Below are positions 1 through 58,175 of a stretch of 58,175 nt of DNA, one piece after another. Numbering within the stretch: position 1 is the stretch's first letter; each line of letters starts with the position of its first letter. The translations under genes and the position numbers were made by a program. The notes below the pieces were generated by a model, which was not told the DNA's origin, ran no database searches, and worked only from the letters and a program-made list of their open reading frames with translations. Source of the DNA: Sedimentisphaerales bacterium (GTDB lineage: Bacteria; Planctomycetota; Phycisphaerae; Sedimentisphaerales; UBA12454); NCBI GenBank assembly GCA_016930635.1, contig JAFGGI010000050.1:1-58175 (forward strand), in the 5' to 3' direction.

Positions 1-1
1 G

Positions 2-2587
2 CGAATTCTCGATGAGATGAAGAATTCGTATATGAATTACGCTATGAGCGTAATAGTTGCGCGTGCTTTGCCGGACGTTCGTGACGGTTTGAAGCCATCT
101 CAAAGGCGTATTCTTGTTGCTATGAACGACCTTAATTTGGGCCCGCGCAGCAAGCACAGAAAGTGTGCGAAAATCGTCGGTGACACATCTGGTAATTATC
201 ATCCGCATGGCGACCAGGCAACTTACGGTACGTTGGTTCGTCTCGGTCAGGGCTGGAACATGCGTCATTGTTTGGTCGATCCTCAGGGCAACTTTGGCAG
301 CATAGACAACGACCCGCCTGCCGCTATGAGATATACTGAAGCTCGAATGTCGGCCGAAGCGATGGAAATGCTCGAGGACCTTAAGCGGGATACCGTTGAC
401 TTTATTCCCAATTATGACGAGACGCGAACTGAGCCGACAGTCCTGCCTTCGAGGTTTCCCAATCTTTTAGTGAACGGGTCAACGGGCATCGCGGTTGGTA
501 TGGCGACGAATTTGCCGCCGCATAATTTGGGCGAGGTGTGTGAGGCGCTGCTTTTGGTGATAAAGGATCCGGACTGCGGGTTTAAAGATATAATGAAGGT
601 GATGCCGGGGCCGGACTTTCCAACCGGCGGAATAATTTGCGGCAGAAAAGGGATTCGCCAGGCTTATTCGACCGGAAAAGGACACCTGACAGTCCGAGGC
701 AGAGTAGATATCGAAGAAAACAAAAAGGGTAAAAAGTCTATAGTTATCACCGAAATACCCTATATGGTCGTTAAAACAGGGATTGTCTCCAAAATTGCCG
801 ATCTTGTACGCAATAATACATTGCCTGAAGTGGCGGATGTCAGGGATGAATCGGATCGTAAGGGCATGCGTGTTGTTGTTGAGCTGAAAAAAGATGCTGA
901 AGAACAGATCGTTCTTAATAAGCTATATAAATATACGCCATTGCAATCGACTTTTGCGATTTCCAATGTAGCATTAGTTAATAACAGGCCTGAAACGCTC
1001 AATATAAAACAAATACTTCAGTCGTTTATTGGACATCGCAAAGAAGTTATCCGCAGGCGGAGCAAGTACCTGCTTACGAGATGTCGAAACAGGGCGCATA
1101 TCCTTGAAGGTCTTATTCTCGCAGTAAGTGATATCGATGAGATAATCGAGCTGATAAAAAAGTCGCCCGATGCACCGACAGCTAAACTTAACCTTATGAA
1201 AAAGCCTTTGCGGCTGGATGAATCGGCGACGCTTAGAAAACTACTACCTGAAGAGTTTGTAAAACGGACGAGTGCAGAAGATCAGTTTTTAACAGGGCCT
1301 CAGGCAGATGCGATCTTAAGTATGCAGCTTAGCAGGCTGACCGGGCTTGAAATTGAAAAACTCGGAAAAGAATACGCAGCGCTTGTCGAAGAGATAGAAG
1401 GTTATGAAGCTATTCTTGCCAGTGAAAAGCTTGTGCTCGATATCATTACCGAGGACCTTTATGAGCTTAAAGATAAATACGCCAACAAGCGCAAGACTCT
1501 TATTACCGAGGCGGCTGAAGAATTTAATATGGAAGACTTTATCGCCGAGGAGGAAGTGCTTGTTACCGTAAGTCACAGCGGATATATCAAACGTATGCCG
1601 GTCGATACATACAGGAAACAAGGCAGAGGCGGCAGGGGTATAATCGGCTCGGATACGCGCGAGGGTGATTTTATCGAATCGCTGTTTACGGCCTCGACGC
1701 ATGATTATCTGCTTATATTTACCAACAGGGGCAAATGCTACTGGCTGAAGGTCTATAATATTCCGCAGCTTTCACGTCAAAGCAAAGGCAGGAGTATCGC
1801 GAATCTGCTTAACCTTGGCGACCAGAAGATAACCTCTATCATAAACGTTGATAAATTCGACGACCGCAATATCGTGATGGCGACCGGCAGCGGAACGATA
1901 AAGAAATCAGCTCTTGAACTTTATTCGAATCCGCGGGCCAGCGGTATTATCGCGATAAAGGTCGACCCGAGCGATGCTTTGATCGGTGCGGCTTTGACCA
2001 GCGGCAAGGACCATATAATTCTCGGCACCAAAGACGGTATGGCTATTCGATTCGATGAGTCACAAGCCAGGCCTATGGGCAGAGCGGCCAGGGGTGTAAG
2101 AGGTATCAAGCTTCGCAAGGGAGATGCAGTAGTTGATATGATTATCGCAGAAGAGTCGGCGACACTTTTGACGGTTTGCGAGAACGGATTCGGCAAGAGG
2201 ACTATACTCGAAGATTATAGAGCACAGGGCAGGGGCGGAATCGGCCTTATCAATATCAAGACGTCGGATAGAAACGGCAATGTCGTCGCGCTTAAGGCGG
2301 TAAAAGATGAAGATGATATTATGATAATGACGGCCAACGGTATTATTATCCGCACAGGGCTGGAGGAGATACGCGAGATCGGCAGGAATACGCAGGGCGT
2401 TAGATTAATAAAACTCGAGTCAGGCGACAAAGTCGTTGCTGTCGAACGGGTCGTAAAGGAAGGAAAAGACGAGGGTGGACAAGAGGGCCAGGAAGAGGGC
2501 GCAGAAGAGGCGGACGAGCCGATAGAGAACGGCGAAGAACAGCCGGAGGGTGAAGCTGCTGAAGAGGAACAGGCGGCGGAAGAATAA
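2..2587 (+). CDS. gyrA: DNA gyrase subunit A (5'-truncated by window edge)
   Basis: This is the A subunit of DNA gyrase, which cuts and rejoins DNA to introduce negative supercoils. The frame is open to the window edge, and the residues before the first in-window Met (position 17) match the family's N-terminal stretch, so the true start lies upstream. Counting from that Met, the breakage-reunion domain carries the catalytic Tyr at about residue 106 in RYTEAR. A GyrA-box (QGRGGRG, near residue 535) followed by beta-pinwheel repeats marks it as GyrA and not ParC. The C-terminus is a long Glu-rich acidic tail of about 45 residues. The quinolone-binding loop reads HPHGDQATYG, so the positions equal to E. 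coli Ser83 and Asp87 are Gln and Gly. Confidence 0.97.
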   Translation, partial: RILDEMKNSYMNYAMSVIVARALPDVRDGLKPSQRRILVAMNDLNLGPRSKHRKCAKIVGDTSGNYHPHGDQATYGTLVRLGQGWNMRHCLVDPQGNFGSIDNDPPAAMRYTEARMSAEAMEMLEDLKRDTVDFIPNYDETRTEPTVLPSRFPNLLVNGSTGIAVGMATNLPPHNLGEVCEALLLVIKDPDCGFKDIMKVMPGPDFPTGGIICGRKGIRQAYSTGKGHLTVRGRVDIEENKKGKKSIVITEIPYMVVKTGIVSKIADLVRNNTLPEVADVRDESDRKGMRVVVELKKDAEEQIVLNKLYKYTPLQSTFAISNVALVNNRPETLNIKQILQSFIGHRKEVIRRRSKYLLTRCRNRAHILEGLILAVSDIDEIIELIKKSPDAPTAKLNLMKKPLRLDESATLRKLLPEEFVKRTSAEDQFLTGPQADAILSMQLSRLTGLEIEKLGKEYAALVEEIEGYEAILASEKLVLDIITEDLYELKDKYANKRKTLITEAAEEFNMEDFIAEEEVLVTVSHSGYIKRMPVDTYRKQGRGGRGIIGSDTREGDFIESLFTASTHDYLLIFTNRGKCYWLKVYNIPQLSRQSKGRSIANLLNLGDQKITSIINVDKFDDRNIVMATGSGTIKKSALELYSNPRASGIIAIKVDPSDALIGAALTSGKDHIILGTKDGMAIRFDESQARPMGRAARGVRGIKLRKGDAVVDMIIAEESATLLTVCENGFGKRTILEDYRAQGRGGIGLINIKTSDRNGNVVALKAVKDEDDIMIMTANGIIIRTGLEEIREIGRNTQGVRLIKLESGDKVVAVERVVKEGKDEGGQEGQEEGAEEADEPIENGEEQPEGEAAEEEQAAEE

Positions 2588-2591
2588 AACC

Positions 2592-2640
2592 GAAATCCGA
2601 ATATCGAAATTCTAAACAAATTCAAAATTATAAATGCAAA
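2592..2640. repeat. AT-rich intergenic phrase, copy 1
   Basis: The AT-rich stretch just after gyrA closely matches 8426-8475 behind thiL. Both share GAAATCC, then AATATC, then a run reading TCTAAACAAATTCAAAAT or CCTAAACAAATTCAAAAT, then AAATG. The function is unknown. Confidence 0.7.
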
Positions 2641-2662
2641 TGTTTAAAACGAACAGATACTA

Positions 2663-2696
2663 AGGTGCAAAGAGACAAAGGGACAGAGGTGCAAAG
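2663..2696. repeat. Short direct repeat AGGTGCAAAG (two copies)
   Basis: AGGTGCAAAG occurs at 2663-2672 and again at 2687-2696, separated by a purine-rich spacer, between gyrA and the next gene. It is one of several low-complexity intergenic phrases in the window. Confidence 0.6.
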
Positions 2697-2734
2697 TTTT
2701 TTTAATTGCTGATTTTATTGATTTTTAATTGGCT

Positions 2735-3247
2735 ATGAATAAGATAAAAATCAATCATAAACGTATTATCCTGATTATTGCGACTATTGTTCTTGTCTAT
2801 TTTGTTGTTCCATTCCCATTTTTGAAGGATGCCAATCGCACAGATATTCAGGAATCAGCTATTCGCTGGCTGCTTTGTCATAATCACTCGGCACAACAGG
2901 ATGAACTGGAGGTTTGTTTTATTGGCATTGGGACAGATTTTGATACCGAGGAAGATTTTTCCTGGCACGATCCGACCGAAGAATTTGTCGCACGTTTTTC
3001 AGACTTTCCTATACCGGTATTTCCTTCTTCGGCGGAAGATGCAAATGTTGGTTATATTGCTGATAAAACCGGCAGGCACGGGCTTCTCTTTGGGGCTGGT
3101 AATGTCAGGAGGTGGTCTATGGGGCTTGTTATCTGCCATGGGTTCTATTATGAAGGTGATGTAAGTGCAGCAGGGTATAATATTTTTATTCTGCGAACGC
3201 CTTTCAGTTGGGTTCCAGTTTGGGCAGCTAAGCTATGGATTTCGTAG
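2735..3247 (+). CDS. Membrane-anchored protein of unknown function
   Basis: I cannot assign a function to this protein of about 170 residues. It has a basic N-terminus followed by one hydrophobic segment (residues 9-26), so it is probably anchored in the inner membrane or exported. The remainder is a soluble domain with a Cys-rich start, acidic patches (DFDTEEDF), and a C-terminal half with the residues DKTGRHGLLFGAG and FYYEGDVSAAGYN. It ends in LWIS. I chose the ATG at 2735 over a TTG two codons upstream. No strong ribosome binding site is visible. The hairpin array begins 30 bases after the stop codon. Confidence 0.6.
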   Translation: MNKIKINHKRIILIIATIVLVYFVVPFPFLKDANRTDIQESAIRWLLCHNHSAQQDELEVCFIGIGTDFDTEEDFSWHDPTEEFVARFSDFPIPVFPSSAEDANVGYIADKTGRHGLLFGAGNVRRWSMGLVICHGFYYEGDVSAAGYNIFILRTPFSWVPVWAAKLWIS

Positions 3248-3307
3248 ACAACGAACCGAGCCATGCGATAACACAAACCCCCGCATGGTGATGCGGGGGC
3301 TAAACGA

Positions 3308-3332
3308 GATTCTTCACTTCGTTCAGAATGAC
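3308..3332. repeat. GATT...AATGAC hairpin, unit a
   Basis: ATTCT pairs with AGAAT around a 13-base loop and is followed by GAC. It sits between two CCCC/GGGG palindromes and belongs to the second hairpin class of the array. Confidence 0.65.
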
Positions 3333-3370
3333 AGGGCCCCCCGGCACAGGTCCGGGGGCTAAACGACTAT

Positions 3371-3396
3371 GGATTCCCAATCGAGTTGGGAATGAC
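3371..3396. repeat. GATT...AATGAC hairpin, unit b
   Basis: ATTCCCAA pairs perfectly with TTGGGAAT around the loop TCGAG, followed by GAC. It is the second member of this hairpin class in the array. Confidence 0.7.
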
Positions 3397-3417
3397 CGTG
3401 ACCATTTGATGACACGA

Positions 3418-3485
3418 ACCCCGCCATGCGGGGATGGCGGGGCTAACCATATAAAAGCAACCCCACGACACGTCGTGGGGCTAAA
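3418..3485. repeat. Composite double-hairpin module, copy 1
   Basis: The module has two palindromes joined by the spacer CATATAAAAGCAA. The first has arms CCCCGCCA/TGGCGGGG and can also fold as CCCCGC-CAT-GCGGGG. The second is CCCCACGACACGTCGTGGGG. Near-identical copies lie at 3601-3668 and 3735-3802. Confidence 0.88.
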
Positions 3486-3600
3486 TATCCTCCCTGCGCT
3501 GTCGCACCTATGGCATGTAAACACTTGGGCTCTGTTGCGCTATGAATGATTGGGACGGCATAAAAGAACCCTCGGGTGAAACCGGGGGCTAAATATATAA

Positions 3601-3668
3601 ACCCCGCCATGCGGGGATGGCGGGGCTAACCATATAAAAGCAACCCCACGACACGTCGTGGGGTTAAA
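3601..3668. repeat. Composite double-hairpin module, copy 2
   Basis: Same arrangement as at 3418-3485, except that the trailing CTAAA reads TTAAA. It is preceded by ATATAA, as is copy 3. Confidence 0.88.
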
Positions 3669-3734
3669 CGCGTTTTGTGTGCACGGATTATTTGTAGGAA
3701 ACCCCCAGGATAAACTTGGGGGCTAAACATATAA

Positions 3735-3802
3735 ACCCCGCCATGCGGGGATGGCGGGGCTAACCATATAAAAGCAACCCCACGACACGTCGTGGGGCTA
3801 AA
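3735..3802. repeat. Composite double-hairpin module, copy 3
   Basis: This is the third copy of the module, again preceded by ATATAA and ending in CTAAATAT as in copy 1. Confidence 0.88.
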
Positions 3803-3877
3803 TATTTCCCCGTTGTGAGCAACGGGGCTAAGCAAACACTTCTCGCAATTTGGGGTAGAATCGGGTAAGATAATTTC

Positions 3878-4843
3878 GTGAAAAAACAAGAGATAAAACC
3901 TGTATATGTTCTGGCCGGGAAGGATGAATTCCTATTAGCTGAGCAGTTAAACTCTCTGTTGGCCAGGCTCCTTGAGCCTGAACAGAGGCAGATGTGTCTG
4001 AGGCAAAGTGACGGGGCAGATGTTACAGCGGCAGAAGTATTTGATGAATTGAGAACGCTGCCATTTCTGGGTGACAGGCGGGTTGTGGTTCTGACAGATG
4101 CGGAAAAGTTCGTTTCCGAAAACAGGGGACTTCTTGAGAAATATTTTGAAAGTCCTGCTTCGAGCGGGGTACTTGTTCTTGTGGTGGGAAGCTGGCCGGG
4201 CAATACCAAACTTGCCAAGGCACTGCCCAAGGTTGGCCAATTGATAGAAGTAGCGGAACTGAAACAAGCATCGCTTGTCAGTTATGTGCGCAATTACGCA
4301 AATGCCGAGCATAGCAAGAGTCTTTCCTTTAACGCGGCCCAGATGCTTGTCGAGGTTGTCGGCGATGAGCCCGGGATATTGTGCAGGGAGGTAGATAAAC
4401 TTGCCACGTATACAACGGCCAAGGCCATTACGGAAAAAGATATATCGGAACTTTGCGGGCATAACCGTATATTCGGGGCGTTTGAGGTTATTGATTCCAT
4501 GACGGCAGGTGATACTGCAAAGGCTATTGAGAAATTGCGGATAATGTTCAGTTTCGACAGGGATGCTGAGTACACGGTTGTGGGGGCTTTTGCGTGGCAT
4601 TTTCGCAGGATGTTCAGCGCTTCTGCAATGCTGAAGAACGGCGATTCGCCTGCGACGGTGGCGAAAAAGCTTCGTATTTTCTGGAACAAGGATGCGTTTT
4701 TTAGTACACTGAAAAAAATGACGCTGGAAAAGTTAGGCGATTGCTTAAAACAGCTTGCTGAGATAGATTATGCAATTAAGACCGGCAGGGCGACAGCACA
4801 AACGGCAATTGAGTCGATGATAATTCAATTGGCAAAAGAATGA
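3878..4843 (+). CDS. holA: DNA polymerase III subunit delta
   Basis: This is the delta subunit of the clamp loader, which opens the beta sliding clamp and loads it on primed DNA. The 321-residue length and order of parts fit HolA: an N-terminal domain with the start KPVYVLAGKDEFL, a middle AAA+-like region with LPFLGDRRVVVL and a degenerate nucleotide site, a helical lid (about residues 140-200), and a C-terminal collar domain ending in TAIESMIIQL. The start is GTG at 3878, directly after the hairpin array. The hairpins therefore lie in its leader or form its upstream boundary. No good Shine-Dalgarno sequence is visible. Confidence 0.9.
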   Translation: MKKQEIKPVYVLAGKDEFLLAEQLNSLLARLLEPEQRQMCLRQSDGADVTAAEVFDELRTLPFLGDRRVVVLTDAEKFVSENRGLLEKYFESPASSGVLVLVVGSWPGNTKLAKALPKVGQLIEVAELKQASLVSYVRNYANAEHSKSLSFNAAQMLVEVVGDEPGILCREVDKLATYTTAKAITEKDISELCGHNRIFGAFEVIDSMTAGDTAKAIEKLRIMFSFDRDAEYTVVGAFAWHFRRMFSASAMLKNGDSPATVAKKLRIFWNKDAFFSTLKKMTLEKLGDCLKQLAEIDYAIKTGRATAQTAIESMIIQLAKE

Positions 4844-4854
4844 TTGTTGGATAA

Positions 4855-5053
4855 CCCCTTGATAAATCAAGGGGCTAAATATTGGATTGCCGCGGCGGTT
4901 TTCAACCGCCTCGCAATAACCCCGCACCAAATTACGGCAGCAGCCTATTTGATGCGGGGCAAGCACGACCCCCCACCGCAGGGGTGGGGGCTAAGCAAAC
5001 CCGTCGTGAAATGGCGGGGCTAACCAAACCCCGGCATAAATGCCGGGGCTAAA
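4855..5053. repeat. Second cluster of CCCC...GGGG-CTAA palindromes
   Basis: This cluster fills the gap after holA. Clear units are 4855-4879 (CCCCTTGA/TCAAGGGG, CTAAA), 4920-4959 (CCCCGCA/TGCGGGG with a longer imperfect stem, lacking the CTAA tail), 4970-4995 (CCCCCACC/GGTGGGGG, CTAAG) and 5029-5053 (CCCCGGCA/TGCCGGGG, CTAAA). A degenerate unit ending GGCGGGGCTAACC lies at 4999-5024. A hairpin of the second class (GGATTGC...GCAATAAC) occupies 4884-4920. Confidence 0.85.
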
Positions 5054-5078
5054 TATTTTTGGATTCCTAAACGGAATT

Positions 5079-6023
5079 ATGGCAGAAGAAATACGAAAGC
5101 GAAAACGGAATAAGCGAAAAAAGACAGCTGTAGAGCATTGGGTAAACTATGTTCTTATCCGTGCACTTATATTTATTGTTTCCCTGTTTCCGGTAGAAAT
5201 GGTTTTGAAGTTCGCATGCTTTTTGGGCAGGGGGTTGTGGAGGCACTATCATCGGGGCAGGCAAAGAGCAATTGATAATCTGCGGGCAAGCTTTCCGGGC
5301 AAGGATGATGAATGGATAAGAAAGACCGGTAAGCGGAGTTTCGAGCACCTGGTGATGCTGGCGGTCGATGTGATTTTCATTTCCAGGCTGCTGACGAGGG
5401 ATAACTGGGAGAAGTATTCGACATATAAAAACGCTGAGCCATTGAAGTGGATAATGGCAGAAAAAAAACCTGTACTGTTCGTGGCGGCTCATTACAGCAA
5501 TTTCGAGATAATGAGCTATGTACTGGCCCAGGCAGGTTTTGATATTTACAGTATCGCAAGGCCTTTCGATAACAAATTCCTTACTAAGTATCTTTACGGC
5601 CTGCGTCAGAAGAGCAATCAGAAGATAATCGACAAAAAAGGTGCGACCGAATCGATGGAACAGATCATCAAAGAAGGCGGGGCGCTTTGCTTTATAGCGG
5701 ACCAGAACGCAGGCAAGAAGGGGGTGTTTGTCGATTTCTTCGGCAGAAAGGCCAGCACGTATAAAAGTATTGGCCTATTGGCAATCGAATATAACCTGCC
5801 GATAGGGGTCGGGATGAGCTGGCGGGTGGATAATAAGTTTTTCTTTAATGTCGAGATAGTAAGGCAAATTATGCCTGAAGAATGGAAGGATAAGGACGAC
5901 CCATTGCTGTGGATAACTCAGGAATATACGAGGGCCTTTGAAGAAGGAATTCGCAGGGACCCGGCCCAATATTGGTGGATTCACCGGAGATGGAAGACCA
6001 GGCCAAGGGAAGAAAGACAGTAG
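5079..6023 (+). CDS. Lipid A biosynthesis (LpxL/HtrB-like) acyltransferase
   Basis: This is a lysophospholipid/lipid A acyltransferase family protein that probably adds a secondary acyl chain to a lipid A precursor at the inner membrane. A highly basic N-terminus (RKRKRNKRKK) precedes one hydrophobic segment (about residues 24-50). The acyltransferase HX4(D/E) box is HYSNFE, and later parts include FIADQNAGKKGVFVDFFG and a C-terminal YWWIHRRWKTRP, both typical of LpxL/HtrB. The length of 314 residues is normal. An in-frame ATG at 5040 lies inside the loop and stem of the last hairpin repeat, so I chose the ATG at 5079. Acyl chain and acceptor cannot be read from sequence. Confidence 0.85.
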   Translation: MAEEIRKRKRNKRKKTAVEHWVNYVLIRALIFIVSLFPVEMVLKFACFLGRGLWRHYHRGRQRAIDNLRASFPGKDDEWIRKTGKRSFEHLVMLAVDVIFISRLLTRDNWEKYSTYKNAEPLKWIMAEKKPVLFVAAHYSNFEIMSYVLAQAGFDIYSIARPFDNKFLTKYLYGLRQKSNQKIIDKKGATESMEQIIKEGGALCFIADQNAGKKGVFVDFFGRKASTYKSIGLLAIEYNLPIGVGMSWRVDNKFFFNVEIVRQIMPEEWKDKDDPLLWITQEYTRAFEEGIRRDPAQYWWIHRRWKTRPREERQ

Positions 6024-6123
6024 AAGTGTTGAGTTATGAGTTTTTAGTTTTGATTTAATTTTTTTTGTTTATCCGTGTTCATTCGTGGTTTATAATCTCG
6101 TATTGATTTAACGGAGAATAATT

Positions 6124-7512
6124 ATGGCTGAGGCACAGAAAAGCTGGGAAAAACGGCTGGACAAGACTACCGATTCATTGGCTGTTGATTTTGTTGAATC
6201 ACTTTCGGTAGACAAACGGCTGTATAAATATGACATTGTCGGTTCGATTGCCCATGCGGAGATGCTCTGTGAGCAGAAGCTGCTGACAAAGGAAGAGTTT
6301 AAGCAGATAAAAGAGGCTCTGATAGATATTTCACGCCAGATAGAAGAAGGTAAATTCAAATTTGACAAGACCTATGAAGATATTCATATGGCTATTGAGG
6401 CGGCATTAATAAAAAGAATAGGCGATGCGGGTAAGAAGCTTCATACCGGCCGAAGCCGAAATGACCAGGTCGCGACGGATATGCGTCTCTGGATGCGCGA
6501 TGAAATAGAGATAATTAATACTAAAATTACGCTTCTGCAGAAGGCCCTGGTAAAGCTTGCCGAAAAATATGCATCGGGTATTATGCCCGGCTACACTCAT
6601 TTACAGCGGGCGCAGCCTGTTTCTATCGCGGCTTATTTACTGAGTTTTGTCGAGCAGCTTAATCGTGATTATCTCCGATTAAAGAATCGCCGAGCCAGTG
6701 CGAATGTTTCGCCTTTGGGCAGCGGGGCAATTGCGGGTTCTTCACTGCCTTTGGATAGAAAGAAAAGCTGCGGCCTTTTGGGCTTTTCAGATATTACCTA
6801 TAATACGATAGATTCGGTTTCCGACAGGGATTTTTGTGCAGAGTTTATTTTTGACTGCTGTCTTATCGCAGCGCATTTGTCCAAGCTGGCTGAAGACTGG
6901 ATCATTTTCTCGACAACAGAGTTTGGCTTTATACGGGTTGATGATGCGTTTTGTACTTCGTCGAGCATGATGCCTCAAAAGCGCAATCCTGATATGCTCG
7001 AGCTTATTCGCGGAAGGAGCGGAGCGGTTTATGGTTCGCTTATGGCCATACTTACTATATTAAAGGCTCAGCCGAGCGGTTATAACCGTGATCTGCAGGA
7101 AGACAAGGTGCATACCTTCGGTGCCGCTGATACGATAGAGGCATGTATCGATATGACCTGTGCGATAGTTGGAAATACTGCCTTTAATAAGGATAAGATA
7201 TCTGCTGATATTGAAAAGGGTTTCCTTGATGCTACATCTCTTGCGGAATATCTTGTGACAAAAGGTGTACCTTTCCGGACAGCTCACGGCATAGTCGGCT
7301 CATTGGTAGCTGAGTGTGAAAAGCAGGGAAAAACTCTTGCTGAAATTGATATTGAAGAGTTTAAGAAGCATTCCAAGGCGATTGATGAGGATGTTTATCA
7401 GCATCTTGGCACTGAAAATGTAGCGGCTGCTTATAAAAGTGATGCTGCGGCAGGATCGTCACAGAGCCTTGAGCAGATCAGTTACTGGAAAAAACAATTC
7501 TCAGAACGATGA
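6124..7512 (+). CDS. argH: Argininosuccinate lyase
   Basis: ArgH splits argininosuccinate into arginine and fumarate, the last step of arginine synthesis. The 462-residue protein has the superfamily signature SSMMPQKRNPD (about residues 279-289) in the flexible active-site loop. It also has the N-terminal substrate-binding stretch HTGRSRNDQVATD and the helical core with GYTHLQRAQP. The ATG at 6124 has GGAG eight bases upstream. The stop codon overlaps the start of thiL by four bases (ATGA), so the two are translationally coupled. The leader contains a TATAAT at 6091-6096 within a common intergenic phrase. Confidence 0.97.
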   Translation: MAEAQKSWEKRLDKTTDSLAVDFVESLSVDKRLYKYDIVGSIAHAEMLCEQKLLTKEEFKQIKEALIDISRQIEEGKFKFDKTYEDIHMAIEAALIKRIGDAGKKLHTGRSRNDQVATDMRLWMRDEIEIINTKITLLQKALVKLAEKYASGIMPGYTHLQRAQPVSIAAYLLSFVEQLNRDYLRLKNRRASANVSPLGSGAIAGSSLPLDRKKSCGLLGFSDITYNTIDSVSDRDFCAEFIFDCCLIAAHLSKLAEDWIIFSTTEFGFIRVDDAFCTSSSMMPQKRNPDMLELIRGRSGAVYGSLMAILTILKAQPSGYNRDLQEDKVHTFGAADTIEACIDMTCAIVGNTAFNKDKISADIEKGFLDATSLAEYLVTKGVPFRTAHGIVGSLVAECEKQGKTLAEIDIEEFKKHSKAIDEDVYQHLGTENVAAAYKSDAAAGSSQSLEQISYWKKQFSER

Positions 7513-8435
7513 ACACGGCCGAGAGTAAGCTTGTTGAATACTTTGCGGCCAGAGGAAAACTCAGCCCCGCAAAATTTCCTATCGGTATTGGTGACGACAT
7601 GGCCCAGGTTAAATTATCCGGAAAATCTTCGGCACTTATTACAACGGACATTCTTCTTGACGGGGTTCATTTTGACAGCAAAAAAGCGAGGCCTGAACAG
7701 ATCGGTTATAAAGCGATGTTGTGCAGTTTAAGTGACTGTGCGGCGATGGCGACGGTGCCGATTGGAGCGGTTGTTTCAGTTGCTTTGCCGCGGGATTTTG
7801 GTCCTGGAAAACTTAAAAAACTTCACAGTGGTATACTTAAAGCGGCAAAACAGTATGACTGCGATCTGATAGGCGGTGATATGGCCCGCTGGTCCGGCCG
7901 TCTTGTTGTAAATGTTGCGATGATGAGCAGACCGGGGAGAACTAAGCCGGTCCGGAGAGATACTGCTAAGGTGGATGATATTGTTTGTGTAACAGGAGCT
8001 CTTGGCGGGTCGATTATAAGAAGACATCTCGGATTTCAGCCTCGTATTAAAGAGGCTCTGCTAATTGCAAAGGCCGGTGCTAATGCGATGATAGATATAA
8101 GCGATGGGCTGAGCACAGATCTGAATCATATATGCAGGATGAGCAAGAAAGGGGCTGTGATAGAGGCTGAAAAGATTCCAATATCCAAAGATGCAAAGAA
8201 AAGCAAAAATCCTTTAGATTCGGCACTGAATGACGGAGAGGATTTTGAGCTGCTGTTTACGATACCGAAGAAAAAATTTGAGAGTCTGAAGAGGCGATGG
8301 TGTTTTAAAGTTAAACTTACTGCAGTAGGTAAAATTACGAGAGAGTCTTTGGTGAAAATAAAAAGGCCGGATGGTAAAACGGTTAAATTAATACCTGGCG
8401 GTTACGATCATCTAAGGGTAAATTCGAAATCCTAA
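7509..8435 (+). CDS. thiL: Thiamine-monophosphate kinase
   Basis: ThiL phosphorylates thiamine monophosphate to thiamine pyrophosphate with ATP. The family layout is clear: GIGDDMAQV near residue 27, the metal-binding SLSDCAAMA near 76, GGDMARWSG near 119, and DISDGLSTDL and NDGEDFELL in the C-terminal half. The length of 308 residues is normal. It overlaps argH by ATGA. The last codons and the stop come from the AT-rich phrase at 8426, so that repeat overlaps the 3' end of the gene. Confidence 0.94.
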   Translation: MNTAESKLVEYFAARGKLSPAKFPIGIGDDMAQVKLSGKSSALITTDILLDGVHFDSKKARPEQIGYKAMLCSLSDCAAMATVPIGAVVSVALPRDFGPGKLKKLHSGILKAAKQYDCDLIGGDMARWSGRLVVNVAMMSRPGRTKPVRRDTAKVDDIVCVTGALGGSIIRRHLGFQPRIKEALLIAKAGANAMIDISDGLSTDLNHICRMSKKGAVIEAEKIPISKDAKKSKNPLDSALNDGEDFELLFTIPKKKFESLKRRWCFKVKLTAVGKITRESLVKIKRPDGKTVKLIPGGYDHLRVNSKS

Positions 8436-8475
8436 TATCTAAATCCTAAACAAATTCAAAATACAAATGACCAAA
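8426..8475. repeat. AT-rich intergenic phrase, copy 2
   Basis: This is the second copy of the phrase at 2592-2640. It overlaps the thiL stop codon and shares the core TAAACAAATTCAAAAT. Confidence 0.7.
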
Positions 8476-8494
8476 ATCTAAAACAGCAAATATA

Positions 8495-8956
8495 ATGGAT
8501 ATGCAAAAAATAGAAATTATTTCGGATTCAGTCGAGAGGACTTTTGAAATCGGCAGTAAGATAGGCGAGGCTCTTTTGCCGGGGGATATTGTCTGTCTGG
8601 TCGGTCCATTGGGCAGCGGCAAGACAACCCTGGTAAAAGGTATTGCAGCGGGGGCGGGTTCACAAAAGCCGAATCTTGTCAACAGTCCGAGTTATGTTAT
8701 AATAAATGAGTATCAGGGGAGGTTTAACATATTTCATATAGATGCTTACAGGATAAACACGGAAGCTGAGTTTGAATCACTGGGATTTGAGGATATCCTG
8801 GGACCTGATTCGGTGGTTCTTATTGAATGGGCCGATAAAGTTGCTTCTAAACTTGACGGGCTTGACTATGTCCGTATAGAGATGCAGCATAAGGGGGCAA
8901 ACAGCCGGGCAATAAAGATCACAGGTCTGAAAAATATGAAAAATCTAAGCTTTTAA
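8495..8956 (+). CDS. tsaE: tRNA N6-threonylcarbamoyladenosine synthesis ATPase TsaE
   Basis: TsaE is the small ATPase that works with TsaB and TsaD in making the t6A37 base of ANN-decoding tRNAs. The P-loop is GPLGSGKTT (residues 37-45), followed by the family blocks SPSYVIINEY, HIDAYRI and LIEWADK. The protein of 153 residues is complete. The ATG at 8495 was taken; a second ATG at 8501 is also possible. It follows thiL after a 59-base gap made mostly of the AT-rich phrase. TsaB and TsaD are not in this window. Confidence 0.93.
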   Translation: MDMQKIEIISDSVERTFEIGSKIGEALLPGDIVCLVGPLGSGKTTLVKGIAAGAGSQKPNLVNSPSYVIINEYQGRFNIFHIDAYRINTEAEFESLGFEDILGPDSVVLIEWADKVASKLDGLDYVRIEMQHKGANSRAIKITGLKNMKNLSF

Positions 8957-9023
8957 CAGAAACTTACCCTAATCATATCATTTTTATTTCTTATAGTTTA
9001 ACAGGTGCGGTCTCTATGCAGTT

Positions 9024-9064
9024 GCTAAACGCGTAAGATCGAAAGTTTTATAGGGCGTTAAAGC
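9024..9064 (+). promoter_or_regulatory. Imperfect hairpin in the major pilin leader
   Basis: GCT and AACGC (9024-9032) pair with GCGTT and AAGC (9055-9064) around a small A-rich internal loop. The inner GTAAGAT/GTTTTAT can extend the stem with G-U pairs under a CGAAA loop. It lies in the 249-base gap before the pilin. The gap otherwise shows no clear sigma-70 or sigma-54 promoter. A regulatory role is inference only. Confidence 0.35.
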
Positions 9065-9205
9065 CGTGCTTTTGAGCTGAAACATCGCTGTACAAAGTTA
9101 TTTACGTTAAGTCGTTATGATAATTGGTCGATGGCGAAGACAGCAAAAGAGTGGGCGGTAAGCGAAATAAGAAGAAAGATTTTCCTTGGAACTAAGGAGA
9201 AGAAA

Positions 9206-9667
9206 ATGAAAAAAAGAAGTGGTTTTACATTAGTTGAAATCTTAATTGTCGTGGTCATTCTGGGTATCCTTGCCGCTATAGTGATTCCTCAGTTTAGTGA
9301 TGCAAGTGAGGACGCTAAATATTCTACCCTTGTCAGCGATCTGCAAACTGTTCGTTCGCAAATCCAGCTTTACAAGTTGCAGCATAAGGGAAAGTTACCA
9401 CCCGGGATGTCGGCAACACCTAATTTTATTGATGCGATGACGAAGTTTACGACTGCAAACGGTGCGCTTGCGGCAGTACAGGCTCCTGCTGACGGTGTTT
9501 TTGGTCCTTATATACAAAAAGTACCGAAGAACCAGTTTAACGAGAGCAGTGAAATATCTTCAGGCGTGGCATCTCCAGCACCCGGAGACGACAGCAGCGG
9601 CTGGTATTACAATGTCAACACGGGCGCCTTCAACGCAAATGACAGTGCAGCTCATCGTGATCTGTAA
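9206..9667 (+). CDS. Type IV major pilin / GspG-like major pseudopilin
   Basis: This is a class III signal peptide protein: a short leader, the prepilin peptidase site at G|FTLVEILIVV, then one long hydrophobic helix, with Glu at mature position 5. The rest is a soluble domain of about 120 residues with a GspG-like C-terminus (GWYYNVNTGAF). It should be cleaved by a prepilin peptidase and assemble as the main subunit of the pilus or pseudopilus. I chose the ATG at 9206 because AAGGAGA sits at 9194-9200. The frame is open further upstream, but that extension has no leader logic. It heads the pilus cluster and is followed by a terminator-like hairpin. Confidence 0.9.
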   Translation: MKKRSGFTLVEILIVVVILGILAAIVIPQFSDASEDAKYSTLVSDLQTVRSQIQLYKLQHKGKLPPGMSATPNFIDAMTKFTTANGALAAVQAPADGVFGPYIQKVPKNQFNESSEISSGVASPAPGDDSSGWYYNVNTGAFNANDSAAHRDL

Positions 9668-9715
9668 GACAAAATGACGGCGGAGCTTCGGGTTTTAACC
9701 CGGAGATAAAATATA

Positions 9716-9752
9716 GGCTGGTCGGTCTGGTGTGGGACGGCCAGCCATTTTT
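9716..9752 (+). terminator. Terminator-like hairpin between major and minor pilins
   Basis: GGCTGGTCG (9716-9724) pairs with CGGCCAGCC (9738-9746, one G-U pair) and is followed by ATTTTTAT. Because the following genes run the same way, it is probably a partial terminator that lowers their expression relative to the major pilin. Confidence 0.6.
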
Positions 9753-9776
9753 ATGTTCACAGCAATCGGGAATGAA

Positions 9777-10286
9777 ATGATAAGGCCTGCGAAGAAACAA
9801 GCTTTTATCCCGTTAGAGAAAGAGATGAACCTGAAAGCAGTACATAAATTGATAATTGAGGGACAGGTTTCTCTAACGGGGTTTACCCTCATTGAAGCTA
9901 TGATAGCGCTTGTGATTTTTTCAATAGCAGTAACGGGGTTTATTCTTCCGTTTGCCTCCAGTGCGATGATTCAGCAGCAGGGATGCGACCAGACGCTGGC
10001 GGTTAAACTTGCCTGCGACCTTTTAGAGGAAATAGTTAATACTGATTTTGATCAGATAGTAGCCGGCTATAATGGTTATTCCGAAGAGAAAGGACAGATT
10101 CGAACTGCTTCCGGTGCAGTTTTTAGTGACCCGGTCTATGCAGATTTCAGCAGAGAAGCAGTATGTGAATATGTTTATATGCCGCCGCAGGTTAATATGG
10201 GAGCGCCAAATTTCATTAGAATAACTGTCCGGGTGTATCAAAATGAACTTAAACTTGCAGAAATTTCAAGGCTCAAAAGCAGATGA
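9777..10286 (+). CDS. GspI-like minor pseudopilin with long leader containing an inverted repeat
   Basis: The protein has a prepilin site TG|FTLIEAMIALVIF, a hydrophobic helix, and a domain with KLACDLLEEIVNTDFD, which resembles GspI/PilV-type minor pilins. The leader is unusually long (about 33 residues from the ATG at 9777, chosen for GGGA five bases upstream). It contains FIPLE and SLTG, encoded by the two arms of a perfect 13-bp inverted repeat (9809-9821 and 9868-9880). An in-frame ATG at 9825 in the loop would give a normal 17-residue leader and is an alternative start. GTG at 9732 and ATG at 9753 are less likely. The stop overlaps the next start by ATGA. Confidence 0.83.
   Translation: MIRPAKKQAFIPLEKEMNLKAVHKLIIEGQVSLTGFTLIEAMIALVIFSIAVTGFILPFASSAMIQQQGCDQTLAVKLACDLLEEIVNTDFDQIVAGYNGYSEEKGQIRTASGAVFSDPVYADFSREAVCEYVYMPPQVNMGAPNFIRITVRVYQNELKLAEISRLKSR
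9809..9880 (+). repeat. Inverted repeat in pilin leader, copy A
   Basis: CCCGTTAGAGAAA (9809-9821) and TTTCTCTAACGGG (9868-9880) form a perfect 13-bp stem. CCTG/CAGG (9830-9833 and 9864-9867) extends it past an eight-base bulge that contains the in-frame ATG at 9825. The 3' arm encodes the residues just before the prepilin cleavage site. Confidence 0.9.
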
Positions 10287-10927
10287 AACTTTCGAATACT
10301 AAACATAAAGGGTTTACTATTGTTGAACTGCTTATGGCGGTATGGGTGATGAGTATAATCCTTACGGCTGTGGCGGCGATGGCTTTTGCACTTGGTTCCG
10401 CTGGAGATTTTGTAGATGAAACCGCTGAGATGCAAAGCAGGATCCGCTTTACGACGATGTATATAGTCGAGCTTGTAAGAAACTGCAAGATGATATGCAG
10501 AAATGGTGCCGGTAATGTGGTGTTTTGGCGGGCAGATGATAATGGCGACAATTTGATAAATCCCGCCGAAATAGTCAGTCTTGAAATTGATGCTTTAAGC
10601 GGCGATATAAATTTAATTACTTTTCAACCGGACTTGGCACATGCCGATGTGTCGGTGACACCTGGAATTATAAAGACAGGCATTTATAAGAGTTGGCTTA
10701 ACTCGCAGGGTATTGCGCCTACCTCTATTACTCTTATTGATAATTGCAATTATGTTTATTTTACTACTGATGTGCTGCCGCCGTTCGCGAAAAGGCTTAA
10801 TATCTTTTTCGGTGTTTCAGAGGGATGTGTTGACAGGGACTATCAGATAGTTTCCGTGTTACGCTGCAATTCTGATTATATGCTTGCTGACAACGGAGCG
10901 ACTTTTGTGGCAGATGATGATTTGTAA
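10283..10927 (+). CDS. GspJ/PilW-like minor pseudopilin
   Basis: A short leader ends in KG|FTIVELLMAVWVM, a prepilin cleavage site with Glu5, followed by a hydrophobic helix. The remaining 180 residues fit the larger GspJ/PilW-type minor pilins, with MQSRIRFTTMYIVELVRNC after the helix and a Cys pair further on. Position between the GspI-like and GspK/PilX-like genes matches the usual H-I-J-K order and supports the call. It overlaps its neighbours at both ends (ATGA with the gene before, TAATG with the gene after), which indicates tight translational coupling within one operon. Confidence 0.83.
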   Translation: MKLSNTKHKGFTIVELLMAVWVMSIILTAVAAMAFALGSAGDFVDETAEMQSRIRFTTMYIVELVRNCKMICRNGAGNVVFWRADDNGDNLINPAEIVSLEIDALSGDINLITFQPDLAHADVSVTPGIIKTGIYKSWLNSQGIAPTSITLIDNCNYVYFTTDVLPPFAKRLNIFFGVSEGCVDRDYQIVSVLRCNSDYMLADNGATFVADDDL

Positions 10928-12651
10928 TGAAATATTTTAAAAGAAAAATTTGCAGAAAAGGAATGGCTTTAATCGTTATTCTGATGTTCGTGGCAGTGGT
11001 AATGGTCGTCGGTCTTCGTTTTATCGTACGCGGCGATACAGAGCTTGCCTGCGGACAGAATATGGAGATGAAAGCCAATATGGATTACATGGCCGAATCC
11101 GGTCTTGAGCATGGGCGGGGACTTATTTTAAATCCTCAGGATGTATCGGCAGATTACTGGGCAGGGACCCCAGGGCAGCAGATAAAGGCCGGCTCAAATG
11201 ATTATTATGATGTAAGCGTATCCGAACTTTCAGAATGCGATTGGCAGATAACATCGACGGGATACAGACAAATTGACGGCAGCAGGGCTTCGGTAAGCAG
11301 CCTGACCGCTGAAATGAGACTTGACCCTTCTGTGGCATGCTGGTCGGAGGCAAGTGTTTTGCTGAGTCCTGCGCTGGTTATAAACGGTGATGTTTACTGC
11401 AATGGTGTTATAACTAATCAGGGTTCGATAGACGGCGATTATTTTGCGGATTCGCTGACGGGTAATGCGGCAAGCGGTTCAGCTAATGCTAAAAACAGTT
11501 TGCAGCTCGTCAAGCCGACGATTAGCCTCGGCCTGCTTACCTCACATTTTACAACGCAGACAATAGCCAGCAGCAGTCTTGATAACGCTGATCTAATCAG
11601 CCCGACGGCGCAGGTTTATTACAGAAACGGCAATCTGACAATCAACAATAATATCTCAATTAATGGCTGTCTTGCGGTGAACGGTAATCTGACAGTTGCC
11701 GGGAACTCCAATAATATAACTGCCAAAAAGGGTACTCCTGCAATTTTTGTAAACGGCGATTTTATAATACAGGAAAATGCTGAATTGAATTGCAGCGGAC
11801 TGGTGTTTGTAAACGGGGCCGTTGAATTGCCCAGTACCAGCACATATGCGAACGTAATGACAATAACAGGTTCATTTTTTACTAACGGATTTAATGCGTA
11901 TAGAAGAATTGTTGCTGACAGCAGCGGCAATGGTTATAACGGAACTCCGATCTATGGTTGTGTTTTGGTGCCGAGCAAAGACGGTCTCGGTAGCGCAATG
12001 GACCTTGACGGTGAAGATGATTACATTCAAGTTGGCGGCCTGCTTGGACAACCTGCGAGGATCACAATATGTGCATGGGTTAGCCTGCGTTCAAATGATA
12101 AACACGGTTCGGAGATAATATCCCTTGGAGATTGTGTAGGATTGAGAGTGGACCAGGATGAAAAGACCACTAACGGTTTTTATTATCGCGGAAGCTCTCG
12201 CTGGAATGTTACGACTTTAAACCGAACCTATAAAGGTCAGGGATGGCATCATATCGCTTATGTCGTTGGGAATGGTATCCAGAGAATTTACGTTGATGGT
12301 GAGGCGCTTGCTTCGACTACATACACCAGCGCCATCAGTTATTCAGGTCAGGGCTCGACTACCAATATCGGCTGCCATGGGAATGGAAGTGAAGACTTTA
12401 ACTTTGACGGCATTATGGACGAGGTGCGTGTTTATAAGACAGCATTGTCACAAAGTGATATTTTGAGTGTTATGGCCGGCGGTGAACCGGCCGCTGGCGA
12501 CCTTGTGGGCTACTGGAATATGGAGTGCGGTACAATAACGATAAACGCTGCTCCGGTAAAGGCGGCTATTTATGACTGGCCGAGCGGAGTAAAAGACAGA
12601 TGGTCACCTGCGGCAGGGGCTTTTTATAAATCGATAACACGAAATCCATAA
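10927..12651 (+). CDS. PilX/GspK-like minor pilin fused to a LamG domain
   Basis: The N-terminus (KGMALIVILMFVAVVMVVGLR) is a PilX/GspK-type membrane helix followed by YMAESGLEHGR, typical of these tip-forming minor pilins. Residues about 135-310 carry repeated NGD/NG-N motifs (SPALVINGDVYCNGV, NGNLTVAGN), suggesting a beta-rich stalk. Residues about 330-516 form a LamG/concanavalin-like domain: LGSAMDLDGEDDYI, the central WHHIAYVVGN and IYVDG, then GIMDEVRVYKTALS. The protein may place a carbohydrate- or protein-binding domain at the tip of the pilus. It starts one base inside the previous stop codon and ends the first pilin block. Confidence 0.82.
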   Translation: MKYFKRKICRKGMALIVILMFVAVVMVVGLRFIVRGDTELACGQNMEMKANMDYMAESGLEHGRGLILNPQDVSADYWAGTPGQQIKAGSNDYYDVSVSELSECDWQITSTGYRQIDGSRASVSSLTAEMRLDPSVACWSEASVLLSPALVINGDVYCNGVITNQGSIDGDYFADSLTGNAASGSANAKNSLQLVKPTISLGLLTSHFTTQTIASSSLDNADLISPTAQVYYRNGNLTINNNISINGCLAVNGNLTVAGNSNNITAKKGTPAIFVNGDFIIQENAELNCSGLVFVNGAVELPSTSTYANVMTITGSFFTNGFNAYRRIVADSSGNGYNGTPIYGCVLVPSKDGLGSAMDLDGEDDYIQVGGLLGQPARITICAWVSLRSNDKHGSEIISLGDCVGLRVDQDEKTTNGFYYRGSSRWNVTTLNRTYKGQGWHHIAYVVGNGIQRIYVDGEALASTTYTSAISYSGQGSTTNIGCHGNGSEDFNFDGIMDEVRVYKTALSQSDILSVMAGGEPAAGDLVGYWNMECGTITINAAPVKAAIYDWPSGVKDRWSPAAGAFYKSITRNP

Positions 12652-13086
12652 AAGCTTAAAAGTTAAAGCTAAAAATCCAAAACCAAAATTTAAAAATTAA
12701 AACCAGATTCTGTCTCAGACAGATTCCATAGCTTTTGGCTTTCAGTTTTAGGTTTTAATTTCTTTTGTTATCGGACATTTCTAAAAAACATTCTCAAATC
12801 ATTTCTTAGTCAGGTGTTGTAAAAAGTTTTTCCGTTAAAAAATCGTTTTGCGACCTTTGATGACTGTGCGGAATTTAACGATTTTTGGCGGTAAATAAGT
12901 GCGTCCAATGCCCAAAAAAGGCCATAGTGTAAATGATGTTTTTTTGCTGTCCGAAGGCCCGATAAGAAAAATTGAAAGTACATTCCTGCCGAAAAAAAGC
13001 GGATTTTAGGCGGTTAAGCTGAAGTTCTGACAGGTCGAAACAACATAATGAAGTATTGCAGTTTCTCTGCATTTAAAGGGTAGAAA
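12652..13086. other. 435-base intergenic region with several dyads
   Basis: No convincing gene lies here. Three dyads are visible. AAATTAAAACC (12694-12704) pairs with GGTTTTAATTT (12751-12761), enclosing TCTGTCT-C-AGACAGA (12709-12723). CCGTTAAAAAATCGTT (12832-12847) pairs imperfectly with AACGATTTTTGGCGG (12877-12891). The left part is an A-rich phrase like those elsewhere in the window. I saw no clear promoter for the next operon. Confidence 0.55.
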
Positions 13087-13662
13087 ATGAAAAGTAGCAG
13101 AAAAGAGATTTTGCGGGCATTTATCCCGTTAGAGACAAGGTATCACAGATACCTGATGGCTACCAAAGCTGGTTTGTCTCTAACGGCATTTACGCTGGTA
13201 GAACTGCTTATTGTGCTGATCATTCTCGGGATCGTAGCCGCTGCTGCTGTACCTTTGTACAGCTCAGCAGCTACATCGCAATTAAAAACGGCAGCGAATA
13301 TGATCGCATCTGATATTGAATATGCAAAAAGCATGGCGGTAAGCACAGGCAGAAGTTATTCAGTTGTTTTTGATCCTGCTGCTGAGAGTTACAGGATAAA
13401 TGATTTTGCAGGGACAACAGTATCTCATCCTGTACACATAGGCGCCAATTACGTTGTGGATTTTGCAGGAGATTTCAGATTGGATAAGGTTGATATTATA
13501 AACACAACCTTGAATATGAATACGATTGGGTTTGATAGTCTTGGGGCACCTTTCAGCGGAGCAGGTGTCAGTTTGAATAATGCTTTAATCAGATTGGGTG
13601 CCGAGAATGAAACTATGACTGTCAGAATTGAACCTGTAACAGGATATGTAAAAATTGAGTAG
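13087..13662 (+). CDS. GspH/FimT-like minor pseudopilin with long leader containing an inverted repeat
   Basis: This prepilin has the site SLTA|FTLVELLIVLIILG. The residue before the cut is Ala where Gly is usual. After the helix, DIEYAKSMAVSTGRSYSVVF is the typical GspH/FimT stretch, followed by a beta domain. The leader from the ATG at 13087 is about 35 residues and again contains FIPLE and SLT, encoded by arms of a perfect 13-bp inverted repeat (13126-13138 and 13174-13186). An in-frame ATG at 13156 in the loop would give an 11-residue leader. The ATG at 13087 has only a weak GGG upstream. It is followed by pilM after nine bases. Confidence 0.85.
   Translation: MKSSRKEILRAFIPLETRYHRYLMATKAGLSLTAFTLVELLIVLIILGIVAAAAVPLYSSAATSQLKTAANMIASDIEYAKSMAVSTGRSYSVVFDPAAESYRINDFAGTTVSHPVHIGANYVVDFAGDFRLDKVDIINTTLNMNTIGFDSLGAPFSGAGVSLNNALIRLGAENETMTVRIEPVTGYVKIE
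13126..13186 (+). repeat. Inverted repeat in pilin leader, copy B
   Basis: CCGTTAGAGACAA (13126-13138) and TTGTCTCTAACGG (13174-13186) are perfectly complementary. Inside lie GGTATC-ACA-GATACC (13139-13153) and a weaker ACCA/TGGT pair, giving a branched fold. The region 13120-13135 shares 16 identical bases with 9804-9819. Confidence 0.9.
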
Positions 13663-13671
13663 TAGATTAAT

Positions 13672-14784
13672 ATGCTTGAATTTCTAAAGACAAAGATAAG
13701 TCCGATCGGATTGGACATTGGCTGCAACTCGGTGAAGATGCTGCAGCTTGAAAGAAAAGGCGGCAGGATAACTGTGGCCGGGGCGGATGAAATACAGCTT
13801 TCCTCTGAGATTTTTGATGACCCGCAGGCAGGCAGAGAGGCAGTAATAAATGCGATAACAAGAATGCTTGCTAAAGAGTATTTTCAGAACAATGAAGTTA
13901 TTACCTGTCTGCCCAGTTCAAAGCTGATCATAAGGAGCCTTAGGCTGGACACTTTCGATGAGGTTGAAGTGGAAAAGACCATTAAGTCCGGCGTGTTGGA
14001 ACGTTTCGGCCTTGATATGGAAACTCATGAGATCAGATATATTTCTGCCGGCGATGTGCGGCAGAGCAGCGGAGTTAAGAATGAAATCATACTTTTTGCT
14101 ATCGATAAAGAATCACTGAAAGATCATATCAAGATGCTGGAAGAGACAGGCCTGGTTCCGGTTGCAATCGATACGGTTCCTTTTGCCTTGTTCAGATCTC
14201 TGCACAGGTCTCTTCGCAGGTTTGATGACCAGGATAAAGTGAATGTTTTTGTTGACATCGGTTCCAGTCATACAACAGTGATAATCAGCAGGGCAGGCGA
14301 GATAATTTTTGCAAAGCAGATAAACATTGCAGGGTCGCAGATCAATCAGCGGATCGCATCGAGACTCGGTATCGGTTTTGATGAGGCTGTTCATTTAAGA
14401 AGCAAGCTTAGAAATAAAACTGATGCGGTTGAAATGGAATCGGGAATGGTTCAGATAGTAATTGACAGTATGTATTCGGTTATTGACGAACTGGCCAAAG
14501 AGATATCGCTTTGTTTTAGATATTATGCTGTAACATTTCGCGGTCAGCAGCCTGAGCGGATTATGTTTGCCGGCGGGGAAGCTTATGAACAAACACTTGT
14601 AAATGCCCTTGAACAGAATCTGGGCATTGAGGTGGAAGTGACTGAGCCTTTGAGGGATTTCGACCTTTCAGGAATTGACAGTATGACAGACAGGAAAACC
14701 ACGCTTTGTGAATGGGCTGTAGCATCCGGGCTTTGCCTGAAGGGTATGGATTCAGTTCGGGGAGGTCTTTATGAAAGAAATTGA
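13672..14784 (+). CDS. pilM: Type IV pilus assembly protein PilM
   Basis: PilM is the cytoplasmic actin-like ATPase of the pilus alignment complex, where it binds the N-terminus of PilN. The 370 residues show the actin-fold blocks: IGLDIGCNSVKMLQL at the start, VFVDIGSSHTTVIISR near residue 190 (phosphate-binding), and RIMFAGGEAYEQ near 300. It overlaps pilN by 14 bases. Together with pilN and pilO downstream this is the standard pilMNO order. Its presence favours a pilus-type alignment complex over the GspL/GspM pair of classical type II secretion. Confidence 0.92.
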   Translation: MLEFLKTKISPIGLDIGCNSVKMLQLERKGGRITVAGADEIQLSSEIFDDPQAGREAVINAITRMLAKEYFQNNEVITCLPSSKLIIRSLRLDTFDEVEVEKTIKSGVLERFGLDMETHEIRYISAGDVRQSSGVKNEIILFAIDKESLKDHIKMLEETGLVPVAIDTVPFALFRSLHRSLRRFDDQDKVNVFVDIGSSHTTVIISRAGEIIFAKQINIAGSQINQRIASRLGIGFDEAVHLRSKLRNKTDAVEMESGMVQIVIDSMYSVIDELAKEISLCFRYYAVTFRGQQPERIMFAGGEAYEQTLVNALEQNLGIEVEVTEPLRDFDLSGIDSMTDRKTTLCEWAVASGLCLKGMDSVRGGLYERN

Positions 14785-15406
14785 TTTTCTTCCTGAATGG
14801 TATAAGCAGGGACGCATAGCCCGGGTTAAGCATCGTGAATTTTATATTACGATGAGCCTTGTTATTTTCTTTATGGGTATATGGAGTGTTTATGCCAACG
14901 GCAGAGTTGCAATAGTAAAGGCAAGAAATGAAGCGCTCCAAAAGGCCAGGATTGAGAAGGTACTTAGTGAAGCTGAATACGACTCAGCTGAAAGGAAATA
15001 TCAGCAGTTAGAAATTGAGCAGAAGATGCTTGATTCGGTTAAGTCGCGTATAACTGTTTCAAATGTGATTGCTGAACTGACACACCTGCTTGACAGCGGG
15101 GTTGTTATGAAAAAGCTGTCGATAAAGGCTGAAGAGTTTTCCGCTCCGAATAATGAATCTGAAGTTGAAGCGGTTTCTTTTGCAGACCAGGCAGAAGAGT
15201 CAAACAAGAGCATAAGATTTAAGATAACAATTAACGGTCTTGCCTCTGATGCGTCTGAAGTGGCAAAAATGGTCAATAAGCTTGAACAATCTGATTACTT
15301 TTTTCAGGTTGTTCCGGGCTATTCAAGAAATACGACGACAGGGCAATACCATGCCAGTGAGTTTGAAATAATGTGCTATTTGTCTAATTACAGGCTTGAA
15401 AGTTGA
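14771..15406 (+). CDS. pilN: PilN-like pilus alignment protein
   Basis: A short cytoplasmic N-terminus with the PilM-binding type motif IDFLPEWY leads into one membrane helix (about residues 18-38), a coiled coil (about 40-90) and a periplasmic ferredoxin-like domain. The 211 residues and the position between pilM and pilO fit PilN. It should bridge PilM in the cytoplasm to PilO in the periplasm. Sequence conservation of this family is low, so the call rests on topology, the N-terminal motif and gene order. Confidence 0.8.
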   Translation: MKEIDFLPEWYKQGRIARVKHREFYITMSLVIFFMGIWSVYANGRVAIVKARNEALQKARIEKVLSEAEYDSAERKYQQLEIEQKMLDSVKSRITVSNVIAELTHLLDSGVVMKKLSIKAEEFSAPNNESEVEAVSFADQAEESNKSIRFKITINGLASDASEVAKMVNKLEQSDYFFQVVPGYSRNTTTGQYHASEFEIMCYLSNYRLES

Positions 15407-15410
15407 ATAG

Positions 15411-15944
15411 ATGATCAGTGTAGATAAAAAACAATTTGTTATGTCTATAGCAGTTGTAGTTCTGACAATAGCTTTTGTGTTGTTTCAGTTTATACCTCTG
15501 AGCAGGAAAGCAAAGATTCTTAAAGCTGCTAACGTCAATCTGATAGCCGCCAATCGTGCAGTGCTGGAGAAGCAAAAGGCTTTGCCTAAGATTCACAGGG
15601 AGATTGAGCGTACGGAAGAAGAAATAGGAAATTTTGATATGAAGATCCCTGTTGACAGGTCATATGGATCGTTTCTCGAGAAACTTACACTGGCGATGGA
15701 GCAGCAGGGTCTTACTGAGTTTATGGTACAGCCAGGCGTGGAAGTGGAAATTAATGATAAATTCCAAATACCTGTGAAGGTTAAATGCAAAGGAACGCTT
15801 GGACAAATATTTGATTTCTTCAAAGTTCTGGAAACTTTTGAGAGGGTTATTCAGATAGAAGAAATTTCATTAACGAACAGCAGTGAAGCTGATGGTAATG
15901 TAGAAATGCAGTCGAACATGAATATATTTTACAGGACAGTATAA
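15411..15944 (+). CDS. pilO: PilO-like pilus alignment protein
   Basis: This 177-residue protein has one membrane helix (residues 10-28), a coiled coil (about 32-75) and a C-terminal domain ending in a beta strand, the layout of PilO. It probably pairs with the PilN-like protein through the coiled coils and the periplasmic domains. The start at 15411 follows the pilN stop by four bases. Its stop abuts the GTG of the next gene. As with PilN, topology and synteny carry the assignment. Confidence 0.82.
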   Translation: MISVDKKQFVMSIAVVVLTIAFVLFQFIPLSRKAKILKAANVNLIAANRAVLEKQKALPKIHREIERTEEEIGNFDMKIPVDRSYGSFLEKLTLAMEQQGLTEFMVQPGVEVEINDKFQIPVKVKCKGTLGQIFDFFKVLETFERVIQIEEISLTNSSEADGNVEMQSNMNIFYRTV

Positions 15945-16553
15945 GTGAAACAAGTAACCGGTAAAAACAATCAGAGGCGGAGAGATGAAGTGCTGAGAAA
16001 TACAACTCATCGCAGAAAAGTTGTAATAGCACTTGTTTTATCTGTTGTTATGGTTGCTTTATGGGTGAAAGTTTTTGTGAATAGAGCCAGGCCTCAAAGT
16101 GTCGCGGCAGCTGTTGATCCCGGCCTGCTCAGTGATGTCGTCGAGACCGGGGGATTGAGAGTGGTTTATACCGAACTGCCTTTTGTAAGTCCAAGGCACA
16201 AGGTCCTCGGCAACGATTTTTTCTCTGCTGACAACTTCAGCCGATTCAGAAAGCGGGGCGAATCAAAGGAGGTTGGTGAAACTGATTTGACAGATGTTTC
16301 TGACAGTCAGCATTCAGATGGACTGCAAGTTGCAGCAAAAGATATGAAACTGCTTGCAATTGTAAATGATGAAAGGGCGCAAGTGTTTATTGAAGGTAAG
16401 CTTCTTGAAGAAGGGCAAAGTTTTGAATTTAATTCTTTCGGAAAAATATATGAATTCAAAGTAGTAAAAATTATGGACAATGGTGTTGAACTCGAATGTG
16501 ACGGCGTAACGGTCACTAAAAAGATTCCTGAGCCTTTTATGCAGGCTGAATAG
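15945..16553 (+). CDS. PilP/GspC-like periplasmic linker protein
   Basis: The protein has a basic cytoplasmic start, one membrane helix (about residues 25-45), a low-complexity linker and a C-terminal beta domain (about 125-195) beginning KDMKLLAIVNDERAQVFIEGK. That domain resembles the homology region that PilP and GspC use to touch the N-terminal domain of the secretin. Its place between pilO and the secretin gene is exactly where pilP lies in other clusters. It lacks the lipobox of classical PilP and is membrane-anchored, which is closer to GspC. It starts at a GTG directly after the pilO stop. Confidence 0.68.
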   Translation: MKQVTGKNNQRRRDEVLRNTTHRRKVVIALVLSVVMVALWVKVFVNRARPQSVAAAVDPGLLSDVVETGGLRVVYTELPFVSPRHKVLGNDFFSADNFSRFRKRGESKEVGETDLTDVSDSQHSDGLQVAAKDMKLLAIVNDERAQVFIEGKLLEEGQSFEFNSFGKIYEFKVVKIMDNGVELECDGVTVTKKIPEPFMQAE

Positions 16554-16567
16554 CAAAGGAATATCAA

Positions 16568-18295
16568 ATGAGACATAAACAGATGAAAAGAGAAGTAAAG
16601 ATAAACGGCGGCTGTTTTCTATTGCTGTGTATGATTATAACGACTGGTGTGTACGTGACAGCTTTGGCTGAGCCGGGGGATGATGTCGAAACCATCCTTC
16701 TCGAAGACAGCAGTGTCGATGTAGTAATCGACACGAGCCATTTGTCTAAAAGCAAAGAACCTCTTTCGCAGGACTCAGTGCAGTCCATAAGTTTCATGAA
16801 GGATATGTCGATAAAAGACGCCCTGCGTTTTCTCGCTGCGAAATATCGCAAGAATATAATTCCGTCATCACAGGTCAGCGGAAAGCTGAATGTGACGAAT
16901 TTATATGAGGTTACCTTCGAAGAAGCTCTTAATGCTATTCTTGGCCATGATTACCGCTATGAAATTGATGGAAACTTTATCAGGATTTACACAGCAGAAG
17001 AATATGCCAAATTTATGGAAGATGAAACGAGGATGACCAGCAGGGTTTTTGAGCTTTATTATGTAAATGCGGCCGAGATAAAAGCGCTTATAACTCCTAT
17101 TCTAAGCGAGTCAGGGGAAATCGCCTCAACCACAGCGGCGTCGGTTGATACCGAAGCCGGCCAGGGTGGCGATACAGCTACTATCAGAGATACGATAGTT
17201 GTTTTTGATTTTCCGGAAAGACTTAATGAAATAGAAAAAATGATAAGGGAAATTGATGTAAAACCTCAGCAGATACTGGTGGAAGTTACAGTTCTAAAGG
17301 CAACACTTACCGAAACAACAGAATTCGGCATAGAGTGGGATAATATCGGAGGCCTTAATCTTTCTCACTATGACCACCAGATATCAGTAGGACTTCCGAG
17401 CGGAATATCAGCAGGGGCTGGACTTACGGTTGGTTTTACTCATAACTGGATCGTTGCGCATCTTACAGCGCTTGAAACTATATCCGATGTAACAGTATTA
17501 GCTAACCCGAAGATTATGGCATTGAACAAACAGGCGGGTCATATAAACATTGGCAGCGAAACCGGATATACTGAAAGTACGACACAAAGTTCGACCGGCA
17601 CAACAACTTCGGTAGCATTCCTCGAAAGCGGTACACTTTTGAAGTTCAGGCCCTTTATATGTGATAATGGTTATATTCGGATGGAAATCAATCCTGAGGA
17701 AAGTACTGCCAGCACATCTACATCTGATGATGGCGCTATTGTTATACCATCGAAAACTATTACGCAGGTCAAGACCAATATAATGGTTAAGGACGGCAGG
17801 ACAATTATAATTGGTGGTTTGTTTAAGGAAGATCTTACAAATACTGATGGACAGGTCCCGATTTTAGGCGACTTGCCTGTCGTTGGTCCAATTTTCAAAA
17901 GAACCAAGAATACAAACGTTCGCAGTGAACTTGTTATCCTGATAACACCTCATCTTATCGAAGACCCTGAAGAGCTGACTCAGGCATCCAGCCAGAGAGA
18001 AAATGACATAGATGTAATTGTTGATGGTTCAAGGAAGAGGCTCAGCTCGGTTTCGAGAATGCGTATTTATGAAGACAAGTATGCCAAAGCGGTCAAATAT
18101 TATGCAGATAAGGAATATAACAAGGCGCTGGTTGAGTTAGACTGGATCATAGCTTACAGACCGAATACCGTTGAAGCGGTTCAGCTTAGAGACAGAATCC
18201 TTGCTAAGATCCGGCCGGATGAGTATCGCAGACAGGACCGTATTATGCTCGATAATGCTCGTAAGAATCAGGATGTTATGTGGAAGCGAAAATGA
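16568..18295 (+). CDS. pilQ: Type IV pilus / type II secretion secretin
   Basis: This outer-membrane secretin forms the channel through which the pilus or substrate passes. A signal peptide (about residues 1-35) is followed by an N-terminal secretin/TonB short domain (SIKDALRFLAAKYRKNII), one N1-like domain (FELYYVNAAEIKALITPIL) and the secretin core (about 235-465). The core has VEVTVLKATL at its start and VPILGDLPVVGPIF with LVILITPHLI at the end. Residues about 490-550 add a TPR-like helical tail rich in Lys and Arg. The length of 575 residues is within range. No pilotin gene is recognisable nearby. Confidence 0.93.
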   Translation: MRHKQMKREVKINGGCFLLLCMIITTGVYVTALAEPGDDVETILLEDSSVDVVIDTSHLSKSKEPLSQDSVQSISFMKDMSIKDALRFLAAKYRKNIIPSSQVSGKLNVTNLYEVTFEEALNAILGHDYRYEIDGNFIRIYTAEEYAKFMEDETRMTSRVFELYYVNAAEIKALITPILSESGEIASTTAASVDTEAGQGGDTATIRDTIVVFDFPERLNEIEKMIREIDVKPQQILVEVTVLKATLTETTEFGIEWDNIGGLNLSHYDHQISVGLPSGISAGAGLTVGFTHNWIVAHLTALETISDVTVLANPKIMALNKQAGHINIGSETGYTESTTQSSTGTTTSVAFLESGTLLKFRPFICDNGYIRMEINPEESTASTSTSDDGAIVIPSKTITQVKTNIMVKDGRTIIIGGLFKEDLTNTDGQVPILGDLPVVGPIFKRTKNTNVRSELVILITPHLIEDPEELTQASSQRENDIDVIVDGSRKRLSSVSRMRIYEDKYAKAVKYYADKEYNKALVELDWIIAYRPNTVEAVQLRDRILAKIRPDEYRRQDRIMLDNARKNQDVMWKRK

Positions 18296-19668
18296 TGATG
18301 TTTAATAAGCAATATTATCCACTTATCTTAGGGATGAGCCTTATTGTTTTATTCGTTATACTTGTGATCCCTCTGGGTGGCACGAGCATAATGGAATCAA
18401 TAGTGTCTCTTGCCGCCATTGGTGTTGTAATATGGCTGGGACAGCAGTTTTTGCTGAAAACAAAGATGTTCCTTGTTCAAATAGAAAGTCTAAAACTTGA
18501 TTATAAGGAGCAGCGGGACAAGGCTTCACAGTGCAGTAAAGATGCTAAAGATTCCAAGCTTCAGGTTAAACTTTTGCAAAGGCAGAAACGTAATACCGAA
18601 GCCATCGTTTACAGTATATCAGAAGCTGTAATTGTTACTGATGCTAATGAGCATCTTCTTATGGCAAATGAAGCTGCGGGCCGGCTGTTTGGATTCGACC
18701 TTAAAAAGTCGGTATACAAGCCTCTTGATGAACTGATAGGCAAGAAAGAACTTATATCACTCATTGTCAAAACAAGAAACAGCAGGGCAAGACATGTCAA
18801 GCATGAACTTCAATTTGAATCTGAAGATAACATATATACCTACAATTGTATTATTTCCTGTATTTATGATGAAAATAATGAGGTCTGCGGAGCAATTGCG
18901 GTTCTTCACGACATGACCAAGGAAAAGGAAATTTCGCAGATGAAGAATGATTTTGTAAGTCATGTTTCGCATGAACTCAAGACTCCGCTTGCTTCGATTA
19001 CAGCATATTCGGAAATGCTTGTTGACGGCGAAGCGGCAGATGAAAAGATGCGGGAAGAGTTTTATTCGATTATACAAACACAGGCTCAAAGGCTTAACTG
19101 TCTTATAGAGGATATTTTAAATGTTTCACGTATCGAATCGGGCATGATAAAGATTAATAAAGAACCTGTTAGTACGGCACTTCTTATCCACGATGCTGTT
19201 CAGATGATCAAGAGTCATGCTGCAGAAAAAGGTGTGACAATAGAAGAGCAGACAGCGATAGTTTTTGATCAGGTTAATGCAGATAAAGAAATGATTTCTC
19301 AAGTGATAATTAATTTGTTAAGCAACGCGGTAAAGTATACGCATAAAGGGGGCAAAATAACTGTAAACAGTGAAATTGATGAATCAGAAGATGTCGTAAG
19401 GGTTAGTATAACTGATACAGGTGTCGGTATTCCGCCTGAGAATCTGCCTCACATATTTGAAAAATTCTACAGAGTCAAGAAAAACGCAGGCATAGCCAAG
19501 GGCACCGGCCTGGGGCTCAATCTGGTAAAGCAGATTGTAGAAAAAGTTCATCAGGGCCGGGTCTTTGTAAGAAGTCAGGTTGGCAAAGGCAGCTGTTTCG
19601 GATTCGAGCTGCCTTTGATAGTAGCAGAAGAAACTGTTGAAAGTGACCTTGTTATAAGGAGTAAATAA
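18292..19668 (+). CDS. Membrane sensor histidine kinase with PAS domain
   Basis: Two hydrophobic segments (about residues 6-26 and 32-50) precede a coiled coil and a PAS domain (about 95-210, VYSISEAVIVTDANEHLLMAN). The HisKA domain has the phospho-accepting His227 in HELKTP, and the HATPase domain has the N box LLSNAVKY, the G1 box DTGVGIP and the G2 box GTGLGLN. With almost no periplasmic loop, it likely senses an internal or membrane signal. I chose the ATG at 18292, which overlaps the secretin stop (ATGA); a GTG at 18280 is possible. The receiver gene directly downstream is the obvious partner. Confidence 0.93.
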   Translation: MMMFNKQYYPLILGMSLIVLFVILVIPLGGTSIMESIVSLAAIGVVIWLGQQFLLKTKMFLVQIESLKLDYKEQRDKASQCSKDAKDSKLQVKLLQRQKRNTEAIVYSISEAVIVTDANEHLLMANEAAGRLFGFDLKKSVYKPLDELIGKKELISLIVKTRNSRARHVKHELQFESEDNIYTYNCIISCIYDENNEVCGAIAVLHDMTKEKEISQMKNDFVSHVSHELKTPLASITAYSEMLVDGEAADEKMREEFYSIIQTQAQRLNCLIEDILNVSRIESGMIKINKEPVSTALLIHDAVQMIKSHAAEKGVTIEEQTAIVFDQVNADKEMISQVIINLLSNAVKYTHKGGKITVNSEIDESEDVVRVSITDTGVGIPPENLPHIFEKFYRVKKNAGIAKGTGLGLNLVKQIVEKVHQGRVFVRSQVGKGSCFGFELPLIVAEETVESDLVIRSK

Positions 19669-20052
19669 ATGGAAACCAGAAAAGTTCTTGTGGCGGATGA
19701 TGAAATCCACATAGTCCAGGTAGTTGCAATGAAGCTTCGCAACAATGGTTTTGAGGTTATAACTGCCGACAACGGTATAGATGCTTACGACAGATGTTGT
19801 GTGGAAAAGCCGGATATTGTAGTAACCGATTATCAGATGCCCGGTATGACCGGGATTGAACTTGTGGAAAAGCTTCGTAGTACGGAGGGATTTGAAGATA
19901 TTCCCGTGATAATACTCACGGCGAGAGGTTTTGCGATAGAGCAGGACCAGCAGGAAGATTTGAATATTGCCGAGTATCTGAGCAAACCCTTTAGTCCTAA
20001 GGAGCTTTTAAGTCACGTTGAAAATATATTAAAAAGTTCTGCAGTAAGTTAA
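19669..20052 (+). CDS. Single-domain response regulator (CheY-like)
   Basis: This 127-residue protein is a lone receiver domain. The acidic pocket is DDE (residues 10-12), the phospho-accepting Asp is D54 in VVTDYQMPG, Thr84 and Lys106 (LSKPF) complete the switch residues. It has no output domain, so it must act by protein contact, for example on the HD-GYP or STAS protein or on the ATPase downstream. It starts right after the kinase stop (TAAATG), so the pair is surely co-translated. Confidence 0.95.
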   Translation: METRKVLVADDEIHIVQVVAMKLRNNGFEVITADNGIDAYDRCCVEKPDIVVTDYQMPGMTGIELVEKLRSTEGFEDIPVIILTARGFAIEQDQQEDLNIAEYLSKPFSPKELLSHVENILKSSAVS

Positions 20053-20069
20053 GAAAAGGATAAAAAGTC

Positions 20070-21680
20070 ATGCTTAATACAGTAGACAATCGGTTAAGTT
20101 TTTTGCAATCCAAGGTTCTCAGAGATTTTGGGTCGGATATGAATTCTTTCGGGATCAATCTTGTTGTCTATGATTCTCAGCTGAATCTGCTCTTTAACTT
20201 TGAAGGCGGCAGGTTTACGAGCGATTATGAATCGATATCAGCCTACGCCAGGAAGGTTCTGGTTTCCGGATCGAATCGTATGCAGACTTTTGGTGAATTC
20301 GACCAGATACTCTCTGCCAGCCTTATGGTTAAAGATGAGACCCTTGGTGTTGTAGTTATGGACTGCGGGCAGCCTTCACTGTCGTCAGATAATGAAAGCA
20401 GGACAGCTATCTCAGGCTATATAAACCAGATATTCAAAATGTTTATGATTTCTTTTGAAGAAATACATAAGAATCAGCGGGAGATAGAATTAGTCAGCAA
20501 TGAACTTGCCCAGACTTATGAAGAACTTGTGCTGCTGTATAAAATGAGCACTAATATGAAGGTAACACAGTCCGATTCGAATTATCTTCAGATGGCATGT
20601 GACAGTCTGACAGAACTTATAAATGTTGAAGGTATTGCGATTTTTCTGGAGAGACAGATTGATGATATGAAACAGCTTGTGCTTACTGCCGGGACAGGTC
20701 TTATTGCCATTGAGCATAAACAGTCTAATATGCATGAAATTCTTTTTGAAAGACTCCTTGCCAGGCTGGAACTTGGCGATGAAGCCCTGCTTGACAGTGA
20801 AGTAGACTCGCCTTTGGATTATGAATGGTACGGCAGGATAAAAAGTATCATAGCTGTCCCTCTTCGCGGCAAGGACAAGATAATCGGAATGATGGTTGCT
20901 ACTAACAGACTTGATAAGCCGGACTTTGACAGCACAAGCGTAAAACTTTTCAGCTCAGTAGCAAATGAATGCGCTGTCTTTATTGAAAACGAGACCCTGT
21001 TCCGCGAACTTAAGGAACTTTTCATAGGTTCATTAAAGGCTCTTACAAACAGTATCGATGCAAAAGACCAGTATACCAGAGGTCATTCGGAGCGTGTGGC
21101 ATTTATTTCAAAATGGATAGCTGAACATTATTCTTATAATAAAGGTGGTCTGACAGTCGAGGATATACAGAAAATATATCTTGCCGGTCTGCTGCATGAT
21201 ATCGGAAAGATAGGTGTGTCCGAAGAAGTTTTACGCAAGGAAGGCGAGCTTACTAATATTGAATACGAACAGATGAAGATACATCCTACCCTGGGTGCGG
21301 GCATACTGTCTGAGATCCGTCAGATGAACGACATAATACCGGGCGTACTTTGCCATCATGAATGGTATAACGGCCAGGGTTATCCCAGAGGTCTTGCTAA
21401 AGATGAGATTCCTCTGGCAGGGAAAATTGTAATGATAGCCGATGCTTTTGATGCGATGACTTCTAAAAGAACTTATAGGGGTGCATTAGGTCTTACTAAT
21501 GCAATAGATGAGATCGAAAAGAGTCTCGGTATCCAGTTCGACCCTGAAATCGGTGCAATATTCATCAATAGTGATATTCGCAAATTGTGGGAAATAATAC
21601 AGGGAGGAAGTGTTGAGAATTATTCCAGCAGCCGTTTCAGTGATTACGGCACTGTAGCAGTAGGAGCACTTTTAAGATGA
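20070..21680 (+). CDS. GAF / HD-GYP domain protein, probable c-di-GMP phosphodiesterase
   Basis: An N-terminal region of about 150 residues is followed by a GAF sensor domain (about 165-315) and a C-terminal HD-GYP domain. The HD pair is H376-D377 in LLHDIGKIG, and the second metal block is HHEWYNGQGYP near residues 429-439, so both hallmark motifs are intact. Such proteins hydrolyse the second messenger c-di-GMP. It lies between a CheY-like receiver and a STAS protein in a pilus operon. This suggests local control of c-di-GMP at the pilus machine. The stop codon overlaps the STAS start (ATGA). Confidence 0.92.
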   Translation: MLNTVDNRLSFLQSKVLRDFGSDMNSFGINLVVYDSQLNLLFNFEGGRFTSDYESISAYARKVLVSGSNRMQTFGEFDQILSASLMVKDETLGVVVMDCGQPSLSSDNESRTAISGYINQIFKMFMISFEEIHKNQREIELVSNELAQTYEELVLLYKMSTNMKVTQSDSNYLQMACDSLTELINVEGIAIFLERQIDDMKQLVLTAGTGLIAIEHKQSNMHEILFERLLARLELGDEALLDSEVDSPLDYEWYGRIKSIIAVPLRGKDKIIGMMVATNRLDKPDFDSTSVKLFSSVANECAVFIENETLFRELKELFIGSLKALTNSIDAKDQYTRGHSERVAFISKWIAEHYSYNKGGLTVEDIQKIYLAGLLHDIGKIGVSEEVLRKEGELTNIEYEQMKIHPTLGAGILSEIRQMNDIIPGVLCHHEWYNGQGYPRGLAKDEIPLAGKIVMIADAFDAMTSKRTYRGALGLTNAIDEIEKSLGIQFDPEIGAIFINSDIRKLWEIIQGGSVENYSSSRFSDYGTVAVGALLR

Positions 21681-22012
21681 AGATAACCCATCAGAGTTAT
21701 AATAATGTTGTTGTTGTGGAAATACATGGTGAATTTCTGGAAGAATACTGCAGGCTTTTCCAGGACACTATGAATGAATTGCTCAAAGAGAAAGTAGTCG
21801 GCATAGTTCTGGATATGAGCAATTCCCCTTTTATTGACAGTAGCGGCCTGGGGATGCTGCTTTGGCTCAGAGATTACTGTCATGAGAAAAAAAGCCAGCT
21901 CAAACTCGCAGGTCTTGATAGTAATATCAAGAAAATTCTCGAAATTACCCGGCTTGATACCAAACTGGATCGTTACGAGGATTTAAGTGAGGCAGTTAAG
22001 AGTTTTACATAA
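21677..22012 (+). CDS. STAS-domain protein (anti-sigma factor antagonist type)
   Basis: This 111-residue single STAS domain has the hallmark FIDSSGLGML, whose Ser (residue 55 or 56) is the usual phosphorylation site in SpoIIAA/RsbV proteins. Such proteins switch partners, normally binding a kinase-type anti-sigma factor. No anti-sigma factor, PP2C phosphatase or sigma factor lies nearby. The partner is therefore unknown and could be a kinase elsewhere or a component of this pilus locus. It overlaps the HD-GYP gene by four bases. Confidence 0.92.
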   Translation: MKITHQSYNNVVVVEIHGEFLEEYCRLFQDTMNELLKEKVVGIVLDMSNSPFIDSSGLGMLLWLRDYCHEKKSQLKLAGLDSNIKKILEITRLDTKLDRYEDLSEAVKSFT

Positions 22013-22029
22013 AAGGTTAATTCAGAAAT

Positions 22030-23748
22030 ATGCGGGAATCGACACTTAAAATTAGACGTCAGCTTGGTGAAATACTTCAGAAAAGAGGTATAGTAACCGC
22101 CCATCAGATTGAGGAAGTAATTTCTCAGCAGGGCGGCAGCGGCCATCAAAAACTTCTTGGTGAGTTGCTGGTTGAGAAGGGTTACTGTCTTGAGAATGAT
22201 ATTGCCTCAGCCCTTGCAGAGGCTTATGGTGTTCCTTATGCCCAGGTAAGCCCAAAAATATGCGACCCGAATATGATAGAGGTTCTGCCCCGTGATTTTC
22301 TTGAAGAACATTGTGTTCTGCCTTTGTTCAGGGTAGATGATGTTATAACTGTAGCGGTAAGTGAACCTACTAATGTATTTTTGATAGATGAAATTGAAAG
22401 ACTCAGCGGCTGTAAAGTTCAGGTTGTCTGTGCAACTGCCAAGGATATCAGGGCCACACTCCAGGCGTATATGCCTGCATCTAACGTATTTGTTATCGAT
22501 GACATAATTGATGAAACAGGCCTGGAAGATTTTTCACTGGTTGAGAATATTTCTGAGGACATAACCAATCTTGAGGAAGTTGCCGGCCAGTCACCTGTTG
22601 TAAAGCTTGTTAATTATCTTATTTACAGTGCTGTTAACGAGAATGCCAGTGATATTCATATAGAGCCGGACAATAAGAAACTTCGTATCAGATATCGTGT
22701 TGACGGCAGATTATATGAAAAAATAAGACCTCCTCACCAGATGCTTTCAGCTATCGTTTCGCGTATAAAGATTATGGCTGACCTTGATATCGCGCAGCGC
22801 AGAATACCTCAGGACGGCGGCATTCATGTTATGGTCAACGGCAGACCTATTGATCTGAGAGTCTCGGTAATGCCGGGTAATCACGGCGAAAAAGTTGTTA
22901 TAAGAATTCTTGATGCCAAAAGGGTTCTGTTTAATCTTGAAACCCTCGGCTTTAGTTATGAAAACCTTAAAATACTCAAGGAAAAAATTCATTCACCAAA
23001 CGGTATTATTCTTGTTACAGGTCCGACAGGCTCCGGTAAAAATACGACTCTTTATGCGATTTTGTCGGAGTTGAATGATGAGGAAGTGAATATATGTACT
23101 GTTGAAGATCCGGTAGAAGCCAATATACTCGGCATAAATCAGTTCGGCGTTAACGAAGCTGCCGGTTTTACCTTTGCTTCTGCCTTGAGAAGTCTTCTGC
23201 GTCAGGATCCGGATGTTGTTATGATAGGTGAAATCCGGGACAATGAGACAGCCAATATTGCAGTACAGGCTGCTCTCACAGGACATTTGGTACTTTCCAC
23301 ACTGCATACCAACAATGCCCCGGGGGCTATTAACAGACTTATTGATCTTGGTGTTGCCCCTTATCTGGCCGGTGCTTCTCTTGTTGGAGTTCTCGCTCAG
23401 AGACTTGTGAGGAAGATATGTTCCAACTGCAAGGAAGAATATGAACCTGCCATATCTATCAGGAAGATGGTGGAAAGAACTCTGGGAGCAGAAGCAAAAT
23501 TTTATCGCGGGATAGGTTGCAAAAAATGCAGAAATACCGGCTATATCGGCAGGATCGCTATACACGAATTTCTTGTTCCCACTCTGGAAGTCCAGGGACT
23601 TATATCGGAACATGCAAGTCTTAGGAAAATAAGAGAACTTGCAATTAAAGGCGGTATGAAGTCGCTTCGTATTGACGGCCTGCAGAAGGTAAGTGCCGGC
23701 ATAACGACAATTGATGAAATTTTACGTGTAACGACGTCGGAAGATTAA
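22030..23748 (+). CDS. pilB: Pilus assembly / type II secretion ATPase PilB/GspE
   Basis: This is the hexameric motor ATPase that drives pilin polymerisation. Residues about 10-75 hold two LGE-L-x3-G repeats like the MshEN c-di-GMP-binding domain. The ATPase core has SDIHIEP, Walker A at 331-339 reading GPTGSGKNT, the Asp box TVEDPVE, Walker B VVMIGEIRD and the His box STLHTNN. A zinc-binding tetracysteine (CSNC and CKKC) lies near the C-terminus. Residue 338 is Asn (codon AAT at 23041-23043), where Thr or Ser is expected after the Walker Lys. The length of 572 residues is normal. No PilT-type retraction ATPase is present. Confidence 0.93.
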   Translation: MRESTLKIRRQLGEILQKRGIVTAHQIEEVISQQGGSGHQKLLGELLVEKGYCLENDIASALAEAYGVPYAQVSPKICDPNMIEVLPRDFLEEHCVLPLFRVDDVITVAVSEPTNVFLIDEIERLSGCKVQVVCATAKDIRATLQAYMPASNVFVIDDIIDETGLEDFSLVENISEDITNLEEVAGQSPVVKLVNYLIYSAVNENASDIHIEPDNKKLRIRYRVDGRLYEKIRPPHQMLSAIVSRIKIMADLDIAQRRIPQDGGIHVMVNGRPIDLRVSVMPGNHGEKVVIRILDAKRVLFNLETLGFSYENLKILKEKIHSPNGIILVTGPTGSGKNTTLYAILSELNDEEVNICTVEDPVEANILGINQFGVNEAAGFTFASALRSLLRQDPDVVMIGEIRDNETANIAVQAALTGHLVLSTLHTNNAPGAINRLIDLGVAPYLAGASLVGVLAQRLVRKICSNCKEEYEPAISIRKMVERTLGAEAKFYRGIGCKKCRNTGYIGRIAIHEFLVPTLEVQGLISEHASLRKIRELAIKGGMKSLRIDGLQKVSAGITTIDEILRVTTSED

Positions 23749-23800
23749 AATAAGATATGGAAAGCAGATCAGCTTTTGGATTTGCTTATGAGGATAAAAA

Positions 23801-24931
23801 ATGGCTGAATTACTTGACTCATTACTTTCAGGAAAGATTTTTTCAGGTCTTTTGGCCGAGACGACAGAAAAAGACGTCAAGGTAAAACAGTCTGAATTGT
23901 TGTTTTTCTCAAGTCAGTTATCTGTAATGCTCTCAAGCGGTGTTGTTCTAAATGAGGCTGTTGAAGCTATCGTTCTCCAGACTAAACCCGGAGTGTTCAG
24001 AGGCGTACTTTTTGGTATATCCGACGGACTTCAGAATGGCGAGAGCTTTTCATCGGCTCTTTCAGCTTTTCCGAAGGTCTTTAATCCGATGTTTATTGGT
24101 ATGATTGCGGCGTCAGAGGCTTCCGGCCGAATGCCGGAGGTTCTCACTATACTTCAAAAGTATATTGAGGATGAGGTTAATACTAAAAAGCAGATAAAGG
24201 GAGCATTGATATACCCTGTAATTATGATGATAATGGCAATTGTTGCAACAACTACGCTTTTGTTTTTTGTTCTGCCGAAATTCACGAAGATTTACGAAGC
24301 CAGAGGCCAGGCACTGCCGATGCTTACGCAGATTCTTGTGGGATTCGGTAAATTGGTAAGCAGCTTGAGATCTGTTTCCGTGATTTTTACTGTTTTGATA
24401 ATTATTGGCGGAGCAGTCTTTTATTTCCTCAATACCCCGTGGGGCAAAAGAGTTTTAGATTATCTTAAAATCCACACACCTGTCTTTGGCACTATGTTTG
24501 TTGATACTGTAATGACCCGGAGTACGAGAATAATGGCTACAATGCTCAAGACCGGTGTAACGCTTCTTGAGACCTTGTATACCGTCGAAAACGCCTGTGA
24601 TAATGAGTACTTTAGCCAATTCTGGGCTGAAACCAGAGACAGGGTAGAAGCAGGTTTTCAGTTTTCAGAAGCAATGAATCTGGCTTCGTATAGCCAGCTT
24701 ATTCCTCATGTTGTTATACAGATGATTCAGGCGGGTGAAAAAAGCGGCAATCTCGGCTCAGTATGCGAAAGAATCAGCAATTTTTATGATGAAAAACTCA
24801 AAGGTTCTATCAAATCCGTAGTAAATCTGATCGAACCTTTAATGATTATTATCATGGGAATTATTATAGGTACTATCACGATAGCCCTGCTGCTGCCCAT
24901 ATTCAAGATTTCTACACTTGTGGGACGTTGA
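23801..24931 (+). CDS. pilC: Pilus assembly / type II secretion inner-membrane protein PilC/GspF
   Basis: This is the polytopic platform protein that couples the ATPase to pilin assembly. Two repeats of the T2SSF helical domain are visible, starting FFSSQLSVMLSSGVVLNEAVEAI and STRIMATMLKTGVTLLETLYTV. Each is followed by hydrophobic segments; three membrane helices are clear (about residues 143-165, 190-215, 345-370). The block SGRMPEVL and the second-repeat AGEKSGNLGSV are the usual family marks. It is 376 residues long and ends the pilus locus. Confidence 0.94.
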   Translation: MAELLDSLLSGKIFSGLLAETTEKDVKVKQSELLFFSSQLSVMLSSGVVLNEAVEAIVLQTKPGVFRGVLFGISDGLQNGESFSSALSAFPKVFNPMFIGMIAASEASGRMPEVLTILQKYIEDEVNTKKQIKGALIYPVIMMIMAIVATTTLLFFVLPKFTKIYEARGQALPMLTQILVGFGKLVSSLRSVSVIFTVLIIIGGAVFYFLNTPWGKRVLDYLKIHTPVFGTMFVDTVMTRSTRIMATMLKTGVTLLETLYTVENACDNEYFSQFWAETRDRVEAGFQFSEAMNLASYSQLIPHVVIQMIQAGEKSGNLGSVCERISNFYDEKLKGSIKSVVNLIEPLMIIIMGIIIGTITIALLLPIFKISTLVGR

Positions 24932-25001
24932 ACAGGCTGCACCGATAACTCTATTGGTCAAAAGCAGTTATGTTGCCGCAGTTTTCCTGAAATAAAACTT
25001 A

Positions 25002-25029
25002 TTGCAAGGACGAGTTTTGTTGTTATAAT
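25002..25029 (+). promoter_or_regulatory. Sigma-70-type promoter for rpsO
   Basis: TTGCAA (25002-25007) and TATAAT (25024-25029) are spaced by 16 bases, about 70 bases ahead of the rpsO start. Confidence 0.6.
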
Positions 25030-25098
25030 TGTCGAACTTGTAAAGTGAGAAATGAAAGATAGTTAGAAAGATGTTTTGTGGAAAGGTAGTATTGTTAG

Positions 25099-25365
25099 AT
25101 GTTGACGAAGGAAAAAAAGACGAAAGTAATTGAAGAGTACCAAACAGCCAAAGGCGATACAGGTTCGCCGGAGGTTCAAATTGCAATTCTTACATCAAGA
25201 ATCAACGAATTGACGGAGCATTTCAAGGCCCATCCTAAAGACCATTCTTCCAGGAGAGGATTGCTGAAAATGGTCGGTAACAGGTCAGCCCTGCTTAAAT
25301 ACATCAGCAAAAAAGATGTAAAACGCTACAGGGACATTATCAATCGTCTCGGACTCCGCAAATAA
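25099..25365 (+). CDS. rpsO: 30S ribosomal protein S15
   Basis: S15 binds the central domain of 16S rRNA early in assembly of the small subunit. The 88 residues match the family in length and sequence, including [34 protein letters not shown] and the closing [11 protein letters not shown]. The start at 25099 lies after a leader of about 60 bases. It is followed by pnp, the usual rpsO-pnp pairing. Confidence 0.98.
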
Positions 25366-25451
25366 GAGTCTTTAGTTTTGAATCAGGATTAAGAACTCAG
25401 AACTTGAGACTTAAAACTTAGGTTTATATAGCTTTATATTAGAGGTAACTA

Positions 25452-27581
25452 ATGGCAAATGTCTTTAAAGTTGAAAAACAGATTGGTGGACAGAAACTTA
25501 TTTTAGAAACAGGCAAAATTGCAAAGCAGGCAGGTGCTGCTATTGTTGCAACTTATGGTGAAACTATGGTGCTGGTTGCGGTAACTTCGGCACCGCCGCG
25601 TGAGGAAATAGATTATTTCCCTTTAAGTGTTGATTATCGTGAGAAATTGTCCGCAGCCGGGAAATTCCCGGGCGGTTTTATGAAAAGGGAAGGACGTCCC
25701 AGCACAAAGGAAATACTTACAGCCAGGATGATCGACAGGCCCATCCGGCCTTTGTTTCCTGAAGGTTATTTTGACGAAGTTCAGATTTTAGTCACGGTTA
25801 TCAGTGCCGACAGAGATAATGACCCGGATATTTTAGCGATGGTTGGTGCAAGTACGGCGCTGGCGATTAGCTCAGTCCCGTTCGAAGGTCCGATAGGTGC
25901 AGTAAGATTGGGCCGGGTAGACGGAGAGTTTGTGATCAATCCTACACAAGAGCAGCGTGAAAAAAGCGATTATAATCTTGTATTGGCCGGCAAAGCCGAT
26001 GCGCTGAATATGATTGAAGTGGATGCCAAGCAGATACCTGAAGATGTGGTTGCTGAGGGTATTAAATTTGCTCATCAGTCTATTAAGGAAGTCTGTGATT
26101 TGATCAATGAATTGGCCGCAAAATGTGGCAAAGAAAAACAGGTCCCCGAAATTGAATGGGACCAGGAACTTGCGGATGAAGTAGAAACGAAATATACAGA
26201 TGAATTTAAAAAGGCTTTTGAACTTTCTGTAAAGGCCGAAAGAAGCGAAGCTGTAAAGGCTGTAGCAGAAAAGATCACAGAAATTTATTGTACTGTTCCT
26301 GAAGGTGCAACTGAGGCTCGCTGCTCAAGTGGTCTTTTGAACAGAATTCTGGATCAGATACAGAAAAAGATAGTAAGACAGATGATACTCGACGGCAAAC
26401 GGCTTGACGGCAGGGGATATACGGATATCAGACCTATAGAGTGTGAAGTAGCTTTGCTGCCTCGTGCCCACGGCTCGGCACTTTTCACAAGAGGTGAAAC
26501 GCAGGCACTTATTTCAGTTACTCTCGGTACCGGCAGAGATGAGCAGATTGTAGATGGTCTTCATGAAGAATACGGCCAGAAGTTTATGCTCCACTATAAT
26601 TTCCCGCCTTATTGTGTCGGTGAGGTCAGGTTTATCCGCGGCCCGGGCAGACGGGAGATAGGCCATGGAGCTCTGGCTGAAAAAGCTCTTGAACAGGTCA
26701 AGCCTGAAATTGATAACTTCGCATATACTATAAAAATAGTCTCCGATATAACTGAGTCGAATGGTTCCAGTTCGATGGCGACGGTCTGCGGCGGAACACT
26801 TGCTCTTATGGATGCAGGCGTTCCTATCAACAAACCAGTAGCAGGCATATCAATCGGTATGGTACAGGAAAATGGTAAGCATGTCCTTCTGACAGATATC
26901 ATAGGAGATGAGGACCATTTCGGAGATATGGATTTCAAGGTGGCAGGTACTACAGAAGGTGTCACGGCTATCCAGCTTGATATAAAGGTTTCGTCTTTAT
27001 CGCACGAGATATTAGTCGAAACTCTCCAAAGGGCCAAAGAGGCTCGCCTTAAACTGCTTGATATAATGACGCAGACAATAAGCCAGCCAAGGCCGGAACT
27101 TAGCAAACACGCGCCGAAACTGATAAGTGTGGAAATTGACCCTGAGCTTATCGGCAAGATAATCGGTCCGGGCGGAAAGGTTATTAAGAAAATCCAGGAA
27201 GATACCGGCACCAAGATAGAGATAGAAGAAGACGGCACTGTTTATATAAGCTGTGTCGATGGAGATGGTCATCTTGAGGCTAAAAAGATCATACAGTCTA
27301 TGACCGAGCCGCCTACGGTTGGCCGAATTTATTCAAATTCAAAAGTTGTCTCTATAAAAGATTTCGGAGCCTTTGTCGAAATTCTGCCTGGCGTTGAAGG
27401 TCTTTGCCATATAAGCGAACTCAGCGACGGTTTCGTTAAAAACGTCGATGATGTCTGCAAGATCGGAGATGAAATTCCGGTAAAGCTTCTTGCGATTGAC
27501 GACCAGGGCAGATTTAAGCTGTCACGCAAGGCCGCGTTAGCTGATATGAAGAATGAGGGTAAGGCCGAGGCTGATAAATAA
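25452..27581 (+). CDS. pnp: Polyribonucleotide nucleotidyltransferase
   Basis: PNPase degrades RNA 3' to 5' with phosphate, releasing nucleoside diphosphates. The 709 residues contain two RNase PH domains (about 1-215 and 310-545) joined by a helical linker, then a KH domain with the GIIGPGGK-type loop (KIIGPGGKVIKKI, near 570) and an S1 domain (about 620-690). The active-site stretch GDEDHFGDMDFKVAGT in the second PH domain is intact. GAGGT precedes the start. Bacterial pnp is often autoregulated in the rpsO-pnp intergenic leader, but I saw no long hairpin in the 86-base gap here. Confidence 0.98.
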   Translation: MANVFKVEKQIGGQKLILETGKIAKQAGAAIVATYGETMVLVAVTSAPPREEIDYFPLSVDYREKLSAAGKFPGGFMKREGRPSTKEILTARMIDRPIRPLFPEGYFDEVQILVTVISADRDNDPDILAMVGASTALAISSVPFEGPIGAVRLGRVDGEFVINPTQEQREKSDYNLVLAGKADALNMIEVDAKQIPEDVVAEGIKFAHQSIKEVCDLINELAAKCGKEKQVPEIEWDQELADEVETKYTDEFKKAFELSVKAERSEAVKAVAEKITEIYCTVPEGATEARCSSGLLNRILDQIQKKIVRQMILDGKRLDGRGYTDIRPIECEVALLPRAHGSALFTRGETQALISVTLGTGRDEQIVDGLHEEYGQKFMLHYNFPPYCVGEVRFIRGPGRREIGHGALAEKALEQVKPEIDNFAYTIKIVSDITESNGSSSMATVCGGTLALMDAGVPINKPVAGISIGMVQENGKHVLLTDIIGDEDHFGDMDFKVAGTTEGVTAIQLDIKVSSLSHEILVETLQRAKEARLKLLDIMTQTISQPRPELSKHAPKLISVEIDPELIGKIIGPGGKVIKKIQEDTGTKIEIEEDGTVYISCVDGDGHLEAKKIIQSMTEPPTVGRIYSNSKVVSIKDFGAFVEILPGVEGLCHISELSDGFVKNVDDVCKIGDEIPVKLLAIDDQGRFKLSRKAALADMKNEGKAEADK

Positions 27582-27627
27582 AATCCTTTTATTTCGGCAG
27601 TATCGAAATTTGTAAGGAGATAGTTTA

Positions 27628-28419
27628 TTGTGTCCTTTCCAGACAAACTTTTTTCTCGGATTTGTCGCTGCGATGATTATAACAGCGGTCTTCTGCTATT
27701 TTTCCAACCGAAAAAAGAGCCCCAAAGACCAGTCCGGCCAGACATCTGAACTCGAACAGTTAAGCCGGCTCACCGGCGGACTTGCCCACGAAATAAAAAA
27801 TCCGCTTTCCATTATCAAAGTCAATCTGAAACTTATCAGCGAATCTCTCAGCGGCAAGGATGAAAACAGCACGAGAGCAGCAAAAAAAATCGAGGTTGTT
27901 CGCAAAGAAACAGACCGTGTTGAACAGATACTCGATGATTTTCTCAGCTTCGTAAAAAAAGCGGAACCACAACTGGCCCGGGTTGATATAAACGAGATAG
28001 TAAATGAAATGATCGATTTCTATTCGCCTCAGGCTTTCAGTCATTCAATTACCGTTCGCAACAGCCTGACAGATGAATCTTTGATTTGCAAAGCTGACAG
28101 CGATATGTTAAAACAGGTTTTGCTGAATCTGTTGTTAAATGCTCAGCAGGCTATGCCTGAAGGCGGAGAGTTGATGTTGAGAACGCAGAAAAACGGCCCC
28201 AATGCGGTGGTTATTATCAGTGACACCGGCAAGGGTATTGAGGCAGACAATTTGGACAAAATATTTGATGCGTATTATTCGACACGTCCCGGCGGAAGCG
28301 GCCTGGGGCTTTCAACTTCAAAGAAAATAATCGAAGCGCATAACGGCTCGATAAAGGTTGATAGTATCCCCGGTAAAGGAACATCTTTTACTATTCAATT
28401 GCCTTTGGAAAACGGATAG
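27628..28419 (+). CDS. NtrB-type sensor histidine kinase, single-TM
   Basis: One membrane helix (about residues 7-26) is followed directly by a HisKA domain with His54 in AHEIKNPLS, the NtrB-class H box, and a HATPase domain with LLLNAQQAMP, DTGKGI and GSGLGLS. It has no PAS or periplasmic sensing domain and is short at 263 residues. The start is TTG at 27628, supported by AAGGAGA at 27614-27620. The stop shares a base with the GTG of the NtrC-type regulator that follows, which makes a cognate pair almost certain. Confidence 0.92.
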   Translation: MCPFQTNFFLGFVAAMIITAVFCYFSNRKKSPKDQSGQTSELEQLSRLTGGLAHEIKNPLSIIKVNLKLISESLSGKDENSTRAAKKIEVVRKETDRVEQILDDFLSFVKKAEPQLARVDINEIVNEMIDFYSPQAFSHSITVRNSLTDESLICKADSDMLKQVLLNLLLNAQQAMPEGGELMLRTQKNGPNAVVIISDTGKGIEADNLDKIFDAYYSTRPGGSGLGLSTSKKIIEAHNGSIKVDSIPGKGTSFTIQLPLENG

Positions 28420-29765
28420 TGGCGGAAAAACCGGTAATTTTGATTATTGATGATGAAACTGCTCATGCTGATGTAGTAGCAGAAGCTCTGCAGCAAAGCG
28501 GCGCCGATACTATGGCTGTCTATAATGCTAAAAACGCACTTGAACTGGTAACAAACAGACATATCGATATCGTTGTAACGGACCTGAATTTAAATGACAA
28601 TAAGATCAACGGCATTGATATATTAAAGGCTGCCAAGCAGCGCACGCCGCACAGTCAGGTTATTCTTATTACCGCTTATGCAACTATAGATACCTGTAAA
28701 GAGGCTATCCGTCAGGGTGCTTTCGATTATCTCGTTAAGCCGATAGATATCGACCATCTTCGTGCAATGGTCGAAAGGGCACTGAAAAAAGCCCCCACAG
28801 CCTCTGTGACAGAATCAGGCGATTTCGATTTTCAGGGTGTCATAGGAAAAAGCGATGCAATGCAGTCGGTACTGGCGGTTCTGAAGCGGGTTTCACCGAC
28901 GAATATAACGGTCCTTATCGAAGGTGAAAGCGGTACAGGCAAAGAACTGCTCGCCCAGGCTATACACGATAACTCCCAGCGGAAAAATAACGCGTTTAAA
29001 CCGATAAACTGTGCAGGCCTTACTGAGTCACTGTTGGAAAGTGAACTTTTCGGCCATGCTAAAGGAGCCTTTACAGGCGCAACGGAAGCTCGAAAGGGAT
29101 TATTTGAAGTCGCCGACAAGGGTACCTTGTTCCTTGATGAAATAGGCGATATGCCCCTTAATATGCAGGCAAAACTTTTACGGGTGCTCGAAGATGGTGT
29201 TGTCCTGCCGGTCGGTTCGAATAAATCAACTACTGTTGATGTCCGTGTTATCAGCGCAACTAATCACGACCTTGCCGACCTTGTCGCTAAGGGAAAATTC
29301 AGACAGGATCTGTATTTCAGGATAAAAGGTGTCTCTGTTTCTGTCCCGGCTTTGAGGAGCAGACCCGAAGATATTGGCGAATTGGTTGATTATTTTCTTG
29401 CCCAGTCCTGCAGCGAATTGGGTAAAGATAAAAAAACCATTTCCGAAGGTGCGCTTGATATATTAAAAAAATATAACTGGCCCGGCAACATAAGACAACT
29501 GCAAAACTGTATCCGTACGATGGTTGTTATGAGCGATGCGGACACACTTGACATCGGCGATATTCCTCCCGAGATTCATCAGATAAGACAACTTTCCGGC
29601 CAAAGTTCCGGCGACCTCGGCGGCGTCTCATTAAATGAACTCGAAAAACAGGCCATTATCGATACCCTTGCAAAGGTAGGCAACAACCGCGAACAGGCCG
29701 CCAAACTCCTCGGTATAGGCGAAAGAACGCTGTACCGAAAAATAAAAGAATATGGAATTCAATGA
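28419..29765 (+). CDS. Sigma-54-dependent response regulator (NtrC family)
   Basis: The protein has a receiver domain with D55 (VVTDLNLND), an AAA+ domain with Walker A GESGTGKE (near 169) and the sigma-54-contacting GAFTGA loop (near 215-220), then a Fis-type helix-turn-helix at the end (NNREQAAKLLGIGERTLYRKI). It should activate sigma-54 promoters when phosphorylated by the kinase just upstream. The start is GTG at 28419. Its targets are unknown; I found no convincing -24/-12 site ahead of the pilin genes. The following gene converges on it with an eight-base gap. Confidence 0.95.
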   Translation: MAEKPVILIIDDETAHADVVAEALQQSGADTMAVYNAKNALELVTNRHIDIVVTDLNLNDNKINGIDILKAAKQRTPHSQVILITAYATIDTCKEAIRQGAFDYLVKPIDIDHLRAMVERALKKAPTASVTESGDFDFQGVIGKSDAMQSVLAVLKRVSPTNITVLIEGESGTGKELLAQAIHDNSQRKNNAFKPINCAGLTESLLESELFGHAKGAFTGATEARKGLFEVADKGTLFLDEIGDMPLNMQAKLLRVLEDGVVLPVGSNKSTTVDVRVISATNHDLADLVAKGKFRQDLYFRIKGVSVSVPALRSRPEDIGELVDYFLAQSCSELGKDKKTISEGALDILKKYNWPGNIRQLQNCIRTMVVMSDADTLDIGDIPPEIHQIRQLSGQSSGDLGGVSLNELEKQAIIDTLAKVGNNREQAAKLLGIGERTLYRKIKEYGIQ

Positions 29766-29773
29766 CCTGTAAT

Positions 29774-30427
29774 TTATCGCCTCTTCCATTTGGGCATTTG
29801 GTCTGGCGTAACCTCTTTCCACAATCCCTTTTTTTGCTCTTTAGCCTCTTTCTCCAACTGGATGTATTTTTCCATCCGGCTGTGCTCAAAACGCGTATCA
29901 GCATATGCAAAACCTTCGCTTAATAATTCTTCATTTAAGAACCTATCGTCAGGTAGTTTAACATAAGCTAATAATCGGCCGTATTTGCATCTTGTGTTAT
30001 TTCCTTCATCGAGATAAACAGTAACCTGTTTTTCAAAGCACAAATTTTTTGTAAATTCAGTCGCTTCAGGGCCAAAATACATAATGCCGGTTTTGGTGTC
30101 TTTAGTTTCAGGTGTATCTATACCCCACAGTCTAATCCGTGTCTGGTTGTATTTGCCGTCGGGGATACTTATATCGATAGTGTCGCCGTCAACTACCTTT
30201 ATTACGGTAAAAGTTTTTCCTTGGTATTTGTTCCAGTCATTGACATCCTGTATGGTTTGAGGCGAAAAACGGTTTTTACAGTAGGGGTGAAAAGTCCTGT
30301 CGAACCAGACTACGGCAGTAAACAGTAAAAAAGCCGACAGCAGAAGAACATTTCTCTGTAGTCGGCTTTGTGCATATTTTGGTTTTTTATTTTTCAATTT
30401 ATTTTCGCCACCAGGACACCAAGGCAC
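29774..30427 (-). CDS. Membrane-anchored or secreted staphylococcal-nuclease-type nuclease
   Basis: This thermonuclease-family protein hydrolyses DNA or RNA with calcium in the characterised members. A hydrophobic segment (VLLLSAFLLFTAVVWF) near the N-terminus acts as anchor or signal. The nuclease domain has VVDGDTIDI, the catalytic set in RIRLWGIDTPE and KYGRLLAYV (Arg, Glu, Arg), and LLSEGFAYA near the end. The GTG at 30427 falls inside a common intergenic phrase (30406-30431), so the real start may be TTG at 30397. No ribosome binding site settles it. Confidence 0.85.
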   Translation of the reverse strand: MPWCPGGENKLKNKKPKYAQSRLQRNVLLLSAFLLFTAVVWFDRTFHPYCKNRFSPQTIQDVNDWNKYQGKTFTVIKVVDGDTIDISIPDGKYNQTRIRLWGIDTPETKDTKTGIMYFGPEATEFTKNLCFEKQVTVYLDEGNNTRCKYGRLLAYVKLPDDRFLNEELLSEGFAYADTRFEHSRMEKYIQLEKEAKEQKKGLWKEVTPDQMPKWKRR

Positions 30428-30475
30428 GAAGAAAAATAATTATATATTAGAAATTTAGTGTCTTTGTGGCTGTTT

Positions 30476-31717
30476 TTATTTCACGTAACTGCGTTTTTCG
30501 ACAGGCTTGTCGAGCTCGAAAGTCTTACATACACTTTTCAGTGCCAAATCTCCCTGGTCCTTATCAACGATACAGCTGATCCTGATCTCGCTTGTGGTAA
30601 TAGAATCTATATTTACTTTCGCATTTGCCAGTGCGGTAAACATCATATTCGCAACGCCATAGTGTGTACGCATACCGACGCCGACTACGGAAACTTCAGC
30701 GATATCGTCTCTGCAGAAGATCTCATCGCAGTTGACTGTTTCCTTGATACCTTCAACAGCCTTTTTGGCATCGTTAAAATCACTTTTACTGACCGTAAAC
30801 GAGACATTTGCCTTTTCACTGCTGACTTCTGTCTGGATAATATCGTTTACACTGACTTTTGCCTGGGCAAGATGAGCGAATATTTTCGCAGCGTTTCCCG
30901 GATGATTGTCCACGCCTGTCATGCTTATTTTGGCTAAATTCTTTTCAATTGTCGCGCCTGATACAAGTATACCTTCCATTTGGGGTACCTCATGAGTAAT
31001 TAAAGTTCCTTTTTTATCTGACATACTGCTTCTAACATGTATGGTAACGTCATATTTTTTGCCGAACTCAATACTTCGGCCGTGCATCACACCTGCGCCG
31101 AGACTGGCCATTTCGAGCATCTCGTCATAGCTTATCTGGTCCATCTTGACCGCTTCAGGAAATATCCTCGGGTCTGTCGTATATATTCCGTCAACATCGG
31201 TATATATCTCGCAGGCATCAGCCTTGACAGCTGCCGCCAGTGCCACCGCACTGGTATCCGAACCGCCTCTGCCGAGGGTTGTTATATTTTCATTTTCATC
31301 GATACCCTGAAAACCCGCCACGATAACGATATTGCCGGCATCAAGATGCTTCTTTATTGCCTTTGCATCGATGCTCTTGATCCTTGCCTTGGTGTGCACG
31401 CTGTCGGTTATCATTTTTATCTGAGCGCCTGTCATACTTATGGCCTTGTATCCCATCCCGTCAATTGCCATTGCAAGAAGTGAAACGGTCTGTTGCTCAC
31501 CAGTACTTAGAAGCTGGTCCATTTCCCGCTTTGGCGGATTGGGATTCAGTTCAAGTGCATCGGCAATCAGGGTATCTGTCTGTTTACCTCTGGCAGAGGC
31601 GACAACGACGACTTGGTTTCCCTTTTCAGCCGTATCGATCGCTCTTTGGGCGGCTCTCTTGATCTTTTCAGCGTTGGCTACAGATGTTCCGCCGAATTTT
31701 TGTACGATAACTCCCAT
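30476..31717 (-). CDS. lysC: Aspartate kinase
   Basis: Aspartokinase phosphorylates aspartate, the first step toward lysine, threonine and methionine. The 413 residues begin with the family motif KFGGTSV (7-13) and contain FQGID, GRGGSDTSAVALA and YTDVDGIYTTDPR in the catalytic domain, followed by two ACT domains for feedback control (about 260-410). It lacks a fused homoserine dehydrogenase. It lies downstream of the apgM-like gene and hom on the same strand, forming an aspartate-family operon. Confidence 0.96.
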   Translation of the reverse strand: MGVIVQKFGGTSVANAEKIKRAAQRAIDTAEKGNQVVVVASARGKQTDTLIADALELNPNPPKREMDQLLSTGEQQTVSLLAMAIDGMGYKAISMTGAQIKMITDSVHTKARIKSIDAKAIKKHLDAGNIVIVAGFQGIDENENITTLGRGGSDTSAVALAAAVKADACEIYTDVDGIYTTDPRIFPEAVKMDQISYDEMLEMASLGAGVMHGRSIEFGKKYDVTIHVRSSMSDKKGTLITHEVPQMEGILVSGATIEKNLAKISMTGVDNHPGNAAKIFAHLAQAKVSVNDIIQTEVSSEKANVSFTVSKSDFNDAKKAVEGIKETVNCDEIFCRDDIAEVSVVGVGMRTHYGVANMMFTALANAKVNIDSITTSEIRISCIVDKDQGDLALKSVCKTFELDKPVEKRSYVK

Positions 31718-31744
31718 CTTCGAACTCTCTAAAACAAACCTTGA

Positions 31745-32932
31745 TTAATTTTTAATGAAATACTCCATTAATTCATATCCGTTATTTATTTTTAAGCCGG
31801 ACTGTGCGGCATTTTCTTCACTGAAAGGCTGTTTCAATACAGCCGTAACGCCCGACCCTGCCATTGCGAACGGTACAGGCTCGCCGCAATGCGACCTTGA
31901 GCCTACCGGCGTCGGATGGTCCGGCATAACGAGTATCCGCCAGTTGTCATATCCCTGCAGTGCCTGATAAACGGGCCCGACGATATATTTGTCAATTTTT
32001 TCGACAGCCGTTTTCTTCATATCGGCGTTTCCTGCGTGCCCAGCCTCATCGGGACCTTCAACATGTACCAGCACGATATCATATTTTTTTAGTGCCTCTA
32101 TAGCGGCCTGGGCTTTTCCCTTGTAATTCGTATCTACAAATCCTGTTGCTCCTTCGACTTTTATGAGATCAAATCCGATCAGCTTTGCAAGCCCTCTTAC
32201 CAGATCTACAGCGGTAATAGCTGTGCCTTTAAGGCCGAATTTCTTTTCGAAACTGTCCATAGCGGCCTTTTTACCATGTCCCCAGAACCATATCGAGCTG
32301 ACCTGATTTTCACCCAAATCCCGCCTGACCTTGTTTATCTCGTGGTCTGCCAGCAGTTGTCTTGCATTTGCCATCAAGTCCAGCAATATCTCAGCGTTTT
32401 TACCTCTGGGCAGATTTTTTGAGACCTCCTGTCCGATGATATCGTGAGGCGGCTCGGTATAAACATCAAAATCGGTTCCTTTTATTACGCAAAGATGTCT
32501 GTAGCTTACGCCCGGATAGAATTTGACATTGCTGCTGCCCAGGACCTTGTTCAGATCTTCTATAAGCTTTGTCCCTTCCTTGGTTGAAATGTGTCCTGCG
32601 CTATGGTCTGCCATTTTCTCGTCGGCTATAGTCACCAAATTGCATCTGAATACCCAGTCGGTCGGCTCGAGTTCAATATCCATAGCTACAGCTTCGATTG
32701 GTGCTCTGCCTGTATAGAACCGATGCGGGTCATATCCGAGCAGACTCATCATCGCCACATCACTGCCGGGAGTCATATCTTTGCCGACCGTTCGCACAAG
32801 ACCCTGTCTGCCGGTTTGACTTATCCTGTCGATATTCGGTATGTTGGCAGCTTCGAATATAGTCTTGCCGCCGAACTGTTCAATAGGCTCGTCGGCAGCG
32901 CCATCCGGAATTACAATGACATACTTACTCAT
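31745..32932 (-). CDS. ApgM-type phosphoglycerate mutase family protein, possible homoserine kinase analogue
   Basis: This belongs to the archaeal-type, cofactor-independent phosphoglycerate mutase family in the alkaline phosphatase superfamily. It shows IPDGAADEP at the start, TPGSDVAMMSLLGYDP with the Ser-containing metal site, and VHVEGPDEAGHAGN and MPDHPTPVGSRSH near the end. I chose the internal ATG at 32932 (MSKYVIVIPDG) over one seven codons upstream. It overlaps hom by eight bases. No ThrB appears in the locus. ApgM homologues next to hom have been proposed as a non-orthologous homoserine kinase, and the hom-apgM-lysC order suggests that here. A role in glycolysis remains possible. 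Confidence 0.85.
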   Translation of the reverse strand: MSKYVIVIPDGAADEPIEQFGGKTIFEAANIPNIDRISQTGRQGLVRTVGKDMTPGSDVAMMSLLGYDPHRFYTGRAPIEAVAMDIELEPTDWVFRCNLVTIADEKMADHSAGHISTKEGTKLIEDLNKVLGSSNVKFYPGVSYRHLCVIKGTDFDVYTEPPHDIIGQEVSKNLPRGKNAEILLDLMANARQLLADHEINKVRRDLGENQVSSIWFWGHGKKAAMDSFEKKFGLKGTAITAVDLVRGLAKLIGFDLIKVEGATGFVDTNYKGKAQAAIEALKKYDIVLVHVEGPDEAGHAGNADMKKTAVEKIDKYIVGPVYQALQGYDNWRILVMPDHPTPVGSRSHCGEPVPFAMAGSGVTAVLKQPFSEENAAQSGLKINNGYELMEYFIKN

Positions 32933-34250
32933 CGCTATCCTCCGGTATATCAACTATACTTAGACAAACAGGCTTATCTCTGACTATATCGAGTCTGCCG
33001 AGATCTTCGATAGCAGAATTGATTTTTTTCTGTTCGGTCGGATGTGTTATCACGACTGCTGGCACAACATTATTTTCATTATGCTCTTCGTGCTGAAGAA
33101 CGCCTGAAATACTTATATCTTTGTCTGCAAGTATAGTGCAGATTTTTGCAAAACCGCCGGGTTTGTCGAGAACTTTAAGTCTTATATAAAATCTGCTTAC
33201 AAGATCATCGATATTGCCGATGGGGTCGTTTGCCTCATCTCTCGTCTCGAGTTTAACATGTTTAAAAAGCTTGATTGAATTTCCCATCGCAACTTCGATA
33301 ATATCAGCCACAACAGCAGAAGCTGTGGGCATCATTCCTGCGCCTCGGCCGTAAAACATCGTCTGGCCGACAGCATGACCGAATATACTTACCGCGTTAA
33401 ACGGTCCGCCGACTCGTGCAAGAGTACTGTCGCTGGAAATAAAGCATGGACGTACACGCAAAAATATCCTGCCGTCATCGAGTTTTTCGCCGATAGCCAG
33501 CAGTTTCAGGGTATAGCCCATCTCCCTGCCGTAGCGGATGTCAGAAATATCGATACTTTCAATGCCTTCGATAAGAATGTCTTTGAGCGTTATCTCACAG
33601 CCGAAAGCTATAGAAGCCAGTATCGCAAGTTTATGCGCACTGTCTGAACCGTTTATATCAAGTGTCGGATCGGCTTCAGCATACCCTTTTTCCTGTGCCT
33701 GTTCCAATGCATCGGAAAAAGGCATGTTCTTTTCTGTCATATTGGAAAGAATGTAATTGCAGGTTCCATTGACGATGCCGTATATAGCCTTGATTTTATT
33801 TGCGGCCAGGCCGGTCCTTATTGCAGAAATTATAGGTATTCCGCCCGCGCAGCTTGCCTCGAATGCAATGCACTTGTCGGCTTTGTGTGCGGCTGCGTAG
33901 AGCTCATTGCCGTGCTCTGCCAGCAGTGCCTTATTGGCGGTGACGACATTTTTACCGGCCGCGAGTAGTTTTAACTGAATATCCCTTGCAACAGTTGTTC
34001 CGCCGACAAGTTCGACAGCTATATCAATACTGTTATCTTCAAGCACACTGTTGAGGTCGTCGGTCAAAAGACCATCAGATAAAACGATATGTCTTTCTCT
34101 TTCAGTATCGATATCGACGATTCGTGCAAGCTCGAATTTTATACCGGTTCTTGCCTCGATATAATCTACGTCCTCGAGCAATAGTTCTGCCACACCGCTT
34201 CCGACGGTTCCAAAACCTATTACCGCTACTTTTACAGTTTTTTCAGCCAT
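32925..34250 (-). CDS. hom: Homoserine dehydrogenase
   Basis: Hom reduces aspartate semialdehyde to homoserine with NAD(P)H. The Rossmann start is VAVIGFGTVGSGVAELL, followed by the family blocks VTANKALLAEHG, FEASCAGGIPII and GIVNGTCNYILSNM with the catalytic Lys in the region near EADPTLDINGSDSAHK. A C-terminal ACT domain (about 350-430) suggests feedback control, probably by threonine. The length of 441 residues is typical. Its end overlaps the apgM-type gene, so the two are translated together. Confidence 0.97.
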   Translation of the reverse strand: MAEKTVKVAVIGFGTVGSGVAELLLEDVDYIEARTGIKFELARIVDIDTERERHIVLSDGLLTDDLNSVLEDNSIDIAVELVGGTTVARDIQLKLLAAGKNVVTANKALLAEHGNELYAAAHKADKCIAFEASCAGGIPIISAIRTGLAANKIKAIYGIVNGTCNYILSNMTEKNMPFSDALEQAQEKGYAEADPTLDINGSDSAHKLAILASIAFGCEITLKDILIEGIESIDISDIRYGREMGYTLKLLAIGEKLDDGRIFLRVRPCFISSDSTLARVGGPFNAVSIFGHAVGQTMFYGRGAGMMPTASAVVADIIEVAMGNSIKLFKHVKLETRDEANDPIGNIDDLVSRFYIRLKVLDKPGGFAKICTILADKDISISGVLQHEEHNENNVVPAVVITHPTEQKKINSAIEDLGRLDIVRDKPVCLSIVDIPEDSDE

Positions 34251-34329
34251 AACATACCCATCCCAAGTTATTTAGAACCAGCAGTTTACCGAAATGAAAT
34301 CGAATCTGCAAGTAAAAATCGCCCTTTGG

Positions 34330-35136
34330 CTATATATCCAGTATTAATGGTTTTGCCTCCATCAGCCGGCTGAAATTGGCTTCGTTAATAAAGGCCCCGG
34401 GACCGTTAGAATTGTATTTGGTCAGCATTTTGACCGTTGCTTTAAACTTTTTCTCTATTGGACTGACCAGATGCAGCGGCCCGGAATCCGCGAAATTTTC
34501 AATTTTAACCTCATACGCACACAGGGTTAGCCTGTCTATTAGAGGTTTTTCTTCTTCGTATTTGCCCAGCTTATAATCAGCCTTAAAACTTGACAGCATG
34601 ATAGCATGATTTTTTCCATCAGGATTATCGATAACAAGCGGCATATTGTTATGTTTCAGATGTACCTGAATCTGCCCCATTCTGTCGGTCCAGGGCATAA
34701 CCGCCAACAGAGCCAGGCCTCCGAAATCCGCCAGAAGCTGCCACTGGGTCTTAGCTTCCTTGCCGTGTTTGTGATTAACCTCTATTTTTTCGAAGTCTTT
34801 CTTATTCTGTGCCAAAGGTACATCAATTATACCGCTTTTTTCGCCGGGCGAACCTGTGATTATTGCCAGATATATTTTTCTAATAAGACCTTTTTTGAAA
34901 TCGCTTAAAAGCCTTCTCTGTACATCACTGTTTTTTGCCAGAATTATTATTCCGCTTACTTGTTTTTCAAGCCGATGGATAATTTTCAGTTCGTCTAAAT
35001 CTTTTCTTTGCCTGCGCACATTATCGATTAAATTATCTTTTCCGAATCGGTCATTTGTAACATTTATACCGACGGGTTTGTTAACTGCGATAATCCGCTC
35101 GTCTTCGTAAATAATTTCTATCTTGTTTTTCGACAT
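34330..35136 (-). CDS. RluA-family pseudouridine synthase-like protein, catalytic Asp replaced
   Basis: The fold is that of RluA/RluD-type pseudouridine synthases: IIYEDERIIAVNKPVGI, the active-site block KIIHRLEKQVSGIIILAK (residues 52-68), RKIYLAI and a C-terminal IQVHLKH. The active-site motif normally reads HRLD with an invariant nucleophilic Asp; here residue 57 is Glu, encoded by GAA at 34966-34968 on the minus strand. The protein may therefore be inactive in base isomerisation or have been turned to RNA binding. It is 268 residues long, has no S4 domain, and lies upstream of hom. Confidence 0.82.
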   Translation of the reverse strand: MSKNKIEIIYEDERIIAVNKPVGINVTNDRFGKDNLIDNVRRQRKDLDELKIIHRLEKQVSGIIILAKNSDVQRRLLSDFKKGLIRKIYLAIITGSPGEKSGIIDVPLAQNKKDFEKIEVNHKHGKEAKTQWQLLADFGGLALLAVMPWTDRMGQIQVHLKHNNMPLVIDNPDGKNHAIMLSSFKADYKLGKYEEEKPLIDRLTLCAYEVKIENFADSGPLHLVSPIEKKFKATVKMLTKYNSNGPGAFINEANFSRLMEAKPLILDI

Positions 35137-35242
35137 TAATTAGCTTTCCTGAAAATCTCGGCTTATTTGTCCCTTATTTTACCGGCTCGTTTATCTTTTT
35201 CCTTATTTTTCTTTTTTCGCTGGTAAGATTGAACAATAAGGC

Positions 35243-35270
35243 TTGAAATAACGTAATATTACGGTATTTT
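35243..35270 (+). promoter_or_regulatory. Putative htrA promoter with operator-like palindrome
   Basis: TTGAAA (35243-35248) and TATTTT (35265-35270) are 16 bases apart. The spacer holds the perfect 12-bp palindrome CGTAATATTACG (35252-35263), well placed to be a repressor site. Confidence 0.45.
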
Positions 35271-35275
35271 CATTT

Positions 35276-35305
35276 GTTCCTCAGGGGTTTCAGGAACACT
35301 TTTTT
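35276..35305 (+). terminator. Terminator-like hairpin in the htrA leader
   Basis: GTTCCT (35276-35281) pairs with AGGAAC (35292-35297) and is followed by ACTTTTTT. No plus-strand gene precedes it, so it may act as an attenuator within the htrA leader. Confidence 0.45.
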
Positions 35306-35356
35306 AACGGGCAAAACAGAGTTTAATTTTTGTAAGTTATTATAAGGAAAGTACTT

Positions 35357-36811
35357 ATGAAGAGTAAAAAATTGTTTATGATCGTATCATGTCTTGTATT
35401 TATTTTATTTCTGAATTCATTTTCCTTTGCCTCACCGGCTGCCAAAGAGAAAATTGAGGCACTTCGCGGCACAGGCGAGGTCTTTGCTGAAATCGCTGCC
35501 AAAGTTACTCCTGCAGTGGTATTTGTCAGTATTGAGCAGGAGGTTGTTCAGCAGGCACCTAATATGTTTTTTAACGACCCGTTTGAGGAGTTTAACGATG
35601 AGTTTTTCGAACGCTTTTTCGGCAAGCCTTTAAGACGCCGGGGACAACAGCCTAAAGAGAGAAAACAGATGCGCCGCGGCCAGGGCTCAGGTTTTATAAT
35701 CTCAGACGACGGCTTCATTTTGACAAATAATCATGTTGTTGCAGATGCGGATAAAATTACTGTAAAGCTTGCGGATGAAAGGGAGTTTACCGCCAAATTA
35801 ATCGGTACCGATCCTGAAACCGATGTCGCAGTAATAAAGATAGATGCAAATGACCTGCCCTATGCTGAACTTGGTGATTCGGACGAATTGAAAGTAGGTC
35901 AGTGGGTTATTGCGATAGGCAATCCATTTGGCCTAAGTCACACCGTAACCGCGGGCATTGTCTCAGCTAAGGGTAGAAACAGAATAGGCCTGACTCAGTA
36001 CGAGGATTTCATACAGACAGATGCTGCGATAAATTTCGGCAATTCAGGTGGTCCTCTGCTTGATATTGACGGCAAAGTCGTCGGTATTAATACGGCAATT
36101 TTCAGCCGCAGCGGCGGATATATGGGGATAGGTTTTGCAATACCGATAAATATGGCTAAATATGTTCATGAACAGCTTATAGCTAAAGGTAAGGTAACGA
36201 GAGGTTATCTGGGTATTTACGGCGACGATCTTAGCCCCGAAATGGCCAAACTTCTCGGAGCAAAAGATACTAAAGGCGTTGTTATAGATAAAGTTATAGA
36301 AGACAGTCCTGCCGAAAAAGATGGTCTAAAAAGGGGTGATATTATCGTAAAACTGGAAGGTAAACCGCTTGAAAACTGGGATAGCTTTAAAAGGTTAATC
36401 GCCCGGATAGCCCCGGGTACCAAGGTTAATCTTACCGTTATAAGAGATGGAAAAGAAAAGGATGTTGCCGTCGAACTTGAAACGAGAGAATCACTTGCAG
36501 ATGTGCCGACCGAAGACAGTAAAGAGGCTAAACAGATCGGAATAACAGTCCGGGACCTGACCAGTGAATTTGCTCAGCGTTTTGGTTTTGATGAGGACCA
36601 GACCGGCGTTGTTGTTGACAGCGTCGATCCAACGTCTGATGCAGCGATGAAAGGTATTACCCCCGGCACTTTGATTATAGAAGTTAATCGTGAAAAAGTC
36701 AGCAATACCAAAGATTTCTGGAGGCTTATAAAGGAAGCAGATGACTCAGTGTTGTTTTATGCCAAATATGGCGAAGTTGAAAAATATGTTGTAGTAAAAT
36801 TCAAAGAGTAA
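35357..36811 (+). CDS. htrA: Periplasmic serine protease HtrA/DegP
   Basis: This is a periplasmic quality-control protease that degrades or refolds misfolded envelope proteins. A signal peptide (about residues 1-25) leads to the trypsin-like domain with His126 (TNNHVVAD), Asp156 (DPETDVAVI) and Ser230 (NFGNSGGP). Two PDZ domains follow (about 290-385 and 400-484). The length of 484 residues fits DegP/DegQ. The ribosome binding site is AAGGAAAG. The terminator at 36834-36870 ends the transcript. The gene is probably stress-induced through the palindrome-bearing promoter upstream, but that is inference. Confidence 0.96.
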   Translation: MKSKKLFMIVSCLVFILFLNSFSFASPAAKEKIEALRGTGEVFAEIAAKVTPAVVFVSIEQEVVQQAPNMFFNDPFEEFNDEFFERFFGKPLRRRGQQPKERKQMRRGQGSGFIISDDGFILTNNHVVADADKITVKLADEREFTAKLIGTDPETDVAVIKIDANDLPYAELGDSDELKVGQWVIAIGNPFGLSHTVTAGIVSAKGRNRIGLTQYEDFIQTDAAINFGNSGGPLLDIDGKVVGINTAIFSRSGGYMGIGFAIPINMAKYVHEQLIAKGKVTRGYLGIYGDDLSPEMAKLLGAKDTKGVVIDKVIEDSPAEKDGLKRGDIIVKLEGKPLENWDSFKRLIARIAPGTKVNLTVIRDGKEKDVAVELETRESLADVPTEDSKEAKQIGITVRDLTSEFAQRFGFDEDQTGVVVDSVDPTSDAAMKGITPGTLIIEVNREKVSNTKDFWRLIKEADDSVLFYAKYGEVEKYVVVKFKE

Positions 36812-36833
36812 ATACGAATTCAGAGATATTTAA

Positions 36834-36870
36834 CCCCCGCTCTTGTCCCTAAGGGACGCGGGGGTTTTTT
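36834..36870 (+). terminator. Rho-independent terminator of htrA
   Basis: CCCCCGC and GTCCC pair with GGGAC and GCGGGGG, and a run of six T follows. The T-run overlaps the stop codon of the convergent aminotransferase gene. Confidence 0.88.
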
Positions 36871-37984
36871 ATGCATTATCCAGGCACTTTTTCAGCGTCT
36901 GGCAAACCAGTGCAATTTCATCTTTGCTGAGGTTGTTGTAAAACGGCAGGGCGATAGTGCTTTTGCACACTTTATCTGCAACAGGAAAATCACCATCTTT
37001 GTATCCGAATTTTTCAGCTATAAAAGGCTGAAGCGTCACAGGCGGGAAATAGTTGCTTACCTGGATTCCTTCTGCCAGCATAGCATTTAGGATATCATTT
37101 CTTTTTGGGATAAATTGGTCTTTAAGCCTTATGACAAAGACAAACCAGCTCATTTTGCAGTTTGCCTCGGCTTTAGGCACAATAACCCTTTCATCATTGC
37201 CGAGAATTTCCTGGTACCAGCTGACAACCTGTGCTCTTTTTTGTATAAATTCCTCAATCCTTTCCAGCTGTGCGATTCCCAAGGCAGCATTAATATCACT
37301 CAGCCGGAAATTATACCCCAGTCTTTCGTGGGCGAGCCAGCCTCCGCCTTTTCCCCGTCCCTGATTTCTCATTGATATACACATATCAGCTATATCATCG
37401 TCATTGGTTAGGATCATGCCGCCTTCGCCGGTAGTGGTTTGTTTGTTTGGATAATATGCAAAGGCTCCGACTGTTCCGAAACTGCCGGCTTTTTTACCGT
37501 TCAGTTCTGAGCCGAGTGCTTCACAGCTGTCCTCGATAACAGGCAAATTGTGCTTTTTCGCAATTTCACAAACCCTGTCCATACCTGCAGGATTTCCAAA
37601 TACGGCAACCGGCAGAATAGCCTTTGTTTTTTTTGTGATCTTTTCTTCGATTTTTCCAGGGTCGATATTAAGGTTATCAGTATTGATATCCGCGAAAACC
37701 GGCTTTGCATCGACCATCATGATACAGGTTGTCGAGGCAATAAAAGTAAAAGGTGTGGTAATTACTTCGTCGTCTTTGCCTATCCCCAAAGCTTTCATAC
37801 ATAAAAATAATGCACTTGTACCGGAGTTGACACTTACGCCGCGTTTGACGCCGGCATACTTAGCGGTTTTTTCCTCAAATTCGGCCATTTTAGGCCCAAG
37901 TGCCAGATTTGGGCTTTTAAGAACCTCAGTTACCGCCTGTATCTCTTTTTCTGTAATGTCAGGGCGGGACAAATGGATTTTCAT
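36869..37984 (-). CDS. DegT/DnrJ/EryC1/StrS family aminotransferase
   Basis: This PLP-dependent aminotransferase of the sugar-nucleotide type adds an amino group to a keto-sugar nucleotide for surface polysaccharide or glycan synthesis. The PLP-binding Lys is K181 in YPNKQTTTGEGG. Family blocks include VNSGTSALFLCM, TPFTFIAS, IEDSCEALGS and GYNFRLSDINAA. The 371 residues are complete. No other sugar-nucleotide genes lie nearby, so the substrate cannot be named. The stop codon lies in the T-run of the htrA terminator. Confidence 0.93.
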   Translation of the reverse strand: MKIHLSRPDITEKEIQAVTEVLKSPNLALGPKMAEFEEKTAKYAGVKRGVSVNSGTSALFLCMKALGIGKDDEVITTPFTFIASTTCIMMVDAKPVFADINTDNLNIDPGKIEEKITKKTKAILPVAVFGNPAGMDRVCEIAKKHNLPVIEDSCEALGSELNGKKAGSFGTVGAFAYYPNKQTTTGEGGMILTNDDDIADMCISMRNQGRGKGGGWLAHERLGYNFRLSDINAALGIAQLERIEEFIQKRAQVVSWYQEILGNDERVIVPKAEANCKMSWFVFVIRLKDQFIPKRNDILNAMLAEGIQVSNYFPPVTLQPFIAEKFGYKDGDFPVADKVCKSTIALPFYNNLSKDEIALVCQTLKKCLDNA

Positions 37985-38086
37985 ATAAATACTCCGGTTT
38001 TCAATTATAAAACCATTATTATACTCTTAAAGCTACTTATAGAGAAAGAAAAATATCATATGTTTCAGGCATAGCTTAAAACATCC

Positions 38087-38115
38087 TTGCATAACTTATG
38101 CTTTAGGAATATAAT
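38087..38115 (+). promoter_or_regulatory. Sigma-70-type promoter for the ferritin-like gene
   Basis: TTGCAT (38087-38092) and TATAAT (38110-38115) are 17 bases apart, about 30 bases before the start codon. Confidence 0.65.
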
Positions 38116-38145
38116 ATACGTTAGTATTTATTGAGGAGTAAAGAA

Positions 38146-38631
38146 ATGCTGGATACAGAAAGTGTCGAAGGCATTTTGTATTACGCGATCGGCAGGGAGG
38201 TCGAGGCCAATGTATTTTATAATCTTCTTTCTCAATACGTTGATGATCCTCAGATACAGGCTATCTGCGCCGATTTGGCACTTGAAGAGCTCAGACACAA
38301 AGCTCGTCTTGAACTTGAGATAATGAAGCTCGGCAAAGTTGCCAAACAGTTTATCTCCAGCGATAAGGATGAAGAATTTCTTCCTAAGCCGCTTGATTGT
38401 ATGCTGAATATGGTCAAGGTTATGCAGATGGATTTGCCTCAGCTTTTGCTCTTTGCGATGAAAAAAGAAAAAATTGCTTTCAGATTTTACATCGATTTTC
38501 TGCCGAAGGTACAAGATGCCCGCTGCCGTGAGGTTCTTATCGAACTTGCCGAAGAAGAGGCTCGTCATAAAATCAGATTCGAGTTGGAATACGACAGATT
38601 AATGACTGCTGGCTCCGAGCCTCTGGTATAG
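38146..38631 (+). CDS. Ferritin-like (rubrerythrin-type) diiron protein
   Basis: The 161 residues form a four-helix ferritin-like domain with two Glu-x2-His-bearing pairs: E18 with E48 and H51 (EELRH) in the first half and EKIAFRF with EEEARH in the second. This is the erythrin-vacuolar iron transport/rubrerythrin pattern for a diiron centre. It probably handles peroxide or iron. It lacks the C-terminal rubredoxin Cys4 domain of full rubrerythrin. I chose the ATG at 38146 because GAGGAG sits at 38133-38138. A TTG at 38131 overlaps that site and is rejected as a start. Confidence 0.85.
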   Translation: MLDTESVEGILYYAIGREVEANVFYNLLSQYVDDPQIQAICADLALEELRHKARLELEIMKLGKVAKQFISSDKDEEFLPKPLDCMLNMVKVMQMDLPQLLLFAMKKEKIAFRFYIDFLPKVQDARCREVLIELAEEEARHKIRFELEYDRLMTAGSEPLV

Positions 38632-38641
38632 AAATTTACTC

Positions 38642-39355
38642 TTAACTTCGCAGGTCGATTATAGAGGGATTGTCTATGAATTTTTCGATAACAAATTTGG
38701 TCAGGTTGGCCCACGATTTTGCCTTGTCCAGTACAATACTGTCGCTTGTGGCGATTATCTTTTCGCTTTTTACAAGTGCATCATCAGGATTATTGATAAG
38801 TGTCACCTCCGGTTGAGAGTCGGTTGTCTGTGATTCTATGATTTTTTTAAGTTTTCCGCTGTTTGATACGGGCTTATCGAGCAGCCAGTGTACACTGTTT
38901 GTCTTTAATTCCCCCAGGGCTTTGTTGATCAGTTCAATAGCAGGTATCGTTTCATTGACCTTTCTGTACGTTCCATGCATACCTGCCAGATCACGCATAC
39001 ACCCGTCTCGCCCGATGAATATGAAGGCACCGCTCAGTGCTGCTTCTATGGTTATTAATATATTATATCCGTCGATTAAAATGTCCTTGTTTGTTAATTC
39101 GACAGTGTCGATTCGGCGTTCAAGTCTGTTGGCAAGATGAGCATCCGAGCAGCTGCTCCGCATAACTGCGAGCCGCTGCCTTTCTGTAAGCGCGAATTTA
39201 TCGCCCACCAGTTTTAAACTGGCATTTTCCGGGTATCCTTTTGTCAAAAGCAGCGAGTAATCCGCCGCCGCACATCTTAAATCACCTATGTTTTCTGTAC
39301 AGAACAGGTTACTGTCCTGCGGATGAGGGCCTCTATGTTTTCTTTTGTCCGGCAT
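38642..39355 (-). CDS. DUF434 domain protein
   Basis: This is a conserved family of unknown function (DUF434). It begins PDKRKHRGPHPQDSNLF, followed by DYSLLLTKGYPENASLKLVGD, RQRLAVMRSSCSD, the central IDGYNILITIEAALSG and RDGCMRDLAGMHGTYR. The IDGYN and DKPVSNSGKL segments with spaced acidic residues recall PIN/NYN-type nuclease folds, but this is only suggestive. The length of 237 residues is usual. It is transcribed away from murE, with which it shares a 98-base intergenic region. Confidence 0.82.
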   Translation of the reverse strand: MPDKRKHRGPHPQDSNLFCTENIGDLRCAAADYSLLLTKGYPENASLKLVGDKFALTERQRLAVMRSSCSDAHLANRLERRIDTVELTNKDILIDGYNILITIEAALSGAFIFIGRDGCMRDLAGMHGTYRKVNETIPAIELINKALGELKTNSVHWLLDKPVSNSGKLKKIIESQTTDSQPEVTLINNPDDALVKSEKIIATSDSIVLDKAKSWANLTKFVIEKFIDNPSIIDLRS

Positions 39356-39453
39356 GGCTCTAATTATACTGTTTTTGCCGGCGATGTTGAATAAAATCGT
39401 TGGATAAAATTCGAACCTGTGTTATTTTATCGTTTGAACTTGCGGATAAGATT

Positions 39454-40887
39454 ATGACACTGGAGCAGTTACTAAAACTTATGGAAAAACCTCCTGCCCA
39501 AAGGCCTCGGGTATCGGCCGACTCGAGAAATATACATCCCGGCAGCATATTCGTAGCAATCAAGGGTACACAGGTTGACGGCCATGATTTTATCGACAGG
39601 GCGGTTAAAAAAGGCGCCAAATATATTGTTTCACAGAAACCAGTTACCTCTTCAGCTCAGGTTATACTCACCATAGATACCACCCACACATTTGGTCAGC
39701 TTTGCCAGGCATATTTTGATAACCCCAATGACAAGCTTACCAATCTTGCGGTTACCGGTACTAACGGCAAAACGACAACTACATATCTATTCCGTTCCAT
39801 AGCTGCCAATGCAGGTAAAAAATGTGCTCTTGTAGGAACTGTAGAAGTTGATTTCGGTGACGGCCAAAGAATCATCGAGTCTGCTTTAACTACACCCGAT
39901 GCGTTTGACTTTGCTTCTTTAGCCAGTCAAATGGTCGATACTGGCGCCGAATATATGATAGCCGAGGCAAGCAGTCACGCCATCGAACAGAATCGTCTGG
40001 CCGGTATAAATTTTTCTGCTGCTGCGTTTACAAACCTCACAGGCGACCATCTGGATTATCATAAAACAATGGAAGCCTATTTAGCTGCAAAGCTTAAATT
40101 ATTTGAAAAACTTTCATCTGATTCTGCAGCGATAATAAATGCCGACGATCCTGTTTGCCGGAAAGTGGCCGCTGTAACCAAAGCGAAAAGTATTTTCTAT
40201 TCTCTTGGAGAAAAGGCTGACATTACTGCTGATATCATATCAATGGATATTACAGGTACGGTTTTTGATTTGAATCTGCCCGGCAAAAAAGTTCGTGTAG
40301 ATACGCCTCTGATAGGCTCTCATAATATCAGCAATCACCTTGCCGCAGCTTCTCTTGCATATATCTGTGGTTTTAGCCCTGAGATGATAGCTGAAGGACT
40401 TTCAAAATTTGCAGTCGTGCCCGGCAGGCTCCAAAAAGTACCTTTTTCAGGTGATTTCACCGTTCTTGTCGATTATGCCCATACCGATGATGCCTTAAAA
40501 AATGTCCTTAATGCCCTGAGACCCCTCTGTAAAGGACGTCTAACAGTGGTCTTTGGATGCGGCGGAGACAGGGACAAAACCAAGCGGCCCCGAATGGCAT
40601 ATGTTGCCAGCCAGCTTGCCGACCGTATTTTTGTTACCAGCGACAATCCAAGGACTGAAGATCCGTCAGCAATAATAAATGATATTCTCAAAGGATTTTC
40701 AAACCCTTCTGATGATAAGATTGTTGTCCAGCCGGACAGGAAAAAAGCTATCCAAACCGCTGTCAATTCTGCCCAAACTGATGATATAATTGTTATAGCC
40801 GGCAAAGGGCATGAAAATTATCAGATCATCGGCACTGAAAGAAAACCCTTCAGTGATATTGATACTGCCATGGAATTTTTAAGATGA
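39454..40887 (+). CDS. murE: UDP-MurNAc-L-Ala-D-Glu:meso-diaminopimelate ligase
   Basis: MurE adds the third residue to the peptidoglycan stem peptide in the cytoplasm. The ATP-binding loop is TGTNGKTTT (about residues 102-110), and the specificity motif DNPR (about 397-400) marks meso-diaminopimelate as the substrate. The Mur ligase blocks EASSHAIEQNR and VDYAHTDDAL are present. I chose the ATG at 39454; an upstream TTG at 39400 would add 18 residues without family support. It overlaps murF by ATGA. Its presence shows a normal mDAP-type peptidoglycan pathway in this organism. Confidence 0.96.
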   Translation: MTLEQLLKLMEKPPAQRPRVSADSRNIHPGSIFVAIKGTQVDGHDFIDRAVKKGAKYIVSQKPVTSSAQVILTIDTTHTFGQLCQAYFDNPNDKLTNLAVTGTNGKTTTTYLFRSIAANAGKKCALVGTVEVDFGDGQRIIESALTTPDAFDFASLASQMVDTGAEYMIAEASSHAIEQNRLAGINFSAAAFTNLTGDHLDYHKTMEAYLAAKLKLFEKLSSDSAAIINADDPVCRKVAAVTKAKSIFYSLGEKADITADIISMDITGTVFDLNLPGKKVRVDTPLIGSHNISNHLAAASLAYICGFSPEMIAEGLSKFAVVPGRLQKVPFSGDFTVLVDYAHTDDALKNVLNALRPLCKGRLTVVFGCGGDRDKTKRPRMAYVASQLADRIFVTSDNPRTEDPSAIINDILKGFSNPSDDKIVVQPDRKKAIQTAVNSAQTDDIIVIAGKGHENYQIIGTERKPFSDIDTAMEFLR

Positions 40888-42260
40888 ATCCCTTAAGCAT
40901 AAAAAAACTTGCCGAGATTATAAACGCCAAAACAATCCCTGGCTCGGCAGAAAATATAACCGGCGCAGGTATCGACTCACGGACTCTTTCTAAAGGCAGT
41001 GTCTTTTTTGCAATTAAAGGCGAAAACTTTGACGGCCACGATTTTGTCAAACAGGCTCTCGAAAACGGCGCCGCCTGTGCAGTCGTAGAAAAGAAAATCA
41101 CCGGCATCGATGATAAAAAAATCCTTCTTGTTAACAGCACGGTTGCTGCCCTTGGCGACCTGGCTAAGTTCATAAGAAATAATAATGATTATAAAGTTAT
41201 CGCGATTACCGGCTCAGCAGGAAAAACTACCGTCAGGAGCCTTGTTTTTCACGTTCTAAGCGGCCAATTCAGGTGCTTTACTGCTCCTAAAAGCTATAAC
41301 AACAATATCGGTGTGCCTTTGACGATTTTCGATGCTCCTGAAAATTGCGAATTTGTCATAGCCGAGCTTGGCAGTAACCATCTCGGCGAAATCCAATATC
41401 TTTCACAAATTGCCTGTCCCGACATAGCTTTGATAACTACAATATGTCCCGCACATTTGGCAGGGCTAAAATCGATTGACCAGATAATAAAAGAAAAAGT
41501 CTCAATAACGGCCGGCTTAAAGCCGGACGGAAAATTTTTCATTAACGGAACCTGCAAGGAACTTGTTGATTATTGTCGGGGTGAAAAAATTGACTTCACG
41601 ACTTTCGGCACGGATAAGGATTGTGATATTCGCGCAAAAGATATAGATCTGTTTGGCGATAAAAGTACCTTTTTTATCGAAGATACCCTGGTGACCCTTC
41701 CGCTGGCGTCCAGGGCAAATGTGGAAAATGCATCTGCCGCCTGGGCAATATGTAAATCTATCGGTATCTTACCCGAACAGTTTGCCCGCTCAATGGCAGA
41801 TATAAAACCGGTTGATATGCGAATGGAGATTCTGAAGTTTGGCCTTGTAACGGTTCTTAATGACTGCTATAACGCCAATCCGGGTTCAATGAAAAATGCA
41901 ATAGAAACGCTTTCTCTAATGGCCAAACGGAGAAAAACCAGACCGGTTTTTATCTTCGGCCTGATGGGTGAACTTGGCAGCCGGAGTGAAGAATTCCATA
42001 CCATCCTAGGTCGTCAAATTGCCGAAAACAGAATTTCTGTACTGCTGACAACCAAAGGCGACAGCGCAATTGCTGCCCGAACAGCAGAAAAGTATGCTGA
42101 TTTTGATATTTCAATCGAAATTTTTGAAAATGTCCCCCAGCTTTGTGATAATCTGTACAAATTTATTCAACCTGACGATATAATACTAGTCAAAGCTTCC
42201 CGCAGTGAACATTTTGAATCGGTTGTAGATAAATTAAAGGCCCTTTTAACCGAACAGTAA
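40884..42260 (+). CDS. murF: UDP-MurNAc-tripeptide:D-Ala-D-Ala ligase
   Basis: MurF adds D-Ala-D-Ala to the UDP-MurNAc tripeptide. The P-loop is TGSAGKTTV near residue 110, followed by PKSYNNNIGVPLTI, a family hallmark, and NDCYNANPGSM in the C-terminal domain. The N-terminal domain repeats the DSRTLSKGSVFFAIKGENFDGHDF pattern seen in murE, reflecting the common ancestry. It is 458 residues long. It overlaps murE by four bases and precedes mraY by 21 bases. Confidence 0.96.
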   Translation: MNPLSIKKLAEIINAKTIPGSAENITGAGIDSRTLSKGSVFFAIKGENFDGHDFVKQALENGAACAVVEKKITGIDDKKILLVNSTVAALGDLAKFIRNNNDYKVIAITGSAGKTTVRSLVFHVLSGQFRCFTAPKSYNNNIGVPLTIFDAPENCEFVIAELGSNHLGEIQYLSQIACPDIALITTICPAHLAGLKSIDQIIKEKVSITAGLKPDGKFFINGTCKELVDYCRGEKIDFTTFGTDKDCDIRAKDIDLFGDKSTFFIEDTLVTLPLASRANVENASAAWAICKSIGILPEQFARSMADIKPVDMRMEILKFGLVTVLNDCYNANPGSMKNAIETLSLMAKRRKTRPVFIFGLMGELGSRSEEFHTILGRQIAENRISVLLTTKGDSAIAARTAEKYADFDISIEIFENVPQLCDNLYKFIQPDDIILVKASRSEHFESVVDKLKALLTEQ

Positions 42261-42281
42261 CTAAATTTGCAATTGTAGCTT

Positions 42282-43421
42282 ATGATATATCATCTGTTTT
42301 CATTATTGCAGGAGTTCATAACACGCTCACTGGGCTTTTATGCCTGGCAGGAGGTGGCCTTTCGCTGCATAATGGCTGCCTTGACCAGTCTTGTAATAGC
42401 CTGGGTCTCAGGTCCGAAAATTATTCGCTGGCTGATGAGAAAAAAGATAGGCGACCGTCCTGAATTTCATCATGAAACCCTCAACGAGCTTAACAAGGAA
42501 AAGGCCAATACTCCGACAATGGGAGGAATGATAATTCTTCTTTCGGTATTAGCCGGCACACTGCTTTGGGCAAAGCTCAATAATCCATTTGTCCAGAAGG
42601 CAGTTTTTCTGGTTTTGTGGTTCGGCGGGATAGGCGCCGCCGACGATTGGCTGAAACTCACCAGTAAAATTCGTCACCGCAGCCGCAACGGCCTAAAACC
42701 CTGGGAAAAACTTGCCTTCCAGTTCGGCGGGGCGGTTCTCATTGCAGTTTTTTTATATTTTGATGTCGCCAACGTCCCGGATGCCACCAGGTTCTGGGTG
42801 CCGTTCTACAAATATGGTATTCCCATTACCGGCTGGCTTTTTATAGTAATTGCGATACTTTACATCTCTGCCACCAGTAATGCGGTCAATCTTACCGATG
42901 GCATGGACGGCCTGGCAACCGGCTGTATCGCAATAGCAAGTGTAACCCTGGCTATTCTTTGTTATGTCGCATCCGAGTCAATGACCCGTACCTCAACTAT
43001 GACATGGGCTGGCTATCTTCTCTTACCGCACATACCGCAGACAGGGGAACTTAGCATATTTTTCTCAGCTATTCTCGGCGCCACACTTGGCTTCTTATGG
43101 TTCAACTGCCATCCTGCCCAGGCCTTTATGGGTGATATCGGCTCACTGCCCCTCGGTGCCGCCATGGGATACGGCGCCCTGGTTACGAGAAATGAAATAC
43201 TGCTTCTTATAATCGGCGGCGTATTTGTGGTCGAACTTTTCAGTGTAATTCTGCAGATACTTTATTTCCGCTATACCGGCGGAAAAAGGTTGTTTCGCTG
43301 TGCCCCCATTCATCATCATTTCCATCTGGCAGGCTGGTCTGAGCCGCAGGTCGTTGTAAGGTTCTGGCTCCTGGCTGCTGCCTTTGCCGCACTTGCCTTA
43401 GTTACCTTAAAGATACGCTGA
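42282..43421 (+). CDS. mraY: Phospho-N-acetylmuramoyl-pentapeptide transferase
   Basis: MraY transfers phospho-MurNAc-pentapeptide to undecaprenyl phosphate, making lipid I at the inner membrane. About ten hydrophobic segments are visible. The catalytic and uridine-binding blocks TPTMGG, GAADDWLK, NLTDGMDGLA, FMGDIGSLPLG and PIHHHFHLAGWSE are intact. The length of 379 residues is normal. In many genomes murD, ftsW and murG follow; here the cluster stops and a convergent secreted protein begins after a shared terminator. Confidence 0.97.
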   Translation: MIYHLFSLLQEFITRSLGFYAWQEVAFRCIMAALTSLVIAWVSGPKIIRWLMRKKIGDRPEFHHETLNELNKEKANTPTMGGMIILLSVLAGTLLWAKLNNPFVQKAVFLVLWFGGIGAADDWLKLTSKIRHRSRNGLKPWEKLAFQFGGAVLIAVFLYFDVANVPDATRFWVPFYKYGIPITGWLFIVIAILYISATSNAVNLTDGMDGLATGCIAIASVTLAILCYVASESMTRTSTMTWAGYLLLPHIPQTGELSIFFSAILGATLGFLWFNCHPAQAFMGDIGSLPLGAAMGYGALVTRNEILLLIIGGVFVVELFSVILQILYFRYTGGKRLFRCAPIHHHFHLAGWSEPQVVVRFWLLAAAFAALALVTLKIR

Positions 43422-43426
43422 TTATA

Positions 43427-43464
43427 TAAAAAAACCGCCGATTTGAGAATCGGCGGTTTTAAAA
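43427..43464. terminator. Bidirectional terminator between mraY and the secreted protein gene
   Basis: AAAACCGCCGATT-TGAG-AATCGGCGGTTTT is a perfect hairpin with an A-run upstream and a T-run downstream, so it can serve both converging genes. Confidence 0.9.
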
Positions 43465-43482
43465 ACATCGTAAAGATAACTG

Positions 43483-46400
43483 TTACTGCGGACAAGGTCC
43501 AACGTTCCTGAACCAGTTGGTTTTTAGTATAGCCAGATCAACGGTATCTACTCTGCCGGAAAGATTATAATCAGCACATGGATCATATCCGGGCTGAGTA
43601 TATGTTCTGAACCACGACAGTTTCAAAGCTGCCAGGTCCATAGTATCTACACGAGAAGCACTTGGGCCGCCGTAAGCACCATTGCCGAGTTTCTGAGCTT
43701 CACAGCACCAGCAAATCGGCTTGCCGAGAGTGTTCCACATATTCATCATATTGGCAGTAACTGTCAGACCGTTGTTGAATATTCTTCCAACCCACAGGCA
43801 ATTCGGATCGGGTGTAAACAGATAATCTTCTGTTTCGCCGATAGCATAACCTCCAGCAGGTCCGCAACCGCCGGAATTTACATAACCTGGGTCTGTCCAT
43901 GGTTGTCCTGAAAGTGTTATTCGCATCCACATATCTTCTGGATCGAGTGTAGGATGCCAAGGTACTAATGGAGGCGAAGTAACAGTGTTTAGACCCACGG
44001 CCAGAGAACCTGCAGGATACATATCATTCTGGACTGCCCATTCCGGTGCAGATGTGCCCGCACAATCGGCAGTGTCATCCCAGTCGCCATCTCTATCCCA
44101 GTCGCACCAGACATTTACATAAAGGTCAACATTCGGATTGACCACATTTATCTGATAGTCAATTGTAGTCTGCGGATAGCATTTCGGCAGATGCAGAGGT
44201 ATATTCGGTACGCCGTCATCAGCGCCATCCAGGTCAGATGTATCACTTGCAGGGATGATGTTGTTTGTCGGATCCTGGTCAGGCCCGATATCAGCCTCAT
44301 TTTCGAGTGTTACATTATTGCCCAGCCAGGCTACGAGTGTCGGCTGCAGGTGAATCGGTCCGAAAGGCGGAGAACCTACAACAAATACCGTGGGGAAGTT
44401 CGCACCAATTCCGGGATATGCTGTCATCGGACTTATCACAGAACTGTTGGTGCTGTCAGGTGCATCGCCAAGATCACTTACCGGCTCATTAGGACTGCAC
44501 GGTATATTACCGTCGATGATAAAGGCAAGGTCGATGGAATTCGGATGAAGCTCGTGTCCATCCGGATATATCAACTCGTCCCATGGACCAGGATGCGGTT
44601 CTATCCCGTTACCCCAGACAGCGTCATCGTTCCAGTGATCGATGGAGCTCTTCCAGCCGAATGTCGCATCAGCAGTAGCACCGGTTGGATGTGCCTGGAC
44701 ATCAAGCCAGTAAATTATCGGATCAGTATCCGTTCCCTGCTGACAATAAGCATCAGCTTCGGGAATACGGAAGACATATTTCCAGCAGACAGTATCACCC
44801 GGGAAAATATATTCATAGGTTTCAGGATTATACCAGCCTTCCTCGATATTGTCCTTTTCTATAGAAACCTCTGCCGGGTTAATGTCCATAAACCATAAGG
44901 TTTCACCGGGCATGCTATAGCCGGTTGAACTCTGGCTGGCAGGAATGTCCGAATGGAGACTCAATGTAAATGTTACATTGTTTGCATCTCCATCCGGCAG
45001 TATATCATCTTTCCATGAACCCCAGATAGTGATGTCTGTTATCAGGGTTGTTTCACTGCAGTTGAAATCATCTGCCAGTATCAATGGATCTGATGCGAAG
45101 ACATCCACACCATTAGTGGTCAAATCAGGTCTTTGCAGCCATTTTACATCCGGCTCATTGGGTTCATTAGGTTCCTCGCCTGTAGTTATTATTCTGAATG
45201 CAAGGTCTATTGAATCAGGACTATTCGGATGTCCTACCGGATATGTAAGCTCGTACCATGGACCGGTATAAGGTTCTGAACCGGTTCCCCATACCGCATC
45301 ATCGTTCCAGTGCTTGTATGAAGTCTTCCAGCCGAAGTTGGCCATAGTGTCAAATGGTTGAGCCTGAACATCAAGCCAGTACACTATAGGGGCGTTTGGC
45401 TCGCCTTTTTGTATGAAGGCCTCATTTGGGTCGATCGTAAAAGTATATTTCCAGCAGACGGTATCTGCCTGGTAGATATAATGAGGCTCCGGTATGCCCG
45501 GATCCATCCAGCCTTCCTCGATATATTCAGCCTGTTTCTCAGCCGTAAAATCACCCTGGCCGAAATCCTTCATCCAGAGCATCTCGCCCGGCTTGCTGTA
45601 ATCGTCCGGATTTTGAGGGTCATCTGCCGGGATGTCTTTATGAATACTCAGCGTAAATGATATTGCTGTTGGGTCTCCTTCGAAAGGCAGCTGGTCATTT
45701 ATCCATGAACCCCAAACAGTTATTTCGGTAATTGCTCCCCGGTCTGTGCAGTTGAAATCATCAGCAAGGATGTATGGATTAACAGCATTTACATCGATGC
45801 CATGATGTGTTCTTAGATCGGGCGGCTGCATCCATTTGACTATCCTGGTTGTTGCCTGTGAGTATTTTACCGTTGCGAAATCATAACTGTAATTTGTAGC
45901 TTCGCCGGTCACATAAATATTATCCTTATCATAAACGGCAATAGCCTGTCCGTGATCGAAGCTGTTTCCTGTCCCGTTATACCGCATGACCCATTGCTGG
46001 GTGCCGGAATTGTCGTACATAATCGTAGCAAAATCCCACTGACTCATTGAATGGTCGCTTTCACCGGTTACATAAACGTTAGGAGGTGAATTCGTATCAA
46101 TTGCTATCCCATGAGCCTTGTCATCATCGTTGTCACCGTCATAAGTATTTGCCCATTGCTGCACACCGGTAGTATTGTACATAATAGTAAGATAATCATC
46201 GTTGCTTCCATTATTTGCACTTCCTGCAACATAGGCATTACCGCTACTGTCAACGACAATAGCTTCGCCGCTGCTGGAAACTCCGAGATATGATCTTGCC
46301 CAGAGTTGTGTTCCAAATGCATTGTCATATTTGACAGTCGTGCATGTGCCGCTTGAATTTCCTGTAACATAGGCATCGCCGCTGCTGTCGACTGCGATAT

Positions 46401-47130
46401 CCCATGCGGTGCCGCTGCCGTAATATTGATACCATAGTTCGGTTGCTAAGTCAGCAGTGCATTTAATGGTCATGTATTGTGCCCCGTTTGTGCCGGTTGC
46501 ATAGACATGACCTGAACCGCTTAATGCGATTCCGTAACCGCCACCCCCACCATAAGTTCTTGTAAACAGTTGTGCACCTGCAGAACTATATCTGATCATA
46601 ATGAGATTTCCACCGCTTCGGCCGGTTACGTAAACATCGCCGGTAAGACTGTTAACAGCGATATCATGTCCTTCATCGTAGCCGTTTGCTCCGCCGTTGT
46701 AGGTAGCGGCCCATTGAAATGTGCCGTCTGTGAGATATTTAAGTGTAAGAATATCTTCGTTGTTTAGGCCGTTATCTGTATAGCCTGTTACATAAACATT
46801 ACCTGATGCATCAACAGCTATAGCATTTCCAATATCACCGAAGTTACTTCCTGGATTGTAATTGTAATTTCTTACCCATTGCTGAACACCTGCCGAGTTG
46901 TACTTTACTGTCGTAACACACCAGCCGTCTGAACCACTGTAGCCTGTTACATAGATATTGCCTGCTGAATCAACGGCAATATCCTCCGAGTAATCAGAGG
47001 TGCCTCCTCCGATGTTGTACGTTGCTACCCATTCCTGGGTGACAGCAAATGTTATCTGACCAAAGACTGCTAAAACGATCATCGCAGAAAACCAGCGCAG
47101 AAAACAAGATTTTAAATTTGGTACTTTCAT
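43483..47130 (-). CDS. Large secreted modular protein: SBBP-type repeats, duplicated domain, GEVED-like domain, dockerin-like tail
   Basis: The 1215-residue protein has a signal peptide (about residues 1-30). Residues about 35-425 carry seven to eight SBBP-type repeats with SAGNIYVTGYS-like cores and W-YN strands, predicting a beta-propeller. Two copies of a domain of about 220 residues follow (about 430-650 and 660-870), each with KW-QPDL, GWK-H-WNDDAVWG and LDVQA. A GEVED-like region (GYAIGETEDYLF, near 1095) and a dockerin-like tail with two DTxDLAxLKxxWF helices end the protein. It is probably displayed on the cell surface or part of a matrix. AGGAGG precedes the start. Confidence 0.87.
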   Translation of the reverse strand: MKVPNLKSCFLRWFSAMIVLAVFGQITFAVTQEWVATYNIGGGTSDYSEDIAVDSAGNIYVTGYSGSDGWCVTTVKYNSAGVQQWVRNYNYNPGSNFGDIGNAIAVDASGNVYVTGYTDNGLNNEDILTLKYLTDGTFQWAATYNGGANGYDEGHDIAVNSLTGDVYVTGRSGGNLIMIRYSSAGAQLFTRTYGGGGGYGIALSGSGHVYATGTNGAQYMTIKCTADLATELWYQYYGSGTAWDIAVDSSGDAYVTGNSSGTCTTVKYDNAFGTQLWARSYLGVSSSGEAIVVDSSGNAYVAGSANNGSNDDYLTIMYNTTGVQQWANTYDGDNDDDKAHGIAIDTNSPPNVYVTGESDHSMSQWDFATIMYDNSGTQQWVMRYNGTGNSFDHGQAIAVYDKDNIYVTGEATNYSYDFATVKYSQATTRIVKWMQPPDLRTHHGIDVNAVNPYILADDFNCTDRGAITEITVWGSWINDQLPFEGDPTAISFTLSIHKDIPADDPQNPDDYSKPGEMLWMKDFGQGDFTAEKQAEYIEEGWMDPGIPEPHYIYQADTVCWKYTFTIDPNEAFIQKGEPNAPIVYWLDVQAQPFDTMANFGWKTSYKHWNDDAVWGTGSEPYTGPWYELTYPVGHPNSPDSIDLAFRIITTGEEPNEPNEPDVKWLQRPDLTTNGVDVFASDPLILADDFNCSETTLITDITIWGSWKDDILPDGDANNVTFTLSLHSDIPASQSSTGYSMPGETLWFMDINPAEVSIEKDNIEEGWYNPETYEYIFPGDTVCWKYVFRIPEADAYCQQGTDTDPIIYWLDVQAHPTGATADATFGWKSSIDHWNDDAVWGNGIEPHPGPWDELIYPDGHELHPNSIDLAFIIDGNIPCSPNEPVSDLGDAPDSTNSSVISPMTAYPGIGANFPTVFVVGSPPFGPIHLQPTLVAWLGNNVTLENEADIGPDQDPTNNIIPASDTSDLDGADDGVPNIPLHLPKCYPQTTIDYQINVVNPNVDLYVNVWCDWDRDGDWDDTADCAGTSAPEWAVQNDMYPAGSLAVGLNTVTSPPLVPWHPTLDPEDMWMRITLSGQPWTDPGYVNSGGCGPAGGYAIGETEDYLFTPDPNCLWVGRIFNNGLTVTANMMNMWNTLGKPICWCCEAQKLGNGAYGGPSASRVDTMDLAALKLSWFRTYTQPGYDPCADYNLSGRVDTVDLAILKTNWFRNVGPCPQ

Positions 47131-47237
47131 TTTTTTTGCCTCCTAATTCTCCAATTAAATTTCCTCAAATGCCCAAAGAGCACACGTTATTTATAAAGGA
47201 ACTCTCACTGAGGCTCCTCATTTGCCGTACAGCAAAA

Positions 47238-47266
47238 ATTATATTGCTGTTTTATACTTATGTCAA
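47238..47266 (-). promoter_or_regulatory. Consensus sigma-70 promoter for the 1215-residue secreted protein
   Basis: On the minus strand TTGACA (47266-47261) and TATAAT (47243-47238) are exact consensus hexamers spaced by 17 bases. The transcript would have a leader of about 100 bases. The rest of the 307-base gap (47131-47437) holds this leader and the enolase terminator. Confidence 0.85.
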
Positions 47267-47383
47267 GTTGCAAATAGGTTTGCAGAGCAAAATCGCGATT
47301 ATTATAGGCCTTTCAAGGAAAAATGCTTTGCCTATCTTTACAATAGTGGACAAAATATGATTTGATATTTTAGGTCTGCTCAC

Positions 47384-47416
47384 AAAAAAACCGGCCGATT
47401 AACTCAGCCGGTTTTG
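47384..47416 (-). terminator. Terminator of the enolase gene
   Basis: On the minus strand ACCGGC pairs with GCCGGT and is followed by a run of seven T. It lies about 20 bases after the eno stop codon. Confidence 0.85.
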
Positions 47417-47437
47417 TGTGTCACTTTTTATTCATTT

Positions 47438-48733
<1,296 letters not shown>

Positions 48734-48790
48734 TTACTGAAATTCATCTCTTTATACCTCGCCACTGCGGCAAGGATATTTAGGCCGAAA

Positions 48791-48819
48791 AGCATAACTG
48801 CAATACCCCCTTAAGTCAA
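48791..48819 (-). promoter_or_regulatory. Sigma-70-type promoter for eno
   Basis: On the minus strand TTGACT (48819-48814) and TATGCT (48796-48791) are 17 bases apart, giving a leader of about 65 bases. Confidence 0.65.
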
Positions 48820-48836
48820 GGATTAAACTTTAGATA

Positions 48837-48860
48837 GGGTATAGGGGGTAGGGTTTAGGG
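48837..48860 (+). other. G-quadruplex-type G-rich tract upstream of eno
   Basis: Four runs of three or more G with short spacers (GGGTATAGGGGGTAGGG, then TTTAGGG) match the canonical G4 pattern. The tract lies 18 bases upstream of the eno -35 box on the opposite strand. Confidence 0.6.
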
Positions 48861-48886
48861 TATAGGAACGAAAAACAGAGAAAATA

Positions 48887-48997
48887 TTTAGCCCCCGGTT
48901 TTACCGGAGGTTTATAAAATCGTTTAGCCCCGCCATCTTGTATGGCGGGGTTTTCGTCATTGCGAGCTTGCCCCTTAGGGGCGCAGCGCGGCAATCT
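48887..48997. repeat. Hairpin-repeat cluster in inverted orientation
   Basis: Two CCCC/GGGG palindromes in reverse orientation (48887-48910, preceded by TTTAG; 48923-48950, TTTAG then CCCCGCCAT/ATGGCGGGG) are followed by a second-class hairpin (GTCATTGCGAG...GGCAATCTCG, 48956-48999). The reverse complement repeats the order seen at 3.3 kb. Confidence 0.85.
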
Positions 48998-49000
48998 CGT

Positions 49001-49165
49001 TTAACCTTCCTCATTCTTCTTTCGATTTCCTCTTTTGATGATTTTGACAAGAAATATTCCAATAAGCACCCCGGCTATTAAGGCAGCAACTCCCCAGCCC
49101 ATACCGTATGCCTGACCGACCATTATCCCGACTATAACGCCTGTAAGTATAAATATAAATTCCAT
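49001..49165 (-). CDS. Small membrane protein (54 residues), unknown function
   Basis: I found this small open frame by reading the gap between eno and psd. It starts at an ATG (49165) and encodes 54 residues: a hydrophobic Gly-rich segment (GVIVGIMVGQAYG, then AALIAGVLIGIFLV) forming one or two membrane helices, and a strongly charged tail (KIIKRGNRKKNEEG). The reading is clean and the composition is protein-like, with GxxxG spacing that favours helix packing. The ribosome binding site is weak. Its stop codon abuts a repeat hairpin. It is not assigned to any known family. Confidence 0.55.
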   Translation of the reverse strand: MEFIFILTGVIVGIMVGQAYGMGWGVAALIAGVLIGIFLVKIIKRGNRKKNEEG

Positions 49166-49248
49166 AAGTTTCTCTACTTAATGTTTTTGTTAATCTATAT
49201 AAAACATCGCTATTAGTCTAAAATCAAGGCAAATTTCGTTTTAAAAAA

Positions 49249-49278
49249 ACCGTGAAATCAGCGTAATCTGCGGTTAAA
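49249..49278. repeat. Intergenic phrase in the psd leader
   Basis: The stretch has CGTGAAATCAGCGTAATCTG followed by CGGTTAAAA, with an internal echo of CAGCGTAATCTGCGG. It supplies the leader of psd. Confidence 0.45.
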
Positions 49279-49286
49279 ATAAATCT

Positions 49287-49991
49287 ATGAAGATTCCTAT
49301 AACAAAATACGGTTTGCCACAGGTTGTTATTTACCCCGGCCTGTGCATTGTTGCGATGATAATACTCGATTTCTTTTATGTCCTTGCCTTGCCTGGTGCA
49401 AAAGCGATTGCTGTGGTTCTCTGGATAATGGAAGCCATCTTAGTAATTATTATATTGTGGATTTTGTCCTTTTTTCGCGATCCTGACAGAAAAGTCCCGG
49501 CAGGGGACCATTTACTCGTCTCGCCTGCCGACGGTAAAATCACCGATATAGAAGAGGTTGACGAGCCGGACTTCATCGGCGGCAAGGCAAAACGCATCGG
49601 CATATTCCTGAGTATTTTTGATGTCCATATCAATCGCACACCCTGTGCGGTAAAATTTGAGAAAATCACTTATCATAAGGGCCGTTTTACCAATGCTATG
49701 CATCCCGAAAGCGGCAGAGTCAACGAATCTAATGATATAGCAATGACCCGTCTGGCAGAGCCGAAAGATAAGCTTTTAGTTCGCCAGATAAGCGGGGCAA
49801 TAGCCCGCAGGATCGTTTGCGATGCAAAAGAGGGTCAGGAATTTGCTGGCGGGGCGGTTTTCGGTATGATAAAATTCGGCTCAAGAACGGAGCTTTACCT
49901 GCCCGCACAAAGTAATGCGAGAATAATCGTCAAGATTGGCGACAAGGTAAAAGCGGGACTTACAATACTTGCAGAATATGACCGAACTTAA
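49287..49991 (+). CDS. psd: Phosphatidylserine decarboxylase (short, PSD-B/archaeal type)
   Basis: The enzyme makes phosphatidylethanolamine from phosphatidylserine. It is a self-cleaving proenzyme with a pyruvoyl group; the likely cleavage site is G198-S199 in KFGSRTEL. Other blocks are FFRDPDRKVP, VSPADGKI and FLSIFDVHINRTP with the conserved His. Two hydrophobic segments lie at the N-terminus. The length of 234 residues matches the short bacterial/archaeal form. It overlaps pssA by 14 bases, coupling both steps of phosphatidylethanolamine synthesis. Confidence 0.94.
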   Translation: MKIPITKYGLPQVVIYPGLCIVAMIILDFFYVLALPGAKAIAVVLWIMEAILVIIILWILSFFRDPDRKVPAGDHLLVSPADGKITDIEEVDEPDFIGGKAKRIGIFLSIFDVHINRTPCAVKFEKITYHKGRFTNAMHPESGRVNESNDIAMTRLAEPKDKLLVRQISGAIARRIVCDAKEGQEFAGGAVFGMIKFGSRTELYLPAQSNARIIVKIGDKVKAGLTILAEYDRT

Positions 49992-50910
49992 TGAAAATCA
50001 CGAAAATGGTCAAGGCGGACTCTTACAGGCCGTTCGTAAGCGAAGGCTGAAATATATCAGCATCCTGCCTTCCATTGTAACGCTTATGAACGGAATTTGT
50101 GGTTTTGCCGCGGTAGTTTTTGCTGCCCATGCCGGCAGGGCGGACATTGTCAGTGCGGATATTTATGGAAAACCCTTCCCTTATTTTACCGCTGCCTGTT
50201 ATATGATTTTCCTGGCAATGCTTGCTGACATGCTCGACGGCCGAATCGCGCGAATAAGCAAAAGCACCTCCAGCTTCGGCGGCCAGCTCGACAGCATGTG
50301 CGATGTGGTAAGTTTCGGTATGGCGCCGGCATTTCTAATGCTGAAGTTTATGGAAGGAAAAATAAATTTCAATCCCGCCTTTAACGTTTTTGTATATCGT
50401 TTCTTCTGGCTTGCAGGTGCTATATATCTGGGCTGTGCGGCTATCCGGCTGGCAAGATTCAATGTTGAAAATGAAGAAGATGAATCAAGCCACAACAGCT
50501 TCCTCGGTCTGCCGTCTCCTGCTGCCGCTGCCGTTGTTGCAAGTTTTATAATACTTCATCAGTACCTGATAAGGCCCGATGGCGCACAAACTTTATTGAG
50601 TGTCGCTGTCAGCCGTACTATAACGGTAACGTTACCTTTTATTACCGTCGGCCTTGCTGTTTTAATGATCAGCAGGATTCGCTATCCGCACCTCGTAAAT
50701 ATCTATCTCCGCGGCCAAAAACCTTTTTCGTCTTTCCTGTGGACGATAGCTGCTATCTATCTTATCATTTACAGTTTCGAGATCGCATCAGCGATAATCT
50801 TCTTCGCTTTTGCTTCCAGCGGTGTTGTAAAATGGCTCTACGGCCGCCGTCTTGCCCATAAAAATGCTGTCGAAGAATCCGAATCACCGCCGGTTGCCAT
50901 CTCACAATAA
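49978..50910 (+). CDS. pssA: CDP-diacylglycerol-serine O-phosphatidyltransferase
   Basis: PssA makes phosphatidylserine from CDP-diacylglycerol and serine in the membrane. The CDP-alcohol phosphotransferase motif is intact (DGRIAR, then GGQLDSMCD), and about seven hydrophobic helices follow. I chose the ATG at 49978; a TTG at 49969 would add three residues. The 310-residue length is slightly long owing to the C-terminal helices. Its product is the substrate of the psd product encoded just upstream. Confidence 0.94.
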   Translation: MTELNENHENGQGGLLQAVRKRRLKYISILPSIVTLMNGICGFAAVVFAAHAGRADIVSADIYGKPFPYFTAACYMIFLAMLADMLDGRIARISKSTSSFGGQLDSMCDVVSFGMAPAFLMLKFMEGKINFNPAFNVFVYRFFWLAGAIYLGCAAIRLARFNVENEEDESSHNSFLGLPSPAAAAVVASFIILHQYLIRPDGAQTLLSVAVSRTITVTLPFITVGLAVLMISRIRYPHLVNIYLRGQKPFSSFLWTIAAIYLIIYSFEIASAIIFFAFASSGVVKWLYGRRLAHKNAVEESESPPVAISQ

Positions 50911-50924
50911 GAAAGGAGTACAAC

Positions 50925-51767
50925 TTGAAACAGAGCAAAAGACATGTATCCCGTGAAGTAGGTCTTGAAATCGGTCATCTTCTCGGCAAAGGCCTGTTCA
51001 GACTTGACCATTTGCATTATGGCCTGTGGAAAAAGGGCCTCGAGCCTGATGTTCTCAATCTTCATATCGCCCAGGAAGAATACTGCAAGTTTATTATTGC
51101 CCATATTCCTGCCGAGGTGAAGTCGATTATTGACGTCGGCTGCGGTGCCGGAGCATTTTCAAAAAAACTGGTTGATTTGGGTTATAACGTTGACTGTGTC
51201 TGTCCTACTGAGTACCAGAACAAGATCGTCGAAGAGCTTCTCGGCGATTCGAGCGAAGTTTTCAAGTGTAAATTCGAGGATGTCCAGACAGACAAGAAAT
51301 ATGACATGGTAATGTTCTGTGAAAGTTTTCAGTATATAAAGCTTGAATATGTAATTGATAAGGCTGTCTCTTTAGTCAAGCCGGGCGGATATATGCTTAT
51401 CTGTGATTTCTTCAAAAAGTATTCCCCGGACTTATGCTGCGTAAGAGGAGGGCACAAACTCGATAAATTTGAAGCAACCCTTGAAACATCTCCTTTTGAG
51501 ATAATTGAAGACGTTGATATTACCGAGCAGACCGCTCCGAATATAGATATCCTGAATCATATCACACAGGATGTGATGTTTCCCGTTATAGGTGCTGTTG
51601 AGAAATTAGTTCATAGCCGGCACCCATTGGTTTTGAAACTTATCAAATGGAAGTACCGTAAGAAGATTGCCAAGGCCGAACAGAAATATCTCCACAGCAA
51701 CCGAACAGGCGAAGACTTTGCCTATTACAAAACCTATCGGTTATTCCTCTGCCGCAGGACGAAATAG
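50925..51767 (+). CDS. Class I SAM-dependent methyltransferase
   Basis: The protein contains a SAM-binding Rossmann fold with motif I DVGCGAGAF (about residues 67-75), an acidic residue at the end of the second strand, and a later VSLVKPGGYMLICDFF (motif near 145). The N-terminal 60 residues and the basic C-terminus are less conserved. The start is TTG at 50925, supported by AAGGAG at 50913-50918. It follows pssA directly and may modify a lipid, for example an ethanolamine head group, but the substrate cannot be read from sequence. Confidence 0.82.
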   Translation: MKQSKRHVSREVGLEIGHLLGKGLFRLDHLHYGLWKKGLEPDVLNLHIAQEEYCKFIIAHIPAEVKSIIDVGCGAGAFSKKLVDLGYNVDCVCPTEYQNKIVEELLGDSSEVFKCKFEDVQTDKKYDMVMFCESFQYIKLEYVIDKAVSLVKPGGYMLICDFFKKYSPDLCCVRGGHKLDKFEATLETSPFEIIEDVDITEQTAPNIDILNHITQDVMFPVIGAVEKLVHSRHPLVLKLIKWKYRKKIAKAEQKYLHSNRTGEDFAYYKTYRLFLCRRTK

Positions 51768-51971
51768 AGGGTTTTTAAAATCCTTTATTTCCCCTCAAAA
51801 ATCGGCCATAGCTCCTATAAAATCGCCGCCAGGACGGTAAATTCTTGATTTTTAAGGGTGATTCCAGTACAATAAGGAAGATTGCATCATAGAGGTTTAT
51901 TCATTTTTTAGATGGGTATTTAAAGAGATAATGCTTGTGCGAATTACGCAAAATTAAAGGAGGTACCAATT

Positions 51972-52928
51972 ATGTTACATAAACTTTCAATTATTTTTGT
52001 TCTGTCTTTTGTATTTATTTTAAATGCAAATATTGCTTTAGCCGTGCGTGTGCCGGCCTATGTGACCGATGTTAATGCCCCTCAGCCGACTGTACCGCCG
52101 CCTAACGATCCGCCGTGGGATTATTCTCAAAATGTTGGATTGGTTACATTACAGCCAGGCGACCACATCTGGGTTGGTGCGTATAACAAGTACGACCCGA
52201 ACAGGTCTAAAAGCGTTTCTGTTCGCATGAAGGGTTTTCCTGGCAACCTTGATGCTAATTCAGTAGTCGGCTATGAGCCGAACGGCACAACGGTTACAGG
52301 ATCTACTTCGGTAAACGGCCATTTTGACAGCGGTAAATACACGTGGTTCTTCAGTTTTTATTACCCGATACAACCGGCATGGGAAGCGATTAAAATCGTT
52401 AATAATGATTCTAACAATAATCACATAAGCGATATTAACATTTGGTACACTTGCTATGGCAGCAGTAACGTGGAAAATCGCTCAGAGCTTAACGAATGTT
52501 CGCTGGGTCATTCCGACCATCCCGCTCAGATTACACAAATACTTTTTGCTCACACATCCGCCAATACTAATCCAGGGGTTCCGCCGACTTTAACCGTCTC
52601 CGATCCTGGTGAGATTTGGGTAGATGCATATATTACACACGATGAAGACGGTGACCCTCTTCCGCAAGGCGGCTGGTTATGGACTTGTGTAGCTGGTGAT
52701 GGCATTGCTGCTGAAGAAAAATTTGATATATCCCTGACGACTGAAGAATGTCTGCCTCAAGGTGGGTGTATGTTACATGTATTCGATGAACTCACGATGG
52801 AATGGAGTGAGTTTCCTCAGCTCCCAATGGCCGAACCACAGGCTAACCCAGCCGATATTAACAGAGACTGTATAGTTAACTTTGGTGACTTTGCTGAATT
52901 TGCTCTTCACTGGTTAAAAGAATACTAA
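51972..52928 (+). CDS. Secreted protein with dockerin-like C-terminal tail
   Basis: A signal peptide (about residues 1-24) and a beta-rich body of about 250 residues are visible, with no family that I recognise. The C-terminus reads PADINRDCIVNFGDFAEFALHWL, a dockerin-like calcium-binding helix of the kind found on many planctomycetal exported proteins. A strong Shine-Dalgarno sequence (AAGGAGGT at 51957-51964) precedes the ATG. The gene stands alone and converges with recJ after six bases, without an obvious terminator. Confidence 0.82.
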   Translation: MLHKLSIIFVLSFVFILNANIALAVRVPAYVTDVNAPQPTVPPPNDPPWDYSQNVGLVTLQPGDHIWVGAYNKYDPNRSKSVSVRMKGFPGNLDANSVVGYEPNGTTVTGSTSVNGHFDSGKYTWFFSFYYPIQPAWEAIKIVNNDSNNNHISDINIWYTCYGSSNVENRSELNECSLGHSDHPAQITQILFAHTSANTNPGVPPTLTVSDPGEIWVDAYITHDEDGDPLPQGGWLWTCVAGDGIAAEEKFDISLTTEECLPQGGCMLHVFDELTMEWSEFPQLPMAEPQANPADINRDCIVNFGDFAEFALHWLKEY

Positions 52929-52934
52929 TATTCT

Positions 52935-54686
52935 TTATTTCTCGAACTGAATATCGCTGAGGACAAGCTGTATCGTGGGCTTGCCGTAAAAATTGTCTAT
53001 CTGCGGCTCGAATGCGACATTGAAAAATTCATTTTCCAGAAGCTGCTTTTCTATGTTCGCCATGCCGAAACCAATACATCGCATCTGCCCGCTATTGTCA
53101 CAGATTGCTATCTGCAGATGTTCCCCGCTTCGGCCGACCCTTCTTGGTGATGCGACCAGTCTGACACCTTTTGCCGCGAATATCGGCGTCGGATTTCCTC
53201 TCCCGAATGGACCTAACGTTGCAAGTGATTTCACAAAAGGTATAGTTAGATCTTTTAAACTGCAAACCGCGTCTATCTCGAGTTTGCCGACAACCTCATC
53301 AATGCTCCAGTTATTAACAGCATAATTTTCCAGAGTTTCGGTAAACTTGTCGATTTTATCAGCGTCTATTGTCAGTCCTGCCGCCATAGCATGTCCGCCG
53401 AAAGAGTTTAATTCATCGCTGCAGGCCGTGATGGCTGCCAACAGGTCGAAACCCTCGATTGAACGGGCTGAACCCTGAGCCTTGCCGTCTGAGATATTGA
53501 ACAAAATAGCCGGCTTACAATATCTGTCAACAAGTCTTGAGGCAACAATTCCAATCACTCCGGTATGCCAGTCCTCACTGGCAAGGACAATGGTCTTTCT
53601 TTCAGGCTTATCCATTCCTGTACCGCTCATCATTGCACTGGCGTGTTTGAAAATCTTTTTTTCGAGTTGCTGTCGTTGTTTATTCTGTTCCTTGAGATAC
53701 TCGGCTATGCGCATTGCCTTTATTTCATTATCGCTTGTCAAAAGTTCCACTGCCAGCCGGGCGTGTCCCATTCTGCCTGCTGCGTTGAGCATAGGGGCCA
53801 GACAGTAACCTATATGAAAACTGTCTATCGTATCACTTGTTACGTTTGCTGCATCGATAAGAGCTCTGATTCCAGGCAGCCTGGATTCACCAAAGGCACG
53901 CAGCCCGAAACTGCTGATAATCCTGTTTTCGCCGCGTATATTGATAACATCTGCGATAGTGCCCATGGCCGCTAAAATTGTGGCATTCACGAGAAACTGT
54001 TTCAGATGTTCAGGCGTAGCTTCACCGCCCTTAATGCGGTTAACAACTGCCCATGCCAGCTTAAAAGCGACTGTAGCGCCTGCATTTTCCTGCGATGGAT
54101 AATCTTCATTGAGATTAGGATGTACAATCGCAACTGCCTGTGGAACAGAACCGTCAGACGCCGGCCTGTGATGATCCGTTATGATCAGGTCAATATTATT
54201 ATCCTTCGCAGCCAGTGCGGATTCGAAAGCTGTTATGCCGCAGTCAACACTGATAAGAACCTTTGCTCCGGTTTGGACGATTTGCTCGATCGCTTCTATA
54301 TTTAACCCGTAACCTTCCTCTATCCTGTGAGGAATATAATAATCAACGTTGGCCCCGATCAGCGTAAAAAGCCTGAGCAGAATTGTAACTGCTGTGATTC
54401 CATCAACATCATAATCACCATAAATGACAATCTTTTCTCTGTCTTTTATGGCTTTTTCGATACGGTCTACTGCCCCGGATATGCCGGGCATACGCTCCGG
54501 CTCGATAAGCTCATTCAATTTCGGATCAAGAAAACTTCTTGCTTCATCAGCGCTTTTGATACCTCTGTTTATCATTGCCTGGGCAAGCAAAACAGAGACC
54601 TTTAACTCGCCGGCAAGCTCAGCAGCTGTGCTGTCAGCAGGGAAAATATGCCATATTTTCTTTCGCATCCGCGACGATCGTCGCAT
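52935..54686 (-). CDS. recJ: Single-stranded-DNA-specific exonuclease RecJ
   Basis: RecJ degrades single-stranded DNA 5' to 3' in recombination and mismatch repair. The DHH domain has IYGDYDVDGITA and DHHRP with the metal-binding Asp and His residues, then GRMGHARLA. The DHHA1 domain has GVIGIVASRL, GSARSIEGFDLLAA and the GGHAMAAG loop, followed by an OB fold. The length of 583 residues fits. The ATG at 54686 has AGAGGT upstream; an ATG six codons later is possible. The first codons lie in a perfect 14-bp palindrome. Confidence 0.96.
   Translation of the reverse strand: MRRSSRMRKKIWHIFPADSTAAELAGELKVSVLLAQAMINRGIKSADEARSFLDPKLNELIEPERMPGISGAVDRIEKAIKDREKIVIYGDYDVDGITAVTILLRLFTLIGANVDYYIPHRIEEGYGLNIEAIEQIVQTGAKVLISVDCGITAFESALAAKDNNIDLIITDHHRPASDGSVPQAVAIVHPNLNEDYPSQENAGATVAFKLAWAVVNRIKGGEATPEHLKQFLVNATILAAMGTIADVINIRGENRIISSFGLRAFGESRLPGIRALIDAANVTSDTIDSFHIGYCLAPMLNAAGRMGHARLAVELLTSDNEIKAMRIAEYLKEQNKQRQQLEKKIFKHASAMMSGTGMDKPERKTIVLASEDWHTGVIGIVASRLVDRYCKPAILFNISDGKAQGSARSIEGFDLLAAITACSDELNSFGGHAMAAGLTIDADKIDKFTETLENYAVNNWSIDEVVGKLEIDAVCSLKDLTIPFVKSLATLGPFGRGNPTPIFAAKGVRLVASPRRVGRSGEHLQIAICDNSGQMRCIGFGMANIEKQLLENEFFNVAFEPQIDNFYGKPTIQLVLSDIQFEK
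54671..54684. promoter_or_regulatory. Perfect 14-bp palindrome at the recJ start
   Basis: GCGACGATCGTCGC spans the start of the recJ coding region. It could be a protein binding site or an mRNA hairpin over the start; the sequence does not decide. Confidence 0.4.
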
Positions 54687-54801
54687 TTATACCTCTAAAA
54701 CATTAGTTGAATGCTTTTATTTATCTAAAACATAATTATAGCAGCAGGTTACTGATTGTCAAAAGAACTATTATAAATGGATAAATAATCTTAAAAAACA
54801 A

Positions 54802-54842
54802 AACCTCCCGTAGATGATTGTTTCAAATACGGGAGGTTGCTT
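54802..54842 (-). terminator. Terminator of the secreted repeat protein gene
   Basis: CCTCCCGTA (54804-54812) pairs with TACGGGAGG (54828-54836); on the minus strand a T-rich run follows. It lies just after the stop of the gene at 54857-55885. Confidence 0.82.
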
Positions 54843-54856
54843 TTAACCTGCTTCAC

Positions 54857-55885
54857 TTATTTTTTAGCTTCTGTTTCAGCCTTTACGGCTGGTACGGCTG
54901 TCTTAAATTTAAGCGCAATGCTTTTACGGTTGTCGCCGCCTTGATAGGTCAGACTGTATTTGTAGTCGGTCCCGTCAAAATTTACGGTTACATTAGCGCC
55001 TTCCGATGCTGTTTGACCGTTAACCTTATCAAAACGTCCGTTGGCTCGGCTGACTCCTTGATTTTCTACAAGAACGATATCAGCTTGAGGAGGTACTGCA
55101 ATCGCACTGACGGCTAAATTTGTTTCAACATCGTCCTCACCCATATCGAGATAGATAAGATCTGTCTGAATCGGACTCACACCTTTGCTGTCAAGCTGGA
55201 ATTCGAGAGTGCCCCGGCCCGGCTTTTTTCTGCCGTCATTTCCTACGAAGAGCTGTTTTATCGTGATTCTGCCGTTGCTTCCGACGATTGTAAGTGTCCC
55301 TTCAGCCAAATCATCTCCTGTGCCGTTTCCACCTACAAGGATCCTTCCCTTGGAAGTATTAGCTTTATATTTAATAGTACCGCCGCTGATAGTATAAAAT
55401 CCTTTACCGTCATTAGGATTCTTTTGACTGGTACTGGAACGTCCTATCTTGAGATCATTAGCCAGGATCAAAGTGCCTCCTGTTTGATTGACACAACCCA
55501 TTGGTCCGCTGTTAGCACTGCCCCCGGCACCTACGCGAAACTCACCTATGCCGAGTTGGCCGCCTTCCACTATTTCCAGCTTTGGCATATTATTCATATC
55601 GTTTCCGCCGGCAATACTCATTTTGCAGATATACTCACCGATGTCGCTGTCTACCGTGCATACTGCATTTTGCTCCACAATTTTTATTTCCCCATCCGCA
55701 TTAGCCGGTGCAGGTGGTATACTTGGCCCGGGAAGCCAGTATGCATCTTTCCATGAACCGGTTCCAGGGGTCTTATTGGCGTCTTCTGCAGGTGCGCCTT
55801 TCCATCTCGCGATAGTTGCTGAAAATCCATTACTGCTGATAAAGACTGTCAATAGAACAGCTATAATTACCCATTTAAGCTTCAT
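54857..55885 (-). CDS. Secreted beta-repeat protein of unknown function
   Basis: A signal peptide (about residues 1-23) is followed by a beta-rich region with repeated G-x-L-x-IG and TISGGTI-like patterns, for example GGTLILANDLKIG, GFYTISGGTI and GTLTIVGSNGRI. This suggests a right-handed beta-helix of the autotransporter-repeat kind. No catalytic motif is visible. The C-terminal 60 residues end in a Lys/Glu-rich stretch. It is transcribed divergently from the pectate lyase gene and may act in the same process, which is inference from position. AGGAG lies before the ATG. Confidence 0.75.
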   Translation of the reverse strand: MKLKWVIIAVLLTVFISSNGFSATIARWKGAPAEDANKTPGTGSWKDAYWLPGPSIPPAPANADGEIKIVEQNAVCTVDSDIGEYICKMSIAGGNDMNNMPKLEIVEGGQLGIGEFRVGAGGSANSGPMGCVNQTGGTLILANDLKIGRSSTSQKNPNDGKGFYTISGGTIKYKANTSKGRILVGGNGTGDDLAEGTLTIVGSNGRITIKQLFVGNDGRKKPGRGTLEFQLDSKGVSPIQTDLIYLDMGEDDVETNLAVSAIAVPPQADIVLVENQGVSRANGRFDKVNGQTASEGANVTVNFDGTDYKYSLTYQGGDNRKSIALKFKTAVPAVKAETEAKK

Positions 55886-55997
55886 CTTGTTACTCCTAAA
55901 ATTAAATTAAACAACTTGTTACATTAGCCGGCCATTTTCTCAGAATCACCTTAAAAAAACAAGACAATTTTACCTTTTTTGCCTATCCTTTTCCTTT

Positions 55998-56026
55998 TTG
56001 CGTTTATCTTGTTTTAATATTATAAT
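55998..56026 (+). promoter_or_regulatory. Sigma-70-type promoter for the pectate lyase gene, with a dyad at the -10 box
   Basis: TTGCGT (55998-56003) and TATAAT (56021-56026) are 17 bases apart. TATAATATCT (56021-56030) is repeated inverted as AGATATTATA at 56053-56062. Confidence 0.65.
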
Positions 56027-56074
56027 ATCTCTCCAAAAAAATACGGAAAAGAAGATATTATATTGAGGGTTGCT

Positions 56075-57148
56075 ATGAAATATATATTTATTGCGATTGT
56101 TACTTTTACACTTATATCCACATTGTCTTCTGTCCTGGCTGTTCCCCAATCGTACAGGCCGGGGGACAGGTTTGGAAGATATTGGGACGATTTCACTGCT
56201 AAACCGGACTCCTGGTATCAAAGTAAGGAGGGGGTTAGAATAACTAACAACGTCCTCTCATGGCAAAGCGCTCAGGGCTCCTGGCCGAAAAATATTGAGA
56301 CTTTTTCTGAGCCGTTCACCAGCGACCCCAATACTTTAGAAGGTACTTTCGACAATGCTGCGACAACCTGTGAAATTCGGTTCCTGGCCCGGGCCTTTCG
56401 TGCAACCGGAAACGACCGTTGTCACAATGCTGTTGAAAAAGCTGTCAAACATATTCTTCAGGCACAATATCCGACCGGCGGCTGGCCCCAGACTTATCCG
56501 CCTGGCGGAGGGTATTCACGTTATATCACATTTAACGATAACTGTATGACTCGTCTGATGGTACTTCTGCGAGAGGTTGCTGTCTCACCGGATTTTGATT
56601 TCCTCAGGGTTGACATACGAAAAGCTGCACAGGAAAATTTCAACCGAGGCATCAATTGCATTCTTAAATGTCAGATAAAAGTTGATGGCAAATTAACCGC
56701 CTGGTGCGCTCAGCATGATGAAATAGACTATTCTCCTCGACCGGCCCGTTCTTATGAGCTTGTTTCTATAAGCGGTTCCGAAAGTGTTGGCATACTTGAA
56801 CTTCTGATGACAATTGAAAACCCCTCGGATGAAATTATCCGTGCCGTAAAAGCAGGTGTTGAGTGGTTTGATTTAGTTAGACTCTCCGGCATACGTGTCG
56901 AACGTAAAAAAAGCGACCGTGTTCTCGTAAAAGACTCTGATGCTCCATTCATCTGGGCAAGGTTTTATGAAATCGGCACTAACCGTCCATTTTTCTGCGG
57001 CAGGGACGGAATAAAAAAATATAAAATGAGCCAGATCGAAGAAGAACGCCGCAGAAAATATGCCTGGTATGGCTATTGGCCCAGTGAATTACCGCAGAAA
57101 TATAAAGAATGGGCTAAAAAACATCTGGTTGTCGATAAGCAGCTTTAA
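56075..57148 (+). CDS. Pectate lyase, polysaccharide lyase family 10 type
   Basis: The enzyme cleaves polygalacturonate by beta-elimination and is exported (signal peptide about residues 1-24). Family features are SAQGSWPKNIE, GTFDNAATTCEIRFLARAF, YPTGGWPQTYPP, YITFNDNCMTRLM, CQIKVDGKLTAWCAQHDE and PFIWARFYEIGTNRPFFCGRDG, which match PL10 lyases. It is 357 residues long. The ATG at 56075 has GAGGGT four bases upstream and is preferred over TTG at 56063. It lacks a dockerin-like tail, unlike its neighbours. Confidence 0.9.
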   Translation: MKYIFIAIVTFTLISTLSSVLAVPQSYRPGDRFGRYWDDFTAKPDSWYQSKEGVRITNNVLSWQSAQGSWPKNIETFSEPFTSDPNTLEGTFDNAATTCEIRFLARAFRATGNDRCHNAVEKAVKHILQAQYPTGGWPQTYPPGGGYSRYITFNDNCMTRLMVLLREVAVSPDFDFLRVDIRKAAQENFNRGINCILKCQIKVDGKLTAWCAQHDEIDYSPRPARSYELVSISGSESVGILELLMTIENPSDEIIRAVKAGVEWFDLVRLSGIRVERKKSDRVLVKDSDAPFIWARFYEIGTNRPFFCGRDGIKKYKMSQIEEERRRKYAWYGYWPSELPQKYKEWAKKHLVVDKQL

Positions 57149-57180
57149 AAAAAACGGCCCTGATTTCTCAGGGCCGTAAT
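57149..57180. terminator. Terminator between the pectate lyase gene and the convergent secreted gene
   Basis: ACGGCCCTGA-TTTC-TCAGGGCCGT forms a perfect 10-bp stem. The A-run upstream makes a T-run on the minus strand, so it best serves the gene at 57221. Confidence 0.85.
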
Positions 57181-57220
57181 ATGCAATATTAAAAAACCTT
57201 TAACTTTGATTTAAATTTCA

Positions 57221-58175
57221 TCAGTTATATGCATCAGGATCAAAGTTTCCAGTAATCGGCCAGCCTTCATTTTCACAGCCATAGTCACTTCTGCCGCGAC
57301 AGGACATCCACTGGTATAGGATATGGATTAACTCACCCCTGTTGGTGATATAGGAATCGCCGCCTCTGTCTATTTGGTAATACTGGGCGAAGTACCAGAT
57401 ATCTTCATTGTTAACTATACAGTCATAATTCTGGTCCCATGCCGGCCAACCTGCATGCAGGGCAGTATCATCATCCGGTATAGGATCGCCAGGATCCCAG
57501 GTATAACCTCCAAAATCCGGCTCAAGACATTCCCATGGAACTGTTGTAAATGACCATACAGGAGTTTCAACTGTAGTGAAAGACCCGGTAGTCTTAACCT
57601 GCATGTAATAAGTCGTACTCGGCATAACGTCCATGCTGACACTATGCTCAGAGCGAACTGTACCATCTGCTGTGCCTTGTGAAGTTGTCGGAGGATTAGA
57701 TGTATCACAGTAAATCGTATCTGTAGCTGCTGTCTGGTTAAGGCCTGAGTACCATTTCAGATTGATGCTTGTTGGATAGCTTGGTGCATAGACCATTGTA
57801 TCGCCATCCTTTGGTGTCGGAGCTGATGCCCTTCTGATGGTCTCATTGGTTGAAGCAGTATACTGCTCGATATGGATAGTACCCTCATCACCATCAAAGG
57901 CAAGACCCAAACCATTATGATTTGGATATGTTCCGCTCTGTACGATAATGCCGTGCTCGCCGCCTGCGACTGACATAGTACCAGTATTGGTATAGCCGCC
58001 GCTGCCGTGGAAGACAGCTATACGGCCGCCGGCACCGCCGCCGCCGGTGTTATTACCTTTTTCATTACCATCGCCGCCATTGCCTCCTTCTGCTTCGATA
58101 ACGCCGCTGTTGGTAAAGCTGCCTGCAGGACCGGTAACAAACTTGATAGATCCGCCGGAGCCGCCGCCTGCCGGA
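57221..58175 (-). CDS. Large secreted glycine-rich protein, C-terminal part (truncated by window edge)
   Basis: The frame stays open to the window edge, so only the C-terminal 317 residues are seen; the Met at 57976 is internal. The visible part begins with Gly-rich repeats (GGNGGDGNEKGNN, GGGGAGGRIAVFHG, TNTGTMSVAGGEHG) of the kind that form long beta-helices. A fibronectin-III-like domain follows (INLKWYSG ... TYYMQVKTTGS ... VWSFTT), then a dockerin-like segment (WDQNYDCIVNNEDIWYFAQYYQI). It is probably a surface or matrix protein, with carbohydrate binding possible. It sits next to the pectate lyase gene. Confidence 0.8.
   Translation of the reverse strand, partial: PAGGGSGGSIKFVTGPAGSFTNSGVIEAEGGNGGDGNEKGNNTGGGGAGGRIAVFHGSGGYTNTGTMSVAGGEHGIIVQSGTYPNHNGLGLAFDGDEGTIHIEQYTASTNETIRRASAPTPKDGDTMVYAPSYPTSINLKWYSGLNQTAATDTIYCDTSNPPTTSQGTADGTVRSEHSVSMDVMPSTTYYMQVKTTGSFTTVETPVWSFTTVPWECLEPDFGGYTWDPGDPIPDDDTALHAGWPAWDQNYDCIVNNEDIWYFAQYYQIDRGGDSYITNRGELIHILYQWMSCRGRSDYGCENEGWPITGNFDPDAYN

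Follow-up and report, generated by a model that had tools for sequence, protein, structure and literature searches.

Two prepilin genes of a Sedimentisphaerales bacterium carry a similar inverted repeat within their leaders, which raises the question of whether such a repeat serves the pilin genes or merely resides in them. We analysed the whole stretch of 58,175 nucleotides that holds both genes (hereafter, the window). The preliminary description of this DNA had reported, in the first gene, a perfect 13-bp inverted repeat with a 46-base loop, arms encoding IPLE and SLTG in frame and an in-frame ATG (9825) in the loop, together with an equivalent repeat, similarly positioned with respect to the prepilin cut, in a second pilin gene (13087). 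It had proposed either an RNA hairpin that controls which start is used or a mobile or recombination site that pilin leaders can tolerate. All these observations were confirmed; of the two readings, the second was supported and the first was not. The boundaries of the repeat, on the other hand, had to be redrawn, because a 4-bp direct repeat, TTTA, flanks each copy and lies outside the element. The features are as follows.

9777 to 10286, + strand: host gene A, a GspI/PilV-like prepilin gene, with its likely start at ATG 9777
9804 to 9807, + strand: 5' target duplication TTTA of copy A
9808 to 9881, + strand: mobile palindromic element, copy A, 74 bp, in frame (IPLE...SLTG)
9809 to 9821, + strand: 5' arm of copy A, CCCGTTAGAGAAA
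9825 to 9827, + strand: in-frame ATG within copy A, not conserved among copies
9868 to 9880, + strand: 3' arm of copy A, TTTCTCTAACGGG
9882 to 9885, + strand: 3' target duplication TTTA of copy A, falling in the GFT codons
13087 to 13662, + strand: host gene B, a GspH-like prepilin gene, whose relatives hold empty-site orthologues
13120 to 13123, + strand: 5' target duplication TTTA of copy B
13124 to 13188, + strand: mobile palindromic element, copy B, 65 bp, in frame (IPLE...SLTA)
13189 to 13192, + strand: 3' target duplication TTTA of copy B

Beyond the perfect 13-bp arms of copy A, one terminal base pair has decayed (T.G). The arms of copy B (13123-13138 and 13174-13189) match at 94%, with one mismatch near the end, and this copy is laid out as a terminal stem with two inner hairpins; its own in-frame ATG lies at 13156. 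Both insertion lengths are multiples of three, 78 bp (26 codons) for copy A and 69 bp (23 codons) for copy B. When the element is removed and one TTTA is kept, ordinary prepilin leaders remain, MIRPAKKQAF/TLIEAM in gene A and MKSSRKEILRAF/TLVELL in gene B, which we take as the ancestral states.

We found that the two copies belong to a dispersed family with the ends YCCCGTTAGAG...CTCTAACGGGR, whose short copies measure 47-77 bp. In the bacterium's own genome (2.45 Mb), the paired end pattern occurs eight times and the reversed control pattern never, so that the repeat is present far beyond chance. Besides the two prepilin genes, these inverted pairs occupy intergenic sites, the beginnings of further genes and the interior of an ORF of 674 codons; longer end pairs (N 56-86) were not found in this genome. 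Single family ends at C23:45700, C26:54103 and C50:4925 of the same genome are probably decayed copies. Among 392 genomes drawn from the phylum, eight carry the element, and ten other genomes of the same order within that draw do not. A scan of GTDB species genomes returned at least 115 stretches, mostly from Patescibacteria (many lineages), Omnitrophota and Planctomycetota, with single cases from Nitrospirota, Elusimicrobia, Cloacimonadota and others among the matches listed. The family counts given below are based on 137 distinct matches collected mainly from the same three groups. A Nealsonbacteria genome of 0.7 Mb alone holds 30 short copies. Matches in Paenibacillus (L110, L127) and Eubacterium (L045) were set aside as chance-like, being devoid of the outer YC/GR bases and of exact duplications. 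Eight short copies were seen on viral-class contigs (L198-L205), and we discarded spread by phages, with only eight stretches in 2.9 million viral contigs. On one Omnitrophota contig, two identical 49-bp copies lie 1.1 kb apart (L086:6778 and L086:7894), the first located at the GFTL site of a prepilin, the second sharing its flank (TTTACC...GGTTTACC), which reflects either recent copying or gene duplication.

Across the 137 matches, the 4-bp duplication lies two bases outside the conserved CCG/CGG, and the identity per position is 74-80% within it versus 18-47% outside. The duplication is exact in 81 of the 137, the target being R-YNNR-Y; TAAA/TTTA is the commonest form among the exact cases, followed by TGAA/TTCA and TCAA/TTGA.

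The short element has no coding capacity of its own, and each of its ends can be read through in two of the three frames, as PLE...LTG or PVRD...SNG, while the third frame meets a TAG. Of the copies located in ORFs of 120 codons or more, 60 of 65 have an insertion length that is a multiple of three; elsewhere the figure is 32 of 72. Choosing ORFs of this size itself favours in-frame copies. The host proteins recognised from their sequence include TrpB, RibD, Fpg, RluB, Dus, DnaE, YchF, KsgA, FtsW/RodA and ScpB. When TrpB was aligned to PDB 5ey5, a single gap of 22 residues fell exactly at the 66-bp insert.

Prepilin cut sites hold 11 of the 137 copies versus about 1.75% of genes (p ~3e-5), a rough background that comes from 35 PF07963 hits per ~2000 genes in the bacterium's own genome, with some non-independence in the p value. 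The GFT codons of prepilins (GGN TTY ACN) contain GTTTAC, a match to the target; moreover, the duplication rebuilds (G/A)FTL downstream. Since the cut site is thereby restored and the extra residues fall in the leader that is normally cleaved off, prepilins represent a safe and recurrent landing site, and the lengthened prepilins would presumably be processed normally. Four orthologues of gene B in the same family (L157, L159, L160 and L161) have an empty site. In a sister genus (L158/L138, from a Phycisphaerae genome of Lac Pavin), the site of the orthologue is occupied by a copy that lies in reverse orientation and differs from copy B in its interior, hence an insertion that is probably independent. 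An Omnitrophota pilin operon (L133:2702-3560) has two adjacent prepilin genes with partly nested copies of about 150-190 bp (GFTPLE...SLTGFTL); a 774-bp end pair on this contig, examined as a candidate long cassette, turned out to be two separate prepilin insertions.

This distribution bears on the two explanations that would assign the repeat a function in pilin genes. A structured RNA that governs, within prepilin mRNAs, either expression or the choice of start codon would agree with the strong stem, the covarying arms and inner hairpins and the in-frame ATG that both window copies have in their loop. However, most copies lie outside prepilins, within other ORFs or between genes; only three of the 11 prepilin-site copies have an internal Met; and the upstream start of gene B (13087) has counterparts in element-free orthologues. 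An Rfam search at the element returned nothing above chance, with no match to group I/II introns or to known structured RNAs. With target duplications and empty-site orthologues adding to a distribution that already contradicts it, we consider this explanation highly improbable and rejected the start-choice hairpin. We give even less credence to a conserved, functional leader peptide. The PLE...LTGFTL leaders mentioned in the preliminary description are borne out in Omnitrophota prepilins and recur in those of Phycisphaerae, but it is the DNA ends that dictate PLE...LTG. The middle is not conserved, we saw no purifying selection on its residues when orthologous leaders were compared, other genes read this DNA as PVRD...SNG, and orthologues exist without the element; the peptide was therefore rejected as well. 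Based on the sequence comparisons, the inverted repeat is very probably a family of MITE-like derivatives tied to a GIY-YIG transposable element and tolerated where it inserts in frame.

The arms are kept paired while their sequence changes. The outer seed bases belonged to the search pattern itself, and their conservation is therefore uninformative. Further along the arm, position 10 is paired in 129 of 137 copies and position 11 in 115, whereas column composition predicts 79.5 and 49.2, respectively; the last base pair of the element, C:G or T:A, is paired in 123. Among the 30 short copies of the Nealsonbacteria genome, position 10 is A-T in 22, G-C in seven and unpaired in one. The matched change reported between the two window copies, GAGAA/TTCTC against GAGAC/GTCTC, is real and fits this general pattern. 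In 24 copies of 65 nt, which share a 14-bp terminal stem and two 7-bp hairpins, 91% of cells are paired; we counted 106 double changes, with both sides changed at 17 of 28 pairs and compensatory changes at all 14 inner-hairpin pairs, and the covariation score was 0.400 versus 0.186 for shuffled and 0.067-0.120 for slid partners. Other subfamilies (46, 55 and 58 bp) have different inner hairpins or none. By the test that the preliminary description set itself, its proposal would have been refuted had the arms lost their complementarity or occurred in these two genes only; they are real, covarying and dispersed.

Selection on a cruciform could account for the covariation, but so could a neutral process. 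Quasi-palindrome correction, by template switching or mismatch repair on extruded hairpins, is known in bacteria and would make arms covary without any selection on structure. It is in line with the homogeneous arms seen inside one genome and with the subfamilies that have no inner hairpins; on the other hand, two separate inner hairpins are retained in 61-bp copies across phyla, and the ends remain perfect as the interiors diverge. We regard it as a possible account, somewhat less likely than not. It concerns only the cause of the covariation and is compatible with the MITE-like origin favoured above.

The evidence for a larger partner comes from elements of 275-290 bp, 25 of which were found as exact-end pairs of 274-291 bp by end sequence and spacing alone, ignoring the protein. 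The Nealsonbacteria genome carries two 278-bp copies with the same ends, exact TGAA duplications and a solo GIY-YIG protein. Such pairs are present in 12 of 48 element genomes (15 pairs), and 380 genomes drawn from the phylum of the Nealsonbacteria genome gave ten new ones. All 25 exact-end pairs of this length encode a GIY-YIG protein as their sole gene, frameshifted in one (L286). The protein matches Pfam PF01541 and its catalytic residues are invariant; the structure model is confident (pLDDT 89), and its nearest relatives are UPF0213 and the branched-DNA nuclease SLX1. The reading frame stays open up to the final codon of the element, where most copies read SLTG, and the flank supplies the stop, which lies at the junction in all 25 copies (TGA in 20, TAA in five). 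In 19 of the 25, a host ORF of 50 codons or more begins at the junction, its ATG or GTG being made up of the last element base and the TG that follows; the host genes include YchF, PyrG, Fmt, TsaD-like and RfbA-like genes. The upstream duplication also carries an ATG in 12 copies, and in seven of these the ATG is in frame with the GIY-YIG gene. A matching 4-bp sequence on both sides is found in only 12 of the 25; the other 13 either lost the duplication or arose differently. In four cases (L294, L295, L292 and L262), the element ends give the downstream gene a re-created ATG or GTG that overlaps the nuclease stop (ATGA/GTGA), a sequence arrangement that suggests translational coupling.

Family ends do not flank the majority of the solo GIY-YIG genes in these genomes. 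A perfect 12-bp repeat with an exact duplication nevertheless accompanies eight of 57 GIY-YIG places, compared with seven of 6840 random windows. Three solo GIY-YIG genes (L262, L263 and L277) have different perfect 12-bp ends and the same TGAA duplication at host start codons, and another (L233) has a variant end. Since other genes share the duplication and differ in their ends, the superfamily of such GIY-YIG elements is wider than the family described here, possibly with short derivatives of its own. The bacterium's own genome has no intact GIY-YIG copy with a family end; in the same taxonomic family, L278 holds a variant partner with repeated ends and no matching duplication.

The sequences establish the family, its insertion with target duplications, its tolerance in frame and the ends that it has in common with GIY-YIG elements; how these elements might move can be outlined as follows. 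The short element, probably non-autonomous, is compatible with protein coding and inserts at R-YNNR-Y with a 4-bp duplication, and its in-gene copies, mostly of 3n length, add about 15-27 residues to the host protein. The GIY-YIG nuclease perhaps recognises an extruded cruciform, which is possible since its nearest solved relatives include SLX1, and perhaps cuts YNNR with a 4-nt stagger, leaving host repair to complete the insertion. The same nuclease would mobilise both the short and the 275-290 bp forms. On balance, we lean towards a new class of transposable element, 275-290 bp long with 12-bp inverted ends and a structure-selective GIY-YIG nuclease of ~90 residues, which would insert at start codons, borrowing the host start and leaving a new one, and would also move cruciform-forming derivatives of 47-77 bp into protein genes. 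We know of no GIY-YIG protein that performs strand transfer, and an ordinary transposase (Y1/RAYT or DDE) might instead mobilise the MITE-like element in trans, in which case the GIY-YIG gene would travel as a passenger or as a second selfish gene. Y1_Tnp genes occur in 14 of the 17 genomes that were examined, mostly element carriers, and 4-bp duplications with symmetric targets are typical of DDE enzymes. However, every 274-291 bp pair contains a GIY-YIG gene, and no cassette longer than this one was seen among the listed G392 ends or the pattern-matched loci. None of the end pairs found delimits a cassette above 400 bp, nor did we meet a DDE transposase ORF inside the ends, where GIY-YIG is the only gene. 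Y1 enzymes are not known to make target duplications, and no family ends enclose the Y1 loci that were inspected in G392; common as they are, we rejected Y1 transposases as the mobilisers. Altogether, we consider mobilisation in trans unlikely.

Among known systems, the closest parallel would be the Rickettsia palindromic elements (Ogata 2000, 2002, via PMC10969869), which are reported from Rickettsia as elements of ~150 bp, form several subfamilies and are likewise palindromes inserted in frame into unrelated protein genes. By description, ours differ in their length of 47-77 bp, their YCCCGTTAGAG ends, 4-bp YNNR duplications, spread over many phyla, preference for prepilin cut sites and GIY-YIG partner with common ends. 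With 12-14 bp terminal inverted repeats, frequent target duplications, no coding capacity and a larger, perhaps autonomous, coding partner with the same ends, the family also resembles MITEs of DNA transposons; unlike these, it is extremely short, its inner hairpins covary and its partner is a GIY-YIG nuclease rather than a recognised transposase. The partner itself is comparable to free-standing homing endonucleases of the SegA type and to UPF0213, having a single small GIY-YIG domain with its catalytic residues kept and being presumed selfish. Homing genes, however, move to the allelic site by repair, whereas the 25 GIY-YIG copies are bounded by inverted repeats, adjoin different genes at many unrelated start codons and have short derivatives. 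REP/RAYT elements are likewise short, dispersed palindromes, but they produce no target duplication, carry GTAG/CGTC tags and are mostly extragenic (PMC3733652); the duplications of our family place it outside that group. The insertions of CPR rRNA genes in PMC11270868 concern the same host group and comprise non-intron GIY-YIG insertions as well as insertions below 200 bp that have no ORF; that survey mentions neither inverted repeats nor target duplications. Our search of open-access papers found no description of GIY-YIG elements with inverted repeats or of this palindrome family. The GIY-YIG-bearing family seems to represent a novel type of transposable element, one of very small size.

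These elements account for odd insertions of 15-27 residues in conserved enzymes and for strange long prepilin leaders in uncultured bacteria, and they suggest a function, open to experiment, for part of the solo GIY-YIG genes that abound in Patescibacteria. They also show how selfish DNA can lengthen protein-coding DNA where genomes are very small. Consisting of a single small nuclease domain and a 12-bp end, the pair makes a candidate minimal transposition system; if confirmed, the GIY-YIG element would rank among the smallest autonomous DNA transposons known.

Finally, a scan of the window revealed a separate 297-bp stretch (20939-21235) with near-perfect 12-bp inverted ends (CGTAAAACTTTT/AGAAGTTTTACG) and CAAG direct repeats; ten base shuffles yielded none.
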